Source of the DNA: Streptomyces rubradiris
GTDB lineage: Bacteria; Actinomycetota; Actinomycetes; Streptomycetales; Streptomycetaceae
DNA length: 64,000 nucleotides
Assembly (NCBI RefSeq): GCF_016860525.1
Contig: NZ_BNEA01000001.1
Location: 1,691,501 to 1,755,500 of the forward strand
Reading direction: 5' to 3'
The notes below the pieces were generated by a model. The model did not search any database and was not told where the DNA came from. It was given only the letters and a program-made list of their open reading frames with translations. A program made the translations under genes and the position numbers. Below are positions 1 through 64,000 of the stretch, piece by piece. Position 1 is the first letter of the stretch, and every line of letters starts with the position of its first letter.

Positions 1-72
1 CACGGCGAGGCTCCGCCGGCCGGACCGGGCGGATGCGGGGGCTTCGGAACGAAGGTGAGGTACGGCAGTCAC
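1..72 (-). CDS. Trp-associated membrane protein, N-terminal fragment
   Basis: This is a partial gene that runs off the left edge; only the first 24 codons are visible. The start is a GTG at 72, reading MTAVPHLRSEAPASARSGRR and then SLAV. It begins 61 bases after the trpE stop on the same strand. The position right after trpE and the polar Arg-rich start resemble the actinobacterial trp-region membrane protein family (TIGR02234), which sits between trpE and trpC in Streptomyces. A second in-frame GTG at 81 is possible. The assignment comes from position and the N-terminal style only, because no membrane segment is inside the window. Confidence 0.6.
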   Translation of the reverse strand, partial: MTAVPHLRSEAPASARSGRRSLAV

Positions 73-133
73 GTACTCCACTATCGCCTGAACCCCCCGC
101 GCACCGGCACCCGGGGTTGCTATGAGAAGCGCC

Positions 134-1612
134 CTATCGCCCGAGGCGGTTCGCCGTGTGCACCGCCCGCAGCACCGCCGCCGCCTTGTTGCGGCACTCC
201 TGGTCCTCGGCGACCGGGTCGGAGTCCGCGACGACGCCCGCGCCGGCCTGGACGTACGCGACGCCGTCGCGGAGCAGGGCGGTGCGGATGGCGATCGCGG
301 TGTCGGAGTCGCCGGCGAAGTCCAGATAGCCGACGCAGCCGCCGTACAGGCCGCGCCGGGACGGCTCCAGTTCGTCGATGATCTGCATCGCGCGGGGCTT
401 GGGGGCGCCGGAGAGGGTGCCGGCCGGGAAGCACGCGGTGAGCACGTCGAAGGCGGTGCGGCCGGGGGCCACCTTGCCGGTGACGGTGGAGACGATGTGC
501 ATCACGTGCGAGTAGCGCTCGATGGACATGAAGTCGACCACCTCGACCGAGCCGGGCTCGCAGACCCGGCCGAGGTCGTTGCGGCCGAGGTCGACCAGCA
601 TCAGGTGCTCGGCGCGCTCCTTGGGGTCGGCGAGCAGTTCCTCGGCGAGCGCCTGGTCCTCCTGCGGGGTGGCCCCGCGGTGCCGGGTGCCGGCGATGGG
701 GTGGACCATCGCGCGCCCGTCCTCGACCTTCACCAGCGCCTCCGGGGAGGAGCCGACGACGTCGAAGCCGTCGAAGCGGAACAGGTACATGTACGGCGAC
801 GGGTTGGTGGCCCGCAGCACCCGGTAGACGTCCAGGGCGCTCGCCGTGCAGGGGGTCTCGAAGCGCTGGGAGGGCACGACCTGGAAGGCCTCGCCCGCGC
901 GGATGCGCTCCTTGATGTCCTCCACGGCCCGCTGGTAGTCGGCGCCGCCCCAGCGGGCGGTGTACTCGGGCAGCTCGGAGGGCGGCAGGTGGGCCGGGGG
1001 CTGGGAGACCGGGCGGGAGAGGTCGGCCTCCATGGCGTCCAGGCGGGCCACGGCGTCCGCGTACGCCTCGTCGACGCCGGTGTCAAGGTCGTTGTGGTTG
1101 ATCGCGTTGGCGATCAGCAGGACCGAGCCCTCCCAGTGGTCCATCACCGCGAGGTCGCTGGTCAGCAGCATGGTCAGCTCGGGCAGCCGCAGCTCGTCGT
1201 GCTCGCCGGGGCCGATCTTCTCCAGGCGGCGGACGATGTCGTAGCCCAGGTAGCCGACCATGCCGCCGGTGAAGGGCGGCAGGCCCTCCTGGTGCGGGGT
1301 GTGCAGGGTCTGGAGGCTGGCGCGCAAGGCCGCGAGGGGGTCGCCGTCCGTGGGGACGCCGACGGGCGGGGTGCCGATCCAGTGGGCCTGCCCGTCCCGG
1401 GCGGTGAGCGTGGCCGCGCTGCGGACCCCGACGAAGGAGTACCGGGACCAGGAGCGGCCGTTCTCCGCGGACTCCAGCAGGAAGGTGCCGGGGCGTTCGG
1501 CGGCGAGTTTGCGGTAGAGCGCGACCGGTGTGTCACCGTCGGCCAGGAGCTTGCGGGTGACCGGGATGACGCGCCGGTCGCCGGCCAGCTTGCGGAAGGT
1601 CTCTAGATCCAT
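134..1612 (-). CDS. trpE: Anthranilate synthase component I
   Basis: Converts chorismate and ammonia or glutamine nitrogen to anthranilate, the first committed step of tryptophan synthesis. The 492-residue protein begins [20 protein letters not shown] at the ATG at 1612, close to the usual 490-520 length. The N-terminal regulatory domain contains the LLES block seen in tryptophan-binding sites. The C-terminal chorismate-binding domain shows the signatures [19 protein letters not shown] and [11 protein letters not shown]. It lies 11 bases after hisI on the same strand, so the two are probably cotranscribed. No leader peptide rich in Trp codons is seen in the 11-base gap, so any attenuation would have to act upstream of hisI. 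Component II (TrpG) is not in the window. Confidence 0.96.
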
Positions 1613-1623
1613 GGCGGCCGACC

Positions 1624-2025
1624 TTACGACGCGGACGCCGGAGTGGCGGCGTCCGCGTTCTTCAGGAGCACGTCTTCGTCGAAGCAGGTGCGCGCGCCGG
1701 TGTGGCAGGCGGCCCCCACCTGGTCGACCCGGACCAGCAGGGTGTCGCCGTCGCAGTCCAGCGCGACCGACTTCACCCACTGGACGTGGCCGGAGGTGTC
1801 GCCCTTGACCCAGTACTCCCGGCGGCTGCGCGACCAGTAGGTGCAGCGGCCGGTGGTCAGCGTGCGGTGCAGTGCCTCGTCGTCCATCCAGCCGAGCATG
1901 AGCACCTCGCCGGTGTCGTACTGCTGGGCGATGGCGGGGACGAGCCCGTCGGCGCTGCGCTTGAGCCGCGCGGCGATCTCCGGGTCGAGGCTGCTGGGCC
2001 GGGGGTTGCCGGTCGTACTGGTCAT
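1624..2025 (-). CDS. hisI: Phosphoribosyl-AMP cyclohydrolase
   Basis: Opens the adenine ring of phosphoribosyl-AMP, the third step of histidine synthesis. The 133-residue protein has the metal-binding core [20 protein letters not shown] followed by HTG and RTCF. These are the Asp triad and cysteines that bind Mg and Zn in this family. It is the stand-alone HisI form, not fused to HisE. The start chosen is the ATG at 2025 ([20 protein letters not shown]); an ATG three codons upstream at 2034 is also possible. It is separated from the main his operon by about 2.5 kb and heads a unit with trpE, which links the two pathways that share PriA. Confidence 0.94.
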
Positions 2026-2153
2026 GGGTGCCATTGTGCCGCGCGGTACCGGCGGCGGGCCCCGCGCGTCCACGGAACGGTCACGGCGGGCACGGGAGCC
2101 CCGCCGGGAGGCGACGGGTGGGCGGAACGATCACCTGGTCGTAGGCTGGCTGC

Positions 2154-2789
2154 ATGTCGACCTTCGCCAAGCGTGAACGGCTGCTGCTCGCCGACCTGTT
2201 GGAAACCGTCGGTCCGGACGCCGAGACCCTCTGCGCGGGCTGGCGGACCCGGGACCTGGCCGCGCATGTCGTCGTGCGCGAACGCCGCCCGGACGCGGCG
2301 GGCGGCACCTTGGTCAGGCGGCTCGCGCCGCGCCTGGAGAAGGTGATGGCCGAGTACACCGCGAAGCCGTACGGAGAGCTGATCCGGCTGATCCGCACCG
2401 GCCCGCCGCGCCTGTCGCCGTTCCAGCTCAAGCAGGTCGACGAGGCCGCCAACATCATCGAGTTCTACGTCCACACGGAGGACGTGCGCCGCGCCCAGCC
2501 GGAGTGGACCCCGCGCGAGCTGGACCCGGTGTTCCAGGACGCGCTGTGGTCCCGGCTGGAGCGTGCCGCGCGGCTGCTGGGGAAGGGCGCGCCGACGGGC
2601 CTGGTGCTGCGCCGCCCGGACGGGCAGACGGTGGTGGCGCACCGGGGCACGCCGGTGGTCACGGCGACCGGTGTGCCGTCGGAGCTGCTGATGTTCGCGT
2701 ACGGACGGCAGGGCGTGGCCAGGGTGGAGCTGGCCGGGGACGCGGACGCGATCGACAAGCTGCACGAGTCGAAGCAGCTGGGGATCTGA
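2154..2789 (+). CDS. TIGR03085-family protein (mycothiol-dependent maleylpyruvate isomerase/DinB-like fold)
   Basis: A 211-residue soluble protein of the actinobacterial TIGR03085 group. The N-terminal half follows the mycothiol-binding/DinB four-helix pattern: a LETVGPDAETLCAGWRTRDL start motif, DLAAHVVVRERRPDA, and a later IIEFYVHTEDVRRAQ helix. In related proteins His residues at such sites bind a metal. The C-terminal part, after about residue 150, is a small beta domain (VVTATGVPSELLMFAYGR). The reaction is unknown; relatives use mycothiol, the actinobacterial thiol. It is divergent from hisI across a 128-base gap and convergent with the MFS gene, so it is probably transcribed alone. Confidence 0.75.
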   Translation: MSTFAKRERLLLADLLETVGPDAETLCAGWRTRDLAAHVVVRERRPDAAGGTLVRRLAPRLEKVMAEYTAKPYGELIRLIRTGPPRLSPFQLKQVDEAANIIEFYVHTEDVRRAQPEWTPRELDPVFQDALWSRLERAARLLGKGAPTGLVLRRPDGQTVVAHRGTPVVTATGVPSELLMFAYGRQGVARVELAGDADAIDKLHESKQLGI

Positions 2790-2814
2790 CGCCGGTCCGT
2801 CCGCCGCCGGTCCG

Positions 2815-4047
2815 TCAGCCGGGCAGTTCCGCGCGGCGCAGGGCCGGTACGGCGAGGAAGACGAGGCCGCCGAGTCCGCAGACGGCGGCGCTGACGGCGT
2901 AGACCGGGCCGAGTCCGAAGGCGCCGGTCGCGGCGGCGGCGAAGGGCATGCTCAGCGGGGTGAGGCCGAGGCTGACGAGGCTGGAGACGGCGGTGACGCG
3001 GCCCAGGTAGGCGGGGTCGGCCTGGGTCTGGAGCAGGGCGCCGCACAGCGCGCCGCTGAGTCCGGTGAGCAGGCCGACGAGCAGGGCGGTGCCGACGGCG
3101 GCGGCGAGGCCGGGGACGAAGCCGAGGGCGCCGACGGCCACGGAGCCGGCCGCGCACGCGCACCCGGTGACCAGTCCGGCGCGGGGCAGCCGGCCGCGGG
3201 CGGCGAGCAGCAGGGAGGCGGCGCCCGCGCCGGTGCCGAACCCGGCCAGTATCCAGCCCATGCCCGCGGCGCCCCAGCCGCGGTGGTCGGCGAGCAGGGT
3301 GAGGCCGACGTTCAGCGGGCCGACGAAGCCGAGGTCGCCGAGCGCGATGGCGATCATGAGGGGGCCGAGCACCCGGTGCCGGCGGACGTGGCGCAGTCCG
3401 GCCTTCAGGTCGGCCCAGGCGGTGGCGCCGCGCTCGGTGCCGGCGGGCAGGTCCCGTACGTGGACGGACAGCAGCAGCGGTATCGACAGCGCGATGAGCG
3501 CTCCGGCGAGGGCGAAGGCCGCCGGGGCGCCGCCGAGGGCCACGCCGAGGCCGCCGAGCGGGGCGCCGACGACGCTCGCGGCGCGGATGGCGAGGCCGCG
3601 CAGGCCCTGGACGCGGGCGAGCTGGTCCTTGCCGGTGAGCCGGGCCGGCAGGGCGCCCACGGCCGGCATGAACACGGCGTCGACGGTGCCGAAGACGCAC
3701 GCGAGCAGGGCGAGCGGCCACAGCCCGGGGCTGGTGAGGAAGAGCAGGGCGGCCACGGCGAGGACGGCGGCGCAGCGCACGGCGTCGCTGCCGATCACGA
3801 CCCTCCTCGGGCCCAGCCGGTCGGCGATCACGCCTCCGCCGAGCATCAGCACGGCCCGCGGCAGCGCGCTCACGGACATCACGAGCCCGGCCTGCGCGGG
3901 GGTGCCGGCCTGGACGGCGGCCCAGGACAGGGCGAGGTAGTAGATGTTGTCGCCGAGCATCGAGGAGGTGTAGGCCCCGAGCCAGCGCAGCACGTTGGGA
4001 TCACGGTGGGCGCGCACGGAGGCGGGCGGTATGAGCGTGGTGGTCAC
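2815..4047 (-). CDS. MFS exporter
   Basis: A 410-residue major facilitator with about 12 hydrophobic segments in two halves, split by a polar loop near residues 195-215 (RDLPAGTERGATAWADLKAG). The first half contains the MFS motif-A-like loop GGVIADRLGPRRV. The overall style (MFS_3, EntS-like) fits drug or metabolite efflux. The substrate cannot be read from sequence. It starts 39 bases after the stop of an ArsR-type regulator on the same strand, so the regulator and transporter form a pair and the regulator probably controls its own operon. It may be an accessory insertion between hisF and hisI. Confidence 0.85.
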   Translation of the reverse strand: MTTTLIPPASVRAHRDPNVLRWLGAYTSSMLGDNIYYLALSWAAVQAGTPAQAGLVMSVSALPRAVLMLGGGVIADRLGPRRVVIGSDAVRCAAVLAVAALLFLTSPGLWPLALLACVFGTVDAVFMPAVGALPARLTGKDQLARVQGLRGLAIRAASVVGAPLGGLGVALGGAPAAFALAGALIALSIPLLLSVHVRDLPAGTERGATAWADLKAGLRHVRRHRVLGPLMIAIALGDLGFVGPLNVGLTLLADHRGWGAAGMGWILAGFGTGAGAASLLLAARGRLPRAGLVTGCACAAGSVAVGALGFVPGLAAAVGTALLVGLLTGLSGALCGALLQTQADPAYLGRVTAVSSLVSLGLTPLSMPFAAAATGAFGLGPVYAVSAAVCGLGGLVFLAVPALRRAELPG

Positions 4048-4086
4048 GGAGGAGGTGTCCTCTCGGGCGCGGAAGCGGGGCGGGGA

Positions 4087-4674
4087 TCAGAGGCGGAACG
4101 GGAAGCCGTACACGTGCAGTGCGACGTGCTCGCGGCCCTCGGTGTCACCGGCGGCCTCTCGGGCGCGTCCCTGCGCGTCGTAGCGCCTGAGCAGGTCGGT
4201 CAGGTCCTTCTGCAGCGCGGTCAGTTCGCCGGGGGTGAGCCGCAGCAGGGCCTCGGTGTCACGGGCCGCCGCGTTCCACTCGGCTCCCCAGTGGGCGCGC
4301 GTGTCGAGGTAGGTCCGGTACATCTCCATGCGCTGCTCCAGGAACAGCCGCGAGGCCGCGAGATGCGCGGCGGCTTTCTCGGGCGCGTCCCGGAAGTCCT
4401 CGTCCCGGATGGAGACCCCCTCGGACACGGGCCGCCACCACCGCTCCCGCCCGTCGGAACTACGCGCCTCGGCCTCCTCCACCAGGCCGTGCCGGGCCAG
4501 TGTGCGCAGGTGATAGCTGACCAGGGAGACCGCCTCGTCCACTTGCCCGGCCAGCTGGGAGGCCGTGGCCGCCTCGGAGACGAACAGCAGGCGGTAGAGC
4601 TTCATGCGCAGGGGGTGGGCGAGCGCCTTGAGCGTCCCGATGTCCGTGACCCGGCGGTTCTCTTCGCGTGGCAT
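4087..4674 (-). CDS. ArsR-type winged-helix transcriptional regulator
   Basis: A 195-residue DNA-binding protein. An HTH_20/ArsR domain spans about residues 8-90: VTDIGTLKALAHPLRMKLYR, then LAGQVDEAVSLVSYHLRTLARHGLVEEA, the recognition helix and wing. Residues 95-195 are helical and probably dimerise. No CxC metal-site motif is present, so it is unlikely to be a classical arsenite or metal sensor; an organic ligand is more likely. The start is the ATG at 4674 (MPREENRRVTDI). The gene for an MFS exporter follows. The promoter region carries two copies of an octamer that look like an autoregulatory operator. Confidence 0.85.
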   Translation of the reverse strand: MPREENRRVTDIGTLKALAHPLRMKLYRLLFVSEAATASQLAGQVDEAVSLVSYHLRTLARHGLVEEAEARSSDGRERWWRPVSEGVSIRDEDFRDAPEKAAAHLAASRLFLEQRMEMYRTYLDTRAHWGAEWNAAARDTEALLRLTPGELTALQKDLTDLLRRYDAQGRAREAAGDTEGREHVALHVYGFPFRL

Positions 4675-4703
4675 GACACTGGACCCTAGACACGAAAGTG
4701 AAA

Positions 4704-4725
4704 CTGCGCAATCTTCCTTGCGCAA
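4704..4725. promoter_or_regulatory. Candidate ArsR operator (two TTGCGCAA-like octamers)
   Basis: Seen directly: CTGCGCAA at 4704-4711 and the perfect palindrome TTGCGCAA at 4718-4725, spaced 14 bases apart start to start, 30-52 bases upstream of the regulator ATG. A repeated palindromic octamer at a regulator's own promoter is the usual layout for autorepression. Regulator binding is inference. Confidence 0.5.
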
Positions 4726-4751
4726 CTTTTCTTTCGCATCCGGTCGCGAAG

Positions 4752-4777
4752 AGGCCCCGGCCGTCCGGCCGGGGCCT
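4752..4777 (-). terminator. Terminator hairpin after hisF
   Basis: An 11-bp perfect stem (AGGCCCCGGCC with GGCCGGGGCCT) and a 4-base loop, 15 bases beyond the hisF stop. It separates the his operon from the ArsR/MFS pair, whose promoter lies just beyond it. There is no long U-tract, which is common in Streptomyces. Confidence 0.65.
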
Positions 4778-4791
4778 GCCGTTGCGGCTCG

Positions 4792-5547
4792 CTACCTGAC
4801 GGGGTGCCCGGCGCCCCGCAGGGTCTGCTTCACCTCGCCGATGCGCAGGTCGCCGAAGTGGAAGACCGAGGCGGCCAGGACCGCGTCGGCGCCCGCCTCG
4901 ACGGCCGGCGGGAAGTCGGCGAGCTTGCCGGCGCCGCCGGAGGCGATCACGGGGACCGTGACGTGCTTGCGGACGGCGGCGATCATCTCCAGGTCGTAGC
5001 CGTCCTTGGTGCCGTCGGCGTCCATGGAGTTCAGCAGGATCTCGCCCGCGCCCAGCTCCGCCGCCCGGTGCGCCCACTCCACCGCGTCCAGGCCGGTGCC
5101 GCGCCGGCCGCCGTGAGTGGTGACCTCGAAGGTGCCCTCGGGGGTGCGGCGGGCGTCCACCGACAGGACCAGCACCTGGCGGCCGAACCGCTCGGCGATC
5201 TCGCGGATCAGGTCCGGGCGGGCGATCGCGGCGGTGTTCACGCCCACCTTGTCGGCGCCCGCCCGCAGCAGCTTGTCCACGTCCTCGGCGGTGCGCACGC
5301 CCCCGCCGACGGTCAGCGGGATGAACACCTGCTCGGCGGTGCGGCGCACCACGTCGTAGGTCGTCTCCCGGTCGCCGGAGGACGCGGTGATGTCCAGGAA
5401 CGTCAGTTCGTCGGCGCCCTCGGCGTCGTACACCTTGGCCATCTCGACGGGATCACCCGCGTCGCGCAGGTTCTGGAAGTTCACGCCCTTGACGACCCGG
5501 CCGTTGTCCACGTCCAGGCAGGGGATGACTCGGACCGCCAGGGTCAT
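4792..5547 (-). CDS. hisF: Imidazole glycerol phosphate synthase, cyclase subunit
   Basis: Works with HisH to make imidazole glycerol phosphate and AICAR from PRFAR and ammonia. The 251-residue (beta/alpha)8 barrel has the two catalytic aspartates in the usual places, in [14 protein letters not shown] (Asp11 region) and VLSVDARR (Asp130 region). The phosphate-binding loops are LTVGGGVRT and VIASGGAG. It is the last gene of the his operon, 6 bases after ridA and followed by a strong hairpin. The length is normal for the family. Confidence 0.97.
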
Positions 5548-5553
5548 GACTGC

Positions 5554-5949
5554 TCAGGCTCCTCTGAATGCTTCTAGTTCCACTTCGACCAGGATGCGCG
5601 GGTCGACGAAGCCCTCGACGACCAGCAAGGTCGATACCGGGCGCACGGAGTCGAACAGCTCCTGGTGGGCCCGGCCGACGGCGTCCACGTCCCGCGCATG
5701 GGTCAGGTACATCCGGGTGCGGATCACGGACTCGATGCCGAGGCCGAACTCCGCGATCGCCTCGACGGCGCTGGTGAAGGCCACCTTGGCCTGTTCGTAG
5801 GGGTCGCCCTCGCCGTACAGCACGGTGCCCTTGAAGGACGTCGTGCCGCCCACCAGCACCCGGTCACCCGCCGCCACGGCGCGTGCGAAACCGAAGGACT
5901 CTTCCCAGGGACTTCCGCTCTGCACACGCCGTACGGCTTCGGACGTCAT
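5554..5949 (-). CDS. RidA/YjgF-family enamine/imine deaminase
   Basis: A 131-residue protein starting [20 protein letters not shown]. RidA proteins form trimers that hydrolyse reactive enamines and imines such as 2-aminoacrylate released by PLP enzymes. The family core is visible: [24 protein letters not shown] (conserved Arg) and [20 protein letters not shown] (substrate-binding Glu near the end). Its ATG overlaps the priA stop by ATGA, and it ends 6 bases before hisF, so it is inside the his operon. It could protect HisC or other PLP steps, but this is inference from position. Some members of the family are not deaminases. Confidence 0.88.
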
Positions 5950-6671
5950 GACGACACAGCCTCCAAGGCCTCTTCCAGGGTGAACGCCTTCGCGTACAGC
6001 GCCTTCCCTACGATGGCGCCTTCGACACCGAGCGGCACGAGGCCGGCCAGGGCCCGCAGGTCGTCCAGGGAGGACACGCCGCCGGAGGCGACCACCGGGC
6101 GGTCGGTCGCCGCGCACACGTCGCGCAGCAGTTCCAGGTTGGGGCCCTGGAGGGTGCCGTCCTTGGCGATGTCGGTGACGACGTAGCGGGCGCAGCCCTC
6201 CTTGTTCAGGCGGTCCAGCGTCTCGTACAGGTCGCCGCCGTCGCGGGTCCAGCCCCGGCCGCGCAGGGTGGTGCCGCGGACGTCCAGGCCGACGGCGATC
6301 TTGTCGCCGTGCTCGGCGATCACCCGGGCGACCCACTCGGGGGTCTCCAGGGCGGCCGTGCCGAGGTTCACCCGGGTGCAGCCGGTGGCGAGGGCGGCGG
6401 CGAGGGTGTCGTCGTCGCGGATGCCGCCGGACAGCTCCACCTTGATGTCCATGGCCCCGGCGACCTCGGCGATCAGGTCGCGGTTGTCACCGGTGCCGAA
6501 CGCGGCGTCCAGGTCGACCAGGTGCAGCCACTCCGCGCCGGCGCGCTGCCAGGCGAGGGCGGCCTCCAGCGGGGAGCCGTAGGAGGTCTCGGTGCCGGAC
6601 TCGCCGTGTACGAGGCGGACGGCCTGGCCGTCGCGGACGTCGACGGCGGGGAGCAGTTCGAGCTTGGCCAT
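5946..6671 (-). CDS. priA: Bifunctional HisA/TrpF isomerase (PriA)
   Basis: A 241-residue (beta/alpha)8 barrel that isomerises ProFAR for histidine synthesis. In Streptomyces and mycobacteria it also isomerises phosphoribosyl anthranilate for tryptophan. Catalytic Asp11 (PAVDVRDG) and Asp130 (VGLDVRG) are present. Arg19, Trp141 and Arg143 (GRGWTRDGG) fall in the loop used for substrate switching in PriA. The C-terminal half has the phosphate-binding repeat VASGGVSS. The ATGA overlap with ridA downstream and the 3-base gap from hisH upstream place it in the his operon. The call of bifunctionality follows from the known actinobacterial absence of trpF and is not proven here. Confidence 0.93.
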
Positions 6672-6674
6672 GGT

Positions 6675-7325
6675 CTACAGGGTTCCGATCCAGTTGGTGA
6701 GGAGCTGGGCGCCGGCGTCGCCGGACTTCTCGGGGTGGAACTGGGTGGCCCACAGGGCGCCGTTCTCCACGGCGGCCACGAACGGCTTGCCGTGCGTCGA
6801 CCAGGTGACCTTGGGGGCCTCGATCACCGGGTTGTGGGTTTCCAGGGACCACTCGTGGACGGCGTAGGAGTGCACGAAGTAGAAGCGGGCGTCGGCGTCC
6901 AGGCCCGCGAACAGCCGCGAGCCGGCCGGCGCCTCCACGGTGTTCCAGCCCATGTGGGGCACCACGTCGGCCTGGAGCGGCTCGACCGTGCCGGGCCACT
7001 CGTCCAGGCCCTCGGCCTCCACGCCGTGCTCGATGCCGCGCGCGAAGAGGATCTGCATGCCGACGCAGATGCCCATGACCGGGCGCCCGCCGGACAGCCG
7101 GCGGTCCACGACCCAGTCGCCGCGCGCGTCGCGCAGGCCCTTCATGCAGGCGGCGAACGCGCCGACGCCCGGCACGAGCAGCCCGTCGGCGTTCATCGCC
7201 TTGTCGAAGTCACGGGTGATCTCGACATCGGCGCCCACGCGCGCGAGGGCGCGTTCGGCGGAGCGGACGTTGCCGAAGCCGTAGTCGAAGACGACGACCT
7301 TCTTCTTGCCCGACGGGGTGCTCAA
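6675..7325 (-). CDS. hisH: Imidazole glycerol phosphate synthase, glutaminase subunit
   Basis: A class-I glutamine amidotransferase that supplies ammonia to HisF. The nucleophile elbow [10 protein letters not shown] carries the catalytic Cys; His and Glu are in TQFHPEKSG near the C terminus. The start is unusual. The best-placed SD (GGAGG at 7333-7337) lies 7 bases before a TTG at 7325, whose TTGA overlaps the stop of the small membrane gene upstream. A GTG at 7331 is in frame but only 1 base from that SD. With TTG the protein is 216 residues, beginning at [15 protein letters not shown]. Confidence 0.93.
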
Positions 7326-7486
7326 TTCCACACCTCCAGCCGCAGGACGCCCGCCACCAGGCACAGCGCCGCGCCGATCGAGAGCAGCACGATCAGGCTG
7401 GTGGGCATCTTCTGCTTGACGAAGGAGATGATCCCGCCGACCAGGAAGAGGCCGACGACGATCAGCAGGGTCGACAGACCGGTCAT
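7322..7486 (-). CDS. 54-residue two-helix membrane protein inside the his operon
   Basis: Not a recognised family. The gene reads [20 protein letters not shown], then [20 protein letters not shown] and [14 protein letters not shown]. Two hydrophobic stretches (about residues 4-22 and 30-48) flank a short basic loop (KQK), so it is probably a helical hairpin with the loop inside the cell. The ATG lies 3 bases after the hisB stop, and the TGA overlaps the TTG start of hisH, so it is translated as part of the operon. Codon use has strong third-position GC, as in its neighbours. It is short enough to be missed by routine gene finding. The role is unknown; a membrane tether for the HisH/HisF complex or a transport accessory are guesses. 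Confidence 0.75.
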
Positions 7487-7489
7487 GGG

Positions 7490-8083
7490 TTACAGCGCGC
7501 CCTTCGTCGACGGGAGGATGCCGGCCGCGCGCGGGTCGCGCTCGGAGGCGTACCTGAGGGCCCTGGCCAGCGCCTTGAACTGGCACTCCACGATGTGGTG
7601 GGCATTGCGACCGTAGGGCACGTGCACGTGCAGCGCGATCTGCGCCTGGGCGACGAAGGACTCCAGGATGTGCCGGGTCATCGTGGTGTCGTACTCGCCG
7701 ATCATCGGTGCCATCTTCTCGGGCTCGGTGTGCACGAGGTAGGGGCGGCCGGACAGATCGACGGTGACCTGGGCGAGGGACTCGTCCAGCGGGACCGTGC
7801 AGTTGCCGAAGCGGTAGATGCCCACCTTGTCGCCGAGGGCCTGCTTGAAGGCGGCGCCCAGCGCGAGGGCGGTGTCCTCGATGGTGTGGTGGGAGTCGAT
7901 GTGCAGGTCGCCGTCGGTCTTCACGGTCAGGTCGAACAGACCGTGCCGGCCGAGCTGGTCGAGCATGTGGTCGTAGAAGCCGACACCGGTGGCGATGTCG
8001 GTGCGGCCGGTGCCGTCGAGGTCTATCTCGACCAGCACCGAGGTCTCCTTGGTGGTGCGCTCCACGCGTCCAACGCGGCTCAT
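7490..8083 (-). CDS. hisB: Imidazoleglycerol-phosphate dehydratase
   Basis: Removes water from imidazole glycerol phosphate to give imidazole acetol phosphate. The 197-residue single-domain form (no phosphatase fusion) has the internal duplication typical of HisB with two manganese-binding motif sets: [14 protein letters not shown] plus DSHHTIED, and [10 protein letters not shown] plus [12 protein letters not shown]. The ATG overlaps the hisC stop by ATGA. The histidinol-phosphate phosphatase needed in the pathway must be a separate gene outside this window. Confidence 0.97.
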
Positions 8084-9186
8084 GAACCCAGCTCCTTCTT
8101 GACTTCCCGTACCGCGTCGAGGAACGCGTCGTTCTCCCGCGGGGTGCCCGCGGACACCCGCAGCCACCCCGGTACGCCGTTGTCCCGGACCAGCACGCCC
8201 CGGTCGAGGATCTTCCGCCAGGCCGCGTGGGCGTCGGCGAAGCGGCCGAACTGCACGAAGTTCGCGTCGGACTCGGTGACCTCGTAGCCGATCGCGCGCA
8301 GTTCGGCGACCAGCCGGTCCCGTTCGGCCTTGAGCTGCTCGACGTACCCGAGCAGCGTGTCGGTGTGCTCCAGCGCGGCCAGCGCGGTGGCCTGGGTGAC
8401 GGCCGACAGGTGGTACGGCAGCCGGACCAGCTGGACGGCGTCCACGACGGCCGGGTGCGCGGCCAGGTAGCCGAGGCGCAGGCCGGCGGCGCCGAACGCC
8501 TTGGACATCGTGCGAGAGATCACCAGGTGGGGACGGCCGTCCAGCAGCGGCAGCAGCGAGGCGCCGTGGCTGAACTCGATGTACGCCTCGTCCACGATCA
8601 CCATGGACGGCTTGGCCGCCTGCGCCGCCTCGTACAGCGCGAGCACGGTCTCGGGCGGGACCGCGTTGCCGGTGGGGTTGTTGGGGGTGGTGACGAAGAC
8701 GACGTCCGGCTTGTGCTCGGCGATGGCGCGCTCGGCGGCGGCGAGGTCGATCGTGAAGTCCTCGTTCCGGGGGCCGGAGATCCAGCCGGTGCCGGTGCCG
8801 CGCGCGATGAGCGCGTGCATCGAGTACGACGGCTCGAAGCCGATGGCCGTGCGGCCCGGCCCGCCGAAGGTCTGCAGCAGCTGCTGGATGACCTCGTTGG
8901 AGCCGTTGGCGGCCCAGACGTTCTCGATGCCGAGGGGGTAGCCGCCGCTCTTCGTCAGGTACTCGGCCAGCCCGGTGCGCAGGCGGACCGCGTCCCGGTC
9001 CGGGTAGCGGTTCAGGTCGCGGGCGGCCTCGCGCACCCGCTCCGCGATCCGCTCGACCAGCGGCTCGGGCAGCGGGTAGGGGTTCTCGTTGGTGTTCAGC
9101 CGTACGGGCACGTCCAGCTGGGGCGCGCCGTAGGGGGACTTGCCGCGCAGCTCGTCCCGGATGGGCAGATCGTCAATGCCGGTCAC
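8080..9186 (-). CDS. hisC: Histidinol-phosphate aminotransferase
   Basis: A PLP-dependent fold-type I aminotransferase that converts imidazole acetol phosphate to histidinol phosphate with glutamate. The 368-residue protein starts with GTG ([20 protein letters not shown]). Key elements are [10 protein letters not shown] at the N terminus, TPNNPTGN, the VDEAYIEF Asp/Tyr pair, and [18 protein letters not shown], which carries the PLP Lys and phosphate-binding Arg. The GTGA overlap with the hisD stop makes coupled translation likely. Normal length. Confidence 0.97.
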
Positions 9187-10508
9187 TTGCTCTCGGGTAC
9201 CTTCCAGCCGAACCTCGCCTTGATCGCCGCGCCGTGCGCGGGCAGGTCCTCCGCCTCCGCCAGCGTCACCACGTGGTGGGCGACCTCGGCGAGCGCGTCC
9301 CTGGTGTAGTCCACGATGTGGATGCCGCGCAGGAACGACTGGACGGACAGGCCCGAGGAGTGGCAGGCGCAGCCGCCGGTGGGCAGGACGTGGTTGGACC
9401 CGGCCGCGTAGTCGCCGAGCGAGACGGGGGCCCAGGGGCCGATGAAGATCGCGCCCGCGTTGCGGACCCGGCCGGCGACCGCGGCGGCGTCGGCGGTCTG
9501 GATCTCCAGGTGCTCGGCGCCGTAGGCGTCGACCACCTTCAGGCCCTCCTCGATGCCGTCCACCAGGACGATCGCGGACTGCCTGCCCTTGAGGGCGGGC
9601 ACGATCCGGTCGTCCACGTGCCGGGTCGCCGCGACCTGCGGTGCCAGCTCCTTCTCCACCGCGTCCGCCAGGTCGGCGGAGTCGGTGACCAGGACGGCCG
9701 CCGCGAGCGGGTCGTGCTCGGCCTGGCTGATCAGGTCGGCGGCCACGTGCACCGGGTCGGCGGTGTCGTCGGCGAGGATCGCGATCTCGGTCGGGCCGGC
9801 CTCCGCGTCGATGCCGATCTTGCCGGTGAAGTAGCGCTTGGCGGCGGCGACCCAGATGTTGCCGGGGCCGGTGACCATGTTGGCGGGCGGGCAGGACTCG
9901 GTGCCGTACGCGAACATCGCGACGGCGGTGGCGCCGCCCGCGGCGTACACCTCGTCCACGCCGAGCAGGGCGCAGGCGGCCAGGATCGTCGGGTGCGGCA
10001 GGCCGCCGAACTCGGCCTGGGCCGGGGAGGCGAGCGCGATGGACTCGACGCCGGCCTCCTGCGCGGGCACCACGTTCATCACCACGGAGGACGGGTACAC
10101 GGACCGCCCGCCGGGCGCGTACAGCCCGACCCGCTCGACCGGCACCCACTTCTCGGTGACGGAGCCGCCCGGCACCACCTGGGTGGTGTGGGTCGTGCGG
10201 CGCTGCGCGCGGTGGACCAGCCGGGCGCGGCGGATGGACTCCTCCAGGGCGGCGCGCACGGCCGGGTCGAGACCGGCGAGCGCCTCGGTGAGCGCCCGCG
10301 CCGGGACACGGACGTTTTCCAGCCGTACTCCGTCGAACTTCTCCGCGAAGTCGATCAGCGCCGCGTCGCCGCGATGATGCACGGCCTCGCAGATCGGGCG
10401 CACCTTCTCCAGGGCGGCCTGAACGTCGAAGTCGGCTCGGGGCAGCAGGTCGCGCAGGGCGGGGCCCTCGGGAAGGGCGTCGCCGCGCAGATCGATTCGG
10501 GAAATCAC
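9183..10508 (-). CDS. hisD: Histidinol dehydrogenase
   Basis: A Zn- and NAD-dependent enzyme that oxidises histidinol twice to give histidine. The 441-residue protein starts with the GTG at 10508 ([15 protein letters not shown]). Signatures include [18 protein letters not shown], the NAD-binding MVTGPGN segment, [10 protein letters not shown] and AEHLEI with the catalytic Glu-His pair, plus zinc-ligand residues near SNHVLPTGG and in the C-terminal HGAAIKARF. It is the first gene of the operon. A 17-bp palindrome sits 42-58 bases upstream of the start. The reading frame stays open further upstream, but the family start fits this GTG. Confidence 0.96.
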
Positions 10509-10549
10509 GGGGTCAATTCTCGCAGACCGCCGCCGGGAGCCGTCCGCGC

Positions 10550-10566
10550 GTATCAGTGGCTGATAC
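10550..10566. promoter_or_regulatory. Perfect inverted repeat upstream of hisD
   Basis: GTATCAG-TGG-CTGATAC, a 7-bp perfect inverted repeat with a 3-base spacer, lies in the divergent region 42-58 bases before the hisD GTG. It is AT-richer than its surroundings, and its position suits an operator covering the his promoter. No regulator is assigned. Confidence 0.5.
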
Positions 10567-10796
10567 AGAACATGGGCCGATGGCCGGGTCCGCCGTGGGC
10601 CGAAAGCCGGTGCTTGACGTCCCGCGGGTGGCCGTGACACCGCCCGTCAGCCGCTTCTCCGCGGGTCAATGCCTGGTACAGACGGTGGCCGGAAACCGGA
10701 CGATCACCTTCACGGGGAGTGTTCGACGGGTCACCCACCGGGCATGAACGGCTGTACGAAAGGCATCGCAAGGCATCGCACGAAGAGAGGAGAGCG

Positions 10797-12380
10797 GTGA
10801 CCGAGGGAGCCGGCGTCCGCATCGCCACCGGGGACCTGCCGGACGACCTGACCGCGGCCGAGGCGGGCATGTGGCAGGCCTTCCGCAACGGCAGCGTGTA
10901 CGACCTGAGCAGCGGCGTGCCCACGGCGGACGACCCGCACGGCGGGCACCCGTGGGGCCCGGAGCGGAGCGTGCGGGCCCGCATCGTCTGCTGGCTGCTG
11001 CTGGACGGCCCGCCGGCGCTGGCCGGCCGGGTGTCCTCGCTGAAGCTCGTCGGCGTACGGATCACCGGCGTGGTGGACCTCGCCGGCGGTCAGGTGACGC
11101 CGTACGTGGAGCTGACGAGGTGCCGCTTCGACCAGGAGATCCGGCTGCCGGAGGCCCGGTTCACGACCGTGCGCCTGGTGGACTGCGCGGTGCCGCGGCT
11201 GGAGGCGGCGCGGGTGCACACGGAGGGCGATCTGCATCTGCCGCGCTGCCGGTTCCAGAGCGGGGTCCGGCTGACGGACGCGCAGATCGGCACCGACCTG
11301 CTGCTCAACCAGGCGATCGCGTACCGAGACCGCAGCGGCCGGTCGATCACGGCGGACGGCATGACCGTCGGCCAGGACCTCCAGGCGGAGATGCTGGAGT
11401 CGCACGGCGAGCTGAGCCTGCGCGGCGCCCAGGTCGGCGTCTCGCTCAGCCTGCGCGGCGCGAAACTCGCCAACGCTCATGCGCGGTTCGCCCTGAACGC
11501 CCCCCAGCTCACGGTCGAGCGCACCCTGTACCTGACCCCGGCCGGCGTGGGCGGTCCGGCGCTCAGCGGCACCACGCCCGCGCACGGGACGCGCATCCAG
11601 CGCTTCGAGTGCCGGGGCGGGGTGCGGCTGGACGACGGCCGGTTCGGGGACGCCGTCGACCTGGAGCGGGCCCGGTTCGCCTTCACCGACGACCAGGAGC
11701 TGTCGCTGCGCCGGGTGCAGACGCCGGAGCTGCGCTTCCTCGGGGACAAGCCGCAGCGCGGCAAGGTGGTGCTGTCGGGCGCGCGCGTGGTGAACCTGGT
11801 GGACCGGGCGAGCAGCTGGCCGGAGGCGGGCAATCTGCACATGGGCGGGTTCACCTACGAGAACCTGGTGCCGCAGGGCCCGTTCCCGCTGACCCGGCGC
11901 CTGGACTGGGTGGCGGCGGCCACCGCCGAGTACGCCCCGGAGCCGTACGAGCGGCTGGCCTCGGTGCTGCGCTCCGCCGGGGAGGACGAGGACGCGCGCG
12001 AGGTGCTGCTCGCCAAGCAGCGCCGGCGGCGCGAGACGCTGCCGCCGGCCGCCAAGGTCTGGGGGTTCGCGCAGGACTGGACCGTGGCCTACGGCTACCG
12101 GCCGGGCCGGGCCGCGGTGTGGATGGCGGTGCTGTGGGCGGCGGGCACGCTGGCGTTCGCGCACGCCGACCATCCGCCGCTGAACTCCGGCGGCCATCCG
12201 GCCTGGAGTCCGGCGCTGTTCACACTGGACCTGCTGCTGCCGGTGATCGACCTCGGCCAGGCGGGCCAGTGGCAGCTGCGCGGCGGCTGGCAGTGGCTGG
12301 CGACGGTGATGATCCTCGCCGGCTGGGTTCTGGCCACCACGGTGGCGGCGGGCGCGACCCGGCTGCTGCGACGAAGCTGA
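10797..12380 (+). CDS. Pentapeptide-repeat-like membrane protein (hypothetical)
   Basis: A 527-residue protein starting at GTG 10797 after an AGAGGAG ribosome site. Residues about 70-380 are a right-handed-helix-like region with recurring short units, such as VVDLAGGQVTPYVELTRCRF, LRGAQVGVSLSLRGAKL and VDLERARF. Two hydrophobic segments lie near the C terminus (AAVWMAVLWAAGTLAFA and WLATVMILAGWVLATTVAAG), followed by a short basic tail TRLLRRS. Streptomyces relatives are, from memory, labelled membrane-associated oxidoreductases, but no nucleotide-binding motif is visible and I do not support that function. It is divergent from hisD. Its last codons are the apparent seed of the tandem array that follows. 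Confidence 0.75.
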   Translation: MTEGAGVRIATGDLPDDLTAAEAGMWQAFRNGSVYDLSSGVPTADDPHGGHPWGPERSVRARIVCWLLLDGPPALAGRVSSLKLVGVRITGVVDLAGGQVTPYVELTRCRFDQEIRLPEARFTTVRLVDCAVPRLEAARVHTEGDLHLPRCRFQSGVRLTDAQIGTDLLLNQAIAYRDRSGRSITADGMTVGQDLQAEMLESHGELSLRGAQVGVSLSLRGAKLANAHARFALNAPQLTVERTLYLTPAGVGGPALSGTTPAHGTRIQRFECRGGVRLDDGRFGDAVDLERARFAFTDDQELSLRRVQTPELRFLGDKPQRGKVVLSGARVVNLVDRASSWPEAGNLHMGGFTYENLVPQGPFPLTRRLDWVAAATAEYAPEPYERLASVLRSAGEDEDAREVLLAKQRRRRETLPPAAKVWGFAQDWTVAYGYRPGRAAVWMAVLWAAGTLAFAHADHPPLNSGGHPAWSPALFTLDLLLPVIDLGQAGQWQLRGGWQWLATVMILAGWVLATTVAAGATRLLRRS

Positions 12381-12785
12381 CCCGCACGGCACCCGCCCGC
12401 TGCGCCGGCCGCCACACCGAAGCCGACCCACACCACACCCGGCCACCACGACGGAACCGGTCCTCCCCACACCCGCCCGCTGCGGGCGGAGCCCCTCCTC
12501 GCCACACCCGCCCGCTACCGGCGAAACCGACCCACGCCACACCCGGCTACTACGACGGAACCGGTCCTCCCCGCACCCGGCCGTTACGGGCGGAGCCCCT
12601 CCTCGCCACACCCGGCCGCTACGACGAATCCGACCCTCCACACCCGACCGCTACCGGCGGAACCGACCCACGCCACACCCGGCCACTACCAGCGGAGCCG
12701 CCCTTCGCCACACCCGACCGCTACGGCGGAGCCGCCCTTCGCCGCGCCCGGCCGCTACGGCGGAGCCGATCCCCGCGGCACCCGC
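12355..12785. repeat. Degenerate 34-35-bp tandem array, about 12 units
   Basis: Units of 32-35 bases, one of 44, follow head to tail, with starts at about 12390, 12434, 12468, 12503, 12538, 12572, 12607, 12639, 12674, 12709 and 12743. Each starts close to CACACCCGGCCGCTAC and continues as GGCGGAACCGACCCACGC or a variant. The 3' end of the preceding gene (from 12355, including its stop codon) matches the same unit, so the array appears to have grown from it. The period is not a multiple of three, so no repeated peptide is kept in frame. There are no spacers, so this is not a CRISPR array. Confidence 0.85.
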
Positions 12786-12912
12786 GCGAGCCCTCCGCAC
12801 CCACGCATGACCCGCATGCACATGCACCCTTTACAGGACCTTCACCGTCGGCCGTACAACCTTCCACGACTTGCCGTGTCCCTCTGGCGCCGCCCCGACC
12901 TGCGGACTTTCA
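12786..12912. other. Spacer after the tandem array
   Basis: No gene, hairpin or clear promoter was recognised between the array and the next gene. The stretch includes a short ATGCACATGCACC-like alternating segment (about 12815-12827). Confidence 0.4.
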
Positions 12913-13968
12913 ATGGTCGGCACCATGGCTCTGCTGCCCTCGTTCATCCGCCCCCACCGCCGGATGCCCCGACGACCCGCGCGCCCGGCCCACCGGCCAC
13001 CGGCCGGGTACGAGGCCGTGCTCGACGCGCCCGACGACCGCCTCTCGCCCGCGCTCGTCGCGGCCGGCCGGGGCGAGTACGCCACCGCGGCCGGGCTGCT
13101 CGCCGACACCCGCGCCACGGCCGACTGGGAGCACCGGGACCGGTACACCCGGCGCCTGGCCGCCTTCGCCCGCTCCCGCCCGGAGTGGTACGAGGAGTGG
13201 CGCGCCGCCGACCCCCACGACGCCGGGGTGCTGCTGGTCGGAGCCCAGCTGGCGGTGGACCGCGCCTGGCCCTCGCCGGCCCGGGCCGAGCTGCTGCGCG
13301 AGGTGAGCCCGCTGATCACCGCCGCCGCCCGCGCCGACGACCGCGACCCGGTGCCCTGGCGCATCGCGCTCGACCACGCGCGCGGCACCCGGGCCGGGCA
13401 CCGCTACTTCGGGGAGCTGTGGGAGGCGGCTGTCCGGCGCGCCCCGCACCACTACGGCTGCCATGTGGCCGCCCTGCGCTACCTGGCCGCCTCCTGGCAC
13501 GGCTCCCACCGCGAGTGCTTCGACTTCGCCGACCGGGCCGCGCAGGACGCCCCTGCCGACTCGCTGGTCCAGGCGCTGCCCGCCCGGGCGGCGTTCGGCT
13601 ATCTGACCGACGGCTGCGGCGCGGCGGTGCCGCGCGGCCGGCTGGAGGCGGCGGCGGACCGGGCGATCGCCCTGTCCGCGCGCCTGCCGGCGGCCGACCC
13701 GTACCCGGCCGAGGTCCGCAACAAGCTGCTGTACGTGCTGCTGCGACTGGAGCGCTGGCGGGACGCCCGGGCCCAGCTGCGGCTGATCGGCCCGTACGCC
13801 ACGTCGTTCCCCTGGGACCGGTTCTCCGAGGACCCGCTCGGCCACTTCCTGAAGCTGCGCGAGGAGCTGGACGCGGCGCTCCCCGGGGCCGCCCTGGCCG
13901 GGCTGCTCTCGGCGCCGCCGGAGCCCGGTGACGGACACGGCGGACACGCCCGCGCCGCAGGCCACTAG
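12913..13968 (+). CDS. Hypothetical helical-repeat (TPR-like) protein
   Basis: A 351-residue protein of unknown function starting MVGTMALLPSFIRPHRRMPR; an ATG four codons later (12925) is equally likely, as no good SD is seen. After a basic N terminus the sequence is a series of Ala/Arg-rich amphipathic helices typical of TPR-like solenoids, for example ALVAAGRGEYATAAGLLADT and NKLLYVLLRLERWRDARAQL. A central stretch carries aromatic and His residues (YFGELWEAAVRRAPHHYGCH). There is no signal peptide or membrane helix. It ends 11 bases before the next gene, so cotranscription with the LON-domain gene is possible. Confidence 0.7.
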   Translation: MVGTMALLPSFIRPHRRMPRRPARPAHRPPAGYEAVLDAPDDRLSPALVAAGRGEYATAAGLLADTRATADWEHRDRYTRRLAAFARSRPEWYEEWRAADPHDAGVLLVGAQLAVDRAWPSPARAELLREVSPLITAAARADDRDPVPWRIALDHARGTRAGHRYFGELWEAAVRRAPHHYGCHVAALRYLAASWHGSHRECFDFADRAAQDAPADSLVQALPARAAFGYLTDGCGAAVPRGRLEAAADRAIALSARLPAADPYPAEVRNKLLYVLLRLERWRDARAQLRLIGPYATSFPWDRFSEDPLGHFLKLREELDAALPGAALAGLLSAPPEPGDGHGGHARAAGH

Positions 13969-13979
13969 GCTGGGGCGCC

Positions 13980-14720
13980 GTGACCACCGTCCGCCTGCCG
14001 CTCTTTCCGCTGAACTCGGTGCTGTTCCCGGGTCTCGTGCTGCCGCTGAACGTCTTCGAGGAGCGGTATCGCGCCATGCTGCGCGACCTGCTGAAGACCC
14101 CCGAGGACGAGCCGCGCCGGTTCGCCGTCGTCGCCATCCGGGACGGCCACGAGGTCGCGCCGAGCGCCCCCGGCATGCCCGATCCCACCGCGCGGCCCGA
14201 GCGGGGCCCGGCCGCCGGCTTCGGCCCGGACCCGCTCCGCGCCTTCCACGGGGTGGGCTGTGTGGCCGACGCGGCGACCATCCGGGAACGGTCCGACGGC
14301 ACGTTCGAGGTGCTGGCGACCGGGACGACCCGGGTGCGGCTGCTGTCCGTGGACGCGTCGGGCCCGTACCTGATCGCGGAGCTGGAGGAGCTGACGGAGG
14401 AGCCCGGGGACGACGCCGGCGCGCTGGCCGAGGACGTCCTGCGCTCCTTCCGCCGCTACCAGAAGCGGCTGGCGGGCGCCCGGGAGCGCTCGCTGTCGTC
14501 CGGCGCGGAACTGCCGGACGACCCGGGCGTGGTGTCGTACCTGGTGGCCGCGGCGATGGTGCACGACACGCCGACCAAGCAGCGGCTGCTCCAGGCGCCG
14601 GACACCGCCTCGCGGCTGCGGGACGAGCTGAGGCTGCTGCGCGCGGAGACGTCGATCATCCGCAGCCTGCCGTCGCTGCCCGCGTTCGAGCTGACGCGGA
14701 CGCCGACGAGCCTGAACTGA
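13980..14720 (+). CDS. LON substrate-binding-domain protein
   Basis: A 246-residue protein with the N-terminal LON (peptidase S16 substrate-binding) domain but no AAA or protease domain. It begins with a GTG and reads TTVRLPLFPLNSVLFPGLVL, then PLNVFEERYRAML, the classic start of the domain, with a VGCVADAATIRERSDGTFEV beta segment in the middle. The C-terminal third is helical. Stand-alone LON-domain proteins may bind unfolded proteins or act as adaptors; the exact role is unknown. It is followed 30 bases later by the ybaK-type gene. Confidence 0.88.
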   Translation: MTTVRLPLFPLNSVLFPGLVLPLNVFEERYRAMLRDLLKTPEDEPRRFAVVAIRDGHEVAPSAPGMPDPTARPERGPAAGFGPDPLRAFHGVGCVADAATIRERSDGTFEVLATGTTRVRLLSVDASGPYLIAELEELTEEPGDDAGALAEDVLRSFRRYQKRLAGARERSLSSGAELPDDPGVVSYLVAAAMVHDTPTKQRLLQAPDTASRLRDELRLLRAETSIIRSLPSLPAFELTRTPTSLN

Positions 14721-14750
14721 GGGACCACAGGGACCACGAGGAAACCGAGG

Positions 14751-15251
14751 ATGGCGAAGAAGCAGAAGAAGGCCCAGTCCGGGGGCACGCCCGCGACGGT
14801 GGCCCTGACGGCGGCGGGCGTGGACTTCACCGTCCACTCCTACGACCACGACCCGTCCCATCCCTCCTACGGTGAGGAGGCGGCCGAGGCGATGGGCGTC
14901 TCCCCGGACCGGGTCTTCAAGACCCTGGTGGCCGAGGTGGACGGTTCCCTGGTGGTCGGTGTGGTCCCGGTGGCCGGTTCGCTGGACCTGAAGGCCCTGG
15001 CGGCGGCGGTGGGCGGCAAGCGGGCGGTGATGGCCGACCCGGCGCTCGCCGAGCGCACCACGGGCTATGTCCGCGGCGGCATCTCCCCGCTCGGCCAGCG
15101 CAAGAAGCTCCCCACGGTCCTCGACGACTCGGCCGCGGCCCACCCCACGATCTGCGTCTCGGCCGGCCGCCGCGGCCTGGAGGTCGAGCTGTCCCCGAAG
15201 GACCTGGCCGACCTGACGGACGCGGTACTGGCCCCGATCGGCAAGAGCTGA
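14751..15251 (+). CDS. YbaK/EbsC-family Cys-tRNA(Pro) deacylase
   Basis: A trans-editing factor that hydrolyses mischarged Cys-tRNA(Pro) (YbaK) or related aminoacyl-tRNAs. The 166-residue protein has a Lys/Gln-rich start (MAKKQKKAQ) and then the YbaK fold. Key residues are the catalytic-site Lys in VFKTLVAEVDG, the GYVRGGISPLGQRKKLPTVL loop with its Gly-Ser/Gly-x-x-Pro features, and CVSAGRRGLEVELSPKDL near the end. It is convergent with the next gene and separated from it by a hairpin. Confidence 0.9.
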   Translation: MAKKQKKAQSGGTPATVALTAAGVDFTVHSYDHDPSHPSYGEEAAEAMGVSPDRVFKTLVAEVDGSLVVGVVPVAGSLDLKALAAAVGGKRAVMADPALAERTTGYVRGGISPLGQRKKLPTVLDDSAAAHPTICVSAGRRGLEVELSPKDLADLTDAVLAPIGKS

Positions 15252-15259
15252 CCGGTCAC

Positions 15260-15289
15260 GCCGGGCCCCGCGGGCGCGGGCGGCCCGGC
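15260..15289. terminator. Hairpin between convergent genes
   Basis: GCCGGGCC at 15260-15267 pairs with GGCCCGGC at 15282-15289 (8 bp, 14-base GC-rich loop), just after the ybaK-type stop. A possible bidirectional terminator with no U-tract. Confidence 0.45.
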
Positions 15290-15334
15290 CCGGGAAGCCG
15301 GACCAGCGCGTCACGGCGGCCCGCGGCCCGTCGG

Positions 15335-15955
15335 CTACGGCGTCTCGGGGTCCCGGGGGCCGAACAGGGCGGTCAGGCCGAGGTGGGCCAGGAGCCCGGC
15401 GAGCGGCCAGGCCAGTAGCGCGCCCTTGGCCGACAGCTTCAGCGGCGCGGAGAACGTCACGCCCTTGCCCGCCGCCTGGGCGTGCGCGAGCACGTCCGGG
15501 TCGGGGCCCAGCCAGATCCCGAGGCGCCAGGCCAGCAGCGACCCGAGCAGGCCCCCGAGTCCGAGCGCGACCACCAGGGGCACCCCGCCGCGCCGGCGCA
15601 GCAGGAAGACGACGAGCGCGCTGACGAGTCCGAAGCCGAGCCCCAGCAGAGTGAACGTTCCGTCGACCCCGACGGCCTGCTCCCCCTCGCTGTCCTTCAG
15701 GTAGACGACCCAGCTCTTGTCCAGCACGTCGCCGACCAGCGGCACGCGCGGCGCCAGCCACCACCACAGCAGCCCCAGCAGCACCCCGCCGAGCGCCAGC
15801 ACCACCGTGGTCACGGCGGCCTCCCGCAGCTCCGTCCGCAGCCCGGGACCGTCCTGTTCCGGCCCGTGCCCGGCGAGCGCCCCGGCGGGCGGCGCCCCTT
15901 GCCAGACCTGGTGCGCGGAGTCGTCGTGCGGTGGTGGAGTCAACGGTGCGGTCAC
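15335..15955 (-). CDS. DUF2567 membrane protein
   Basis: A 206-residue integral membrane protein of the actinobacterial DUF2567 family. After a cytosolic Pro-rich N terminus of about 45 residues there are four hydrophobic segments: AAVTTVVLALGGVLLGLLWW, the LLGLGFGLVSALVVFLL region, VALGLGGLLGSLLAWRLG, and AWPLAGLLAHLGLTALFG. A polar extracellular loop with KDSEGEQAVGVDG lies between the first two. The start is a GTG at 15955. No function is known. It lies 34 bases downstream of the ABC-transporter permease gene stop... in gene order the permease gene is the next one to its left on the same strand, so the three genes here may share a transcript only partly. Confidence 0.8.
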   Translation of the reverse strand: MTAPLTPPPHDDSAHQVWQGAPPAGALAGHGPEQDGPGLRTELREAAVTTVVLALGGVLLGLLWWWLAPRVPLVGDVLDKSWVVYLKDSEGEQAVGVDGTFTLLGLGFGLVSALVVFLLRRRGGVPLVVALGLGGLLGSLLAWRLGIWLGPDPDVLAHAQAAGKGVTFSAPLKLSAKGALLAWPLAGLLAHLGLTALFGPRDPETP

Positions 15956-15989
15956 CCTGCCATCGTGCCAGGTCGCGCCGTGCGCCGCG

Positions 15990-16811
15990 TCACCGGACGG
16001 CGGCCCTGCGGTAGGCCCGGGTCGCCACGGCCAGCGAGACGACGCCGACGCCCGCGCACACGCCCAGGTCAGCGAGGACGAGGGCCCAGTCGGGGTGCGG
16101 TCCGAAGGTCCGCGCGTACGCCTCCACGCCGTAGGTGGAGGGCAGCAGGGAGCGGGCCAGCCGGATCACCTCCGGCATCCGGCCGGCCGGCAGCACGCCC
16201 AGCAGCAGCGCCGCCGACATGCCCAGCTGGCCGAGCAGCGTGGCCAGCTCCGGCCGGGGCGCGAGCAGCCCGCACGCGGCGCCGAGCCCGGCGAGCGCGG
16301 CCCCGGCGAGCGGGATGACGGCCAGCAGGACCCACAGGTTGGTCAGCGGCAGCCCGAAGAGCACACAGCCGAAGACGGCGGTGACCAGGGTGCCCGGCAC
16401 GGTGAAGGAGGCGTAGGCCGCCGCCGCGCCCAGCACCACGGCGGCCGGCGGCACCGGCAGGGTGGCGTAGTGGTCGAGCCCGCCGCTGGCCCGCAGCTGC
16501 CCGAAGTACTGCGAGAGCAGGTTCAGCGCCACGTAGGCGACGACCAGCACCGACGAGCCGGCCACCACGGACTGGGCCTCGTCACCGCCCTCGACCACAC
16601 CGCGCATCATCACGGCGATGCCGACGGACTGGAAGGTCGCCACGAACAGCAGCGGAATCCGTGCCACCCGGGCCCGGGACAGCTGCGCCCGGTAGACGGC
16701 CACCAGCGACGGCCACAGCCGCGCCCGCGGCCCGAGCTCGGCCGGGCCGGACGCCGTCTCCGGCACGGCCCGGGAGCCGCCGGGCAGAACCTCGGCGGGT
16801 ACGACACTCAC
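15990..16811 (-). CDS. ABC-2 type exporter permease
   Basis: A 273-residue membrane subunit of a DrrAB-like exporter with six hydrophobic segments, among them IPLLFVATFQSVGIAVMM, VVAYVALNLLSQYFG, AAVVLGAAAAYASFTVPGTL, LWVLLAVIPLAGAALAGLGA, SAALLLGVLPAG and DLGVCAGVGVVSLAVATRAY. The order and spacing match ABC2_membrane proteins. It begins 64 bases after the end of the ATPase gene, so the two form one transporter. The substrate cannot be inferred. Confidence 0.87.
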   Translation of the reverse strand: MSVVPAEVLPGGSRAVPETASGPAELGPRARLWPSLVAVYRAQLSRARVARIPLLFVATFQSVGIAVMMRGVVEGGDEAQSVVAGSSVLVVAYVALNLLSQYFGQLRASGGLDHYATLPVPPAAVVLGAAAAYASFTVPGTLVTAVFGCVLFGLPLTNLWVLLAVIPLAGAALAGLGAACGLLAPRPELATLLGQLGMSAALLLGVLPAGRMPEVIRLARSLLPSTYGVEAYARTFGPHPDWALVLADLGVCAGVGVVSLAVATRAYRRAAVR

Positions 16812-16875
16812 GACGAGCTGCTCCTCTTCGCTTCGGCGGCGGCACAGACCCTCGCGTGCTGCGGGACCCGCTCGC

Positions 16876-17886
16876 TCACGCCCTCACCAGTCCCTGCCGG
16901 GCCTCGCCGCCCAGCGCCAGATAGACGTCCTCCAGGCTGGGCGTGGCGAGCGTGAAGTCGTCCAGGGCGGCGAAGGCGGCCCCGCCGGTCACCGTGGCGA
17001 CGACGGCGCGGGCCTCCTCGGGGGCGAGCCGCAGCGTCCAGCGCCGGCCGGACCGCGCCGCCCGCTCGCGCAGCACGGCCACCTCGGGCACCTCCAGCGG
17101 CGCCCGCTCCCGCCACACCAGTTCCACCCGCACCTCGCCGGCCACCCGCGCCTTGAGCCCGGCGGGGGTGTCGCAGGCGATGACCCGGCCCTGGTCGAGC
17201 ACGGCGACCCGGTCCAGCACCGTCTCGGCCTCGATCACGTTGTGGGTGACCAGCAGCACGGTCGTGCCGTGCTCGGCCCGCCGCCGGTCCACAGCCGCCC
17301 ACACCGCGCGCCGGGCCACCGGGTCCATGCCGGTGGTCGGCTCGTCCAGCACGAGCAGCGGGCGCCGGCCCACCAGCGCGGCGGCGAAGCAGGCGAGCCG
17401 CCGCTGCCCGCCGGACAGCTTCTTCAGCGCACGGCCGGCGATCGGGGTCAGCCCCAGTTCCTCCAGCACGGCGTCCCGTTCGGCCCGGGCCCGCCGTACG
17501 TCCAGGCCGCGCAGGCGCCCGGTGGTCTCGACGGCGAGGGAGACGGTCAGCTCGTCCAGGGCGCTGGACTCCTGGCCGAGGTAGGCGAGGATGCGGGCCG
17601 CCCGCTCGGGGTGCCGGACGATGTCGTGGCCGAGGATCTCGACGCTGCCCGTGTCCGGCCGCAGCAGCCCGGTGAGCTGCCGTACCAGGGTGGACTTGCC
17701 GGCGCCGTTCGGGCCGAGCAGCCCGAACACCTCGCCGCGCCGCACGTCCAGTTCCACCCCGTCGGTGGCCCGTACCTCGGGGGTGCCCGGCGTGCCCCGC
17801 CGGCCCCGGATCGCCGGGTAGGTCTTGCTGAGCCCGCGTACGCGTACGACCTCGTCGTAGCCGAGTGCCTGTCCCGCGCGCGTCAT
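16876..17886 (-). CDS. ABC transporter ATPase (DrrA-like)
   Basis: A 336-residue ATP-binding subunit. Walker A GPNGAGKS lies at about residues 58-65. It also has the Q-loop AYLGQESSALDELTV, the signature LSGGQRRLACFAAALVGRRP, Walker B LLVLDEPTTGMDP and the switch His in LLVTHNVIEAE. The C-terminal 90 residues form the regulatory domain typical of DrrA-type exporters. The ATG at 17886 (MTRAGQALGYDEVVRV) is the family-like start; the open frame runs further upstream without support. It pairs with the permease just downstream. Confidence 0.9.
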   Translation of the reverse strand: MTRAGQALGYDEVVRVRGLSKTYPAIRGRRGTPGTPEVRATDGVELDVRRGEVFGLLGPNGAGKSTLVRQLTGLLRPDTGSVEILGHDIVRHPERAARILAYLGQESSALDELTVSLAVETTGRLRGLDVRRARAERDAVLEELGLTPIAGRALKKLSGGQRRLACFAAALVGRRPLLVLDEPTTGMDPVARRAVWAAVDRRRAEHGTTVLLVTHNVIEAETVLDRVAVLDQGRVIACDTPAGLKARVAGEVRVELVWRERAPLEVPEVAVLRERAARSGRRWTLRLAPEEARAVVATVTGGAAFAALDDFTLATPSLEDVYLALGGEARQGLVRA

Positions 17887-17948
17887 CACAAGGGACGAGA
17901 CTACGGGGTCCGGGCGCTTTACTCGCCTTTGGGGGCGGCTACGGGGAT

Positions 17949-19178
17949 TCAGTCGCCGGCGGGCGCGTGCTGTTCGGCCGCCGCCGGGATGTCGAACTCG
18001 CGCCAGAACCCCGCCCGGATGGCGTAACGGTCGTGTTCGTCGATCTGGTCGTCCTTGTGCGCGAGCAGCCCGAAGCGGGCCGCGTAGCGCAGCAGCTCGC
18101 CGTCGATGCGGTGCGGGATGCGCGGGTACATCTGCGACAGCCGCTGCAAGTGTCCCTGGTCGCCGAGCCGGGAGATCCAGCGGCGGGCGAAGACCTGCCC
18201 CACCTCGTACGGGTCGCCGCCGACGGTGGTGATGTCCTCCTCCCGGTCGGCCCAGCGCTGTTCGGCGGTGGTCAGCTGGGCCAGCGTCGGCAGGGAGGCG
18301 GCCTCGGGGGGCTCGGCGACCACGCCGGGCCGGTCGACCCAGCCCTTGTCGGAGGACCAGCGCAGGGTCGCGGTGGCCGGGTGCTGCACGGTCTGGGTGC
18401 CGGGTGCGCGCAGCGCGGCCAGGTCCTTGGGGGTGGGGACGCCCTTGGCGGCCGGGACCCGCTCGGGGGCGCCGTTCTGCGCCGCCGCGGCGGCCGGGGG
18501 GTGCGCGGGCTGTTCGGCGGGCCGTTCGGCCGTGGTGAGCGCGGAGTCGGGCAGGGGGGCGGAGAGGATCGCGGCGATCTCGGGGCGGGGCGCGGGCGAA
18601 GGGGGGCAGACGCCGGTCAGCTCCTTGGCACGGACGGCCTGGGTGATCCAGACGCGGTCCAGCACCCGCCGCTCGTCGGCCTCGGCGACCAGGTCCTCGG
18701 ACTGGTTGTAGTCGCCGTCGGCGGCCTGCACGGCCCACAGGTGGACGGCGACGCCGTGCTCCTTGGCGGCCATCATGCCGGGCAGCAGATCGCCGTCGCC
18801 GGTGACCAGGACGATGTCGGAACAGGCGCGGTTGCGGGCCAGTTCGGTCAGTTCGGCGTGCATGGCGGCGTCCACGCCCTTCTGGGCCCAGCGTCCGTCG
18901 CTGCGGGTCAGGGCGCCCAGCCGGACGGTGACCCGGGGCATCACGCGCAGGCGGCGGTGCTCGGGCTGGGGAACCCGGTCGGGGGCACCGTCGAACCAGT
19001 AGATGCGCAGCAACGGGCGCTCGGTGTCGGACTCCGCGCGTTCACGCAGGGCCTGGATCAGCCCGGCGTGGTCGACGGTGATCCGGGACCGCGAGGGCTC
19101 ACCCGCGAGGAGGCTGGCGGCGGCGCCCAGCAGGTACCCGGCGTCCACCAGGACGATGCAGCGGTCCACGCGACTCAC
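17949..19178 (-). CDS. NYN-domain protein (predicted RNase)
   Basis: A 409-residue protein. Residues about 1-160 are a NYN (PIN-like) nuclease domain with the acidic residues expected for metal binding: CIVLVDAGYLLGAAAS, QKGVDAAMHAELTELA and IVLVTGDGDLLPGMMAAKEHG. A Pro/Ala-rich linker (about 195-290) separates it from a conserved C-terminal domain of roughly 100 residues (DPYEVGQVFARRWISRLGDQ onward) ending in an acidic/His-rich stretch. The start is GTG (MSRVDRCIVLV). Such proteins probably cut or process RNA in the cytoplasm, but the target is unknown. Confidence 0.83.
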   Translation of the reverse strand: MSRVDRCIVLVDAGYLLGAAASLLAGEPSRSRITVDHAGLIQALRERAESDTERPLLRIYWFDGAPDRVPQPEHRRLRVMPRVTVRLGALTRSDGRWAQKGVDAAMHAELTELARNRACSDIVLVTGDGDLLPGMMAAKEHGVAVHLWAVQAADGDYNQSEDLVAEADERRVLDRVWITQAVRAKELTGVCPPSPAPRPEIAAILSAPLPDSALTTAERPAEQPAHPPAAAAAQNGAPERVPAAKGVPTPKDLAALRAPGTQTVQHPATATLRWSSDKGWVDRPGVVAEPPEAASLPTLAQLTTAEQRWADREEDITTVGGDPYEVGQVFARRWISRLGDQGHLQRLSQMYPRIPHRIDGELLRYAARFGLLAHKDDQIDEHDRYAIRAGFWREFDIPAAAEQHAPAGD

Positions 19179-19392
19179 CCTCTTCCCGGGAGGCTTTGCT
19201 TCGGACTTGCTTCGAGTCTGCCCGACCCCGCGGAGCTTAACGGCCCGAACTCGATCTTCGGCGTGGCGTTTCCGGTTCTCGGCCGCCCAGCTGCCCTGTC
19301 ACACACGGTAATTATCCGACATGCGCCTGATGTCAGCGTATGTGAATCTGGTCCCGGCCCTGGCCCCTAGATCCCCCACAGGAGGCATCACC

Positions 19393-19560
19393 ATGGCCAA
19401 GAACAAGAACCGCAAGCAGGCCGGCCCGAAGAACCGCGCGCAGCAGAGCGAGCACGCGCAGCGGCCCCCGGCTCAGGAGCCCGAGTCGCCGGTGTCCCAC
19501 ATCCAGGGCGGCCCGGCGGAGGGCGCGCGCAAGAAGCAGAAGAGCTTCGGCCACAACTAA
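19393..19560 (+). CDS. Small basic hypothetical protein (55 residues)
   Basis: Starts MAKNKNRKQAGPKNRAQQSE after a strong AGGAGG site 8 bases upstream, and ends with KKQKSFGHN. It is Lys/Gln/Arg-rich, lacks hydrophobic segments, and is predicted disordered. It is followed at once by a strong terminator, so it is a single-gene unit. Small basic proteins of this style occur in Streptomyces genomes; a nucleic-acid or ribosome association is possible but not shown. Confidence 0.75.
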   Translation: MAKNKNRKQAGPKNRAQQSEHAQRPPAQEPESPVSHIQGGPAEGARKKQKSFGHN

Positions 19561-19587
19561 AGGGCAGTTGAAGCCCGGGCACATATG

Positions 19588-19616
19588 AGGGGCGCACCCG
19601 TGCCGGGTGCGCCCCT
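19588..19616 (+). terminator. Intrinsic terminator
   Basis: A 12-bp perfect stem (AGGGGCGCACCC with GGGTGCGCCCCT), a 5-base loop and a T-rich tail (TTTTC), 28 bases after the small basic protein stop. It also separates that gene from the convergent dnaE. Confidence 0.85.
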
Positions 19617-19678
19617 TTTCCTGCCCCTTCTTCCACCCCTGCCCCCGCTGCTTTTCCCGCCCTCTTGCGGCGGCGGCC

Positions 19679-22600
19679 TCAGCCGGCCAGGCAGGACGGG
19701 CCGAGCAGCACCTTCAGGTCGCCGAACAGGGCCGGGTCGGGCTTGACCCGGTGCCGGTCCAGGCGCAGCACGGTGGTCTTGCGCGGGCCCTGGAGCTTGA
19801 TGCGCACCTCGCTGTCGCCCTTGTGGTGGCTGAGGATCTCGCCGAGGCGGCTGACCATCGGCGGGGTGACCCGGGTGGCCGGGATGGTGAGGATCACGGG
19901 CGCGTTGGTGCCCGCGTTGGACAGGTCCGGGACCTGGAGCTCCATCGCGACCAGCCGCGGCACGTCCTCCCGCTTGTCGAGCCGGCCCTTGACGAACACC
20001 ACGGCGTCCTCGACGAGTTGGGTCGACACCAGCTGGTAGGTGGCCGGGAAGAACATGCACTCGATGGAGCCCGCGAGGTCCTCCACGGTGGCGATGGCCC
20101 AGGCGTTGCCCTGCTTGGTCATCTTGCGCTGGAGGCCGGAGATGATGCCGCCGATGGTGACCACCGCGCCGTCGGCGTGCTCGCCGCCGGTGAGCTGGGA
20201 GATGCCCGCGTCGGCCTTGTCGGCGAGGACGTGCTCCAGGCCGAAGAGGGGGTGGTCGGAGACGTACAGACCGAGCATCTCCCGCTCCTGGGCGAGCAGA
20301 TAGGTCTTGTCCCACTCGTCGGTGGAGAACTCCACGTCGAGTCCGAAGCCGGGTTCGCTGCTGGTCTCCTCGCCCATCCCGCCGAAGAGGTCGAACTGGC
20401 CCTCGGCCTCCTTGCGCTTGACCGCGACCACGTTGTCGATCATCGGCTCGTACTGGGCCATGAGCCCCTTGCGGGTGTGGCCCATGGAGTCGAAGGCGCC
20501 GGCCTTGATCAGCGATTCGGTGGTGCGCTTGTTGCAGACCACCGCCTCGACCTTGTCGAGGTAGTCGGGGAAGGAGGTGTACTTCCCCTTCGCCTTGCGG
20601 CACTTGATGATCGACTCGACGACGTTGGTGCCGACGTTGCGGACGGCGGACAGGCCGAAGAGGATCACGTCGTCGCCCTGGGCCGCGAAGTTCGCCTCCG
20701 ACTCGTTGACGTTCGGCGGGAGCACCCGGATGCCCATGCGACGGCACTCGTTCAGATAGACCGCCGACTTGTCCTTGTCGTCCTTGACGGAGGTGAGCAG
20801 GGCGGCCATGTACTCGGCGGGGTGGTTCGCCTTCAGGTACGCCGTCCAGTACGACACCAGGCCGTACGCGGCCGAGTGGGCCTTGTTGAACGCGTAGCCG
20901 GCGAACGGGACCAGCACGTCCCACAGCGCCTGGATGGCCTCGTCGCTGTAGCCGTTCTTGCGGGCGCCGGCCTGGAAGATGACGAAGTTCTTCTCCAGTT
21001 CCTCCGGCTTCTTCTTGCCCATCACCCGGCGGAGGATGTCGGCCTCGCCGAGCGAGTAGCCGGCGATGATCTGGGCGGCCTTCTGCACCTGCTCCTGGTA
21101 GACGATCAGGCCGTAGGTGACGTCCAGGACCTCCTTGAGCGGCTCCTCCAGCTCCGGGTGGATCGGCGTGATCTCCTGCTGCCCGTTCTTGCGCAGCGCG
21201 TAGTTCGTGTGCGAGTTCATGCCCATCGGGCCCGGCCGGTACAGGGCCGAGACGGCGGAGATGTCCTCGAAGTTGTCCGGCTTCATCAGCCGGAGCAGGG
21301 ACCGCATCGGGCCGCCGTCGAACTGGAAGACGCCGAGGGTGTCGCCGCGCTGGAGCAGTTCGAAGGTCGTGGGGTCGTCCAGCGGCAGGGACAGCAGGTC
21401 GATGTCGAGGCCCTTGTTGGCCTTCACCATCTTGACCGCGTCGTCCATGATCGTGAGGTTGCGCAGGCCCAGGAAGTCCATCTTCAGCAGGCCGAGCGAC
21501 TCACAGCTCGGGTAGTCCCACTGGGTGATGGTCACGCCGTCGGTGTGCCTGACCCACACCGGGACGTGCTCGGTGATGGTCTCGCTGGACATGATCACAC
21601 CGGCGGCGTGCACGCCCATCTGCCGCACCAAGCCCTCCACACCGCGCGCGGTGTCGATGACCTTCTTCACATCCGGCTCGTTCTCGTACATCGAGCGGAC
21701 CTCGCCGGCCTCGCTGTAGCGCGGGTGGCTGGGGTCGGTGATGCCGGACAGCGGGATGCCCTTGCCGAGGACGTCGGCGGGCATGGCCTTGGTGATGCGG
21801 TCGCCCATCGCGTACGGGTAGCCCAGCACGCGCGCGGAGTCCTTGATCGCGTTCTTGGCCTTGATGGTGCCGTAGGTGCCGATCATGGCGACCTTGTCGG
21901 CGCCGTACTTCTCGGTCACGTACCGGATCACCTCGACGCGCCGGCGCTCGTCGAAGTCGATGTCGACATCGGGCATCGAGATGCGCTCGGGGTTGAGGAA
22001 CCGCTCGAAGATCAGGCCGTGCGGGATCGGGTCGAGGTCGGTGATGCCGAGGGCGTAGGCGACGATCGAGCCGGCCGCGGAACCACGGCCGGGGCCGACC
22101 GCGATGCCCTGCTTCTTGGCCCACATGATGAAGTCGGCGACCACGAGGAAGTAGCCCGGGAAGCCCATCGAGATGATGGTGTCCATCTCGTACTCGGCCT
22201 GCTTCTGGCGGTCCTCGGGGACGCCGCCCGGGTAGCGGCGCTCCATGCCGCGGCGGACCTCCTCCTTGAACCAGGTGACCTCGGTGTAGCCCTCGGGGAT
22301 GTCGAACTTGGGCATGAGGTCGCGCTTCTCGAACATGCCGGCGGTGTCCACCATCTCGGCGACGAGGAGCGTGTTGGCGCAGCCCTCCTGCCAGGCGTCC
22401 GAGGAGTCGATGGCGTACATCTCGTCCGTGGACTTCAGGTAGTAACCGGTGCCGTCGAACTTGAAGCGGTCGGGGTCGGAGAGGTTCTTGCCGGTCTGGA
22501 TGCACAGCAGGGCGTCGTGGGCCCCGGCCTCGTGCGCGTAGGTGTAGTGCGAGTCGTTGGTGACCAGCGGGGGGATGCCGAGCTTCTTGCCGATCTCCAG

Positions 22601-23218
22601 CAGGCCGTCGCGGACCCGGCGCTCGATCTCGATGCCGTGGTCCATCAGCTCCAGGAAGTACTTGTCCTTGCCGAAGATGTCCTGGTACTCGGCGGCGGCC
22701 TTCAGTGCCTCGTCGAAGTGGCCGAGGCGCAGCCGGGTCTGCACCTCGCCGGAGGGGCAGCCGGTGGAGGCGACGATGCCCTCGGACCACTGGGCGATGG
22801 TCTCCTTGTCCATCCGGGGCCACTTCTGGAGCCAGCCCTCGGCGTAGGCGTCGGAGGAGAGCCGGAAGAGGTTGTGCAGGCCGGTCTTGTTCACCGCCCA
22901 CATCGTCTTGTGGGTGTAACCACCGGAACCGGAGACGTCGTCCCTCTTCTGGTGCGGCTGACCCCAGAGGATCTTGCGCTTGTTGCGCCGGGACTCGGGG
23001 GCGACATAGGCCTCGATCCCGATGATCGGGGTGATTCCGGCCTTTTTCGCGGAGTGGAAGAAGTCGTACGCGCCGTGCAGGTTGCCGTGGTCGGACATGG
23101 CGATGTGCGTCATGCCCATCTCATTGCAGGCGTTGAACATGTCCTTCAGCCGCGCGGCACCGTCCAGCAGCGAGTACTGGGTGTGGACGTGCAGGTGCGT
23201 GAAGGGCGGCTTCGACAC
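19679..23218 (-). CDS. dnaE: DNA polymerase III alpha subunit (DnaE1)
   Basis: The main replicative polymerase, 1179 residues. The N-terminal PHP domain begins THLHVHTQYSLLDG (His8, His10, His12) and has metal-site residues (SDHGNLHGAY, VTNDSHYTY) consistent with the proofreading-competent PHP domain known from mycobacterial DnaE1. The polymerase core has GPGRGSAAGSIVAY and the catalytic aspartates in MPDVDIDF (residues 415-422). An OB-fold (AVVTIGGIISGLQRKMTKQG) precedes the C-terminal domain. The start is a GTG after GGAGG. The full-length frame is intact. It is convergent with the small basic gene. Confidence 0.98.
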   Translation of the reverse strand: MSKPPFTHLHVHTQYSLLDGAARLKDMFNACNEMGMTHIAMSDHGNLHGAYDFFHSAKKAGITPIIGIEAYVAPESRRNKRKILWGQPHQKRDDVSGSGGYTHKTMWAVNKTGLHNLFRLSSDAYAEGWLQKWPRMDKETIAQWSEGIVASTGCPSGEVQTRLRLGHFDEALKAAAEYQDIFGKDKYFLELMDHGIEIERRVRDGLLEIGKKLGIPPLVTNDSHYTYAHEAGAHDALLCIQTGKNLSDPDRFKFDGTGYYLKSTDEMYAIDSSDAWQEGCANTLLVAEMVDTAGMFEKRDLMPKFDIPEGYTEVTWFKEEVRRGMERRYPGGVPEDRQKQAEYEMDTIISMGFPGYFLVVADFIMWAKKQGIAVGPGRGSAAGSIVAYALGITDLDPIPHGLIFERFLNPERISMPDVDIDFDERRRVEVIRYVTEKYGADKVAMIGTYGTIKAKNAIKDSARVLGYPYAMGDRITKAMPADVLGKGIPLSGITDPSHPRYSEAGEVRSMYENEPDVKKVIDTARGVEGLVRQMGVHAAGVIMSSETITEHVPVWVRHTDGVTITQWDYPSCESLGLLKMDFLGLRNLTIMDDAVKMVKANKGLDIDLLSLPLDDPTTFELLQRGDTLGVFQFDGGPMRSLLRLMKPDNFEDISAVSALYRPGPMGMNSHTNYALRKNGQQEITPIHPELEEPLKEVLDVTYGLIVYQEQVQKAAQIIAGYSLGEADILRRVMGKKKPEELEKNFVIFQAGARKNGYSDEAIQALWDVLVPFAGYAFNKAHSAAYGLVSYWTAYLKANHPAEYMAALLTSVKDDKDKSAVYLNECRRMGIRVLPPNVNESEANFAAQGDDVILFGLSAVRNVGTNVVESIIKCRKAKGKYTSFPDYLDKVEAVVCNKRTTESLIKAGAFDSMGHTRKGLMAQYEPMIDNVVAVKRKEAEGQFDLFGGMGEETSSEPGFGLDVEFSTDEWDKTYLLAQEREMLGLYVSDHPLFGLEHVLADKADAGISQLTGGEHADGAVVTIGGIISGLQRKMTKQGNAWAIATVEDLAGSIECMFFPATYQLVSTQLVEDAVVFVKGRLDKREDVPRLVAMELQVPDLSNAGTNAPVILTIPATRVTPPMVSRLGEILSHHKGDSEVRIKLQGPRKTTVLRLDRHRVKPDPALFGDLKVLLGPSCLAG

Positions 23219-23306
23219 GGTTGAGCCTCCGGGGAAACACTCGGCGACGGTCTGGCGGACGGTTCTGGGGTCAGCGTCGAAGTCTATGCCTCACCACTGA
23301 CAGCCG

Positions 23307-23406
23307 GTGGCGCGAAGCGCCTCCGTGAGGGGTGGCGGTCGGGTGACGGACAGGACAAGCACAGTGGCGCGAAGCGTCTCCGTGGGGGGTGGCGGTCGGG
23401 TGACGG
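23307..23406. repeat. 43-bp near-perfect direct repeat, two copies
   Basis: Copies at 23307-23349 and 23364-23406 differ at two positions. Each begins GTGGCGCGAAGCG and ends GGTCGGGTGACGG. The first contains a small hairpin (GGCGC-GAA-GCGCC). They lie in the divergent region between dnaE and the DUF2252 gene. Confidence 0.85.
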
Positions 23407-23484
23407 GCGGGCACCTGCGCGTACCTTCGTGCGTTGGAGACGGCAGAAACGCTGTCGTACACATGCACCAGGAGGCACCCCGCG

Positions 23485-24810
23485 ATGTCGGTCCCCCAGC
23501 TCGACGAGGAGCAGCGCGGCGAGGAGATCCTCGCCGTCTTCGACACCGCCTTCGGCCGGCTCCTGGCCGCCGACCCGGCCGCGTTCCGGGTGAAGTTCCG
23601 GAAGATGGCGGCCTCGGCCTTCGCGTTCTACCGGGGCACGGCGTGCCTCTTCTACCACGACCTGGACACCGACAGGCGCGGCGGTCCGTACCTGGACGAG
23701 CGCACCTCGCGCGTGTGGATCCACGGCGACCTGCACGCGGAGAACTTCGGCACGTACATGGATTCGAACGGCCGGCTGGTCTTCAACGTCAACGACTTCG
23801 ACGAGGCCTACGTCGGCCCCTTCACCTGGGACCTCAAGCGCTTCGCGGCGTCCGTCGCGCTGATCGGGTACGCGAAGGCGCTCGGCGACGCGCAGATCAC
23901 CGAGCTGGTGACCATCTACGCGCACGCGTACCGGGAGCGGATCCACGCCCTGGCCACGGGCGCCAAGCGGGACGAGGTGCCGCCGTTCACGCTGGAGACC
24001 GCGCAGGGTCCGCTGCTGGACGCGCTGCGTGACGCCCGCTCGATGACCCGGTTCGGGCTGCTGGAGTCGATGACGGAGATCCGCGACTTCGAGCGCCGCT
24101 TCGCCCCGGGCGGCGGCTCCGTCGAGCTGGACGCTGCCACCCGCTACAAGGTCCTGGCGGCCTTCGACGGCTATCTGGAGACCCTGCCGGACTCCTCCCT
24201 GGCCCGCCCGGACTCCTACCGGGTGAAGGACGTGGTGGGGCGCCGGGGCATCGGCATCGGCTCGGCGGGCCTGCCGTCGTACAACATCCTCCTGGAGGGC
24301 CACAGCGACGCCCTGGAGAACGATGTGGTGATCTACATCAAGCAGGCGCAGACCCCGGCCGTCTCCCGGCACGTCACGGATCCGGCCATCGCGGAGTACT
24401 TCCTGCACGAGGGACACCGCACGGTGATCTCCCAGCGCGCGCTCCAGGCGCACGCCGACCCGTGGCTGGGCTGGACCGAGCTGGACGGCGCGGGCCAGCT
24501 GGTCGCCGAGGTCTCGCCGTACGCGGTGGACCTGGACTGGGGCGACATCGACGACCCGGAGGAGATCGCGGCCGTCGTCGCCGACCTGGGCCGGGCCACC
24601 GCGACCATGCACGCGGTGGCGGACGACACCTCCGGCGAGTCCCTGGTGCCGTTCTCCACCGAGCGGGCCATCGACGCGGCGATCGCGGCCGACGAGGAGG
24701 GCTTCGCGCCCCTTCTGGTGGACTTCGCGCACGGCTACGGCGCACGCGCGCGCGCCGATCACCAGATCTTCGTGGACCTGTTCCGCAACGGCCGGATTCC
24801 GGGGCTGTGA
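23485..24810 (+). CDS. DUF2252 (kinase-like fold) protein
   Basis: A 441-residue protein starting MSVPQLDEEQRGEEIL after a CAGGAGG site. DUF2252 proteins resemble aminoglycoside phosphotransferases and other protein-kinase-like enzymes: IHGDLHAENFGTYM looks like a catalytic loop (HxDxHxxN) and NVNDFDEAYVGPFTWDLKRF like the metal-binding Asp region. Activity is not established. An upstream in-frame start at 23434 would add 17 residues but overlaps the SD. The gene stands alone, transcribed away from dnaE. Confidence 0.87.
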   Translation: MSVPQLDEEQRGEEILAVFDTAFGRLLAADPAAFRVKFRKMAASAFAFYRGTACLFYHDLDTDRRGGPYLDERTSRVWIHGDLHAENFGTYMDSNGRLVFNVNDFDEAYVGPFTWDLKRFAASVALIGYAKALGDAQITELVTIYAHAYRERIHALATGAKRDEVPPFTLETAQGPLLDALRDARSMTRFGLLESMTEIRDFERRFAPGGGSVELDAATRYKVLAAFDGYLETLPDSSLARPDSYRVKDVVGRRGIGIGSAGLPSYNILLEGHSDALENDVVIYIKQAQTPAVSRHVTDPAIAEYFLHEGHRTVISQRALQAHADPWLGWTELDGAGQLVAEVSPYAVDLDWGDIDDPEEIAAVVADLGRATATMHAVADDTSGESLVPFSTERAIDAAIAADEEGFAPLLVDFAHGYGARARADHQIFVDLFRNGRIPGL

Positions 24811-24878
24811 CCTTCGCGGATTCACAGGCACCCTTTAGGGGTCCCTTACCCGCGGACGTGACACACTCTCCAATCGCT

Positions 24879-25568
24879 ATGGACATATCCGGGACCCAGC
24901 TCAGAGCCGTGCGCGCGGCGCTGTTCACGGCCTTCGTCGTGACGCTCGGCACCGCGTCGCACGTGCTGCTGTCCCGTGCCCCGCTGCCGGGGGCGACCGT
25001 GGCCGCGGTCGCCGCCGGGGTGTTCGTCACCGCGTACGGGCTGGCGGGCCGCGAGCGCGGCTTCGGCCGGATCGCGGCCCTGCTGGTCCCGCTGGAGCTG
25101 GCCGCCGACACGGTGTTCACCACCGGTCAGCACGCCTGCTACGGCCGGGCGGGCGGCCCGGTCGCGGGCCCGCTGCGCGCGGTCGGCCTGGACGTGCTGT
25201 GCGAGGGCCGGGTGGGCTCTCCGCTGGCCCGGATGGCCGGTCCCGATCCGGCGGGAGAGCTGTTCGCGCACGCCGGCCCGGCCGCCGCCTGGCTGCTGCT
25301 GGCCGCACACGTCGGTGTGGGCCTGCTCGCCGCGGCCTGGCTGCGCCGGGGCGAGCGGGCGCTGACCCGGCTGGTGCGCGCGGTCGCCGCCACCACCTTC
25401 CGGCCGCTGCTGCTGGCGGTGGCCGCGGTCGTCGTACGGCCGCTTCCGGTCCGCGGGCCGCACCGCCCGGCGCCGCGCCGGGCCACCGCCCGGGACCGGC
25501 TCCTCGCGCACTCCCTGGGACGGCGTGGACCGCCGTGCTCCCGCCCCGGCCGGACCGCCCTCGCCTGA
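24879..25568 (+). CDS. Hypothetical membrane protein
   Basis: A 229-residue protein with four hydrophobic segments: RAALFTAFVVTLGTASHVLL, VAAVAAGVFVTAYGLAG, AAAWLLLAAHVGVGLLAAAW and FRPLLLAVAAVVV. A loop of about 50 residues between segments 2 and 3 holds a His (TGQHACYGR) and two Cys. The tail is basic. No family is recognised with certainty; similar Streptomyces proteins are called integral membrane proteins. It precedes a thioredoxin-fold gene by 97 bases on the same strand, so the conserved Cys and His may have a redox role; this is inference only. Confidence 0.65.
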   Translation: MDISGTQLRAVRAALFTAFVVTLGTASHVLLSRAPLPGATVAAVAAGVFVTAYGLAGRERGFGRIAALLVPLELAADTVFTTGQHACYGRAGGPVAGPLRAVGLDVLCEGRVGSPLARMAGPDPAGELFAHAGPAAAWLLLAAHVGVGLLAAAWLRRGERALTRLVRAVAATTFRPLLLAVAAVVVRPLPVRGPHRPAPRRATARDRLLAHSLGRRGPPCSRPGRTALA

Positions 25569-25665
25569 GCCACGGCTCCCGCGCGGCGGACGGCACCCGA
25601 GCACATCAGTCCCCCACCTACGAACCGCGTACGACATGTGCGCGTCCCCCAGGGAGATCACCACC

Positions 25666-26478
25666 ATGAGCAAGCGGAACAGCCAGGCCGCGAAGACGGC
25701 GGCCCGGGAGCGGCTGCGGCAGGAGCGCGAGCGGCAGGCCAAGCGCGACAAGGCCAGGCGGCAGCTGATCGTGGCCGGCTCGGTCGTCGCCGTGCTGGCG
25801 GCGGCCGGCGGCATCGGCTACGCCGTCGTCCAGGCCAACAAGCCCGGCTACTGGGAGTCGGCGAAGGACGCCAAGCTGGTCAAGCCGGCCCACGCCACGG
25901 GCGAGGACGGCACGACGGTCCTGGTCGGCAAGAGCACCGCCAAGAAGACGCTGGTGATGTACGAGGACCCGCGCTGCCCGGTCTGCGCCTCCTTCGAGCA
26001 GGCGGTCGGCCCGACCGTCAAGGAGGACCTCGACGCCGGCAAGTACAAGGTCCAGTTCGTCGGCGCGACCTTCCTCGACAAGGGCCTGACCGGCGAGGGT
26101 TCGAAGAACGCGCTGAGCGCCCTGGGCGCGGCGCTCAACGTCAGCCCGGAGGCGTTCCTGGAGTACAAGAGCGCGCTGTTCTCCAAGAAGTGGCACCCGG
26201 CGGAGACCGACGACAAGTTCAAGGACGACTCCTACCTGATCGAGATCGCCGACACGGTCCCCGCCCTGAAGGGCAACGCGAAGTTCCAGAAGGACGTCAA
26301 GGACGGCACCTTCGACCGGTGGGCGCTGGAGGAGTCGAAGGTCTTCGACAAGGACGGCGTCGAGGCCACCCCGACCCTGAAGATGGACGGCAAGGCCCTG
26401 ACGGACGCCGGCGGCAAGAACGCGCCGATGACCGTCGAGGAGTTCAACACCGCGCTGGAGGCGGCCCTCAAGGGCTGA
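25666..26478 (+). CDS. Membrane-anchored DsbA-like thioredoxin-fold protein
   Basis: A 270-residue protein: a charged Arg/Glu/Lys N terminus (1-32), one hydrophobic anchor (about residues 34-57), then an extracytoplasmic thioredoxin-fold domain of DsbA/Thioredoxin_4 type. The active site is CPVC at residues 104-107 (VMYEDPRCPVCASF). A long helical insertion follows, then the cis-Pro loop near GVEATPTLKMDGK. It probably makes or isomerises disulfides in exported proteins. The ATG at 25666 is preceded by AGGGAG. Its 5' neighbour is a membrane protein with Cys residues. Confidence 0.86.
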   Translation: MSKRNSQAAKTAARERLRQERERQAKRDKARRQLIVAGSVVAVLAAAGGIGYAVVQANKPGYWESAKDAKLVKPAHATGEDGTTVLVGKSTAKKTLVMYEDPRCPVCASFEQAVGPTVKEDLDAGKYKVQFVGATFLDKGLTGEGSKNALSALGAALNVSPEAFLEYKSALFSKKWHPAETDDKFKDDSYLIEIADTVPALKGNAKFQKDVKDGTFDRWALEESKVFDKDGVEATPTLKMDGKALTDAGGKNAPMTVEEFNTALEAALKG

Positions 26479-26499
26479 GCCCACGACACGCCGAACTGC

Positions 26500-26557
26500 G
26501 GGCGAACTTTCGGGAGTTCGCCCGCCTTCGCGCATACCGATCAGTAACCTGATCGGT
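26500..26557 (+). promoter_or_regulatory. phoD promoter region with Pho-box-like repeat and two dyads
   Basis: Seen: inverted repeat GGGCGAAC/GTTCGCCC (26500-26507 and 26516-26523); Pho-box-like 11-mers GTTCGCCCGCC (26516-26526) and TTCGCGCATAC (26527-26537); a second perfect dyad ACCGATCAG-TAAC-CTGATCGGT (26536-26557). A -10-like TAACCT lies at 26545-26550, about 9 bases before the GTG. PhoP in Streptomyces binds repeats of GTTCACC type, so phosphate control is plausible, and the transcript is probably leaderless. Confidence 0.55.
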
Positions 26558-26558
26558 C

Positions 26559-28229
26559 GTGACCAGTCGATACAGATCAGCCGGGGCCGCACAGGACCCC
26601 GGCTCGCTTCCGCCCCGCCGCCGTACGGTCGTCAAGGCCGCGGCGGCGTCCACCGTGCTGGCCGGCCCGCTGGCCGCCGCCCTGCCGGCCCGCGCCGCCA
26701 CCGGCGCCCCCGCCTTCCTGCACGGCGTCGCCTCCGGCGACCCGCTGCCCGACGGCGTGCTGCTGTGGACCCGGGTGACCCCCGTCCCGGAGGCCATACC
26801 CGGCTCCGGGCTCGGCCCGGACACCGAGGTCGGCTGGGTCGTGGCCCGCGACCAGGCGCTGACGGACGTCGTCGCCCGGGGCTCCGTCACCGCCACGGCC
26901 GCCTCCGACCACACCGTCAAGGCCGACGTACGGGGCCTCTCCCCGGCCACGGACTACTGGTTCCGCTTCTCCGCGGGCGGTACCGACTCCCCGGTGGCGC
27001 GCACCCGCACCGCGCCGGCGGCGGACGCGGACGTCTCCTCCCTGCGCTTCGGCGTGGTCTCCTGCGCCAACTGGGAGGCCGGGTACTTCGCCGCCTACCG
27101 CCACCTCGCGGCCCGGGGCGACCTGGACGCCTGGCTGCACCTCGGCGACTACATCTACGAGTACGCCTCCGGCGAGTACGGCGCCCGGGGCAAGGTCGTC
27201 CGCCCGCACGCGCCGGCGAACGAGATCCTCACTCTCGCCGACTACCGGACCCGGCACGCGACGTACAAGACCGACCCCGACCTGATGGCCCTGCACCTGA
27301 CGGCGCCGGTCATCGCGATCTGGGACGACCACGAGTTCGCCGACAACGCCTGGCCGGGCGGAGCGGTCAACCACACCGAGGGCGCCGAGGGCGGCTGGGC
27401 GGCCCGTCAGGCCGCCGCCAAGCAGGCCTACTTCGAGTGGATGCCGGTCCGCCCGGCCCTCGCCGGCACCACCTACCGGCGGCTGCGCTTCGGCAAGCTC
27501 GCCGACCTGTCCCTGCTGGACCTGCGCTCCTTCCGCTCGCGGCAGGCGGCCACGGCGAGCGGCTCGGTGGACGACCCGGACCGCACGCTCACCGGCCGGG
27601 CCCAGCTCGACTGGCTCAAGGCCGGACTGCGCGCCTCCGACACGAAGTGGCGGCTGGTCGGCAACTCGGTGATGATCTCGCCGTTCGCCATCGGCTCGCT
27701 CTCCGCCGACCTGCTGAAGCCGCTCGCCAAGCTGCTCGGCCTGCCGCAGGAGGGCATCGCCTTCAACACCGACCAGTGGGACGGCTACACCGACGACCGC
27801 CGCGAACTCCTGGCCCACCTGCGGTCCAACACGATCAGGAACACCGTCTTCCTGACCGGTGACATCCACATGGCCTGGGCCAACGACGTGCCGGTGGACG
27901 CGGGCACCTACCCGCTGTCGCCGTCGGCGGCCACCGAGTTCGTGGTGACCTCGGTGACCTCCGACAACCTGGACGACATCGTCAAGGTGCCCGAGGGCAC
28001 GGTCTCCGCGGTCGCCGCCCCGGTCATCAGGGCCGCCAACCGGCACGTCCACTGGGTCGACACGGACCGGCACGGCTACGGCGTGCTGGACATCACCGCC
28101 GAGCGGGCGCAGATGGACTACTACGTCCTGTCCGACCGCACCGACCCGGACGCCCGCGCCACCTGGGCGCGCTCCTACCGCACCCTGAGCGGCACCCAGA
28201 AGGTCGAGCGGACCTACGACCCGGTGTGA
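26559..28229 (+). CDS. phoD: PhoD-type alkaline phosphatase (Tat-exported)
   Basis: A 556-residue secreted phosphodiesterase/phosphatase needing Ca and Fe. The N terminus carries a twin-arginine signal (RRRTVVK, about residues 20-26), a hydrophobic stretch, and a cleavage site near residue 46 (ALPARA). Metal-site motifs are [20 protein letters not shown] and [10 protein letters not shown]. It starts with GTG, with no SD and a -10 hexamer just 9 bases upstream, so a leaderless transcript is likely. It ends 4 bases from a convergent hydrolase gene, with no room for a terminator. Confidence 0.94.
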
Positions 28230-28233
28230 TCCC

Positions 28234-28806
28234 TCACCCGAGCGAGCCGAGGAAGCCGAGCGCCACCCGCCAGGTGGCCTCGGCGGCCTCCGCGTCGTAG
28301 TCCGGCAGCCCGGGGTCGGTGTAGAGGTGGCCGGCCCCGGCGTACCGGTAGACCTCCACGTCGGCGCCGGTGCGGCCCATCTGCAGATACCAGGCGCTCA
28401 GCCAGTCGTCCGGCTCGAACGGGTCGGGTTCGGCCACGTGCAGCTGCACCGGCAGCTCGTCCACGTGCGCGTTCGGCGCGATGTCGGAGGTGCCGTGCAG
28501 GAGCAGCAGCCCGCGTGCCTTCTCGTCGCCGAGGGCGAGGGTCTGGGCGACGGAGGCGCCGAGCGAGAACCCGGCGTACACCAGCCCGCGTTCGGAGTAG
28601 GGCGCCGCCGCCAGCACGGCCCGCTTCAGCAGTTCCTCCTTGCCGATCCCCTCGTTGAACTCCATGCCCGCCTCGACGGTGTCGAACGTGCGCCCCTCGA
28701 AGAGGTCCGGCGTCCACACCTCGTGGCCCGCCGCGCGCAGCCGGTCCGCGGCCTCGCGCACCGCGGGCCTGAGCCCGTAGGTCGAGTGAAAGAGCATGAT
28801 GTTCAT
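28234..28806 (-). CDS. Dienelactone hydrolase-family protein
   Basis: A 190-residue alpha/beta hydrolase. It begins MNIMLFHSTYGLRPAVREA and has the oxyanion and nucleophile regions VWTPDLFEG and VYAGFSLGASVAQ, where Ser replaces the Cys of true dienelactone hydrolases; then an Asp in HVAEPDPFEPDDW and a His in YAGAGHLYTDP. A Ser-Asp-His triad is therefore likely. The substrate is unknown. The start is the ATG at 28806; the frame extends upstream but without a better start. Confidence 0.85.
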   Translation of the reverse strand: MNIMLFHSTYGLRPAVREAADRLRAAGHEVWTPDLFEGRTFDTVEAGMEFNEGIGKEELLKRAVLAAAPYSERGLVYAGFSLGASVAQTLALGDEKARGLLLLHGTSDIAPNAHVDELPVQLHVAEPDPFEPDDWLSAWYLQMGRTGADVEVYRYAGAGHLYTDPGLPDYDAEAAEATWRVALGFLGSLG

Positions 28807-28913
28807 AGGGCCATGGTGCCAGCCGGGCGCACCGGGGGCGCATCGCGGCCCTACCCACGCGCGTCCCGAAGACACATGTTCATGACCGGCCGAAGCCGGT
28901 TACGTTCGGAGGC

Positions 28914-30020
28914 ATGGAGACCGTACTCCGCCCCGCGATCGTGGCCGGCGGTGCCGTGGTGCTGACCCTGCTGGTCGGCTGGGCCACGGACCTGCTGCTG
29001 CGCAAGGCCGACGACAGGCATGGCGACACCCCGCTGTGGGACCTGCTGCGGCGCGCCCGCGTGCCCTATCAACTCGTACTGTGCGCGGCCCTGCTCAGAG
29101 GCTCCTACGACGAGGCCGAGCTGTTCCCGGAGCACCGCACCGGCGTCGGCCGGACGCTGACCCTGGTGCTGATCGGCGCGGCGGCATGGCTGGTGATCCG
29201 GATCGCGGCGGCCATAGTCGAGACGACGTACACGCGTTACGCGCGCGCCCACCACGACCCGGCCCGGGTCCGCCGGGTGCGCACCCAGGTGACGCTGATC
29301 ATGCGGGTGGTGTCGGCGATCGTCGGGGTGGTGGCCGTGGCGGCGATGCTGCTGACGTTCCCGGCGATGCGCGCGGCCGGCGCCTCCCTGCTGGCCTCGG
29401 CCGGTGTCCTCGGCATCGTGGCCGGTGTCGCCGCCCAGTCCACGCTGTCCAACATGTTCGCCGGGCTGCAGATCGCCTTCGGCGACATGGTCCGGATCGG
29501 CGACACGGTCGTGGTCGACGGCGAGTGGGGCACGGTCGAGGAGATCACCCTGACCTTCCTGACGGTCCGGACCTGGGACGAGCGCCGGATCACCATGCCG
29601 GTGTCGTACTTCACCTCCAGGCCGTTCGAGAACTGGTCCCGGGGCACCCCGCAGATGACCGGGATCGTCTACTGGCACCTCGACCACAGCGCGCCGGTGG
29701 AGGCGATGCGCGAGAAGTTGCGGGACATCCTGCGCGCCTGCCCGGCCTGGGACGGCCGCGCCTACGGCCTCCAGGTGACGGACAGCACGCCCAACACCAT
29801 CCAGGTGCGGGCCCTGGTGACGGCCAAGGACGCGGACGACATCTGGACGGTCCGGGTCACGGTCCGCGAGCAGATGGTCACCTGGCTGGCCGCGGAACAC
29901 CCCTACGCGCTGCCCCGGGTGAACACCGCCGACGCGGTCCTCCCGCCGCACCAGGCCCCCTCTCCCGACGGCACCTCCTTCCGCAGGGCCTACGAGTTCC
30001 CGCGCTCGGGTCGCGGCTGA
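28914..30020 (+). CDS. MscS-type mechanosensitive channel
   Basis: A 368-residue small-conductance channel protein that releases solutes on hypo-osmotic shock. Hydrophobic segments lie near residues 5-27, 80-105 and 127-150, followed by the pore helix region LLASAGVLGIVAGVAAQSTL and the beta-domain start FGDMVRIGDTVVVDGEWGTV. The cytoplasmic part continues to about residue 340 and ends in a short Pro/Arg-rich tail. It begins 107 bases from the divergent hydrolase gene and ends 7 bases from the convergent antiporter gene. Confidence 0.92.
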   Translation: METVLRPAIVAGGAVVLTLLVGWATDLLLRKADDRHGDTPLWDLLRRARVPYQLVLCAALLRGSYDEAELFPEHRTGVGRTLTLVLIGAAAWLVIRIAAAIVETTYTRYARAHHDPARVRRVRTQVTLIMRVVSAIVGVVAVAAMLLTFPAMRAAGASLLASAGVLGIVAGVAAQSTLSNMFAGLQIAFGDMVRIGDTVVVDGEWGTVEEITLTFLTVRTWDERRITMPVSYFTSRPFENWSRGTPQMTGIVYWHLDHSAPVEAMREKLRDILRACPAWDGRAYGLQVTDSTPNTIQVRALVTAKDADDIWTVRVTVREQMVTWLAAEHPYALPRVNTADAVLPPHQAPSPDGTSFRRAYEFPRSGRG

Positions 30021-30027
30021 GCGGACG

Positions 30028-31614
30028 TCACCGCAGGCTCCGTACGTCGAGATGGCGCAGCACCCGGTCCACGATCTCCGGGTCCGCGCCGGGCTCGCTC
30101 CGCGCGGCCAGCACCTCGTGCCGCGCGGCGCTGAGCATCTCGTTCTGGATGCGCCGCACCCGTTTGATCCGCTTGACCCGCTGGACCTGGGCCTCGCGCC
30201 GCTCGTCCTCCCCCATGTCCGGACTGATCCGGATCCCGATCTCGAAGGCGCGCCGCAGCATCTGCTCGGACAGCTCCTCGGGCAGCTCCTCGACCTGCTC
30301 GATCTCCCGCAGCCGGCGCTTGGCCGCCTTCGCCGCCCGCACCGCCAGCTCCTTCTCGAACTCCTTCTCCCGCGCGGCGTCGGCCCGCACCCCGAGCCGC
30401 CGCACCAGCCAGGGCAGCGTGAGCCCCTGCACCACCAGTGTGGCGACGATCACTCCGAACGCGATGAAGATGATCTCGTCCCGGTCGGGGAAGGGGGAGC
30501 CGTCCTCGGTCCGCAGCGGCACGGCCAGCGCCAGCGCCACCGAGGCCACCCCGCGCATCCCGGCCCACCACATCACGACGGTCTCCCGCCAGCTGACCGG
30601 GATCTCCTCGTCGTAGTCCCGGCGGGCGTGCAGCCGTTTGGTCAGCCAGGTCGCCGGCAGCAGCCACAGCAGCCGTACGACCACCACCACGCCCACGACG
30701 GCCGCCGCCCAGCCGAGCATCTCGCCCCACCGGCCCTGGGCCGTGTGGACGGCGTTGTGCAGCTCCAGCCCGATGAGCCCGAAGGCGACTCCGGTGACGA
30801 GGGTGTCGATGATGTCCCAGAAGGTGTGCCCGGCGAGCCGGGTCAGCACGTCGTCGGCGTCGGTGGCGTACTCGGCGAGGAAGAGGGCGGTGGTGAGCAC
30901 GGCGAGCACCCCGGAGCCGTGCAGCTTCTCCGCGAGCACGTAGGAGGCGTAGGGCACCAGCAGGGTCATGCCGATCTGGAGCGTCGGGTCGCCCAGCAGG
31001 CCCATCAGCTTGTTCGCGCCCCAGCCCAGCGCCAGCCCCACGAGGACCGCGACGACGGCGGACAGCACCAGGTCCAGCCCGGCCCGCCAGGCCGAGAAGG
31101 TGCCGCTGACGGCGGCGGCGATCGCCACGTGGTACAGGACGATGGCCGTGACGTCGTTGAACAGCCCCTCGCCCTCCAGGATCGACACCAGCCGGCGCGG
31201 CAGCCCCAGCTGTCCGGCGACGCTGGTCGCGGCGACCGGGTCGGGCGGGGCGATCAGGGCGCCGAGCGCGAAGGCGGCGGCGAACGGAAGTCCGGGCACG
31301 ATCCGGTGGGCGACGAACGCCACGCAGACCATCGTCACGAACACCAGGGCGACGGCCAGCAGGAAGATCGGCCGCACGTTGGCCGCGAACTGCCGCCAGG
31401 AGGTGCGGCGGACGGCGGCGTAGAGCAGGGGCGGCAGCAGCCCCGGCAGGATCAGCTCGGGCGGGATGTCCACGTTGGGTACGAAATCCAGCACGGCCAG
31501 GACCCCACCGAACAGGGTCATCAGCACCGGCGCCGGCACCCCCAGCCGGTCCCCGACCGGGACGCTCACCAGGGCCCCGAGCAACAGTACGAACAACAGA
31601 GCCAGCTGGTCCAC
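30028..31614 (-). CDS. Na+/H+ antiporter (CPA1 family)
   Basis: A 528-residue membrane protein with about 12 transmembrane helices. The ion-binding helices are clear in ALIAPPDPVAATSV and EGEGLFNDVTAIVLYHVA (the ND motif of electroneutral CPA1 exchangers). The C-terminal cytoplasmic part, from about residue 425, is strongly charged and predicted coiled-coil (RLREIEQVEELPEELSEQML), and is probably regulatory. It starts with a GTG at 31614 (MDQLALLFVLLLGALVSVPV). It regulates pH and Na+ levels at the membrane. Confidence 0.92.
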   Translation of the reverse strand: MDQLALLFVLLLGALVSVPVGDRLGVPAPVLMTLFGGVLAVLDFVPNVDIPPELILPGLLPPLLYAAVRRTSWRQFAANVRPIFLLAVALVFVTMVCVAFVAHRIVPGLPFAAAFALGALIAPPDPVAATSVAGQLGLPRRLVSILEGEGLFNDVTAIVLYHVAIAAAVSGTFSAWRAGLDLVLSAVVAVLVGLALGWGANKLMGLLGDPTLQIGMTLLVPYASYVLAEKLHGSGVLAVLTTALFLAEYATDADDVLTRLAGHTFWDIIDTLVTGVAFGLIGLELHNAVHTAQGRWGEMLGWAAAVVGVVVVVRLLWLLPATWLTKRLHARRDYDEEIPVSWRETVVMWWAGMRGVASVALALAVPLRTEDGSPFPDRDEIIFIAFGVIVATLVVQGLTLPWLVRRLGVRADAAREKEFEKELAVRAAKAAKRRLREIEQVEELPEELSEQMLRRAFEIGIRISPDMGEDERREAQVQRVKRIKRVRRIQNEMLSAARHEVLAARSEPGADPEIVDRVLRHLDVRSLR

Positions 31615-31726
31615 GGACGGCGCTCCGGGGGTCGACGATCACACGGCCGGGGTCCAGTCTGCCATCGCGACCTGCGGATTCCGCAGGACATCCCCTCGGC
31701 ACCGGCCGGTCCGGAGCCGCCGGCTC

Positions 31727-32194
31727 CTAAAGAGCCCGGCGCATCGCCCGGTGCGGTATGCCGGCGTCCTGGAACTCCGGGCCGTACGCCGTGTAGCCCA
31801 GGCGTTCGTAGAAGCCCAGGGCCTGGGTCTGCGCGTGCAGGTCCACCGCCGTGAGGCCACGCGCGCGCGCCGCCTCCTCGATGGCGCGCACCAGGGCCGC
31901 GCCGACGCCGAGCCCGCGCGCCGCCCGCAGGACGGCGAGCCGGCCCAGCGCGCCGACCGAGGCGTCCCCGCCGGTCCGGTCCGCCGCCGCCGCGCCGTAC
32001 AGCAGCCGCCCGGTGCCCAGCGGCCGGCCGTCCTCGTGGACCGCCAGCACGTGCACGGCCACGGCGTCGTGGGCGTCGTACTCGATGTCCTCCGGGACGC
32101 CCTGTTCGGCCACGAAGACCTCCTTGCGGACCGCGAAGCAGGCCTCGCGGTCGGCGGGGTCCTCGACGACCCGGACGGTGTGGCGCGGGCTCAC
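31727..32194 (-). CDS. GNAT N-acetyltransferase
   Basis: A 155-residue acetyltransferase. The acetyl-CoA-binding motif A is in [20 protein letters not shown], followed by [20 protein letters not shown] and the terminal [20 protein letters not shown] motif of ElaA/GNAT proteins. The substrate is unknown. The GTG start at 32194 overlaps the rluD stop as GTGA, showing translational coupling. It is the last gene of the lspA-rluD group. Confidence 0.88.
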
Positions 32195-33135
32195 GCCCAC
32201 GTCTCCTCCCGGACCTGGTCGAGGGCCTTCTGGAGGTCTTCGGGGTAGTCGCTCCCGAACTCCACCCAGCGGCCGTCCCCGGGGTGCTCGAAACCGAGGC
32301 GGACGGCGTGCAGCCACTGGCGGGTCAGGCGCAGCCGCTTGGCGAGGGTCGGGTCGGCGCCGTAGGTGAGGTCGCCGACGCACGGGTGCCGGTGAGCGGC
32401 CATGTGGACGCGGATCTGGTGGGTGCGGCCCGTCTCCAGCTTCACGTCCAGCAGGGAGGCGGCGCGGAATGCCTCGATGAGGTCGTAGTGGGTCACCGAC
32501 GGCTTGCCGTCGGCGGTGACCGCCCACTTGTAGTCGTGGTTCGGGTGGCGGCCGATGGGGGCGTCGATGGTGCCGCTCGTCGGGTCCGGGTGGCCCTGGA
32601 CCAGCGTGTGGTAGCGCTTGTCGACCGTGCGCTCCTTGAACTGGCGCTTGAGCGACGTGTACGCGTACTCGGACTTGGCGACCACCATCAGGCCCGAGGT
32701 GCCCACGTCCAGGCGGTGCACGATGCCCTGGCGCTCGGCGGCGCCGGAGGTGGAGATCCGGTACCCGGCGGCGGCGAGACCGCCGATGACGGTCGGGCCG
32801 GACCAGCCCGGCGACGGGTGCGCGGCCACGCCGACCGGCTTGACGATCACCACCACGTCATCGTCGTCGTGCACGATCTCCATGCCCTCGACCGGCTCCG
32901 CGACCACCTGGACCGGCGCGGGCGCCTGCGGCATCTCGACCTCCAGCCAGGCGCCGCCGCGCACCCGCTCGGACTTGCCGACCACCGCGCCGTCGACCTG
33001 GACCTTGCCGGCCGCGGCCAGCTCCGCCGCCTTCGTGCGGGAGAAGCCGAACATGCGGGAGATGGCGGCGTCGACGCGCTCGCCCTCCAGGCCGTCGGGC
33101 ACGGGCAGGGTACGGATCTCGGGAATCGTGCTCAC
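32191..33135 (-). CDS. rluD: RluD-family 23S rRNA pseudouridine synthase
   Basis: Makes pseudouridines in 23S rRNA helix 69 (RluD-like). The 314-residue protein has an N-terminal S4 RNA-binding domain (about residues 10-75, [20 protein letters not shown]), then the catalytic domain with the conserved Asp in [19 protein letters not shown]. The substrate-site Arg lies in [14 protein letters not shown]. The GTG at 33135 is the family-like start. It lies 73 bases downstream of lspA on the same strand, a linkage conserved in many bacteria. Confidence 0.93.
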
Positions 33136-33208
33136 CCGTCGAGTATGCCGGACGGGCCGCGGGCCACCGAACGAGCCTGTGGACAACCCCCCGGCTCCGG
33201 CCTCGGCC

Positions 33209-33856
33209 TCAGTCCCTGTGGACCTTGCCGTCCGGGTCCAGGCCGTAGAAGGACAGCACCACGATCAGGATGCCACCGCACACGATCGCCGAGTCGGCGA
33301 GGTTGAACACCGCGAACCCCTTGGGCGCGATGAAGTCCACCACCGCGCCCTCGAAGACGCCCGGCGCCCGGAAGATCCGGTCGGTGAGGTTGCCGAGCGC
33401 ACCGCCGAGCAGCAGGCCGAGCGCGACCGCCCAGGGGAAGCTGTACAACTTGCGGGCCAGCCGGATGATCACCACGATCACGATTGCGGCGATCAGCGAG
33501 AAGATCACCGTGAACGCCGCGCCGAAGCTGAAGGCGGCGCCGGGGTTGCGGATGACGTGCAGTTCCAGCAGGTCCCCGACGACCCGGATCGGCGCGCGGC
33601 CCTCCAGCCGGGCGACGACGAGCATCTTGCTGATCAGATCGAGGGCGTACGCGAAGGCGGCCACCGAGAACAGCACGGCGATCCGGCGCCCGCGGCCGGG
33701 CTTGTGCGCCGTCTGCCGCCCGGTCGCGCCGTCCGCGCCCGCCTCCCCGGACGCACCGGCGGCCTGGGCGCCGGCGGCCGTACCGGCCGCCGCCGTCTGC
33801 TGGTGATCGTCGTCCGGGGTGTCCGGCGTACCGATGATGCGCTCCGCCTCTGCCAC
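33209..33856 (-). CDS. lspA: Lipoprotein signal peptidase
   Basis: An aspartyl peptidase that removes signal peptides from lipoproteins. At 215 residues it is longer than the usual 160-170 because of a 55-residue disordered N terminus rich in Ala, Gly and Asp. Four transmembrane segments follow. The catalytic Asp residues are in GNLTDRIF and FNLADSAIV, with the conserved [14 protein letters not shown] block. It starts with GTG at 33856. The Ala/Gly-rich extension is typical of Streptomyces LspA proteins. Confidence 0.95.
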
Positions 33857-33915
33857 GTGAGTCCCTCAGCCTAGGTACCTGACTGGGCACGAGACTACGG
33901 CACGGCGGGGCGCCC

Positions 33916-34983
33916 TCAGGAGCGGCGTTCCTGCTTCTGTTTGCACTCCACGCACAGCGTCGCCCTCGGGAACGCCTGCATCCGGGCCTTGCCGATGGGA
34001 TTGCCGCAGTTCTCGCACAGACCGTAGGTGCCCGCGTCCAGCCGTTCCAGGGCGCGCTCGGTCTGGGTGAGCATCTCGCGCGCGTTGGCGGCCAGCGCCA
34101 GTTCGTGCTCGCGCGTGATGTTCTTGGTGCCGGTGTCGGCCTGGTCGTCGCCGGCGCCGTCCCCGGAGTCCCGCATGAGGCCGACCAGGGACGCCTCGGA
34201 GGAGCTGATCTCCGCCCGCAGCCGTTCCAGCTCGGACTGCAGCTCCGCGCGCGCCTCGCCGGCCTCCTGTGGGCTCCAGGGGTCCTCGCCGGGGCGCACC
34301 GCCAGCTCGCCGGGCTCCGCCGCGCCCGCCCGCGCCTTGGGAACGGCGGTCTGTTCCGCCGTGGCCGTGCCAGGAGTCTTCTTCGCAACCACCGTCGTGG
34401 CTCCCGTCTGCTTGGCGGCCCGCGCCGCGCCCGCTTTCTTGGCCGTGCTCTCGTGCGCCGCCGCCCGCGCCGCGGCCTTCCCCGCGGCGGCCTCCCCGGG
34501 GACGGCGGTCTTCTCGGCGGCGTTCTTCCCGGCGGCCGCCGCCGGGACGACCGCGTTCTTCGTGGCCCCCTTCTTCGTCGCCGCGGACTTCTTCGCGACC
34601 GCGTCCGCACCCGCTGTCTTCTTCCCCACCGCTTTCTTCCCAGCCGCCGCCTTCTTGCCAACCGCCGCCTTCTTGCCGACCGCGGTCTTCTTGCCGACGG
34701 GCTTCTCCTTGCCGTTCGGCGTCTCCTTGGCGATCGCTGTCTCCTTGGCGATCGCCGTCTTCTTGCCGATGGTCGTCTTCTTGGCAACCGCCGCCTTCTT
34801 GGCGACGGCCGTCCTCTTGGCGACGGCCGTCTTCGTCCCGGCAGCCGGCTCCTTCGCGGCCTCGCCCTCTTTCGCGGCCGTCCGGCCCGGGGCGGTGCTG
34901 TCGGGGGCCGCCTTCCTGGCGGCAGGCCGCGCGCCGGTCTTCCCGGTCGCCGGCTGCTGTACGGCGGTCTTCTTCGCCACCAT
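33916..34983 (-). CDS. DksA/TraR zinc-finger protein with histone-H1-like Lys/Ala tail
   Basis: A 355-residue protein in two parts. Residues 1-235 are low-complexity, Lys/Ala/Thr-rich, with repeats of VAKKTAVAKK type resembling histone H1 tails. The C-terminal 110 residues form a DksA/TraR-like helix (SELERLRAEISSSEASLVGL) and a four-Cys zinc finger: Cys323, Cys326, Cys344 and Cys347 (CENCGNPIG, LCVECK). The family binds RNA polymerase through the secondary channel, and the basic tail may bind DNA or RNA. The start is the ATG at 34983 with an AAGGGG site. The role of the fusion is unknown. Confidence 0.88.
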   Translation of the reverse strand: MVAKKTAVQQPATGKTGARPAARKAAPDSTAPGRTAAKEGEAAKEPAAGTKTAVAKRTAVAKKAAVAKKTTIGKKTAIAKETAIAKETPNGKEKPVGKKTAVGKKAAVGKKAAAGKKAVGKKTAGADAVAKKSAATKKGATKNAVVPAAAAGKNAAEKTAVPGEAAAGKAAARAAAHESTAKKAGAARAAKQTGATTVVAKKTPGTATAEQTAVPKARAGAAEPGELAVRPGEDPWSPQEAGEARAELQSELERLRAEISSSEASLVGLMRDSGDGAGDDQADTGTKNITREHELALAANAREMLTQTERALERLDAGTYGLCENCGNPIGKARMQAFPRATLCVECKQKQERRS

Positions 34984-35269
34984 GGCCGCGGCCCCTTCAC
35001 ATATTGTGATCTTGCTCGCGAATCGTGCTGGGACGATAAATCGACTTGAGTCCCGCGGCAACGGGGCACACCGCCCGATTCGCCCGCCCGCGCCCCCCGA
35101 GCCACGGGCCTGCATCCGTTGTGCCCAGCTCCCCGCCGGGTAATCCGCCGCCCCGGGCCGGCCCGGACCGGCTCCGGCACCCCCTCGCCATTCGGGTCAT
35201 CCGCCCCGGTCACCGGCCGCCCGCCCCCGCCCCCCGGAAAACCGGTCCGCCGCTGTCCGCGCGGCGCCG
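34984..35269. other. Divergent intergenic region between the DksA-like gene and ileS
   Basis: No gene is recognised; short open frames here lack ribosome sites and codon bias. It holds an AT-richer patch next to the DksA-like gene (about 35000-35050), likely its promoter, and the upstream part of the ileS promoter. Confidence 0.5.
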
Positions 35270-35275
35270 TACACT
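35270..35275 (+). promoter_or_regulatory. Candidate -10 hexamer for ileS
   Basis: TACACT at 35270-35275 fits TANNNT and would start transcription near 35282, just before the T-box leader. No convincing -35 was found 16-18 bases upstream. Confidence 0.4.
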
Positions 35276-35281
35276 GGGCGC

Positions 35282-35588
35282 AGCGAGAAGCGTGGATGGG
35301 GACGAGTAGCGGCGTACGCAGCCCAGAGCGACCCGGGGACGGTGTGAGCCCGGGGGCGAGCGCGACGTGAAGATCACCCCGGAGCCGCCGGAAGAAAGCC
35401 GCAGCCGCAGGGCCACGGCGAGTAGAACCGGCTTCGCGAGCCCAATGAGGGGGCTCACCGGCGCATACAGCGTGCCGGGGGGCCAAGGAGGGTGGTACCG
35501 CGGGAGCGCGCCGCACACGGCGTACACAGGATCGAAGGCTCTCGTCCCTCCGACGGAAGGCAGCAAGTCCGTTGGAGGATGCTCGCAG
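35282..35588 (+). promoter_or_regulatory. T-box riboswitch leader of ileS (translational)
   Basis: A 300-base leader that senses uncharged tRNA-Ile. The T-box core AGGGTGGTACCGCG lies at about 35488-35501. A specifier-like ATC followed by A lies in the upstream arm (GAAGATCACC, about 35370). A sequestrator is clear: CCTCCGACGG at 35547-35556 pairs with CCGTTGGAGG at 35569-35578, burying the GGAGG ribosome site 10 bases before the ATG. When uncharged tRNA binds, the T-box fold would free it. Actinobacterial ileS leaders are known to work this way. Confidence 0.85.
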
Positions 35589-38500
35589 ATGACAGCGCCG
35601 ACGTACCGCCAGGTGCCCGCACAGGTCGACCTGCCCGCTCTTGAGCACGCCGTGCTCGACTTCTGGCGCGAGCAGAAGATCTTCGCCAAGAGCCTGGAGC
35701 GGTCCGAGGGCCGCCCGGAGTGGGTGTTCTTCGAGGGCCCGCCCACCGCCAACGGCATGCCCGGTGCCCATCACATCGAGGCGCGCGTCTTCAAGGACGT
35801 CTTCCCCCGCTTCCGCACCATGCGCGGCTACCACGTGGGCCGCAAGGCCGGCTGGGACTGCCACGGCCTGCCCGTCGAGCTGGCCGTCGAGAAGGAGCTG
35901 GGCTTCTCCGGCAAGCAGGACATCGAGGCGTACGGCATCGCCGAGTTCAACGCCAAGTGCCGCGAGTCCGTGACCCGGCACACCGACGCGTTCGCCGAGC
36001 TGACCACCCGCATGGGCTACTGGGTCGACCTGGACGACGCCTACCGCACGATGGACCCCGAGTACGTGGAGTCCGTGTGGTGGTCGCTGAAGCGGATCTT
36101 CGGCAAGGGCCTGCTGGTCCAGGACCACCGCGTCGCCCCCTGGTGCCCGCGCTGCGGCACCGGCCTGTCCGACCACGAGCTGGCGCAGGGCTACGAGACG
36201 GTCGTCGACCCGTCCGTGTACGTCCGTTTCCCGCTCACCTCCGGTCCGCTCGCCGGCCAGGCCGCGCTCCTGGTGTGGACGACGACCCCCTGGACCCTGG
36301 TGTCCAACACGGCGGTCGCCGCGCACCCGGAGGTCACCTACGTCGTCGCGACCGACGGCGAGGAGAAGCTCGTCGTCGCCGAGCCGCTGCTCGCCAAGGC
36401 GCTCGGCGAGGGCTGGGAGAGCACGGGCCAGACCTTCACCGGCGCCGAGATGGAACGCTGGACGTACCAGCGTCCCTTCGAGCTGGTGGAGTTCCCGGAG
36501 CCGGCGCACTTCGTGGTGAACGCCGACTACGTCACCACCGAGGACGGCACGGGTCTGGTCCACCAGTCCCCGGCCTTCGGTGAGGACGACCTCAAGGTCT
36601 GCCGCTCCTACGGCCTGCCGGTCGTGAACCCGGTCCGCGCGGACGGCACCTTCGCCGAGGACGTCCCGCTGGTCGGCGGCGTCTTCTTCAAGAAGGCGGA
36701 CGAAAAGCTCACCGAGGACCTCGCCCAGCGCGGCCTCCTCTTCAAGCACCTGCCGTACGAACACAGCTACCCGCACTGCTGGCGCTGCCACACAGCGCTG
36801 CTCTACTACGCGCAGCCCTCCTGGTACATCCGCACGACGGCCATCAAGGACCGGCTCATCCAGGAGAACGAGAAGACCAACTGGTTCCCGGAGACGGTCA
36901 AGCACGGCCGGTACGGGGACTGGCTCAACAACAACATCGACTGGGCACTGTCCCGCAACCGCTACTGGGGCACCCCGCTGCCGATCTGGCGCTGCGCGGA
37001 GGACCACCTCACCTGCGTCGGCTCCCGCGCGGAGCTGACCGAGCTGACCGGCACCGACCAGTCGGGCCTGGACCCGCACCGCCCGTACATCGACGAGATC
37101 ACCTTCACCTGCCCGCACGAGGGCTGCTCCCTCGAAGCGGTGCGCGTGCCCGAGGTGATCGACGCCTGGTACGACTCGGGCTCGATGCCGTTCGCGCAGT
37201 GGGGCTACCCGTACAAGAACAAGGAGCTGTTCGAAAGCCGGTACCCGGCGCAGTTCATCTCCGAGGCCATCGACCAGACCCGCGGCTGGTTCTACACGAT
37301 GATGGCCGTCGGCACGCTCGTCTTCGACAAGTCGTCGTTCGAGAACGTGGTCTGCCTGGGTCACATCCTGGCCGAGGACGGCCGGAAGATGTCCAAGCAC
37401 CTGGGCAACATCCTCCAGCCGATCCCGCTGATGGAACAGCACGGCGCGGACGCGGTGCGCTGGTTCATGGCGGCCGGCGGCTCCCCGTGGGCCGCGCGCC
37501 GGGTCGGCCACGGCACCATCCAGGAGGTCGTCCGCAAGACGCTGCTGACCTACTGGAACACGGTCGCCTTCCAGGCGCTGTACGCGCGCACGTCGGAATG
37601 GGCGCCGTCCGCGGCGGACCCGGCGCCGGCCGACCGCCCGGTGCTGGACCGCTGGCTGCTGTCCGAACTGCACGCGCTGACCGACCAGGTGACCCAGGCG
37701 CTGGAGGGCTACGACACCCAGCGCGCCGGCAAGCTGCTGTCCGCGTTCGTCGACGACCTGTCCAACTGGTACGTCCGGCGTTCCCGCCGCCGCTTCTGGC
37801 AGGGCGACAAGGCCGCGCTGCGCACGCTGCACGAGGTACTGGAGACGGTCACCAAGCTGATGGCGCCGATCACCCCGTTCATCACCGAGCGGGTGTGGCA
37901 GGACCTGGTCGTCCCGGTCACCCCGGGCGCGCCGGAGTCCGTGCACCTGGCCGCCTGGCCGGAGGCCGACCTGTCGGCGATCGACCCGGAGCTGTCCCAG
38001 CAGATGGCGCTGGTGCGCCGGCTGGTGGAGCTGGGCCGCGCCACCCGCGCGGAGTCGGGCGTCAAGACCCGTCAGCCGCTGTCCCGCGCGCTGATCGCGG
38101 CCACCGGGTTCGAGTCCCTGGACCCGGAGCTGCACGCGCAGATCACCGAGGAACTGAACGTCTCCTCCCTGGCGTCCCTGTCCGAGGTCGGCGGCAGCCT
38201 GGTCGACACGACCGCCAAGGCCAACTTCCGGGCGCTGGGCAAGCGGTTCGGCAAGCGGGTGCAGGACGTGGCGAAGGCCATCGCGGGCGCCGACGCCGCC
38301 GCGCTGTCCCTCGCGCTGCGGCAGGGCACGGCGTCCGTGGAGGTCGACGGTGAGACCATCACCCTCGCCCCGGACGAGGTGATCGTCACGGAGACCCCGC
38401 GCGAGGGCTGGTCGGTGGCCTCCGACTCCGGTGCCACGGTGGCGCTGGACCTGGAGATCACCGAGGAGCTGCGGCAGGCGGGCCTGGCCCGGGACGCGAT

Positions 38501-38732
38501 CCGGCTGATCCAGGAGGCCCGCAAGAACAGCGGCCTGGACGTCGCCGACCGGATCGCGCTGCGCTGGACCTCCACGGACCCGGCGGTCGTCGCGGCCCTC
38601 TCCGAGCACGCCGGTCTGATCGCCGACGAGGTCCTCGCGACCGACTTCGCCCAGGGCGAGGCCGACGGCGGCTACGGCGAGCCGTTCACCGACGAGGGTC
38701 TGTCGCTGACGTTCCGCCTGCGCAAGGCGTAG
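35589..38732 (+). CDS. ileS: Isoleucyl-tRNA synthetase (type 2, swapped HIGH motif)
   Basis: A 1047-residue class I synthetase that charges tRNA-Ile. Domains in order are the catalytic fold with CP1 editing insertion (about residues 190-410), the KMSKH loop (residues 600-604) and the anticodon-binding C terminus. The HIGH signature is altered: residues 59-62 read GAHH (ANGMPGAHHIEA), i.e. GXHH rather than HXGH. That swap is known in hyper-mupirocin-resistant type 2 IleRS. The size and motif style mark the eukaryote-like IleRS2. Translation is controlled by the T-box leader immediately upstream. The ORF ends with a strong terminator. Confidence 0.97.
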   Translation: MTAPTYRQVPAQVDLPALEHAVLDFWREQKIFAKSLERSEGRPEWVFFEGPPTANGMPGAHHIEARVFKDVFPRFRTMRGYHVGRKAGWDCHGLPVELAVEKELGFSGKQDIEAYGIAEFNAKCRESVTRHTDAFAELTTRMGYWVDLDDAYRTMDPEYVESVWWSLKRIFGKGLLVQDHRVAPWCPRCGTGLSDHELAQGYETVVDPSVYVRFPLTSGPLAGQAALLVWTTTPWTLVSNTAVAAHPEVTYVVATDGEEKLVVAEPLLAKALGEGWESTGQTFTGAEMERWTYQRPFELVEFPEPAHFVVNADYVTTEDGTGLVHQSPAFGEDDLKVCRSYGLPVVNPVRADGTFAEDVPLVGGVFFKKADEKLTEDLAQRGLLFKHLPYEHSYPHCWRCHTALLYYAQPSWYIRTTAIKDRLIQENEKTNWFPETVKHGRYGDWLNNNIDWALSRNRYWGTPLPIWRCAEDHLTCVGSRAELTELTGTDQSGLDPHRPYIDEITFTCPHEGCSLEAVRVPEVIDAWYDSGSMPFAQWGYPYKNKELFESRYPAQFISEAIDQTRGWFYTMMAVGTLVFDKSSFENVVCLGHILAEDGRKMSKHLGNILQPIPLMEQHGADAVRWFMAAGGSPWAARRVGHGTIQEVVRKTLLTYWNTVAFQALYARTSEWAPSAADPAPADRPVLDRWLLSELHALTDQVTQALEGYDTQRAGKLLSAFVDDLSNWYVRRSRRRFWQGDKAALRTLHEVLETVTKLMAPITPFITERVWQDLVVPVTPGAPESVHLAAWPEADLSAIDPELSQQMALVRRLVELGRATRAESGVKTRQPLSRALIAATGFESLDPELHAQITEELNVSSLASLSEVGGSLVDTTAKANFRALGKRFGKRVQDVAKAIAGADAAALSLALRQGTASVEVDGETITLAPDEVIVTETPREGWSVASDSGATVALDLEITEELRQAGLARDAIRLIQEARKNSGLDVADRIALRWTSTDPAVVAALSEHAGLIADEVLATDFAQGEADGGYGEPFTDEGLSLTFRLRKA

Positions 38733-38744
38733 GCGCCGGACAGC

Positions 38745-38783
38745 CCGAAGGCCCGGTCCCCCCTGCGGGGGCCGGGCCTTCGG
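38745..38783 (+). terminator. Terminator after ileS
   Basis: A 17-bp stem with one G-U pair (CCGAAGGCCCGG... with ...CCGGGCCTTCGG) and a 5-base loop, starting 12 bases after the ileS stop. Confidence 0.85.
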
Positions 38784-38810
38784 TGTCACGCACGAGCGAC
38801 CGGGTGCGCC

Positions 38811-38884
38811 GGGGCGGGCCGGATTCGAACCGGCGTCCTCCTAGATGCCATCGAGGCGCGACGACCATCTGCGCTACGCACCCC
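38811..38884 (-). pseudogene. Degenerate tRNA-like element, possibly tRNA-Ala(GGC) remnant
   Basis: On the minus strand this 74-base segment has a perfect T arm (GCCGG-TTCGAAT-CCGGC) and a D-arm of the form TA-GCGC-AGATGGTCG. The anticodon loop ATGGCAT keeps U33, giving anticodon GGC (Ala). The anticodon stem has one C-U mismatch, and the acceptor stem pairs only at positions 1-6, with an extra base before position 8. No CCA is encoded. It is therefore probably a decayed tRNA or an att-site fragment rather than a working tRNA. Confidence 0.5.
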
Positions 38885-39124
38885 GGCGCACGGGCCAGAC
38901 TACCCGAAAACGATCACCGCGGCCTTCTCGGCCCGGGGAAGCCCGGCCGGTGCGGCCCGTGCGCCGCGAGCCGGTTGCCGGCTCCCGTCCGCCCGCGCAC
39001 CCCGAGCGACACCGCGCGCCGGAAGAGCTTCCACGCGCCCCGCGCACGGGATCACGGCCACGCGGAGAGAGCGCGGCCACGGCCGCGGCACCTCAATCGG
39101 CGCTGGGGCGGGTTCCGCGCAAAA
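38885..39124. other. Non-coding stretch between the tRNA-like element and the divIVA terminator
   Basis: No gene, promoter or further tRNA was recognised. The frames open here have no plausible starts with ribosome sites. Confidence 0.4.
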
Positions 39125-39161
39125 GGGCGCGGCCCCGGATCGTGAACCCGGGGCCGCGCCC
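39125..39161 (-). terminator. Intrinsic terminator of divIVA
   Basis: A 14-bp perfect stem (GGGCGCGGCCCCGG with CCGGGGCCGCGCCC), a 9-base loop, and TTTT on the minus strand, 47 bases after the divIVA stop. Confidence 0.85.
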
Positions 39162-39207
39162 TGAATGCCGCCGACGCTCAAGGCGTCCTACGCACCGTGC
39201 CCGGTGC

Positions 39208-40359
39208 TCAGTTGTCGTCCTCGTCGATCAGGAACCCGCGCATCGGCGAGGGAGCCTGGCCCATCGGGGACGGACCCTGCGGACGGACCGGGGCCATGGG
39301 CTGCGTCATGGCCGGGGTCATCTGCTGCTGGCCGCCGTAGGACGGACCGGACGGGGCCTGCGAACCGCCCATCGACTGGTTGCCGCCGTAGGACGGGGCA
39401 CCGGCGCCGGCCGGGGCCATGGAGGGCGTCGGGGACGGCGGCAGCGAGGCGGCGGCCGGGGTGCGCGGCGGGGCCAGCGAGTCGTCGGCCTGGGTCTCCA
39501 GCTGACGCAGCTGCGACTCCAGGTACGACTTCAGCCGCGTGCGGTACTCGCGCTCGAAGCCGCGCAGGTCCTCGACCTTGCGCTCCAGCGTGGCGCGCGC
39601 GGACTCCAGGGAGCCCATGGCGACACGGTGCTTCTCCTGCGCGTCCCGCTCCAGGGCGTCGGCCTTGGCACGGGCGTCACGCTCCAGACCCTCGGCGCGG
39701 CTGCGGGCCTCGCCGACGATCTTGTTGGCCTCGGAGCGGGCCTCGGCGATCGCCTGGTCGGCGGTCTGCTGGGCCAGCGAGAGGACACGGGCGGCGCTGT
39801 CGCCACCGGGGCCCTGACCGGGGCCGCCCATCGGACCGCCCATGGGGCCACCCATGGGACCGCCCATCGGGCCGCCCATCTGCTGCTGCATGGGCGGCTG
39901 ACCGCCCATCGGGCCCTGACCCATCGGACCCTGGCCCATGGGGCCGGGACCCTGCGGGCCGCCCTGACCGCCGGGGCCGGCGGGCAGCTGCGGGGCACCG
40001 CTCGGCAGCTGGGGCGGACCACCCATGGGGCCGCCCATCTGCTGCTGCGGCGGGCCCGATATCCCGGCGGGCACCGGCTGGCCGGGACCTCGCATGCCCT
40101 GCTGCTGGGGGTGCTGCTGCTGCGGATGTTGCTGCTGCTGGTCCTGCTCCGGAGGCTTGCGCGCGTTCTGCTGGTTCTGCGCGGCGGCTCGCGTCGCGGC
40201 GGCCAGCTTGGCGCGCAGGTCCTCGTTCTCCCGGAGCAGACGGGTCAGTTCGGCTTCGACCTCGTCGAGGAAGGCATCGACCTCGTCCTCGTCATAGCCT
40301 TCTCGGAGGCGGACGGTCGTGAACTGCTTGTTCCGCACGTCCTCGGGGGTCAACGGCAT
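39208..40359 (-). CDS. divIVA: DivIVA polar growth protein
   Basis: The tip-organising coiled-coil protein that directs apical growth in Streptomyces, essential there. The 383-residue protein has an N-terminal membrane-curvature-binding segment ([20 protein letters not shown], then [15 protein letters not shown]). A low-complexity Gln/Gly/Pro/Met linker of about 125 residues follows (including five MGGP units), then a long second coiled coil (about 190-295), and a Pro/Gln/Met-rich tail ending DEDDN. It is cotranscribed with yggT and sepF upstream, and a strong terminator ends the operon. Confidence 0.96.
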
Positions 40360-40411
40360 CTCTTCACCTCAACGTTGTCATCGGCAGTCGGCAAGACCGG
40401 ATCGTCCACCC

Positions 40412-40702
40412 TCATCTCACGAAACCCTGCACGATGGAGATGAGAATGTAGACGATGATCATCAGTACGAAGAAGGACAGGTCGAGCGCCACGCCCCCGA
40501 GACGCAGCGGCGGGATGAACCGCCGCAGAAGCTTCAGCGGTGGATCGGTGACAGTGTAGGTGGCCTCCAGAACGACCACCATCGCCTTGCCGGGTTGCCA
40601 CGAGCGGGCGAACTGGAAGACGTAGTCCATGACCAGCCGGAAGATGAGGATGACGAGGAACACCATCAGCGCGATGTAGATCACCTGCGCGAACACGCTC
40701 AT
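40412..40702 (-). CDS. YggT-family membrane protein
   Basis: A 96-residue protein with two hydrophobic segments (IYIALMVFLVILIFRLVMDY and FFVLMIIVYILISIVQGF). A short conserved loop contains TDPPLKLLRRFIPP, the family signature. It sits between sepF and divIVA, the conserved position of YggT in Gram-positive bacteria, and probably helps assemble division or osmotic-stress complexes. Function is not firmly known. Confidence 0.92.
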   Translation of the reverse strand: MSVFAQVIYIALMVFLVILIFRLVMDYVFQFARSWQPGKAMVVVLEATYTVTDPPLKLLRRFIPPLRLGGVALDLSFFVLMIIVYILISIVQGFVR

Positions 40703-40761
40703 GGCCTGTGGTTCCCTCTCCCCTGTCCATGCTTTTCCGTGCTTCGGTCCTGCGTTGCGTC

Positions 40762-41403
40762 TCAGCTCTGGTTGAAGAACCCGCCCTCTGCGATGCGGGC
40801 CTTGTCCTCCGCCGTGACATCGACGTTAGCAGGAGACAACAGGAACACCTTCTGCGTCACCCGTTCGATGCTGCCGTGAAGACCAAACACCAAACCGGCC
40901 GCGAAGTCGACAAGTCGCTTCGCGTCTGTGTCATCCATCTCAGTCAGATTCATGATCACCGGGGTGCCCTCACGGAAGTGTTCCCCGATGGTACGGGCCT
41001 CGTTGTAGGTCCGCGGGTGAAGCGTGGTGATTCGGTAAGGCTCTCGTTCCGACACAACCTTGGGCATGATCACCGGCGCGTTCTTCTCCAGGGACTGACG
41101 TTCTTGTGTGATGGATGCCACGGGCGCGATGCGCGCCGGACGTCCGGATTCCGCGGCGAGCGAAGTCGAACGGGAAACCGGTTCGCGAGGCGCGGGCGGC
41201 TGCACGATCCGCACCTCTTCGTCCCTTTGGGGAGAATGCGCACCATGCGGCTGATGTGACGGTTCGTGCCGCCGGTGGTCCCGCTCGGGCTCCGGGTCCA
41301 GCTCCGGCTCGAAGTCGTCGTCGGGGTCGAATCCACGGCCGTCGTACCCATCGTCCTCCACGAGGCCGAGGTAGACCGCCATCTTGCGCATCGCGCCGGC
41401 CAT
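40762..41403 (-). CDS. sepF: Cell division protein SepF
   Basis: Anchors FtsZ to the membrane and aligns filaments. The 213-residue protein starts [20 protein letters not shown] (amphipathic membrane-binding helix), has an acidic/His-rich linker to about residue 110, then the SepF core beta/alpha domain ([20 protein letters not shown] ... [20 protein letters not shown] ... [18 protein letters not shown]). The ATG at 41403 follows GGAGG. It lies between yggS and yggT, as in other actinobacteria. Confidence 0.95.
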
Positions 41404-41531
41404 GCTCTGAGTCCTCCGCTCTGTGGTGGATCGGCTGACGACTGCCAAGTGCCCGCGATCCACGTGGTCGTTGTGCCCAACTTCACGGGCATTGACCATA
41501 TTTTCTGCTGTGGTCCGACTTCTTGGCGACG

Positions 41532-42251
41532 TTACCCGAGCCTGGGTCGGACTCCGAGTACCGCGGTGCCAATGCGCACATGTGTCGCCCCGGCGGCCAC
41601 GGCCTGTTCGAGGTCCGCGCTCATCCCTGCCGACACCATGGTCGCAGCCGGATGAGCCCGGCGCAGGTCGGTCGACAAATCCATGAGCCGCTCGAACGCC
41701 GCCTGTTCGCGTCCCGCGTACTCCCCGGTGAGCGGGGCGACGGTCATCAGTCCGTCGAGCCGCAGCCCGGGCGCGCCGGCGACGAGGTCGGCCAACTCTT
41801 CGATTCCGCCGGGGGCCACGCCACCGCGCTCGCCCCGGCCGCTCGCCCCGGCGTCGAGCGCGACCTGGAGCAGACAGCCCACCTCGCGCTCCGCCCGCAC
41901 CGCCTCCTTCGACAGCGCGGTGACGAGCCGTGCGCGGTCGACCGACTGCACGACATCGGCATAACCGACCACGGAACGCACCTTGTTGGTCTGCAACTGA
42001 CCGACGAAGTGCCACTTCAGTGACAGATCCGCACAGGCGGCGGCCTTCGGGGCCGCCTCCTGGTCGCGGTTCTCGGCGACATGGCGCACACCGAGCTCCG
42101 ACAGCGTCCGCACATCGCTCGCCGGGTGGGTCTTGGTGACCACGATCAGGGTCACCTCCTCCCGCTTGCGCCCCGCCGCCGCACACGCGGCGGTGATGCG
42201 CTCCTCCACCTTCGCCAGATTCGCGGCGAGTTCGGTCTTACGGTCCGTCAT
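41532..42251 (-). CDS. YggS-family PLP homeostasis protein
   Basis: A 239-residue alanine-racemase-like barrel that binds PLP. Lys40 in [13 protein letters not shown] is the Schiff-base Lys. Other family signatures are [25 protein letters not shown] and [16 protein letters not shown]. It maintains the pools of pyridoxal phosphate and amino acids. Located between pgeF and sepF, as in many firmicutes and actinobacteria; 6 bases separate it from pgeF. Confidence 0.93.
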
Positions 42252-42257
42252 GCCCCA

Positions 42258-42986
42258 TCAGTCCAGCCAGACATAGCCGGCGAGCCGCCCGGTGGTGCGG
42301 TCGCGGCGGTACGAGAAGTGATCCTGTGACTCCAGCGTGCACACCGGCGTACGCGCCCGGTCGCACACCCCGAGCCGGTCGAGCTGCGCGTGCACCCCGG
42401 CGTTCACGTCCACCGCCGGCGTGCCCCAGCTCGTCTCGGCGTGCGCCGCCGGCTCGACGGCGGCCACCTCGGCGCGCATCGCCTCCGGCACCTCGTAGCA
42501 CCGGCCGCACACGGCCGGTCCGGTGCGGGCGATGATCCGGTCGGGCTCGGCGCCGAGCCGGACCATGGCCCGTACGGCGGCGGGGACGACGCCCTTGACC
42601 ATGCCGGGCCGGCCCGCGTGCGCCGCGGCGACGACCCCGGCGACGGGGTCGGCCAGCAGCACCGGCACGCAGTCGGCGGTCAGGACGGCCAGGGCCAGTC
42701 CGCGCCGCGGGGTGACGACCGCGTCGGCCTCCGGCACCGGGCCCTCGCCCCACGGCTCGTCCACCACGGCGACGTCGGCGCCGTGCACCTGGTTCATCCA
42801 CACCACCAGGTCCGGGTCCAGGCCGAGCGACTTCGCCGCCAGTTCGCGGTTGCCGCGCACCGCCTCGGGCGCGTCGCCGACCGCGCCGCCGAGGTTCAGC
42901 TCCTCATACGGAGCGGCGCTCACCCCGCCCCACCGGTCGGTGAAGGCGAAGTGCGCGCCGCTCACGCTCTCGCGCTGTCCTATCAC
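42258..42986 (-). CDS. pgeF: Peptidoglycan editing factor PgeF (YfiH/LACC1 family)
   Basis: A 242-residue multicopper-oxidase-like/laccase-domain protein. The conserved metal/catalytic residues are visible as [12 protein letters not shown] (His), [11 protein letters not shown] (Cys) and [13 protein letters not shown] (His). The usual AHAGWRG is AHAGRPG here. In E. coli PgeF helps keep peptidoglycan stem peptides correct, and related enzymes act on purine nucleosides. It starts with GTG, whose GTGA overlaps the ftsZ stop, so it is translated after ftsZ. Confidence 0.9.
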
Positions 42987-44194
42987 TTGAGGAAGTCCGG
43001 GACGTCCAGCTCCTCGGCCGCGCTGTCCGAGTAGGTCCGGGGCGCCGGGGGGACCGGCGGGGCGACCGGGATGTCCGGCACCGGCTCGGGCGCCGGCTCC
43101 GGCTCCTCCTTGGGCTTGACGCTGCCCAGCGAGCCGAAGGACGGGCGGCTGGGCTCGCTCGGCCGGGCCGCCGGGGCGGGCTCCTCGCGGCGGGCGGGGG
43201 CCGAACCGGAGGCGGAGCCGAGGACGTTGTCCCGGCGGGCCGGCGGCTGGCCGCCGTCGAAGCCGGCCGCGATCACGGTGACCCGCACCTCGTCGCCGAG
43301 GGCGTCGTCGATGACCGCGCCGAAGATGATGTTGGCCTCGGGGTGGGCGGCCTCGCTGACCAGCTGGGCCGCCTCGTTGATCTCGAACAGACCGAGGTCG
43401 GAGCCGCCGGAGATGGACAGCAGGACGCCCCGGGCGCCGTCGATGGACGCCTCCAGCAGCGGCGAGGAGATCGCCATCTCGGCCGCGGCCACCGCGCGGT
43501 CGTCGCCGCGGGCCGAGCCGATGCCCATGAGGGCCGAACCGGCCTCGGACATGACCGACTTCACGTCGGCGAAGTCCAGGTTGATCAGGCCGGGGGTGGT
43601 GATGAGGTCGGTGATGCCCTGCACACCGGAGAGCAGGACCTGGTCCGCGGACTTGAAGGCGTCCAGGACCGAGACCTGGCGGTCCGAGATGGACAGCAGC
43701 CGGTCGTTGGGGATGACGATGAGGGTGTCGACCTCTTCGCGCAGTTCGGCGATGCCGTCCTCGGCCTGGTTCGCGCGGCGCCGTCCCTCGAAGGTGAACG
43801 GGCGCGTGACCACGCCGATGGTCAGGGCGCCGAGCGAGCGCGCGATGTTGGCCACGACGGGCGCCCCGCCGGTGCCGGTGCCGCCGCCTTCACCGGCCGT
43901 CACGAAGACCATGTCGGCCCCCTTGAGGACCTCCTCGATCTCCTCGCGGTGGTCCTCGGCGGCCTTGCGGCCGACGGCCGGGTTGGCTCCGGCGCCGAGT
44001 CCGCGGGTGAGTTCGCGGCCGACGTCGAGCTTGACGTCGGCGTCGCTCATCAACAGCGCCTGTGCGTCGGTGTTGATGGCGATGAACTCGACGCCCTTGA
44101 GACCGACCTCGATCATCCGGTTGATGGCATTGACACCACCGCCGCCGACACCGATGACCTTGATGACTGCGAGGTAGTTCTGCGGTGCTGCCAC
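42983..44194 (-). CDS. ftsZ: Cell division protein FtsZ
   Basis: Tubulin-like GTPase that forms the Z-ring ladders of sporulation septa. The 403-residue protein has the tubulin signature GGGTGTG (residues 103-109), the T7 loop NLDFAD (205-210), a Pro/Glu-rich linker of about 60 residues and the C-terminal docking peptide ELDVPDFLK. It starts with a GTG at 44194 ([20 protein letters not shown]). The 275-base region upstream carries regulatory sequence, as expected for the developmentally controlled ftsZ of Streptomyces. Confidence 0.98.
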
Positions 44195-44292
44195 GTCGAA
44201 GGCCTCTCGCCTCGAATTACGTTGTCGCCGCCGTGCGGTGCCCCGCGCCGGGACGACGGATGCCGAATGGGACGGTCCGTAGCGCCGACCCG

Positions 44293-44357
44293 AACCCTAA
44301 CCCTGAAGTTTAGGGTTACCAGTGTGTCTGTTCCCTGGAGTCTTCCGAACAGGACAC
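44293..44357 (-). promoter_or_regulatory. ftsZ upstream regulatory region (two inverted repeats, GACAC motifs)
   Basis: Seen: an 8-bp dyad AACCCTAA/TTAGGGTT (44293-44300 and 44310-44317), which on the minus strand also gives a TAGGGT -10-like hexamer (44299-44294). Upstream of it is GTGTCTGTTC (44324-44333) paired with GAACAGGACAC (44347-44357), an imperfect dyad with GACAC at both ends. GACAC is the WhiA core motif, and ftsZ is an established WhiA target in Streptomyces. The exact site use is inference. Confidence 0.5.
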
Positions 44358-44473
44358 TAAGTCGACAAGTGGCGCCCGTTCAACGAACACGCCGAACCTC
44401 CCGTTTTTCTTTTCACCCTATGTGATCAGCCGTAGCCGTGCCCAACCAGGGGGCTGGCCTGCGCTGATGTGCG

Positions 44474-45265
44474 TCAACTCACCGATGACGCAGGGGCGGT
44501 GGGAACGGTGACGTCGAAGTGCCGTGCGCCGGGGGATGCTTTCATGAGAGCCGTGAGGGCCCGTGCCTTGGCGCGGCCCTGCTCGTCGCTGCCCCACGCC
44601 ACCGTGCGGCCGTCGCCCAACTCGACCGAGATGGCGTCATAGGAGCGCACCCGGACGGTCCGCGCGCCGCGCGCCACGGGGGCGGGCAGGTCGCCGGCGA
44701 CCCGGACGGCCGCGCGCACCAGCCGGCCGGCACCGAAGCGCCGCAGGCTCGCGGCTCCGGGCCCCTTGCGGGAGGCGGACAATTCCAGGCTCGGAACGCC
44801 TTTCGGCGCCTGCGAAACCGTGGCGAAACGGACACCTTCGTCATCGACTTCGACGAAGTCGCCGCCTTTTCGGATCAGCAGAACCGGAGTGCGTTCGCTC
44901 ACGTTCAGGGCGATTCCCCGGGGCCAGGAACGCACCACGTCCACGGTGTCGATTCGGGGCAATTTCCGGCGAATCCGGGCCTCGATGGCGTCCGTGTCGA
45001 CGGACGCCATCGGCGCCCCGACGGGCACGTCCGCCGCCTCGCGGACCTCCGCGGTGGTCAGCACGAGCGTGCCCGACACCGAGACGTGCCGCACCCGCAG
45101 CCACTGCGAGCCGTACAACACCCAGGCGCCACCGGCCCCGAGCAGGACGACGGCCACGGCCAGGATGACGATCGTACGAAGACGCCGTCCGGCGCCGCGG
45201 GCGAGCGGCGGACCGGACGACCCCTGCTGGCGTTCCCCGCGCTCGGCGGTTGTCGGTCCGGCCAC
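44474..45265 (-). CDS. ftsQ: Cell division protein FtsQ
   Basis: A bitopic divisome protein linking FtsW/FtsI assembly. The 263-residue protein has a cytosolic N terminus, one transmembrane segment (RLRTIVILAVAVVLLGAGGA), a POTRA domain (VRHVSVSGTLVLTTAEVREA onward), and the extracytoplasmic beta domain ending near the C terminus. The GTG at 45265 (MAGPTTAERG) lies 8 bases after AAAGGG; another GTG two codons earlier (45271) is possible. It ends 280 bases upstream of ftsZ, separated by the regulatory region. Confidence 0.92.
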   Translation of the reverse strand: MAGPTTAERGERQQGSSGPPLARGAGRRLRTIVILAVAVVLLGAGGAWVLYGSQWLRVRHVSVSGTLVLTTAEVREAADVPVGAPMASVDTDAIEARIRRKLPRIDTVDVVRSWPRGIALNVSERTPVLLIRKGGDFVEVDDEGVRFATVSQAPKGVPSLELSASRKGPGAASLRRFGAGRLVRAAVRVAGDLPAPVARGARTVRVRSYDAISVELGDGRTVAWGSDEQGRAKARALTALMKASPGARHFDVTVPTAPASSVS

Positions 45266-45291
45266 CGTCACTGCCCTTTCGTCATACGGTC

Positions 45292-46380
45292 CTAACGGCG
45301 CGAGGCGATCGCCTCGTACACCATGCCGACGAGCAGCTCGTCGGCGTCCCGGCGGCCGAACTCGCTTGCCGCGCGGGACATCTCGTACAGCCGGTGCGGG
45401 TCGGCCAGCACGGGCAGCACGTTCTGCTGCACCCACTCGGGCGTCAGTTCCGCGTCGTCGACGAGGAGTCCGCCGCCCGCCTTGACCACCGGCTGGGCGT
45501 TCAGCCGCTGTTCGCCGTTGCCGATGGGCAGCGGGACGTACGCGGCCGGCAGGCCCACGGCGGAGAGTTCGGCGACGGTCATCGCCCCCGCGCGGCAGAG
45601 CATCATGTCGGCCGCGGCGTACGCGAGGTCCATCCGGTCCAGGTAACTTACCGGGATGTAGGGGGGCATTCCCGGCATCTGCTGCACCTGCGGCAGTTCG
45701 TTCTTCGGGCCGACCGCGTGCAGGATCTGGATGCCGGCCTGCTGGAGCCAGGGGGCGACGGTCTGCGTCACCTCGTTCAGCCGCCGGGCGCCCTGCGAGC
45801 CGCCGGAGACGAGCAGCGTGGGCAGGTTCGGGTCGAGGCCGAAGCGGTGCCGGGCCTCGGGGCGGACGGCGGCGCGGTCCAGCGTGGCGATGGAGCGGCG
45901 CAGCGGGATGCCGATGTAACGGGCGTCACGCAGCTTGCTGTCCGGCGTGGAGACGGCGACCCGGGCCGCGTAGCGCGAGCCGATCTTGTTGGCCAGGCCG
46001 GGGCGGGCGTTGGCCTCGTGGATCACGATGGGCACCCCGAGGCGCTTGGCGGCCAGATAGCCGGGCAGCGCCACATAGCCGCCGAAGCCGACCACGACGT
46101 CCGCCTTGGTGCGCTCCAGGATCTGCTCCGCGGCCTTGATCGTGCCGCGCAGCCGGCCCGGGACGGTGATCAGCTCGGGGGTGGGCTTGCGGGGCAGCGG
46201 CACCGCGGGGATCAGCGCCAGCTCATAGCCGCGCTCCGGGACGAGCCGGGTCTCCAGGCCGCGCTCCGTGCCCAGGGCCGTGATCCCCACGGTCGGGTCC
46301 TGCCTGCGCAGGGCGTCCGCGAGGGCGAGCGCGGGCTCGATGTGGCCGGCGGTCCCCCCACCGGCGAGTACGACATGCAC
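45292..46380 (-). CDS. murG: UDP-GlcNAc--lipid I transferase
   Basis: Adds GlcNAc to lipid I to make lipid II on the inner face of the membrane. The 362-residue GT-B glycosyltransferase begins [20 protein letters not shown] (first G loop) and has the second and third motifs [20 protein letters not shown] and [16 protein letters not shown]. The acceptor/UDP-site [15 protein letters not shown] is present. It lies between ftsW (6-base gap) and ftsQ, the classical dcw order. Confidence 0.97.
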
Positions 46381-46386
46381 CGAAAT

Positions 46387-47748
46387 TCACCGCTCTCCGG
46401 ACGAACGCGCCGCCGAGGCACGCCGTCGCATCGTGTTCCATCTCCGAGGCCCCCGCTCGGCACCGGAGCCTCCCGCCCGCTTTTTACCAAAGCGGGGTTG
46501 CCGCATCGCAAGCGCTGCCCGCGCAGCGGGCTCGTCGCGCGCGAAGGCGATCAGCAGCCCGATGGCGAACATGGTCGGCAGCAGGGCGGACCCTCCGTAG
46601 GAGAACAGCGGGAGCGGGACACCGGCGATCGGCAGCAGGCCGAGCACCGCACCGATGTTGATCACCGCCTGGGCGGTGATCCAGGTGGTCACGCCTCCCG
46701 CGGCGTACCTCACGAAGGGGTCCTCCGTGCGTCCGGCCACGCGGATACCCGCATAGCCTAGAGCCGCGAACAGGGCGAGCACCGACAGCGTCCCCGCCAG
46801 GCCCAGTTCCTCACCGGTGACGGCGAAGATGAAGTCGGTGTGGGCTTCGGGGAGTTGGCCCCATTTTTCCACACTCGCCCCGAGTCCGGAGCCGAAGAAC
46901 CCCCCGGAGGCGAGCGCGTAGATGCCGTGCACGGCCTGCCAGCAGTCGGCGACCCCGCTCCTGGGCTCGGTGGCGCCGATGCAGGCGAGCCGGGCCATCC
47001 GGTTGTCGCTGGTCTTGATCAGGAGCACACCGATCAGGCCGGCCACCGACAGTACCCCGGCGAACAGCCGGGTCGGCGCGCCCGCGAGCCACAGCAGGCC
47101 GAAGAGGATCGCCGTGAGAATGATCGCGGTGCCCATGTCGCCGCCCAGCATGATCAGTCCGAGCAGCAGGAAGGTGACCGGGACCAGCGGCACCAGCATG
47201 TGCTTCCACTGGGCCAGCAGCCTTCTCTCCTGCTTGCGGGCGATCAGGTCGGCGCCCCACAGCACCAGGGCGAGCTTGCCGAACTCGCTGGGCTGGATCT
47301 GGAAGGAGCCGCCGAGGGAGATCCAGTTCTGGTTGCCGTTGACCGACATCCCTATCCCCGGCACCTGCACCAGGGCCATCAGGAAGACGGCGGCGGCGAG
47401 GATCGGGTAGGCCAGCGCCCGGTGCAGTTTCACCGGCATGCGGGAGGCGGCGAACAGCAGTGCGCCGCCGATGAGCGCGGCGAGGAACTGCTTGCGGAAG
47501 AAGTACGACCCGGGCAGCGACAGTTGGAGCGCGGTGATCTGGGAGGCCGAGTAGACCATCACCAGGCCCAGCACGGTGATCAGCACGCTGCCGCCGAGGA
47601 TCAGGTAGTAGGCGGTCAGCGGCCGGTCCCAGGCCTTGCGGGCGCGGATGTAGAACCGCTGCACGGGGTTCTCGCGCGCGATGCGGGGGACGGCGGGACG
47701 GCGGGACGCCCGCTGTACGGGCGGCCGGCCGGTGCGGCTACCGGGCAT
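46387..47748 (-). CDS. ftsW: FtsW peptidoglycan polymerase (SEDS family)
   Basis: A 453-residue SEDS glycosyltransferase that polymerises lipid II with FtsI. Ten hydrophobic segments follow a basic N terminus (MPGSRTGRPPVQRASRR). Signature loops are GNQNWISLGGSFQIQPSEFG and EAHTDFIFAVTGEELGLAG, and the C-terminal GVPLPLFSYGGSALLPTM. The ATG at 47748 has a GGAGG site. The cytosolic C terminus is about 50 residues, Arg-rich. Confidence 0.96.
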   Translation of the reverse strand: MPGSRTGRPPVQRASRRPAVPRIARENPVQRFYIRARKAWDRPLTAYYLILGGSVLITVLGLVMVYSASQITALQLSLPGSYFFRKQFLAALIGGALLFAASRMPVKLHRALAYPILAAAVFLMALVQVPGIGMSVNGNQNWISLGGSFQIQPSEFGKLALVLWGADLIARKQERRLLAQWKHMLVPLVPVTFLLLGLIMLGGDMGTAIILTAILFGLLWLAGAPTRLFAGVLSVAGLIGVLLIKTSDNRMARLACIGATEPRSGVADCWQAVHGIYALASGGFFGSGLGASVEKWGQLPEAHTDFIFAVTGEELGLAGTLSVLALFAALGYAGIRVAGRTEDPFVRYAAGGVTTWITAQAVINIGAVLGLLPIAGVPLPLFSYGGSALLPTMFAIGLLIAFARDEPAARAALAMRQPRFGKKRAGGSGAERGPRRWNTMRRRASAARSSGER

Positions 47749-47816
47749 CGGTGCCTCCGCTGAACGTCGACCGTCCCACGCGTCCCTCCCAAGATCCGCC
47801 CGGCAGGCGGCCGGGT

Positions 47817-49238
47817 TCAGGCGCCGAGTTCGCGGACCGCCGCCGCGAACGCGTCGCCGCGCTGGTTGTAGTTGGTGAACATGTCCATGGAGGCGCAGGC
47901 CGGGGCCAGCAGCACCGTGTCGCCGGGCCGGGCCAGCCGCTTGGCCTCCGTCACCGCCTGGAGCATCGCCCCAGTGTCGGTCCGGTCGAGGTCGACCACG
48001 GGTACTTCCGGGGCGTGTCGCGCGAGGGCGTCGCGGATCAGGGCCCGATCGGCACCGATCAGGACCGCGCCCCGCAGCCGCTTCGCCGACTTGGCGACCA
48101 GTTCGTCGAAGGTGGCGCCCTTCGCCAGTCCGCCCGCGATCCATACGATCGGCTCATATGCCGCCAACGACGCTTCGGCGGCATGGGTGTTGGTGGCCTT
48201 GGAGTCGTCCACGTACGCGACCCCGTCGATGTCGGCGACGTGCGCGATGCGGTGGGCGTCCGGACGGAAGGCCCGCAGGCCGTCGCGCACGGCGGTGGCG
48301 GGCACCCCGAAGGCGCGCGCGAGGGCCGCCGCCGCGAGGGCGTTGGCGATGTTGTGCGGGGCCGGCGGGTGGATGTCCGAGACCTCGGCCAGCTCCTGCG
48401 CGTTCTTCTGCCGGTTCTCGACGAAGGCGCGGTCCACCAGGATGCCGTCCACGACGCCGAGTTGGGACGGCCCCGGGGCACCGAGGGTGAACCCGATCGC
48501 CCGGCAGCCCTCTTCGACGTCGGCCTCGCGCACCAGGTCCTCGGTGGCCCGGTCGGCGACGTTGTAGACGCAGGCGACCTTGTTGCCCTCGTAGATGCGG
48601 CCCTTGTCGCGCGCGTACGCCTCCATGGAACCGTGCCAGTCCAGGTGGTCCGGCGCGAGGTTGAGGACGGCGGCCGAGTGGGCGCGCAGCGAGGGCGCCC
48701 AGTGCAGCTGGTAGCTGGAGAGCTCCACGGCGAGCACGTCGTACTCCTCCTCACCGAGGACCGCGTCCAGCAGGGAGACGCCGATGTTGCCGACGGCGGC
48801 CGTGCGCAGGCCCGCCGCCTTGAGGATGGAGGCGAGCATCTGCACGGTGGTGGTCTTGCCGTTGGTGCCCGTGACGGCCAGCCAGGGGGCCGCGTCCGGG
48901 CCGCGCAGCCGCCAGGCCAGCTCCACGTCGCCCCAGACCGGCACACCGGCCTGCTCGGCGGCGCGGAACAGCGGCTTGCCGGGCTGCCAGCCGGGCGCGG
49001 TGACGACCAGCTCGGTGCCCTCCGGCAGGGAGGAGCCGTCACCGAGGCGCACGGTGATGCCGAGCGCCTCCAGTTCCGCGGCCTGTTCCCGCGCGCGTGC
49101 GTCGTCGCCGTCGTTGACGACCGTGACGACCGCGCCGCGCGCGTGCAGCGCCTTGGCCGCCGGGACGCCGGAGACACCGAGCCCGGCGACGGTGACGTGC
49201 TTGCCCTGGAAGTCGAAGGGCCCCGAGGTGGAGGTCAC
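47817..49238 (-). CDS. murD: UDP-N-acetylmuramoylalanine--D-glutamate ligase
   Basis: A 473-residue Mur ligase. The ATP-binding motif is AVTGTNGKTTTVQM. Other signatures are VAVELSSYQLHWAP, LNLAPDHLDWHGSMEAYARD and YVDDSKATNTHAAEASL. The N-terminal Rossmann-like domain begins VTVAGLGVSGVPAAKAL. A GTG at 49238 overlaps the mraY stop as GTGA, matching the coupling style of other genes here; an ATG at 49253 would add five residues. Part of the mur cluster. Confidence 0.96.
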   Translation of the reverse strand: MTSTSGPFDFQGKHVTVAGLGVSGVPAAKALHARGAVVTVVNDGDDARAREQAAELEALGITVRLGDGSSLPEGTELVVTAPGWQPGKPLFRAAEQAGVPVWGDVELAWRLRGPDAAPWLAVTGTNGKTTTVQMLASILKAAGLRTAAVGNIGVSLLDAVLGEEEYDVLAVELSSYQLHWAPSLRAHSAAVLNLAPDHLDWHGSMEAYARDKGRIYEGNKVACVYNVADRATEDLVREADVEEGCRAIGFTLGAPGPSQLGVVDGILVDRAFVENRQKNAQELAEVSDIHPPAPHNIANALAAAALARAFGVPATAVRDGLRAFRPDAHRIAHVADIDGVAYVDDSKATNTHAAEASLAAYEPIVWIAGGLAKGATFDELVAKSAKRLRGAVLIGADRALIRDALARHAPEVPVVDLDRTDTGAMLQAVTEAKRLARPGDTVLLAPACASMDMFTNYNQRGDAFAAAVRELGA

Positions 49239-50308
49239 TTGTCCGCTGCCCATCCCGCGTAGAAGAGGCCCAGTCCGACGATCACGCAGATGCCCTGGAT
49301 GATCCAGAAGCGGACCACCACCAGGACTTCGGACCAGCCCTTGAGTTCGAAGTGGTGCTGGAGTGGTGCCATCCGGAAGACGCGCTTGCCGGTGAGCCGG
49401 AAGGAGCCGACCTGGATGACGACCGACATGGTGATGAGGACGAACAGGCCGCCCATGATGGCCACCAGCAGCTCCGTGCGGGAGAGGATGGCCAGGCCGG
49501 TGAGGACACCGCCGAGGGCGAGCGAGCCGGTGTCGCCCATGAAGATCTTCGCCGGCGAGGTGTTCCACCACAGGAAGCCGAGGCAGGCGCCCATCAGCGC
49601 GGAGGCGACCACCGCGAGGTCGAGCGGGTCGCGCACCTCGTAGCAGGCGCCGGGGTTGGTCAGGGTCTGCGCGTTGGCGCAGGACTCCTGGAACTGCCAG
49701 ACGCCGATGAAGGTGTAGGCGCCGAAGACGAGCACGGAGGCGCCGGTGGCCAGACCGTCCAGACCGTCGGTGAGGTTCACGCCGTTCGACATCGCGAGGA
49801 TCATGAACAGCGCCCAGACGACGAACAGCACCGGGCCGATCGACCAGCCGAAGTCGGTGATGAACGACAGCTTCGTGGAGGCCGGGGTGTTGCCGCGGGA
49901 GTCGGAGAACTGCAGCGACAGCACGGCGAAGGCGATGCCGACGATCAGCTGGCCGGCCATCTTCGCCTTGGCCCGCAGACCCAGCGAACGCCGCTTGACG
50001 ATCTTGATGTAGTCGTCGAGGAAGCCGACCAGGCCCATGCCGAACATCAGGCCGAGGACCAGCAGACCGGAGTAGGTCGGCGCGTAGCCGGTGATGAGCT
50101 TGCTCAGGAAGTACGCGGCGATGGTCGCCAGGATGAAGGCGATACCGCCCATGGTCGGCGTACCGCGCTTGCTGGCGTGCTCGCGCGGGCCGTCGTCGCG
50201 GATGTACTGGCCGTAGCCCTTGCGGGCCAGCAGCTTGATCAGCAGCGGGGTGCCGACCAGCGTCAGGAAGAGGCCAATGACTCCCGAGAACAGGATCTGC
50301 TTCATCAT
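49235..50308 (-). CDS. mraY: Phospho-MurNAc-pentapeptide translocase
   Basis: A 357-residue polytopic enzyme (10 helices) that makes lipid I from UDP-MurNAc-pentapeptide and undecaprenyl phosphate. The catalytic aspartates are in GLVGFLDDYIKIVKRRSLGL, and NGVNLTDGLDGLATG and GDTGSLALGG are the usual cytosolic loops; PLQHHFELKG is the fifth. The ATG overlaps the murF stop as ATGA. Normal length. Confidence 0.97.
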   Translation of the reverse strand: MMKQILFSGVIGLFLTLVGTPLLIKLLARKGYGQYIRDDGPREHASKRGTPTMGGIAFILATIAAYFLSKLITGYAPTYSGLLVLGLMFGMGLVGFLDDYIKIVKRRSLGLRAKAKMAGQLIVGIAFAVLSLQFSDSRGNTPASTKLSFITDFGWSIGPVLFVVWALFMILAMSNGVNLTDGLDGLATGASVLVFGAYTFIGVWQFQESCANAQTLTNPGACYEVRDPLDLAVVASALMGACLGFLWWNTSPAKIFMGDTGSLALGGVLTGLAILSRTELLVAIMGGLFVLITMSVVIQVGSFRLTGKRVFRMAPLQHHFELKGWSEVLVVVRFWIIQGICVIVGLGLFYAGWAADK

Positions 50309-51720
50309 CGGGCGGCGACCTCACCCTCGGTACCGGCCTCGACGAGCGCCTGGGCGACGCTCTCCAGCCCCACCGACCGGGACGCCTTCACGAGCACGAC
50401 GTCCCCCGGGCGCAACTCGCTGCGCAACAGGTCGACCGCCGCCTGTGCGTCGGACACGTGCACCGACTCCTCACCCCACGAACCCTCGTTATATGCGCCC
50501 AATTGCAGCCAGGAGGCCTCAATCCCCCCGACGGCGACGAGCTTGCTGACGTTGAGCCGGACGGCGAGCCGTCCGACGGCGTCGTGCTCGGCGAGCGCCT
50601 CGTCCCCCAGCTCGGCCATCTTGCCGAGCACCGCCCACGTGCGACGCCCCTTGCCCATGGCCGCGAGCGCCCTGAGGGCGGCCCGCATGGACTCGGGGTT
50701 GGCGTTGTAGGCGTCGTTGACGATGGTCACGCCGTCCGGGCGCTCGGTGACCTCCATGCGCCACCGGGAGAGGGAGCCCGCCTCGGAGAGCGCGAGGGCG
50801 ATCTCTTCCGCGGACATGCCCAGCTCATGGGCGACGGCGGCCGCGGCGAGCGCGTTCGACACGTGGTGCTCACCGTACAGGCGCATCGTCACATCGCTTG
50901 CACCGGAGGGTGTGTGAAGCCTGAAGGAGGGCTGTCCGCTGTCCGTGAGTCGTACGTTCTCGGCGCGTACGTCCGCTTCGGCCGACTCTCCGAAAAGGAC
51001 CACCTTCGCCTTGGTACGGGAGGCCATGGCCTTCACCAGCGGGTCGTCGGCGTTGAGGATCGCCGCGCCGCCCTCGCTCGCCGGGGGCAGCGCCTCCACC
51101 AGTTCGCCCTTGGCCTGGGCGATCTGCTCGCGCCCGCCGAACTCGCCGATGTGCGCGGAGCCGACGTTGAGCACCAGGCCGATCCTCGGCGGGGTGAGGC
51201 CGGTGAGGTAGCGGATGTGCCCGATGCCACGGGCGCCCATCTCCAGTACGAGGAACCGCGTCTCCTCGGTGGCGGACAGGGCGGTCAGCGGCAGCCCGAT
51301 CTCGTTGTTGAGCGAGCCGGGCGTGAACACGGTCGGCGCCTTGCGCCCGAGCACCTGGGCGATCAGGTCCTTGGTGCTGGTCTTGCCGGCCGAGCCGGTC
51401 AGCGCCACGAGGGTCGTGCCGAGCCGGCCCACGACGTGCCGGGCGAGGGCGCCGAGGGCGGCCTGGACGTCGTCCACCACGATGGCGGGGACGCCGACCG
51501 GCCGGGCGGCCAGCACGGCGACCGCGCCGGCCTCGACGACCTGCCGGGCGTAGTCGTGGCCGTCCACGCGCTCGCCGACGAAGGCGGCGAACAGGCTGCC
51601 GGGCACCACCTCCCGGGAGTCCCGGACGACCGGTCCCGTGACCTGCACGGACGGATCCGGTATGTCGTGCGTCTGCCCGCCGACGACTGCTGCGATCTCG
51701 GCGAGGGAGAGGGCGATCAC
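50305..51720 (-). CDS. murF: UDP-MurNAc-tripeptide--D-Ala-D-Ala ligase
   Basis: A 471-residue Mur ligase that adds D-Ala-D-Ala. The P loop is ALTGSAGKTSTKDLIAQVLG. Other signatures are VLEMGARGIGHIRYLTGLTP, LNADDPLVKAMASRTKA and TIVNDAYNANPESMRAALRA. The stop precedes mraY with an ATGA overlap, and murE ends 4 bases before its start. The frame is intact. Confidence 0.96.
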   Translation of the reverse strand: MIALSLAEIAAVVGGQTHDIPDPSVQVTGPVVRDSREVVPGSLFAAFVGERVDGHDYARQVVEAGAVAVLAARPVGVPAIVVDDVQAALGALARHVVGRLGTTLVALTGSAGKTSTKDLIAQVLGRKAPTVFTPGSLNNEIGLPLTALSATEETRFLVLEMGARGIGHIRYLTGLTPPRIGLVLNVGSAHIGEFGGREQIAQAKGELVEALPPASEGGAAILNADDPLVKAMASRTKAKVVLFGESAEADVRAENVRLTDSGQPSFRLHTPSGASDVTMRLYGEHHVSNALAAAAVAHELGMSAEEIALALSEAGSLSRWRMEVTERPDGVTIVNDAYNANPESMRAALRALAAMGKGRRTWAVLGKMAELGDEALAEHDAVGRLAVRLNVSKLVAVGGIEASWLQLGAYNEGSWGEESVHVSDAQAAVDLLRSELRPGDVVLVKASRSVGLESVAQALVEAGTEGEVAAR

Positions 51721-51724
51721 AAGT

Positions 51725-53380
51725 TCATCCCTGGGTCTTCTGGATAGCTTCGCGAAGCACCTGGCGGTCGTCGAAGGGACGGATCACGCCGGCGATGTCC
51801 TGGCCCTGCTCGTGACCCTTGCCCGCGACCAGCACCGTGTCGCCGGCCTGGGCGCGGCCCACGGCGGCGGCGACGGCGGCGGCCCGGTCCTCGAAGAGGA
51901 GCACCTCGCCGCGCTCGTGCGCGGGCACCGAGGCGGCGCCCTGGAGCATGGTCGCGAGGATCGCGAGGGGGTCCTCGGAACGGGGGTTGTCGGAGGTCAG
52001 TACGGCCGTGTCGGCGAGCCGGGCGGCGGCGGCGCCCATCGGGGCGCGCTTGGTCCGGTCACGGTCGCCGCCGCAGCCGAGGACGACGTGCAGCCGGCCC
52101 TTGGTGACCTTGCGCAGCGCCCTGAGCACCGACTCGACCGCGTCCGTCTTGTGGGCGTAGTCGACGACCGCGAGGTAGGGCTGCCCGGCGTCGACGCGCT
52201 CCAGCCGGCCCGGCACGCCCGGTACGGCGGCGATGCCGTCGGCGGCGGCCTGCGGGTCGAGGCCGGCGGCGGCGAGGGCGACGATGGCGGCGAGGGTGTT
52301 CGCCACGTTGAAGGGACCGGCGATCGGCGACCTGGCGTGCACCCGCTCGCCGTCCGGGCCGAGCACGGTGAACGTCGAGTCCATCGGGCCGATCTGCACG
52401 TCCTGGGCGCGCCAGTCGGCGTCGGGGTGGCCCTCGGCGGAGTAGGTGACGACCGGGACGGTCGCCTCCTTCGCGAGCCGGCGGCCGTACTCGTCGTCGG
52501 CGTTGACCACGCCGAGCCTGCTGCGCTCGGGGGTGAACAGCCGCGCCTTGGCCCGGAAGTAGTCCTCCATGTCGGAGTGGAACTCCATGTGTTCCGGGCT
52601 GAGGTTGGTGAAGACGGCGATGTCGAAGACGCAGCCGTCGACCCGGCCGAGGACCAGGGCGTGGCTGGAGACCTCCATGGCGACCGCCTCGACGCCGCGT
52701 TCGCGCATGACGGCGAACAGGGCCTGGAGGTCGGTGGCCTCGGGGGTGGTGCGCTCGGACTTGATCCGCTCGTCGCCGATGCGCGTCTCGACGGTGCCGA
52801 CCAGCCCGGTGGCGCGGGCGGTCCGCAGGCCGCCCTCCACCAGGTAGGCGGTGGTGGTCTTGCCGGAGGTGCCGGTGATGCCGATCTGGAGCAGATCGCG
52901 GCCGGGGTGGCCGTAGATCCGGGCCGCCAGCTCGCCCATCCGGCCGCGCGGGTCGTCCACGACCAGGACGGGCAGGCCGGTGGCGGCGGCGCGCTCGGCG
53001 CCGTCGGCGTCGGTGAGCACGGCGGCCGCGCCGAGGCCGGCGGCCTGGGTGACGAAGTCGGCGCCGTGCAGCCGGGCGCCCGGCAGGGCGGCGTACAGGT
53101 CGCCGGGGCGGACGGCGCGCGAGTCGTGGGTGATGCCCGTGACCTCGGCGGCGGTGTCCGGAGCGGCGGTACCCAGCTGATCGGCCAGTTCCGCGAGGGG
53201 TGTGGCGGAGACCTGGACCGGTCGCGGCGGCCCCGGATATGTCACGGGAGCGCCTTTCTGGGTGGTTTGGGACTGATCAGCGTGTGGCACGGCGGTGAGC
53301 GTACCGGGCGTACCGGCTCCGGAGCTAAGTGAGGGGCTGTGGGGCCCTTGGTTCCCGGGATCGGGGGTGATCGTTGTCAC
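51725..53380 (-). CDS. murE: UDP-MurNAc-dipeptide ligase adding the third residue
   Basis: Adds the dibasic third residue (LL-diaminopimelate in Streptomyces) to UDP-MurNAc-dipeptide. The ATP motif is IGITGTSGKTTTAYLVEG; the carbamylated-Lys and substrate regions include SERTTPEATDL and LTSDNPRSEDPLAILATML. In the GTG 53380 start, the first 45 residues are Ser/Thr/Pro-rich and disordered (551 residues total). An internal GTG at 53245 (MTYPGPPRPVQVSATPLAEL) with AAAGG gives a 506-residue protein closer to the family norm. It starts 44 bases after ftsI. Confidence 0.94.
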   Translation of the reverse strand: MTTITPDPGNQGPHSPSLSSGAGTPGTLTAVPHADQSQTTQKGAPVTYPGPPRPVQVSATPLAELADQLGTAAPDTAAEVTGITHDSRAVRPGDLYAALPGARLHGADFVTQAAGLGAAAVLTDADGAERAAATGLPVLVVDDPRGRMGELAARIYGHPGRDLLQIGITGTSGKTTTAYLVEGGLRTARATGLVGTVETRIGDERIKSERTTPEATDLQALFAVMRERGVEAVAMEVSSHALVLGRVDGCVFDIAVFTNLSPEHMEFHSDMEDYFRAKARLFTPERSRLGVVNADDEYGRRLAKEATVPVVTYSAEGHPDADWRAQDVQIGPMDSTFTVLGPDGERVHARSPIAGPFNVANTLAAIVALAAAGLDPQAAADGIAAVPGVPGRLERVDAGQPYLAVVDYAHKTDAVESVLRALRKVTKGRLHVVLGCGGDRDRTKRAPMGAAAARLADTAVLTSDNPRSEDPLAILATMLQGAASVPAHERGEVLLFEDRAAAVAAAVGRAQAGDTVLVAGKGHEQGQDIAGVIRPFDDRQVLREAIQKTQG

Positions 53381-53424
53381 GGGTTCGTTCCTGGTGTTTC
53401 CGTGCTGACCAGTGGGGGTGCTGA

Positions 53425-55398
53425 TCAGGGCTTGTACTCGACGGGCAGGCTGGCGGGCTTCGCGCCGGTGGGGGGGACCTGGAGGGTCTTCAGGGCGAAC
53501 TCCATCACCTGCTTGTAGATGGGACCGCAGATCTGGCCGCCGAAATAGCTGCCGGAGGTGGCGTTCTGGATGGCGCAGTAGACGGTGATCCGCGGGTTGT
53601 CGGCGGGGGCGAAACCGGCGAACGACGAGGTGTAGCCGCGGTAGCGGCCGGTGGCCGGATCCACTCGGTTGGCCGTGCCGGTCTTGCCCGCCACCCGGTA
53701 CCCGGGGATGCGGGCCTTGATGCCGGTGCCCTGCTCGTCGTCGACCACGGACTCCAGCATCTGGGCGAGGCTCTTGGCGGTCTTGGCGCTGACCACCCGT
53801 GTCTTCTCGGGCTGCGGCGCCGGGGTGAACCGTCCGTCGGCGCCCTTGGTGCCGCGCACCAGGGTGGGCTCGACGCGGACGCCGCCGTTGGCGATCGTCG
53901 AGTACACGGAGGCGGCCTGCATGGCGTTGATGGAGAAGCCCTGGCCGAAAGGGATCGTGTACTGCTGCGAGGTGGACCACTTCTGCGGCGGCGCGAGGAT
54001 GCCGGGGGTCTCGCCGGGGAAGCCGAGTCCGGTGTAGCCGCCGATGCCGAACTTGCGCAGGTAGGAGTAGAGGACCTTGTTGGCCTCGGGCTGGCTCCGG
54101 GCGAGTTCGCCGGTGGCCAGGATGGTGCCGATGTTGCTGGACTTGGCGAGCACGCCGTTGAGCGTGAGGTACCAGGTGCGGTGGTCGATGTCGTCCTGGA
54201 ACAGCCGGTCGCCGCGGTGCAGCCGGTTGGGTACGACGACATGGGTGAGCGGGGTGGCCGCGTTCCGCTCCAGCACGGCCGCCATCGACATCACCTTGGC
54301 GGTGGAGCCGGGCTCGTAGGCGTCCTGGAGGGCCGCGTTGCCCATGGCGTCGCCGTCGGCCTTCGACAGGTCGTTGGGGTCGAAGCCGGGCGAGTTGGCC
54401 ATGGCCAGGATCTGGCCGGTGCGGGTGTCCTGGACGATGACGTAGCCGCGGTCCGCCTTGGACTTCGCCACCTGCTCGGTGATGGCGTTCTGCGCGGCCC
54501 ACTGGATGTCCCGGTCGATGGTCAGCTCCACGTCGGCGCCGGGCACGGCGGGCGTCTGCGTCGACCCGGCCGTGGGCACCTCGCGGCCGCCGGCCTGGGC
54601 GTAGCGGACCTTGCCGTCCTTGCCGGTGAGCTGCTTGTCGAGCTGCTGCTCGATGCCGCCGCCGCCCTTGCCGTCGGCGTTGACCCAGCCCAGTATCCCG
54701 GCGGCCAGGTCGCCGTTGGGGTACACGCGCTGGCTGCTGGGGTCCGCGAAGACGCCGGCCAGCACGTTGACGGTGGTGCGGTCGGTGCCGGACTTGTTGG
54801 CGAGCGCGGTCTTCAGGTCCTTGATCTGCTTCCAGACCTGCGGGGTCTGCCGGGCGGCCAGGCGGGTGTAGCGGGAGTTCTTGTTCGCGGGCCGCAGCTT
54901 CTTGACGAGGGCGGCCTGGTCCTGGCCGAGGATCGGGGCGAGCAGCGCGGCGGCCCGCTCCGGCCCGTCGGTGATCTTCAGCTGTTTGACGCCGAACATG
55001 GTCGGGTCGGCCGTGATGTCGTACGCGTCCTCGCTGACGGCGAGGGCGACGCCGTTGCGGTCGGTGATCTCGCCGCGCTCGGCGGCGAGGGTGTGCACCA
55101 CGTACCGGTTCTGCTCGGCCCGCGCCGCGTAGGCGCTGGCGTCGACGGCCTGCACCTGGAGCAGCCGTACGACGAAGACGAGCAGCACCAGCGTCAGGGC
55201 GAGGCCGACCAGGCGCAGCCGGGGCCGGGGGCTGCCGAGCCGGAGCGGGGCGGGCGGCATGGGCCGGGCCCCGCCGGGCCGGCGCGCCGGTCGCGCCCCG
55301 GGCCCGGGCTGCCGCCGGACGGCCTCCCTGGGCCGCGGCGGCTTGGCGGGCCCGGGCACACGACGACGCGGCGCTTGCCTGTCGGACACTTCCGTCAC
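53425..55398 (-). CDS. ftsI: FtsI septal transpeptidase (PBP3)
   Basis: A 657-residue class B penicillin-binding protein that cross-links septal peptidoglycan. A basic Pro/Arg-rich N terminus precedes one transmembrane segment (RLVGLALTLVLLVFVVRLLQ). The PBP dimer domain (about residues 80-280) is followed by the transpeptidase domain with S365-T-A-K368, S420-S421-N422 and K572-T-G-T575. The GTG start overlaps the ftsL stop as GTGA. No C-terminal PASTA domain, as usual for Streptomyces FtsI. Confidence 0.97.
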   Translation of the reverse strand: MTEVSDRQAPRRRVPGPAKPPRPREAVRRQPGPGARPARRPGGARPMPPAPLRLGSPRPRLRLVGLALTLVLLVFVVRLLQVQAVDASAYAARAEQNRYVVHTLAAERGEITDRNGVALAVSEDAYDITADPTMFGVKQLKITDGPERAAALLAPILGQDQAALVKKLRPANKNSRYTRLAARQTPQVWKQIKDLKTALANKSGTDRTTVNVLAGVFADPSSQRVYPNGDLAAGILGWVNADGKGGGGIEQQLDKQLTGKDGKVRYAQAGGREVPTAGSTQTPAVPGADVELTIDRDIQWAAQNAITEQVAKSKADRGYVIVQDTRTGQILAMANSPGFDPNDLSKADGDAMGNAALQDAYEPGSTAKVMSMAAVLERNAATPLTHVVVPNRLHRGDRLFQDDIDHRTWYLTLNGVLAKSSNIGTILATGELARSQPEANKVLYSYLRKFGIGGYTGLGFPGETPGILAPPQKWSTSQQYTIPFGQGFSINAMQAASVYSTIANGGVRVEPTLVRGTKGADGRFTPAPQPEKTRVVSAKTAKSLAQMLESVVDDEQGTGIKARIPGYRVAGKTGTANRVDPATGRYRGYTSSFAGFAPADNPRITVYCAIQNATSGSYFGGQICGPIYKQVMEFALKTLQVPPTGAKPASLPVEYKP

Positions 55399-56021
55399 CT
55401 GCCGGAGGTCGGGATGGACACGGACGGGGGGACGGCGGCCGGGGCCGCGGGGGCGGCCGGCGGGGTGGCGGGGGCCGTCGTGGGGGCCGGGGGGCCGGGC
55501 GGGAGCGGTGCGCCGGGGGCGGTGGCCGGGCCGGAGAGGGCCGTGGTGCCGGGGGCGGCGGCCTGGCCCGGGACGGTCGTGGTGCCCGGGGCGGCGGCTT
55601 GGCCCGGGACGGTCGTGGTGCCCGGGGCGGCTGCCGGGGCGGAGAGGGCCGCCGGTCCGGGGGCGGCGCTGGGGACGCCCTTGACGGTGCCGTCGGGGGC
55701 GAGGAAGGCGGGGTCGCCGCCGGGGACCATGCCGAGTTCGCGGGCGCGCCGCTGGAGCGCGTCGGGGGCCGAGTAGGCGTCGATGTCCCGCTGGAGGGCC
55801 TGCTTCTCGTCGGTGAGCGTCTTCGTCCGCTTCCGCAGGTCGTCGAGTTTGAACGAGCCTTCGCTGAGGGCGGAGTTCAGCACCAGCAGCCCGATGAGAC
55901 CGCCGCCGAGCAGCAGGACGACGAGGAGCACGAACGGGGTGCGGGCCGCCCGCGCGCGGCCGGCCGGGAAGAGCCGGGCCAGCCGCGCGGCCCTCCCCCT
56001 CAGCTCGGGTTTCCTGCTCAC
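55395..56021 (-). CDS. ftsL: Cell division protein FtsL, with Pro/Ala-rich tail
   Basis: A 208-residue bitopic divisome protein. A basic cytosolic N terminus leads to one membrane segment (TPFVLLVVLLLGGGLIGLLV), then a short coiled coil (LDDLRKRTKTLTDEKQALQR) that pairs with FtsB-type partners. The remaining ~95 residues are Pro/Ala/Gly/Thr-rich and contain repeats of APGTTTVPGQAA. The gene lies between rsmH and ftsI with a GTGA overlap to the latter, the classical place. The GTG at 56021 has GGGGGAG upstream. Confidence 0.9.
   Translation of the reverse strand: MSRKPELRGRAARLARLFPAGRARAARTPFVLLVVLLLGGGLIGLLVLNSALSEGSFKLDDLRKRTKTLTDEKQALQRDIDAYSAPDALQRRARELGMVPGGDPAFLAPDGTVKGVPSAAPGPAALSAPAAAPGTTTVPGQAAAPGTTTVPGQAAAPGTTALSGPATAPGAPLPPGPPAPTTAPATPPAAPAAPAAVPPSVSIPTSGR
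55545..55633. repeat. 36-bp tandem repeat in ftsL
   Basis: Two nearly identical 36-bp units at 55545-55580 and 55581-55616, with the first part of a third to about 55633, encode the APGTTTVPGQAA peptide twice. The period is a multiple of three, so the frame is kept. Confidence 0.8.
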
Positions 56022-56085
56022 CGCTCCCCCGGTACGGGGATGCCGCTCCCCCGGTGCGCGAAGGAGACCCTCCGACCCGTCTCGC

Positions 56086-57042
56086 TCACTCCACGTCCTC
56101 CCTGATGCGCTCGGCACCCCGCAGCCTGGCCGGTGCCGCCCGGCGGTTCTCCGCGATCTCCTCCTCGGTGGGAAGTTCGGCACCACGGGTGAGCAGCTTG
56201 AGCCGCGGCTGGTACCGCTCGGGCACGACCGGCAGCCCGGGCGGCGCGGTGGAGGCCGCCCCGGCCGCGAACACCTGCTTGACCAGCCGGTCTTCGAGTG
56301 ACTGGTACGACAGCACGGCGATGCGCCCGCCGACGTCCAGGGCCTTCACTGCCGCCGGGATCGCCCGCTCCAGCACGGACAGCTCGCCGTTGACCTCGAT
56401 GCGCAGCGCCTGGAAGGTGCGCTTGGCGGGGTTGCCGCCGGTGCGCTTGGCGGCCTGCGGCAGGGCGTCCCGGATGAGTTCCACGAGCCGCGCGCTGGTG
56501 CTGAACGGCTCCTTCTCCCGCTCCCGCACGATCGCGGCGACGATCCGCTTGGCCTGCTTCTCCTCGCCGTACGCGCGCAGGATGCGCACGAGTTCGCCGG
56601 GCGGGTAGGTGTTGAGGACCTCGGCGGCGCTGATGCCGGTCGTCTGGTCCATGCGCATGTCCAGGGGCGCGTCCTGCGCGTAGGCGAAGCCGCGGCCGGC
56701 CTCGTCGAGCTGCATGGAGGAGACCCCGAGGTCGAACAGCACCCCCTGCGCGCGCGCGATGCCGAGCCGGCCGAGGACGTCGGGCAGCTCGTCGTACACG
56801 GCGTGCACCAGGGTGGCGCGCTCGCCGAAGGGCGCCAGCCGTTCGCCGGACAGCCGCAGCGCCTCCTTGTCCCGGTCCAGGCCGATCAGCCGCGCGCCGG
56901 GGAACCGGGTCAGCAGCGCCTCGCTGTGCCCGCCGAGGCCGAGGGTGCAGTCGACGACCACGGCTCCGGGGCGCTCCAGGGCGGGCGCCAGCAGGTCCAG
57001 GCACCGCTGGAGCATCACCGGGACGTGTCGACTCTGGCTCAA
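56086..57042 (-). CDS. rsmH: 16S rRNA m4C1402 methyltransferase RsmH
   Basis: A 318-residue AdoMet methyltransferase that modifies C1402 of 16S rRNA. It has [34 protein letters not shown] (AdoMet-binding loop), [20 protein letters not shown] and [17 protein letters not shown]. The start is TTG at 57042, 5 bases after GAGAGG. It is the first gene of the dcw cluster; no mraZ gene precedes it, unlike in mycobacteria and corynebacteria. A strong promoter candidate lies 150-177 bases upstream. Confidence 0.95.
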
Positions 57043-57191
57043 GGGGGCCTCTCAGTTCCGGCGGGCCGTACGCACCGTCGGTCCCCCGAGCCGTACGTAC
57101 GCGCCGCGCGCGCGGGGAGACGGGTCCGGGCGGCGCCGGGGTCTCCGGGGGTTTCACCAGCGGGGAGAGACTCGTCTCCCGCTTTCGCGTC

Positions 57192-57219
57192 ACTTTAGTC
57201 CACGCCGTGCCCGGGTCAA
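57192..57219 (-). promoter_or_regulatory. Promoter candidate for the dcw cluster
   Basis: On the minus strand TTGACC (57219-57214) and TAAAGT (57197-57192) are separated by 16 bases, a good match to the vegetative sigma (HrdB-type) consensus. It lies about 150 bases upstream of rsmH and points into the cluster. Between it and rsmH is a hairpin (GGGAGA/TCTCCC). Confidence 0.7.
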
Positions 57220-57392
57220 TCAACCGGCCTGCGCGTCGCGCGGGCGGCGGCGCGAGGGCCCGGACCGGCACCGGTCCACCCGTTCGGGCATCTCCCCCCG
57301 CTGTGTGGATTCGCTCACAACAAGCCGCGGGGGCGATCTTTGTCCCCTCTCACAGCGGGCCGGACCGCCACGTGACCAGTAACGTCGGGGGC

Positions 57393-57941
57393 ATGACGAC
57401 TTCCGCAGCGGCACACCCTGGGTCCGAAGGCGCCATAAAGCCCGGCGGCAACGTGACCGAGCGTCTCCTGGCGGCCAACCGGCGCTACGCCGAGGCCTTC
57501 AAGGACCCGGGCATGGACGCCCGTCCCGTTCTGCGTGTCGCCGTGGTCGCCTGCATGGACGCGCGGCTCGACCTGCACGAGGCCCTCGGTCTGGAACTCG
57601 GCGACTGTCACACCATCCGCAACGCGGGCGGTGTGGTCACCGACGACGTGATCCGGTCGCTGACCATCAGCCAGCGCAAGCTCGGCACCCGCAGCGTCGT
57701 GCTGATCCACCACACCAACTGCGGCCTGGAGTCCCTGACCGAGGACTTCCGTTCCGAGCTGGAGATGGAGGTCGGGCAGCGGCCGGCCTGGGCGGTGGAG
57801 TCCTTCCGGGACGTGGACCAGGACGTGCGCCAGTCCATGCAGCGGGTGCGCACCTCGCCCTTCCTCCAGCACACCGACGACGTCCGCGGCTTCGTCTTCG
57901 ACGTGCGCACCGGTCTGCTGCGCGAGGTCGACCCGGCCTGA
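57393..57941 (+). CDS. Beta-carbonic anhydrase
   Basis: A 182-residue zinc enzyme for CO2/bicarbonate interconversion. Zn ligands and partners: Cys54, Asp56 and Arg58 (VACMDARLDLH) and His107, Cys110 (IHHTNCGLESL). The IRNAGGVVTDDVIRSL block is typical of the small beta-class proteins found in Streptomyces and mycobacteria. It starts at ATG 57393, although the frame is open upstream. It is divergent from the dcw promoter, so both share the 350-base intergenic region. Confidence 0.9.
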   Translation: MTTSAAAHPGSEGAIKPGGNVTERLLAANRRYAEAFKDPGMDARPVLRVAVVACMDARLDLHEALGLELGDCHTIRNAGGVVTDDVIRSLTISQRKLGTRSVVLIHHTNCGLESLTEDFRSELEMEVGQRPAWAVESFRDVDQDVRQSMQRVRTSPFLQHTDDVRGFVFDVRTGLLREVDPA

Positions 57942-58253
57942 CCCGGAACGTACCGGCCGGCCGCCCCGGGACGCGTCCCGCTCTCCGTTCCGAGAACGCA
58001 GAGAACGCAGAGAACGCCGAGAACGCAGAGGACCCAGAGAACCCCGACAGCACCGACAACGCGGTCGGACAAGTCGTATGAGCGGCATCGCCGGGGGCAG
58101 TTGTCCACAGGCGGTGACACGAATCGGTAACGGCAGCGAGAATGCGGGGGTGGCACCGCGTGGAACCTTTTCCGCGTGGTGTCCGTGTTCCGGGGTGGGC
58201 CGGTCGCGCAGTGACAGCGTCGGCCCGGCAAAGAACGGGCCGAGGAGGGCCGG
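57942..58253. other. Intergenic region with 9-bp tandem repeat before moxR
   Basis: After the carbonic anhydrase stop there is an inverted repeat CGGAACG/CGTTCCG (about 57943 and 57985-57991), then eight 9-bp units of GAGAACGCA type at 57992-58063, perfect at first and decaying toward the end. The rest holds no gene; the moxR promoter should lie in about 58095-58200. Confidence 0.6.
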
Positions 58254-59290
<1,037 letters not shown>

Positions 59291-59294
<4 letters not shown>

Positions 59295-60652
59295 TGGGCC
59301 CCGGGGGGACCGGACCGGCCGAACCCGGGCACGGGCAGGCGGGCGGGGTCCGCACGGCCCTGTCGGGTCTGACCACCCGCGGCCGTTCCTTCCTCGCGGC
59401 CGGGATCGCCGCCGCGGTCTGCGCGTTCGTGCTGGGGCACAGCGATCTGCTGCGGGTCGGTCTGCTGCTCGCCGTGCTGCCCCTGATCTGCGCCACCGTG
59501 CTGTACCGCACCCGCTACCGGGTGGCCGCGAGCCGCCTGCTCGCCCCCGAGCGGGTGCCGGCCGGCGGCGAGGCCAGGGTGCACCTGCGCATGGACAACG
59601 TCTCCCGGCTGCCCACCGGCCTGCTGATGCTCCAGGACCGGGTGCCCTACGTCCTCGGGCCGCGCCCCCGGTTCGTGCTGGACCGGATGGAGCCGGGCGA
59701 CCACCGCGAGGTGTCCTACCGGGTCCGCTCCGATCTGCGCGGCCGCTATCCGCTGGGCCCGCTCCAGCTGCGGCTGACGGACCCCTTCGGGATGTGCGAG
59801 CTGACCCGCTCCTTCGCGACGCAGGACATGCTGACGGTCATCCCGCGCGTGACCCCGCTGCCCCCGGTCCGCTTCACCGGCGAGGCCAAGGGCCACGGCG
59901 AGGGCCGGCAGCGCTCGCCGGCCCTCGCGGGCGAGGACGACGTCATCCCGCGCGGCTACCGCTACGGCGACGACCTGCGCCGGGTGCACTGGCGCTCCAC
60001 CGCGCGCCACGGCGAGCTGATGGTGCGCCGCGAGGAGCAGCCCCGGCGCTCCCGGTGCACCGTGCTGCTGGACACCCGCGGCGGTGCCTACGAGGGCGCG
60101 GGCCCGGACTCGGCCTTCGAGTGGGCCGTCTCCGCCGCCGCCTCGGTGCTGTCGCACATGCTGGAGCGCGGCTTCTCGGTACGGCTGCTGACCGACGGCG
60201 GCAGCACGGTGCCCGGCGAGGGTGGCGGCTTCGGGGGCACCGGCCAGGAGACGGCGGAGACGGCCGGGCTGCTGCTGGACACCCTCGCGGTGATCGACTA
60301 CTCCGACGGCCCCGGCCTGTCCCGCGCCTACGACGTGTTGCGCGCCGGGAACGAGGGGCTGCTGATCGCCTTCCTCGGCGACCTGGACGAGGAGCAGGCC
60401 ACCACGGTCGCGAAGATGAGCCGGCGCAGCGGCGGCGCCGTCGCCTTCGTGCTGGACCCCGACGTGTGGACGCGGGAGGCGACCGACGTGCCCCGGGCCG
60501 GCGACCGGCACGAGGAGCGGCTGCGGCTGCTGCGCGAGGCGGGCTGGACGGCGCTGAGCGTGCCGCGCGGCGCCTCGGTGGAGGAGTTGTGGCGGCGGGC
60601 CGACCGGGAGCGCTCGGGCCTGGCGTCGCTGAGCGGAAAGGTCCGGGGATGA
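59291..60652 (+). CDS. DUF58 membrane protein
   Basis: A 453-residue MoxR partner. After an N-terminal cytosolic part there are two close hydrophobic segments (FLAAGIAAAVCAFVLGHSDL and GLLLAVLPLICATVLY), then a long cytoplasmic domain with the DUF58 signature GEDDVIPRGYRYGDDLRRVH, then WRSTARHGELMVRREEQP. A von-Willebrand-like region follows. The role is probably assembly or activation of a target with the MoxR ATPase. The ATGA overlap with the next gene marks a three-gene operon. Confidence 0.9.
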
Positions 60653-63027
60653 GCGGACGGGCACGACTGGCGCTGTGCGCGGCGGCGGCCACGCTGATGG
60701 CCTCCTGCGCGCTGCTGCCGCTGGTCGCCGAGCCGACCTGGCTGCTGCAACTGGTCCCGCTGGTGGCCGTGCAGACCGGGGTGGGCGCGGCGGCCCGGCG
60801 GGTCCCGCTGGGCCGGTCGCTGACGCTGGCGGCCCAGCTCCTGGTCACCCTGGTGCTGCTGACCCTGGTGTGCGCCCGGCAGCAGGCGATCGCCGGGCTG
60901 ATCCCGGGCCCGGACGCCGTCCGGTACCTCGCCGAGCTGCTCGGTCAGGGCGCGGACGACATCAGCCGGTACGCGATACCGGCGCCGGTCACCGACGGCA
61001 TCAGGCTGATGCTGATCGGCGGTGTGCTGCTGGTCGGGCTGCTGGTGGACACGCTCGCGGTGACCTTCCGCAGCGCGGCCCCGGCCGGGCTGCCGCTGCT
61101 CGCGCTGTACTCGGTGGCCGCGGGGCTGTCCGACGGGGGCTCCGACTGGCTGTGGTTCCTGGTGGCGGCGGCCGGCTATCTGATGCTGCTGCTCGCCGAG
61201 GGCCGGGACCGGGTCGCCCAGTGGGGCCGGGTCTTCGGCGGCGCGCCCCGGGTTCCGGGCGCTCCGGTGGCCGGGCCCCCGGCGCCGGTGCGCACCGGCC
61301 ACCGGATCGGCGCGGCCGCGCTCGGCGTGGCCCTGATCCTGCCGCTGGCGCTGCCCTCGCTGCCCGGCGGCCTGCTGGAGCGGGCCCGTGAGGGCGTGGG
61401 GGCGGGCGGCGTGGGCGCGGTCTCGGCGGTCGACCCGCTGGTGTCGCTGCACGACTACCTGAACACGAACGACGACCGCCTGGTGCTGTCCCTGAAGACC
61501 AGCACCAACGACCTGTCCGACCTGTATCTGCGGATCGTCTCCCTGGACGACTTCGACGGCACCACCTGGAAGGCGTCCCGGCGCGGTTACACCGACGTGC
61601 CGGACCCGCTGCCCGCGCCGGCCGGTCTGGGCGAGGACGTCCGGCGCGACATGATACGGACGACGATCACCGCGGCGGACACCTACGCCCAGGACTCGCT
61701 GCCGATGCCCTATCCGCCGAGCCGGGTGCGGGTCAGCGGCCGGTGGCGGTACGAGCCGGTCGGGATGACCCTGGCCGGCGACCGCGACCAGACCACGCGG
61801 GGCGAGCGCTACGAGGTCACGAGCCTGGACGTGGAGCCGAGCGCGGAGCAGCTGGCCGCGGCGCCGCCACCGCCGGCCGCCCTGTGGGAGCAGTACACGA
61901 AGGTGCCGGCCTCGCTGCCGAAGGTGGTGGGCCGCACCGCCAAGGAGATAACCGAGGGCGCGAGCAACCACTACGAGGAGGCCGTCAAGCTCCAGGACTA
62001 CTTCGCCGTCACCGGGGGCTTCCAGTACGACACCCGGGTGGAGGCCGGCCGGGGTCCGCGCGCCATCGCGAACTTCCTGGAGGACAAGCAGGGCTTCTGC
62101 GTCCACTTCTCCTTCGCGATGGCGGCGATGGCCCGCACGCTCGGCATCCCGGCCCGCGTCGCGGTGGGCTTCGCGCCGGGCACCCCGCAGGCCGACGGCA
62201 CGGTGGCGGTGAGCCAGCGGGACGCGCACGCCTGGCCCGAGCTGTACTTCGAGGGCGTGGGCTGGACCCGTTTCGAGCCCACCCCGACCCGGGGCACCAC
62301 GCCGTCGTACACCCTGTCGGACACCCCCGGCAGCTCGCTGCCGGACGAGACGCAGCCGTCCCGGCGCGCGTCCTCGGCACCCTCGGCGGCGGCCTCGCCG
62401 AGCGAGAGCTGCGCCGAGGGGCCGGGCCGGCCGCAGTCCTGCGACAGCCCGTCCGCGGCGGCGGTCCCGCACCACGGCCCCGATGACACGGACTGGTGGG
62501 TGTGGCCGCTGATCGTGACGGGCGCGCTGCTGGTCCTGGCGGTGCCGCTGGCGCCCCTGCTGTGGCGGCGGCGGACACGCGCGCTGCGGCTGGGCGGGCA
62601 CGACCGGACCCCGCGGGGCGTGGCGGCGCACACCCTGGCCGCCTGGCAGGAGCTGACGGACAGCGCCTGGGATTACGGCGTCCCCCCGGACGAGTCGCTG
62701 ACCCCGCGCAAGGCCGCCGACCGGATCGTGCTGCTGGGGCGGCTGGACGCGGCGGCCGGGGCCGCGGTGCACCGGGTGGCGGACGCGGTGGAGCAGGTGC
62801 TGTACGCGCCCCGGCCGCACCCGGCGGCGGGAACGGCGCGGGACGTGCGCGAGGCGATCGAGGGCCTGCGGGCCGTGGGGAGCGCCGGGACCCGGCTGCG
62901 GGCGCTGTTCCTGCCCCGCTCGTCGGTCCGGGCGTGGTGGGCGGTGTCGGCCCGCTGGTCGGCGCTGCGGGCCCGGGTCGCGGCGGCCCGGCCGGCCCTG
63001 CGCCGCCCGTCCCGCCAGAACGGCTGA
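60649..63027 (+). CDS. TgpA-like membrane transglutaminase-fold protein
   Basis: A 792-residue protein of DUF3488/transglutaminase/DUF4129 layout. About six transmembrane segments occupy the first 235 residues, then an extracytoplasmic transglutaminase-core domain with Cys484 (QGFCVHFSFAMAAMAR) and His527 (RDAHAWPELYF). The third triad position is Glu543 (WTRFEPTPT) in place of the usual Asp. Another membrane segment (about 615-637) precedes a cytosolic DUF4129-like tail. Related proteins occur with MoxR/DUF58 and may modify envelope proteins. ATGA-coupled to the DUF58 gene. Confidence 0.9.
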   Translation: MSGRARLALCAAAATLMASCALLPLVAEPTWLLQLVPLVAVQTGVGAAARRVPLGRSLTLAAQLLVTLVLLTLVCARQQAIAGLIPGPDAVRYLAELLGQGADDISRYAIPAPVTDGIRLMLIGGVLLVGLLVDTLAVTFRSAAPAGLPLLALYSVAAGLSDGGSDWLWFLVAAAGYLMLLLAEGRDRVAQWGRVFGGAPRVPGAPVAGPPAPVRTGHRIGAAALGVALILPLALPSLPGGLLERAREGVGAGGVGAVSAVDPLVSLHDYLNTNDDRLVLSLKTSTNDLSDLYLRIVSLDDFDGTTWKASRRGYTDVPDPLPAPAGLGEDVRRDMIRTTITAADTYAQDSLPMPYPPSRVRVSGRWRYEPVGMTLAGDRDQTTRGERYEVTSLDVEPSAEQLAAAPPPPAALWEQYTKVPASLPKVVGRTAKEITEGASNHYEEAVKLQDYFAVTGGFQYDTRVEAGRGPRAIANFLEDKQGFCVHFSFAMAAMARTLGIPARVAVGFAPGTPQADGTVAVSQRDAHAWPELYFEGVGWTRFEPTPTRGTTPSYTLSDTPGSSLPDETQPSRRASSAPSAAASPSESCAEGPGRPQSCDSPSAAAVPHHGPDDTDWWVWPLIVTGALLVLAVPLAPLLWRRRTRALRLGGHDRTPRGVAAHTLAAWQELTDSAWDYGVPPDESLTPRKAADRIVLLGRLDAAAGAAVHRVADAVEQVLYAPRPHPAAGTARDVREAIEGLRAVGSAGTRLRALFLPRSSVRAWWAVSARWSALRARVAAARPALRRPSRQNG

Positions 63028-63060
63028 GCGGCTGCGGGCACGGCTCACCACAGGCACGGC

Positions 63061-63094
63061 TGAGGGGCGGCCACCTTGCGGTGGCCGCCCCTCA
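63061..63094. terminator. Bidirectional terminator
   Basis: A 15-bp perfect stem (TGAGGGGCGGCCACC with GGTGGCCGCCCCTCA) with a 4-base loop, between the convergent transglutaminase and DUF3040 genes. Confidence 0.8.
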
Positions 63095-63108
63095 CGTGTG
63101 TCCCGGGG

Positions 63109-63492
63109 TCAGCGGCCCTGTTCGTCCCGGCGGCGCTGCCAGCGCTCCTCGATCCGGTCCATCATGGAGCGTTTGGGCCGCGCCTGCCGACGGGCCACGC
63201 CTGGTGGCTGCTCGCCCGGTTTGGGGGCCTTGCGCCAGCCGGTGACGGCCAGCACGGCACAGCCCAGCATGACGAGGAAACCCACCACGCTGACCCAGAT
63301 GAGCTGCATGACCATTCCGGTCATGAGGAGCGCGATACCGATGAGGAAGCCCGCGACCGCCTGGTAGACCCGTCGGCGGGTGTACGTCCGCAGCCCGTTT
63401 CCCTCAAGCGCCGACGCGAACTTGGGATCTTCGGCGTACAGCGCTCGCTCCATCTGCTCGAGCATGCGCTGCTCGTGCTCCGAGAGCGGCAC
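63109..63492 (-). CDS. DUF3040 membrane protein
   Basis: A 127-residue protein of the actinobacterial DUF3040 family. The N-terminal MPLSEHEQRMLEQMERALYA is the conserved helix; two transmembrane segments lie at about residues 43-62 and 65-84, followed by a basic tail. The start is GTG after AGGAGG. Members are found near division genes in Streptomyces, and a DUF3040 protein next to the dcw cluster has been linked to septation there. The exact partner is not visible in sequence. Confidence 0.9.
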   Translation of the reverse strand: MPLSEHEQRMLEQMERALYAEDPKFASALEGNGLRTYTRRRVYQAVAGFLIGIALLMTGMVMQLIWVSVVGFLVMLGCAVLAVTGWRKAPKPGEQPPGVARRQARPKRSMMDRIEERWQRRRDEQGR

Positions 63493-63795
63493 GGAGTCCT
63501 CCTCATCGTGCAGTCGCCGGGGCGACCCGGGGGGTCCCTTCAGGATAGGCAGGGAATCGCCCCCGTGAAACCCGCCCCTCTACGCCAATTGGCCAACCGG
63601 ATTCCGTCATGGCCGTCCGGCTCGCTGAGGCTTCCATTCCCCGGCGGCCGTCTCGTCATGCCGAGCGGTGTACCTCGATCATACGGCGCAAACCGCTCGT
63701 TCGGGGGGCCTGTGGCGTACTCCATCCGCGGCCGAGACGCTGATCAGCGCCTGTTCCCGATAGTGCACTCTGGGCACACCGCGCCCCCGTGGCGC
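63493..63795. other. Intergenic region upstream of the DUF3040 gene
   Basis: Holds a probable minus-strand promoter: TATCCT (63547-63542) with TTTCAC (63570-63565) 17 bases upstream. A 10-bp palindrome GCCAATTGGC lies at 63584-63593, just upstream of it. No gene is seen in the remaining 200 bases. Confidence 0.45.
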
Positions 63796-64000
63796 TCAGC
63801 TCCCGGCGGCACCGGTGGTCTCACCGAGCACGTGGAGCTGGGTGGCGACGGAGTGGAAGGCGGGCAGTTCGGCCGCCGCGGCCTCCAGCCTCAGCAGCGC
63901 GTCCACGGCACCGGGCTCGGTGTCCACCAGGACGCCGGGCACCAGGTCGGCGAAGACCCGCACGCCGTGCACCGCGCCGACCCGCAGGCCGGCGCCCTCG
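63796..64000 (-). CDS. Probable SAM-dependent methyltransferase, C-terminal fragment
   Basis: The last 67 codons of a gene that continues beyond the right edge, ending at 63796. The visible end reads GLRVGAVHGVRVFADLVPGV, then LVDTEPGAVDALLRLEAAAA and ELPAFHSVATQLHVLG. This resembles the end of SAM-dependent methyltransferases found at this location in Streptomyces, but no catalytic motif lies in the window, so the function is only suggested. It is followed by the intergenic region of the DUF3040 gene. Confidence 0.5.
   Translation of the reverse strand, partial: EGAGLRVGAVHGVRVFADLVPGVLVDTEPGAVDALLRLEAAAAELPAFHSVATQLHVLGETTGAAGS

Follow-up and report, generated by a model that had tools for sequence, protein, structure and literature searches.

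Intergenic tandem repeats that begin behind a stop codon have been described in Mycobacterium tuberculosis, between the genes rnc and fpg1 (ETR-F / VNTR3239). There, according to the portion of the source drawn on here (PMC2734929), the array starts 40 bp behind the stop codon and is composed of exact repeats of 37 bp and of 18-26 bp, whose number varies among strains and reportedly goes with the expression of the next gene. The same portion describes these repeats as limited to one species complex; in the other mycobacteria that it lists, the two genes are separated by 1 to 54 bp. The archaeal Borg arrays, as presented in the sections of PMC9879509 considered here, arise independently and change fast; some of their first units lie in a gene end, and flanking partial repeats have been proposed as the seeds of these arrays. 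Lastly, MIRU are short intergenic repeats found in Actinobacteria, which the excerpted part of PMC12548453 describes as inserting at start codons and as containing an ORF.

Here, we describe an array in a stretch of 64,000 nucleotides from Streptomyces rubradiris (contig NZ_BNEA01000001.1, positions 1,691,501 to 1,755,500), which we call the window in the following and to whose first letter all positions refer. Like the rnc-fpg1 repeats, as far as these are covered by the cited portion, it is an actinobacterial intergenic tandem array behind a stop codon, but its units are diverged where those are exact. While the Borg units, in the cited sections, are perfect, A-rich and extrachromosomal, the units of the window are GC-rich, chromosomal and diverged, with a mean pairwise identity of 79.9% among all units but the first. 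MIRU, in turn, are placed at start codons in the excerpt cited above, whereas the unit of the window occurs at one locus and behind a stop codon: it forms no dispersed family, and it was seeded by the stop of the upstream gene rather than by an ORF-coupled insertion at a start codon. Neither is the array a CRISPR, as its units are contiguous and contain no spacers. Its head-to-tail units fall within the range of roughly 10-100 bp that characterizes minisatellites or VNTRs and score far above chance, and we file it as a minisatellite, that is, as an array of a known kind. Among the entries listed in our searches of open-licence literature, no title or opening of an abstract dealt with arrays seeded by a stop codon in Streptomyces.

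The array and its units

Counted by anchoring on a 16-bp core, the array consists of 12 head-to-tail units, mostly of 34-35 bp, at window positions 12354-12777 (Table 1), where the right end at 12777 was placed by eye from the core-anchored units. TRF detects it at 12405-12784 with a period of 35 (11.1 copies, score 316); a period of 104, which covers almost the same stretch, scores higher, at 426. The best score in 1000 dinucleotide-preserving shuffles of 12354-12924 was 96. The tandem array that had been recognized earlier by inspection is thus real. By core anchoring, the spacing of its units is 34-35 bp, apart from a single 46-bp and a single 32-bp interval.

Table 1. Coordinates of the array, its units and its surroundings in the window
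Feature	Position	Strand	Description
Gene A (upstream)	10719..12380	+	From ORF list; 553 aa; last 27 nt are the array seed
Unit 0 (seed)	12354..12387	+	Final nine codons of gene A (TGA included) and the 7 nt behind them; core occurs again 34 bp on
Unit 1	12388..12433	+	46 bp, a 34-bp unit with 12 additional bases
Units 2-4	12434..12537	+	First copy of a probably duplicated 104-bp three-unit block; TRF period 104
Units 5-8	12538..12673	+	Probable second copy of the block; includes the 32-bp unit 7
Units 9-11	12674..12777	+	Right end of the array
Right flank	12778..12924	+	Outside the array; alignable by MAFFT with the single-copy loci L061 and L062; probably promoter and leader of gene B
Gene B (downstream)	12925..13968	+	From ORF list; same strand as gene A

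Unit 0 contains the end of gene A, with the codons CGA CGA AGC TGA (Arg-Arg-Ser-stop), and the copies sit behind this stop codon, in keeping with the earlier view that the array is not selected as a peptide. Among units 1-11, the pairwise identity ranges from 69 to 94%. Units 2, 3 and 4 pair with units 5, 6 and 8 (94, 89 and 94% identical, respectively), from which we conclude that a three-unit block was probably duplicated. Two statements of the earlier note on the units do not hold. The array was said to decay to the right, but units 9-11 are 88-91% identical to each other, and it is the coding unit 0, at the left end, that resembles the others least (59-82% identity). Likewise, each unit was said to keep the core, which is exact in just one of the 12; ten have at most two mismatches, and the first two have five and four.

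The C-terminal segments of gene A are hydrophobic, as judged by eye, and its product has a weak pentapeptide-repeat match (Pfam PF13576, 20.8 bits, under the cut-off of 27); gene B has no Pfam match. Our codon-score caller puts the start of gene A at 10797 and that of gene B at 12913. Between the end of the array and the start of gene B in the ORF list lie 147 bp, and the block at 12826-12924 within them, probably a promoter and leader, shows little change among the relatives whose junctions were compared.

A single copy in the closest relatives

The closest relatives, as found with the gene A protein, are S. eurythermus (L062) and Streptomyces sp. WELS2 (L061), with 96 and 94% identity over the best segment. 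Genes A and B are 148 bp apart in the former and 152 bp in the latter, compared with 544 bp in the window, and TRF detects no array at either of these two junctions, where only one unit is present. The copy number therefore differs between species, with 12 units against one, as judged from one genome per species. This single copy is 97% identical to unit 0 in WELS2 and 88% in S. eurythermus, and together with the bases to its right it aligns with unit 11 and the right flank of the window. With unit 0 being coding and the closest relatives having a single copy, the proposed growth of the array from the 3' end of gene A is supported. The motif ACCCG occurs twice in WELS2, 34 bp apart; in S. eurythermus, the second occurrence reads ACGCG.

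With the array DNA as query and two candidates scored per genome, 147 of 392 genomes of the genus had some match at E <= 0.001, and none among the matches listed for the 391 other genomes spanned the array: the best non-self match listed reached 60.8 bits over 65 of the 410 query bases, and the longest among the matches listed covered 124 bases at 72%. When the flanks were included, 91 of 395 genomes gave a match at E <= 1e-40. Here, a match across the array was obtained only in the window's own genome, while S. eurythermus (G205) and WELS2 (G126) each gave two separate matches, one on either side of the array.

Arrays at the same junction in other species

We compared the loci of 80 relatives, 77 of which had a countable A-B junction; three were left out. 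At ten of the 77 junctions we find other, shorter arrays (score >=60). Their periods take nine values between 15 and 51 bp, and their left edges fall between 22 bases ahead of the stop codon and 59 bases behind it. Two of these arrays, in S. actinomycinicus (L071; 23-bp unit, 5.2 copies) and S. lucensis (L074; 31-bp unit, 2.9 copies), include the gene's own end and stop codon. Since the unit measures 34 bp in the window but 23 and 31 bp in these two species, this gene end was apparently duplicated on three separate occasions. Common descent of the arrays found here was rejected: when aligned with the array of the window, only one of the 80 loci (L110) beats all of 100 shuffles, which is about the chance level. 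In a separate set of 30 loci, which includes the window's own and was not added to the above count, arrays with a TRF score >=50 lie at or near the stop codon in L002, L003, L008, L018, L019, L025 and L030; this set overlaps partly with the genomes of the 80 relatives, and its downstream gene could be placed in 24 of the 30 loci.

Arrays are also found at the other junctions of the relatives' loci, namely at 27 of 412 other co-directional, 30 of 168 convergent and two of 218 divergent ones. The A-B junction (10/77) is not established as a special hotspot by the comparison with the other co-directional junctions (Fisher p = 0.06), the densities being 0.71 and 0.53 arrays per kb. Large arrays at other gene ends were seen in three convergent gaps: 7.5 copies of 48 bp starting 12 bases before the stop in L120, 8.9 copies of 41 bp in L115, and 3.6 copies of 58 bp starting 10 bases before the stop in L067.

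Abundance and turnover of noncoding arrays

We count 55 noncoding arrays over 864 kb of the genome to which the window belongs. Gene boundaries for all such counts come from our own codon-score caller and not from annotation; gaps below 20 bp and above 1500 bp (2000 bp in some counts, including the comparison with S. eurythermus) were left out, as were arrays with less than 60% of their length in a gap, a rule that set aside 82 arrays of the 864 kb as mainly coding. Convergent gaps are the densest in arrays (16 in 15.5 kb, 1.03 per kb), followed by co-directional gaps (30 in 63.5 kb, 0.47 per kb), and divergent gaps are the sparsest (9 in 35.8 kb, 0.25 per kb). When counted per junction, divergent gaps are not clearly poorer (9/121 vs 42/462, p = 0.72). 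TRF runs on the gaps alone yield 48 arrays in 583 gaps, compared with 2, 1, 0, 1 and 1 in five shuffled sets, and a single array was found in 200 kb of coding and noncoding DNA of E. coli K-12. The array of the window has the top score among the 55 and is the longest; higher-scoring arrays exist in S. eurythermus and some of the relatives.

Within co-directional gaps, the centres of 24 of the 30 arrays lie in the stop-proximal half (p = 0.001). In S. eurythermus, this applies to 13 of 19 arrays (p = 0.17); for the loci of the relatives, with the A-B junction omitted, the number is 21 of 32 (p = 0.11). Two further arrays were noted in the window itself. The first, at 57990-58047, is noncoding, has 9/27-bp units and starts 48 bases behind a stop codon; its counterpart in S. 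eurythermus has 54 bases fewer and no array of score >=60. The second, at 34611-34834, has 12.6 copies of an 18-bp unit and, on the minus strand, might encode Lys/Ala-rich repeats resembling those in the tail of HU-like proteins.

For an estimate of turnover, 455 kb of this genome were compared with 400 kb of S. eurythermus, of which 380 kb aligned; the two differ at 3.1% of coding positions and at 6.9% of noncoding positions outside arrays. The 455 kb, which include the window, hold 41 noncoding arrays, a number that refutes the earlier description of such arrays as rare in a core chromosomal region. Anchors allowed us to place 36 of them in S. eurythermus, while five, including the window's array, had no usable anchors. 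For 27 of these 36, the lengths of the placed intervals are more than 7 bp apart, to which other indels close to the arrays may contribute; in 22 of the 36 intervals, S. eurythermus has no array of score >=60. An example of the opposite kind is an array of 3.9 copies of 107 bp in a convergent gap of S. eurythermus (G205:C4:222901-223321); in the genome of the window, the corresponding interval is shorter by 340 bp and holds no array of score >=60. Outside arrays, aligned positions of the two species show 11% substitution in the first 15 bases behind stops, compared with 3% in the first 15 bases before starts. The density of arrays is thus highest in the least constrained DNA, which would be expected of arrays that are tolerated and not maintained.

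Origin of the array

Given these observations, we consider it likely that the array is a lineage-specific minisatellite that originated by tandem duplication of a gene 3' end and has no selected function, although its neutrality is something we infer. Its history may have started with the tandem duplication of a segment of about 34 bp across the end of gene A and its stop codon, for which the short ACCCG homologies 34 bp apart might have been the trigger of a slip. Because the first copy would still have terminated the protein, nothing would have been lost, and the extra copy would have been free to drift. Later rounds of slippage or unequal recombination could then have added single units and doubled the three-unit block. 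That the array persists would be owed to its position behind a stop codon and ahead of the next promoter, where DNA is only weakly constrained in this genome.

The age of the array is less straightforward. Four-fold degenerate sites differ by 5.8% from WELS2 and by 6.1% from S. eurythermus, and noncoding DNA by 11.3 and 7.8%, respectively. Units 1-11, by contrast, differ by 20% on average, which exceeds the noncoding difference of 7-11% between the species, so that an array born only after the split would not agree with an ordinary clock. Accordingly, either the array predates the split and both relatives have collapsed to one unit, or it mutates faster than its surroundings. The block duplication, with eight differences in 104 positions, is about as old as the species split.

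An old array, lost in both relatives by recombination between its units, would still fall within the neutral reading, and we regard it as a plausible but rather doubtful course of events. It would account for the high divergence of the units and agrees with the age of the block duplication, as well as with the 14.8% difference seen in orthologous arrays of near-equal length (82/555 positions in eight arrays, one of them badly aligned at 36%). On the other hand, it needs two losses in an almost unresolved trio (supporting site patterns 9, 23 and 13), or one if the relatives are sisters, and the junctions of the 80 relatives retain no remnant of the unit beyond the level of the shuffles. As for faster mutation, the 14.8% compare with 9-11% substitution in the first 90 nt behind stops, which is only suggestive of hypermutation as the cause of the diverged units. 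Over all aligned array positions, the difference is 18.2% (373/2049) against 6.9% in other noncoding DNA, a value inflated by misaligned units.

A more far-reaching explanation is that an active, error-prone process copies Streptomyces gene 3' ends, including the stop codon, into arrays, repeatedly strikes the same ends across species and yields units that diverge beyond the age of the species. We think this improbable. If true, however, the 3' flank would be a source of fast-evolving DNA throughout the genus, and not a site that tolerates rare slips.

Functional readings and assembly

Alternatively, the array might form a structured 3' UTR by which the mRNA of gene A is terminated or protected, an RNA role that the earlier note had suggested. 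Its location directly behind the stop codon and the richness of convergent gaps in arrays would suit such a role, but its folding is ordinary when compared with shuffles (z -1.12 on the + strand and -0.07 on the - strand), simple consensus scans of 12300-12960 gave neither terminator-like nor promoter-like sites, and Rfam, at the gathering score, gave no match at the array, its only hit in the window being a tRNA at 38810-38883. Furthermore, close relatives manage without the array, and we therefore judge an RNA role to be very unlikely.

Even less probable, in our view, is an array of protein-binding sites with the 16-bp core as the site, which had been suggested as well. When units 2-11 are compared in all pairs, the core indeed differs less than the rest (15% vs 24%). 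In the five most similar pairs, however, the differences are 12/80 in the core and 2/90 in the rest, and the core does not look protected; this is a weak test, since pairs picked by overall likeness favour such an outcome. With up to two mismatches, the core has 37 matches in total, ten in the array and 27 elsewhere, and the reversed control likewise has 27, so that the core outside the array is no commoner than this control and a dispersed repeat family was rejected. Moreover, with a helical repeat of 10.5 bp, the spacing of 34-35 bp corresponds to 3.3 turns and not to a whole number. The array may still have a role at this one locus.

Lastly, the earlier note had named absence of the repeat from close relatives, along with long-read evidence, as the mark of an assembly artefact; the repeat is indeed absent from the two closest relatives, and the assembly consists of 22 contigs, with repeats being error-prone, but since the twelve units differ mutually and independent assemblies of other species carry arrays at the same place, we give an artefact almost no credence and read the array as lineage-specific instead.

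Implications

Taken as a neutral, lineage-specific minisatellite, this single array matters little, and the abundance of noncoding arrays is the more useful result. As such arrays are frequent in this genome and many of them differ from a close species, differences in intergenic length within the genus should not be regarded as regulatory by default. Array loci of this kind might serve as markers for strain typing. Finally, that the units have diverged more than the species bears on the question of whether duplication is mutagenic here.
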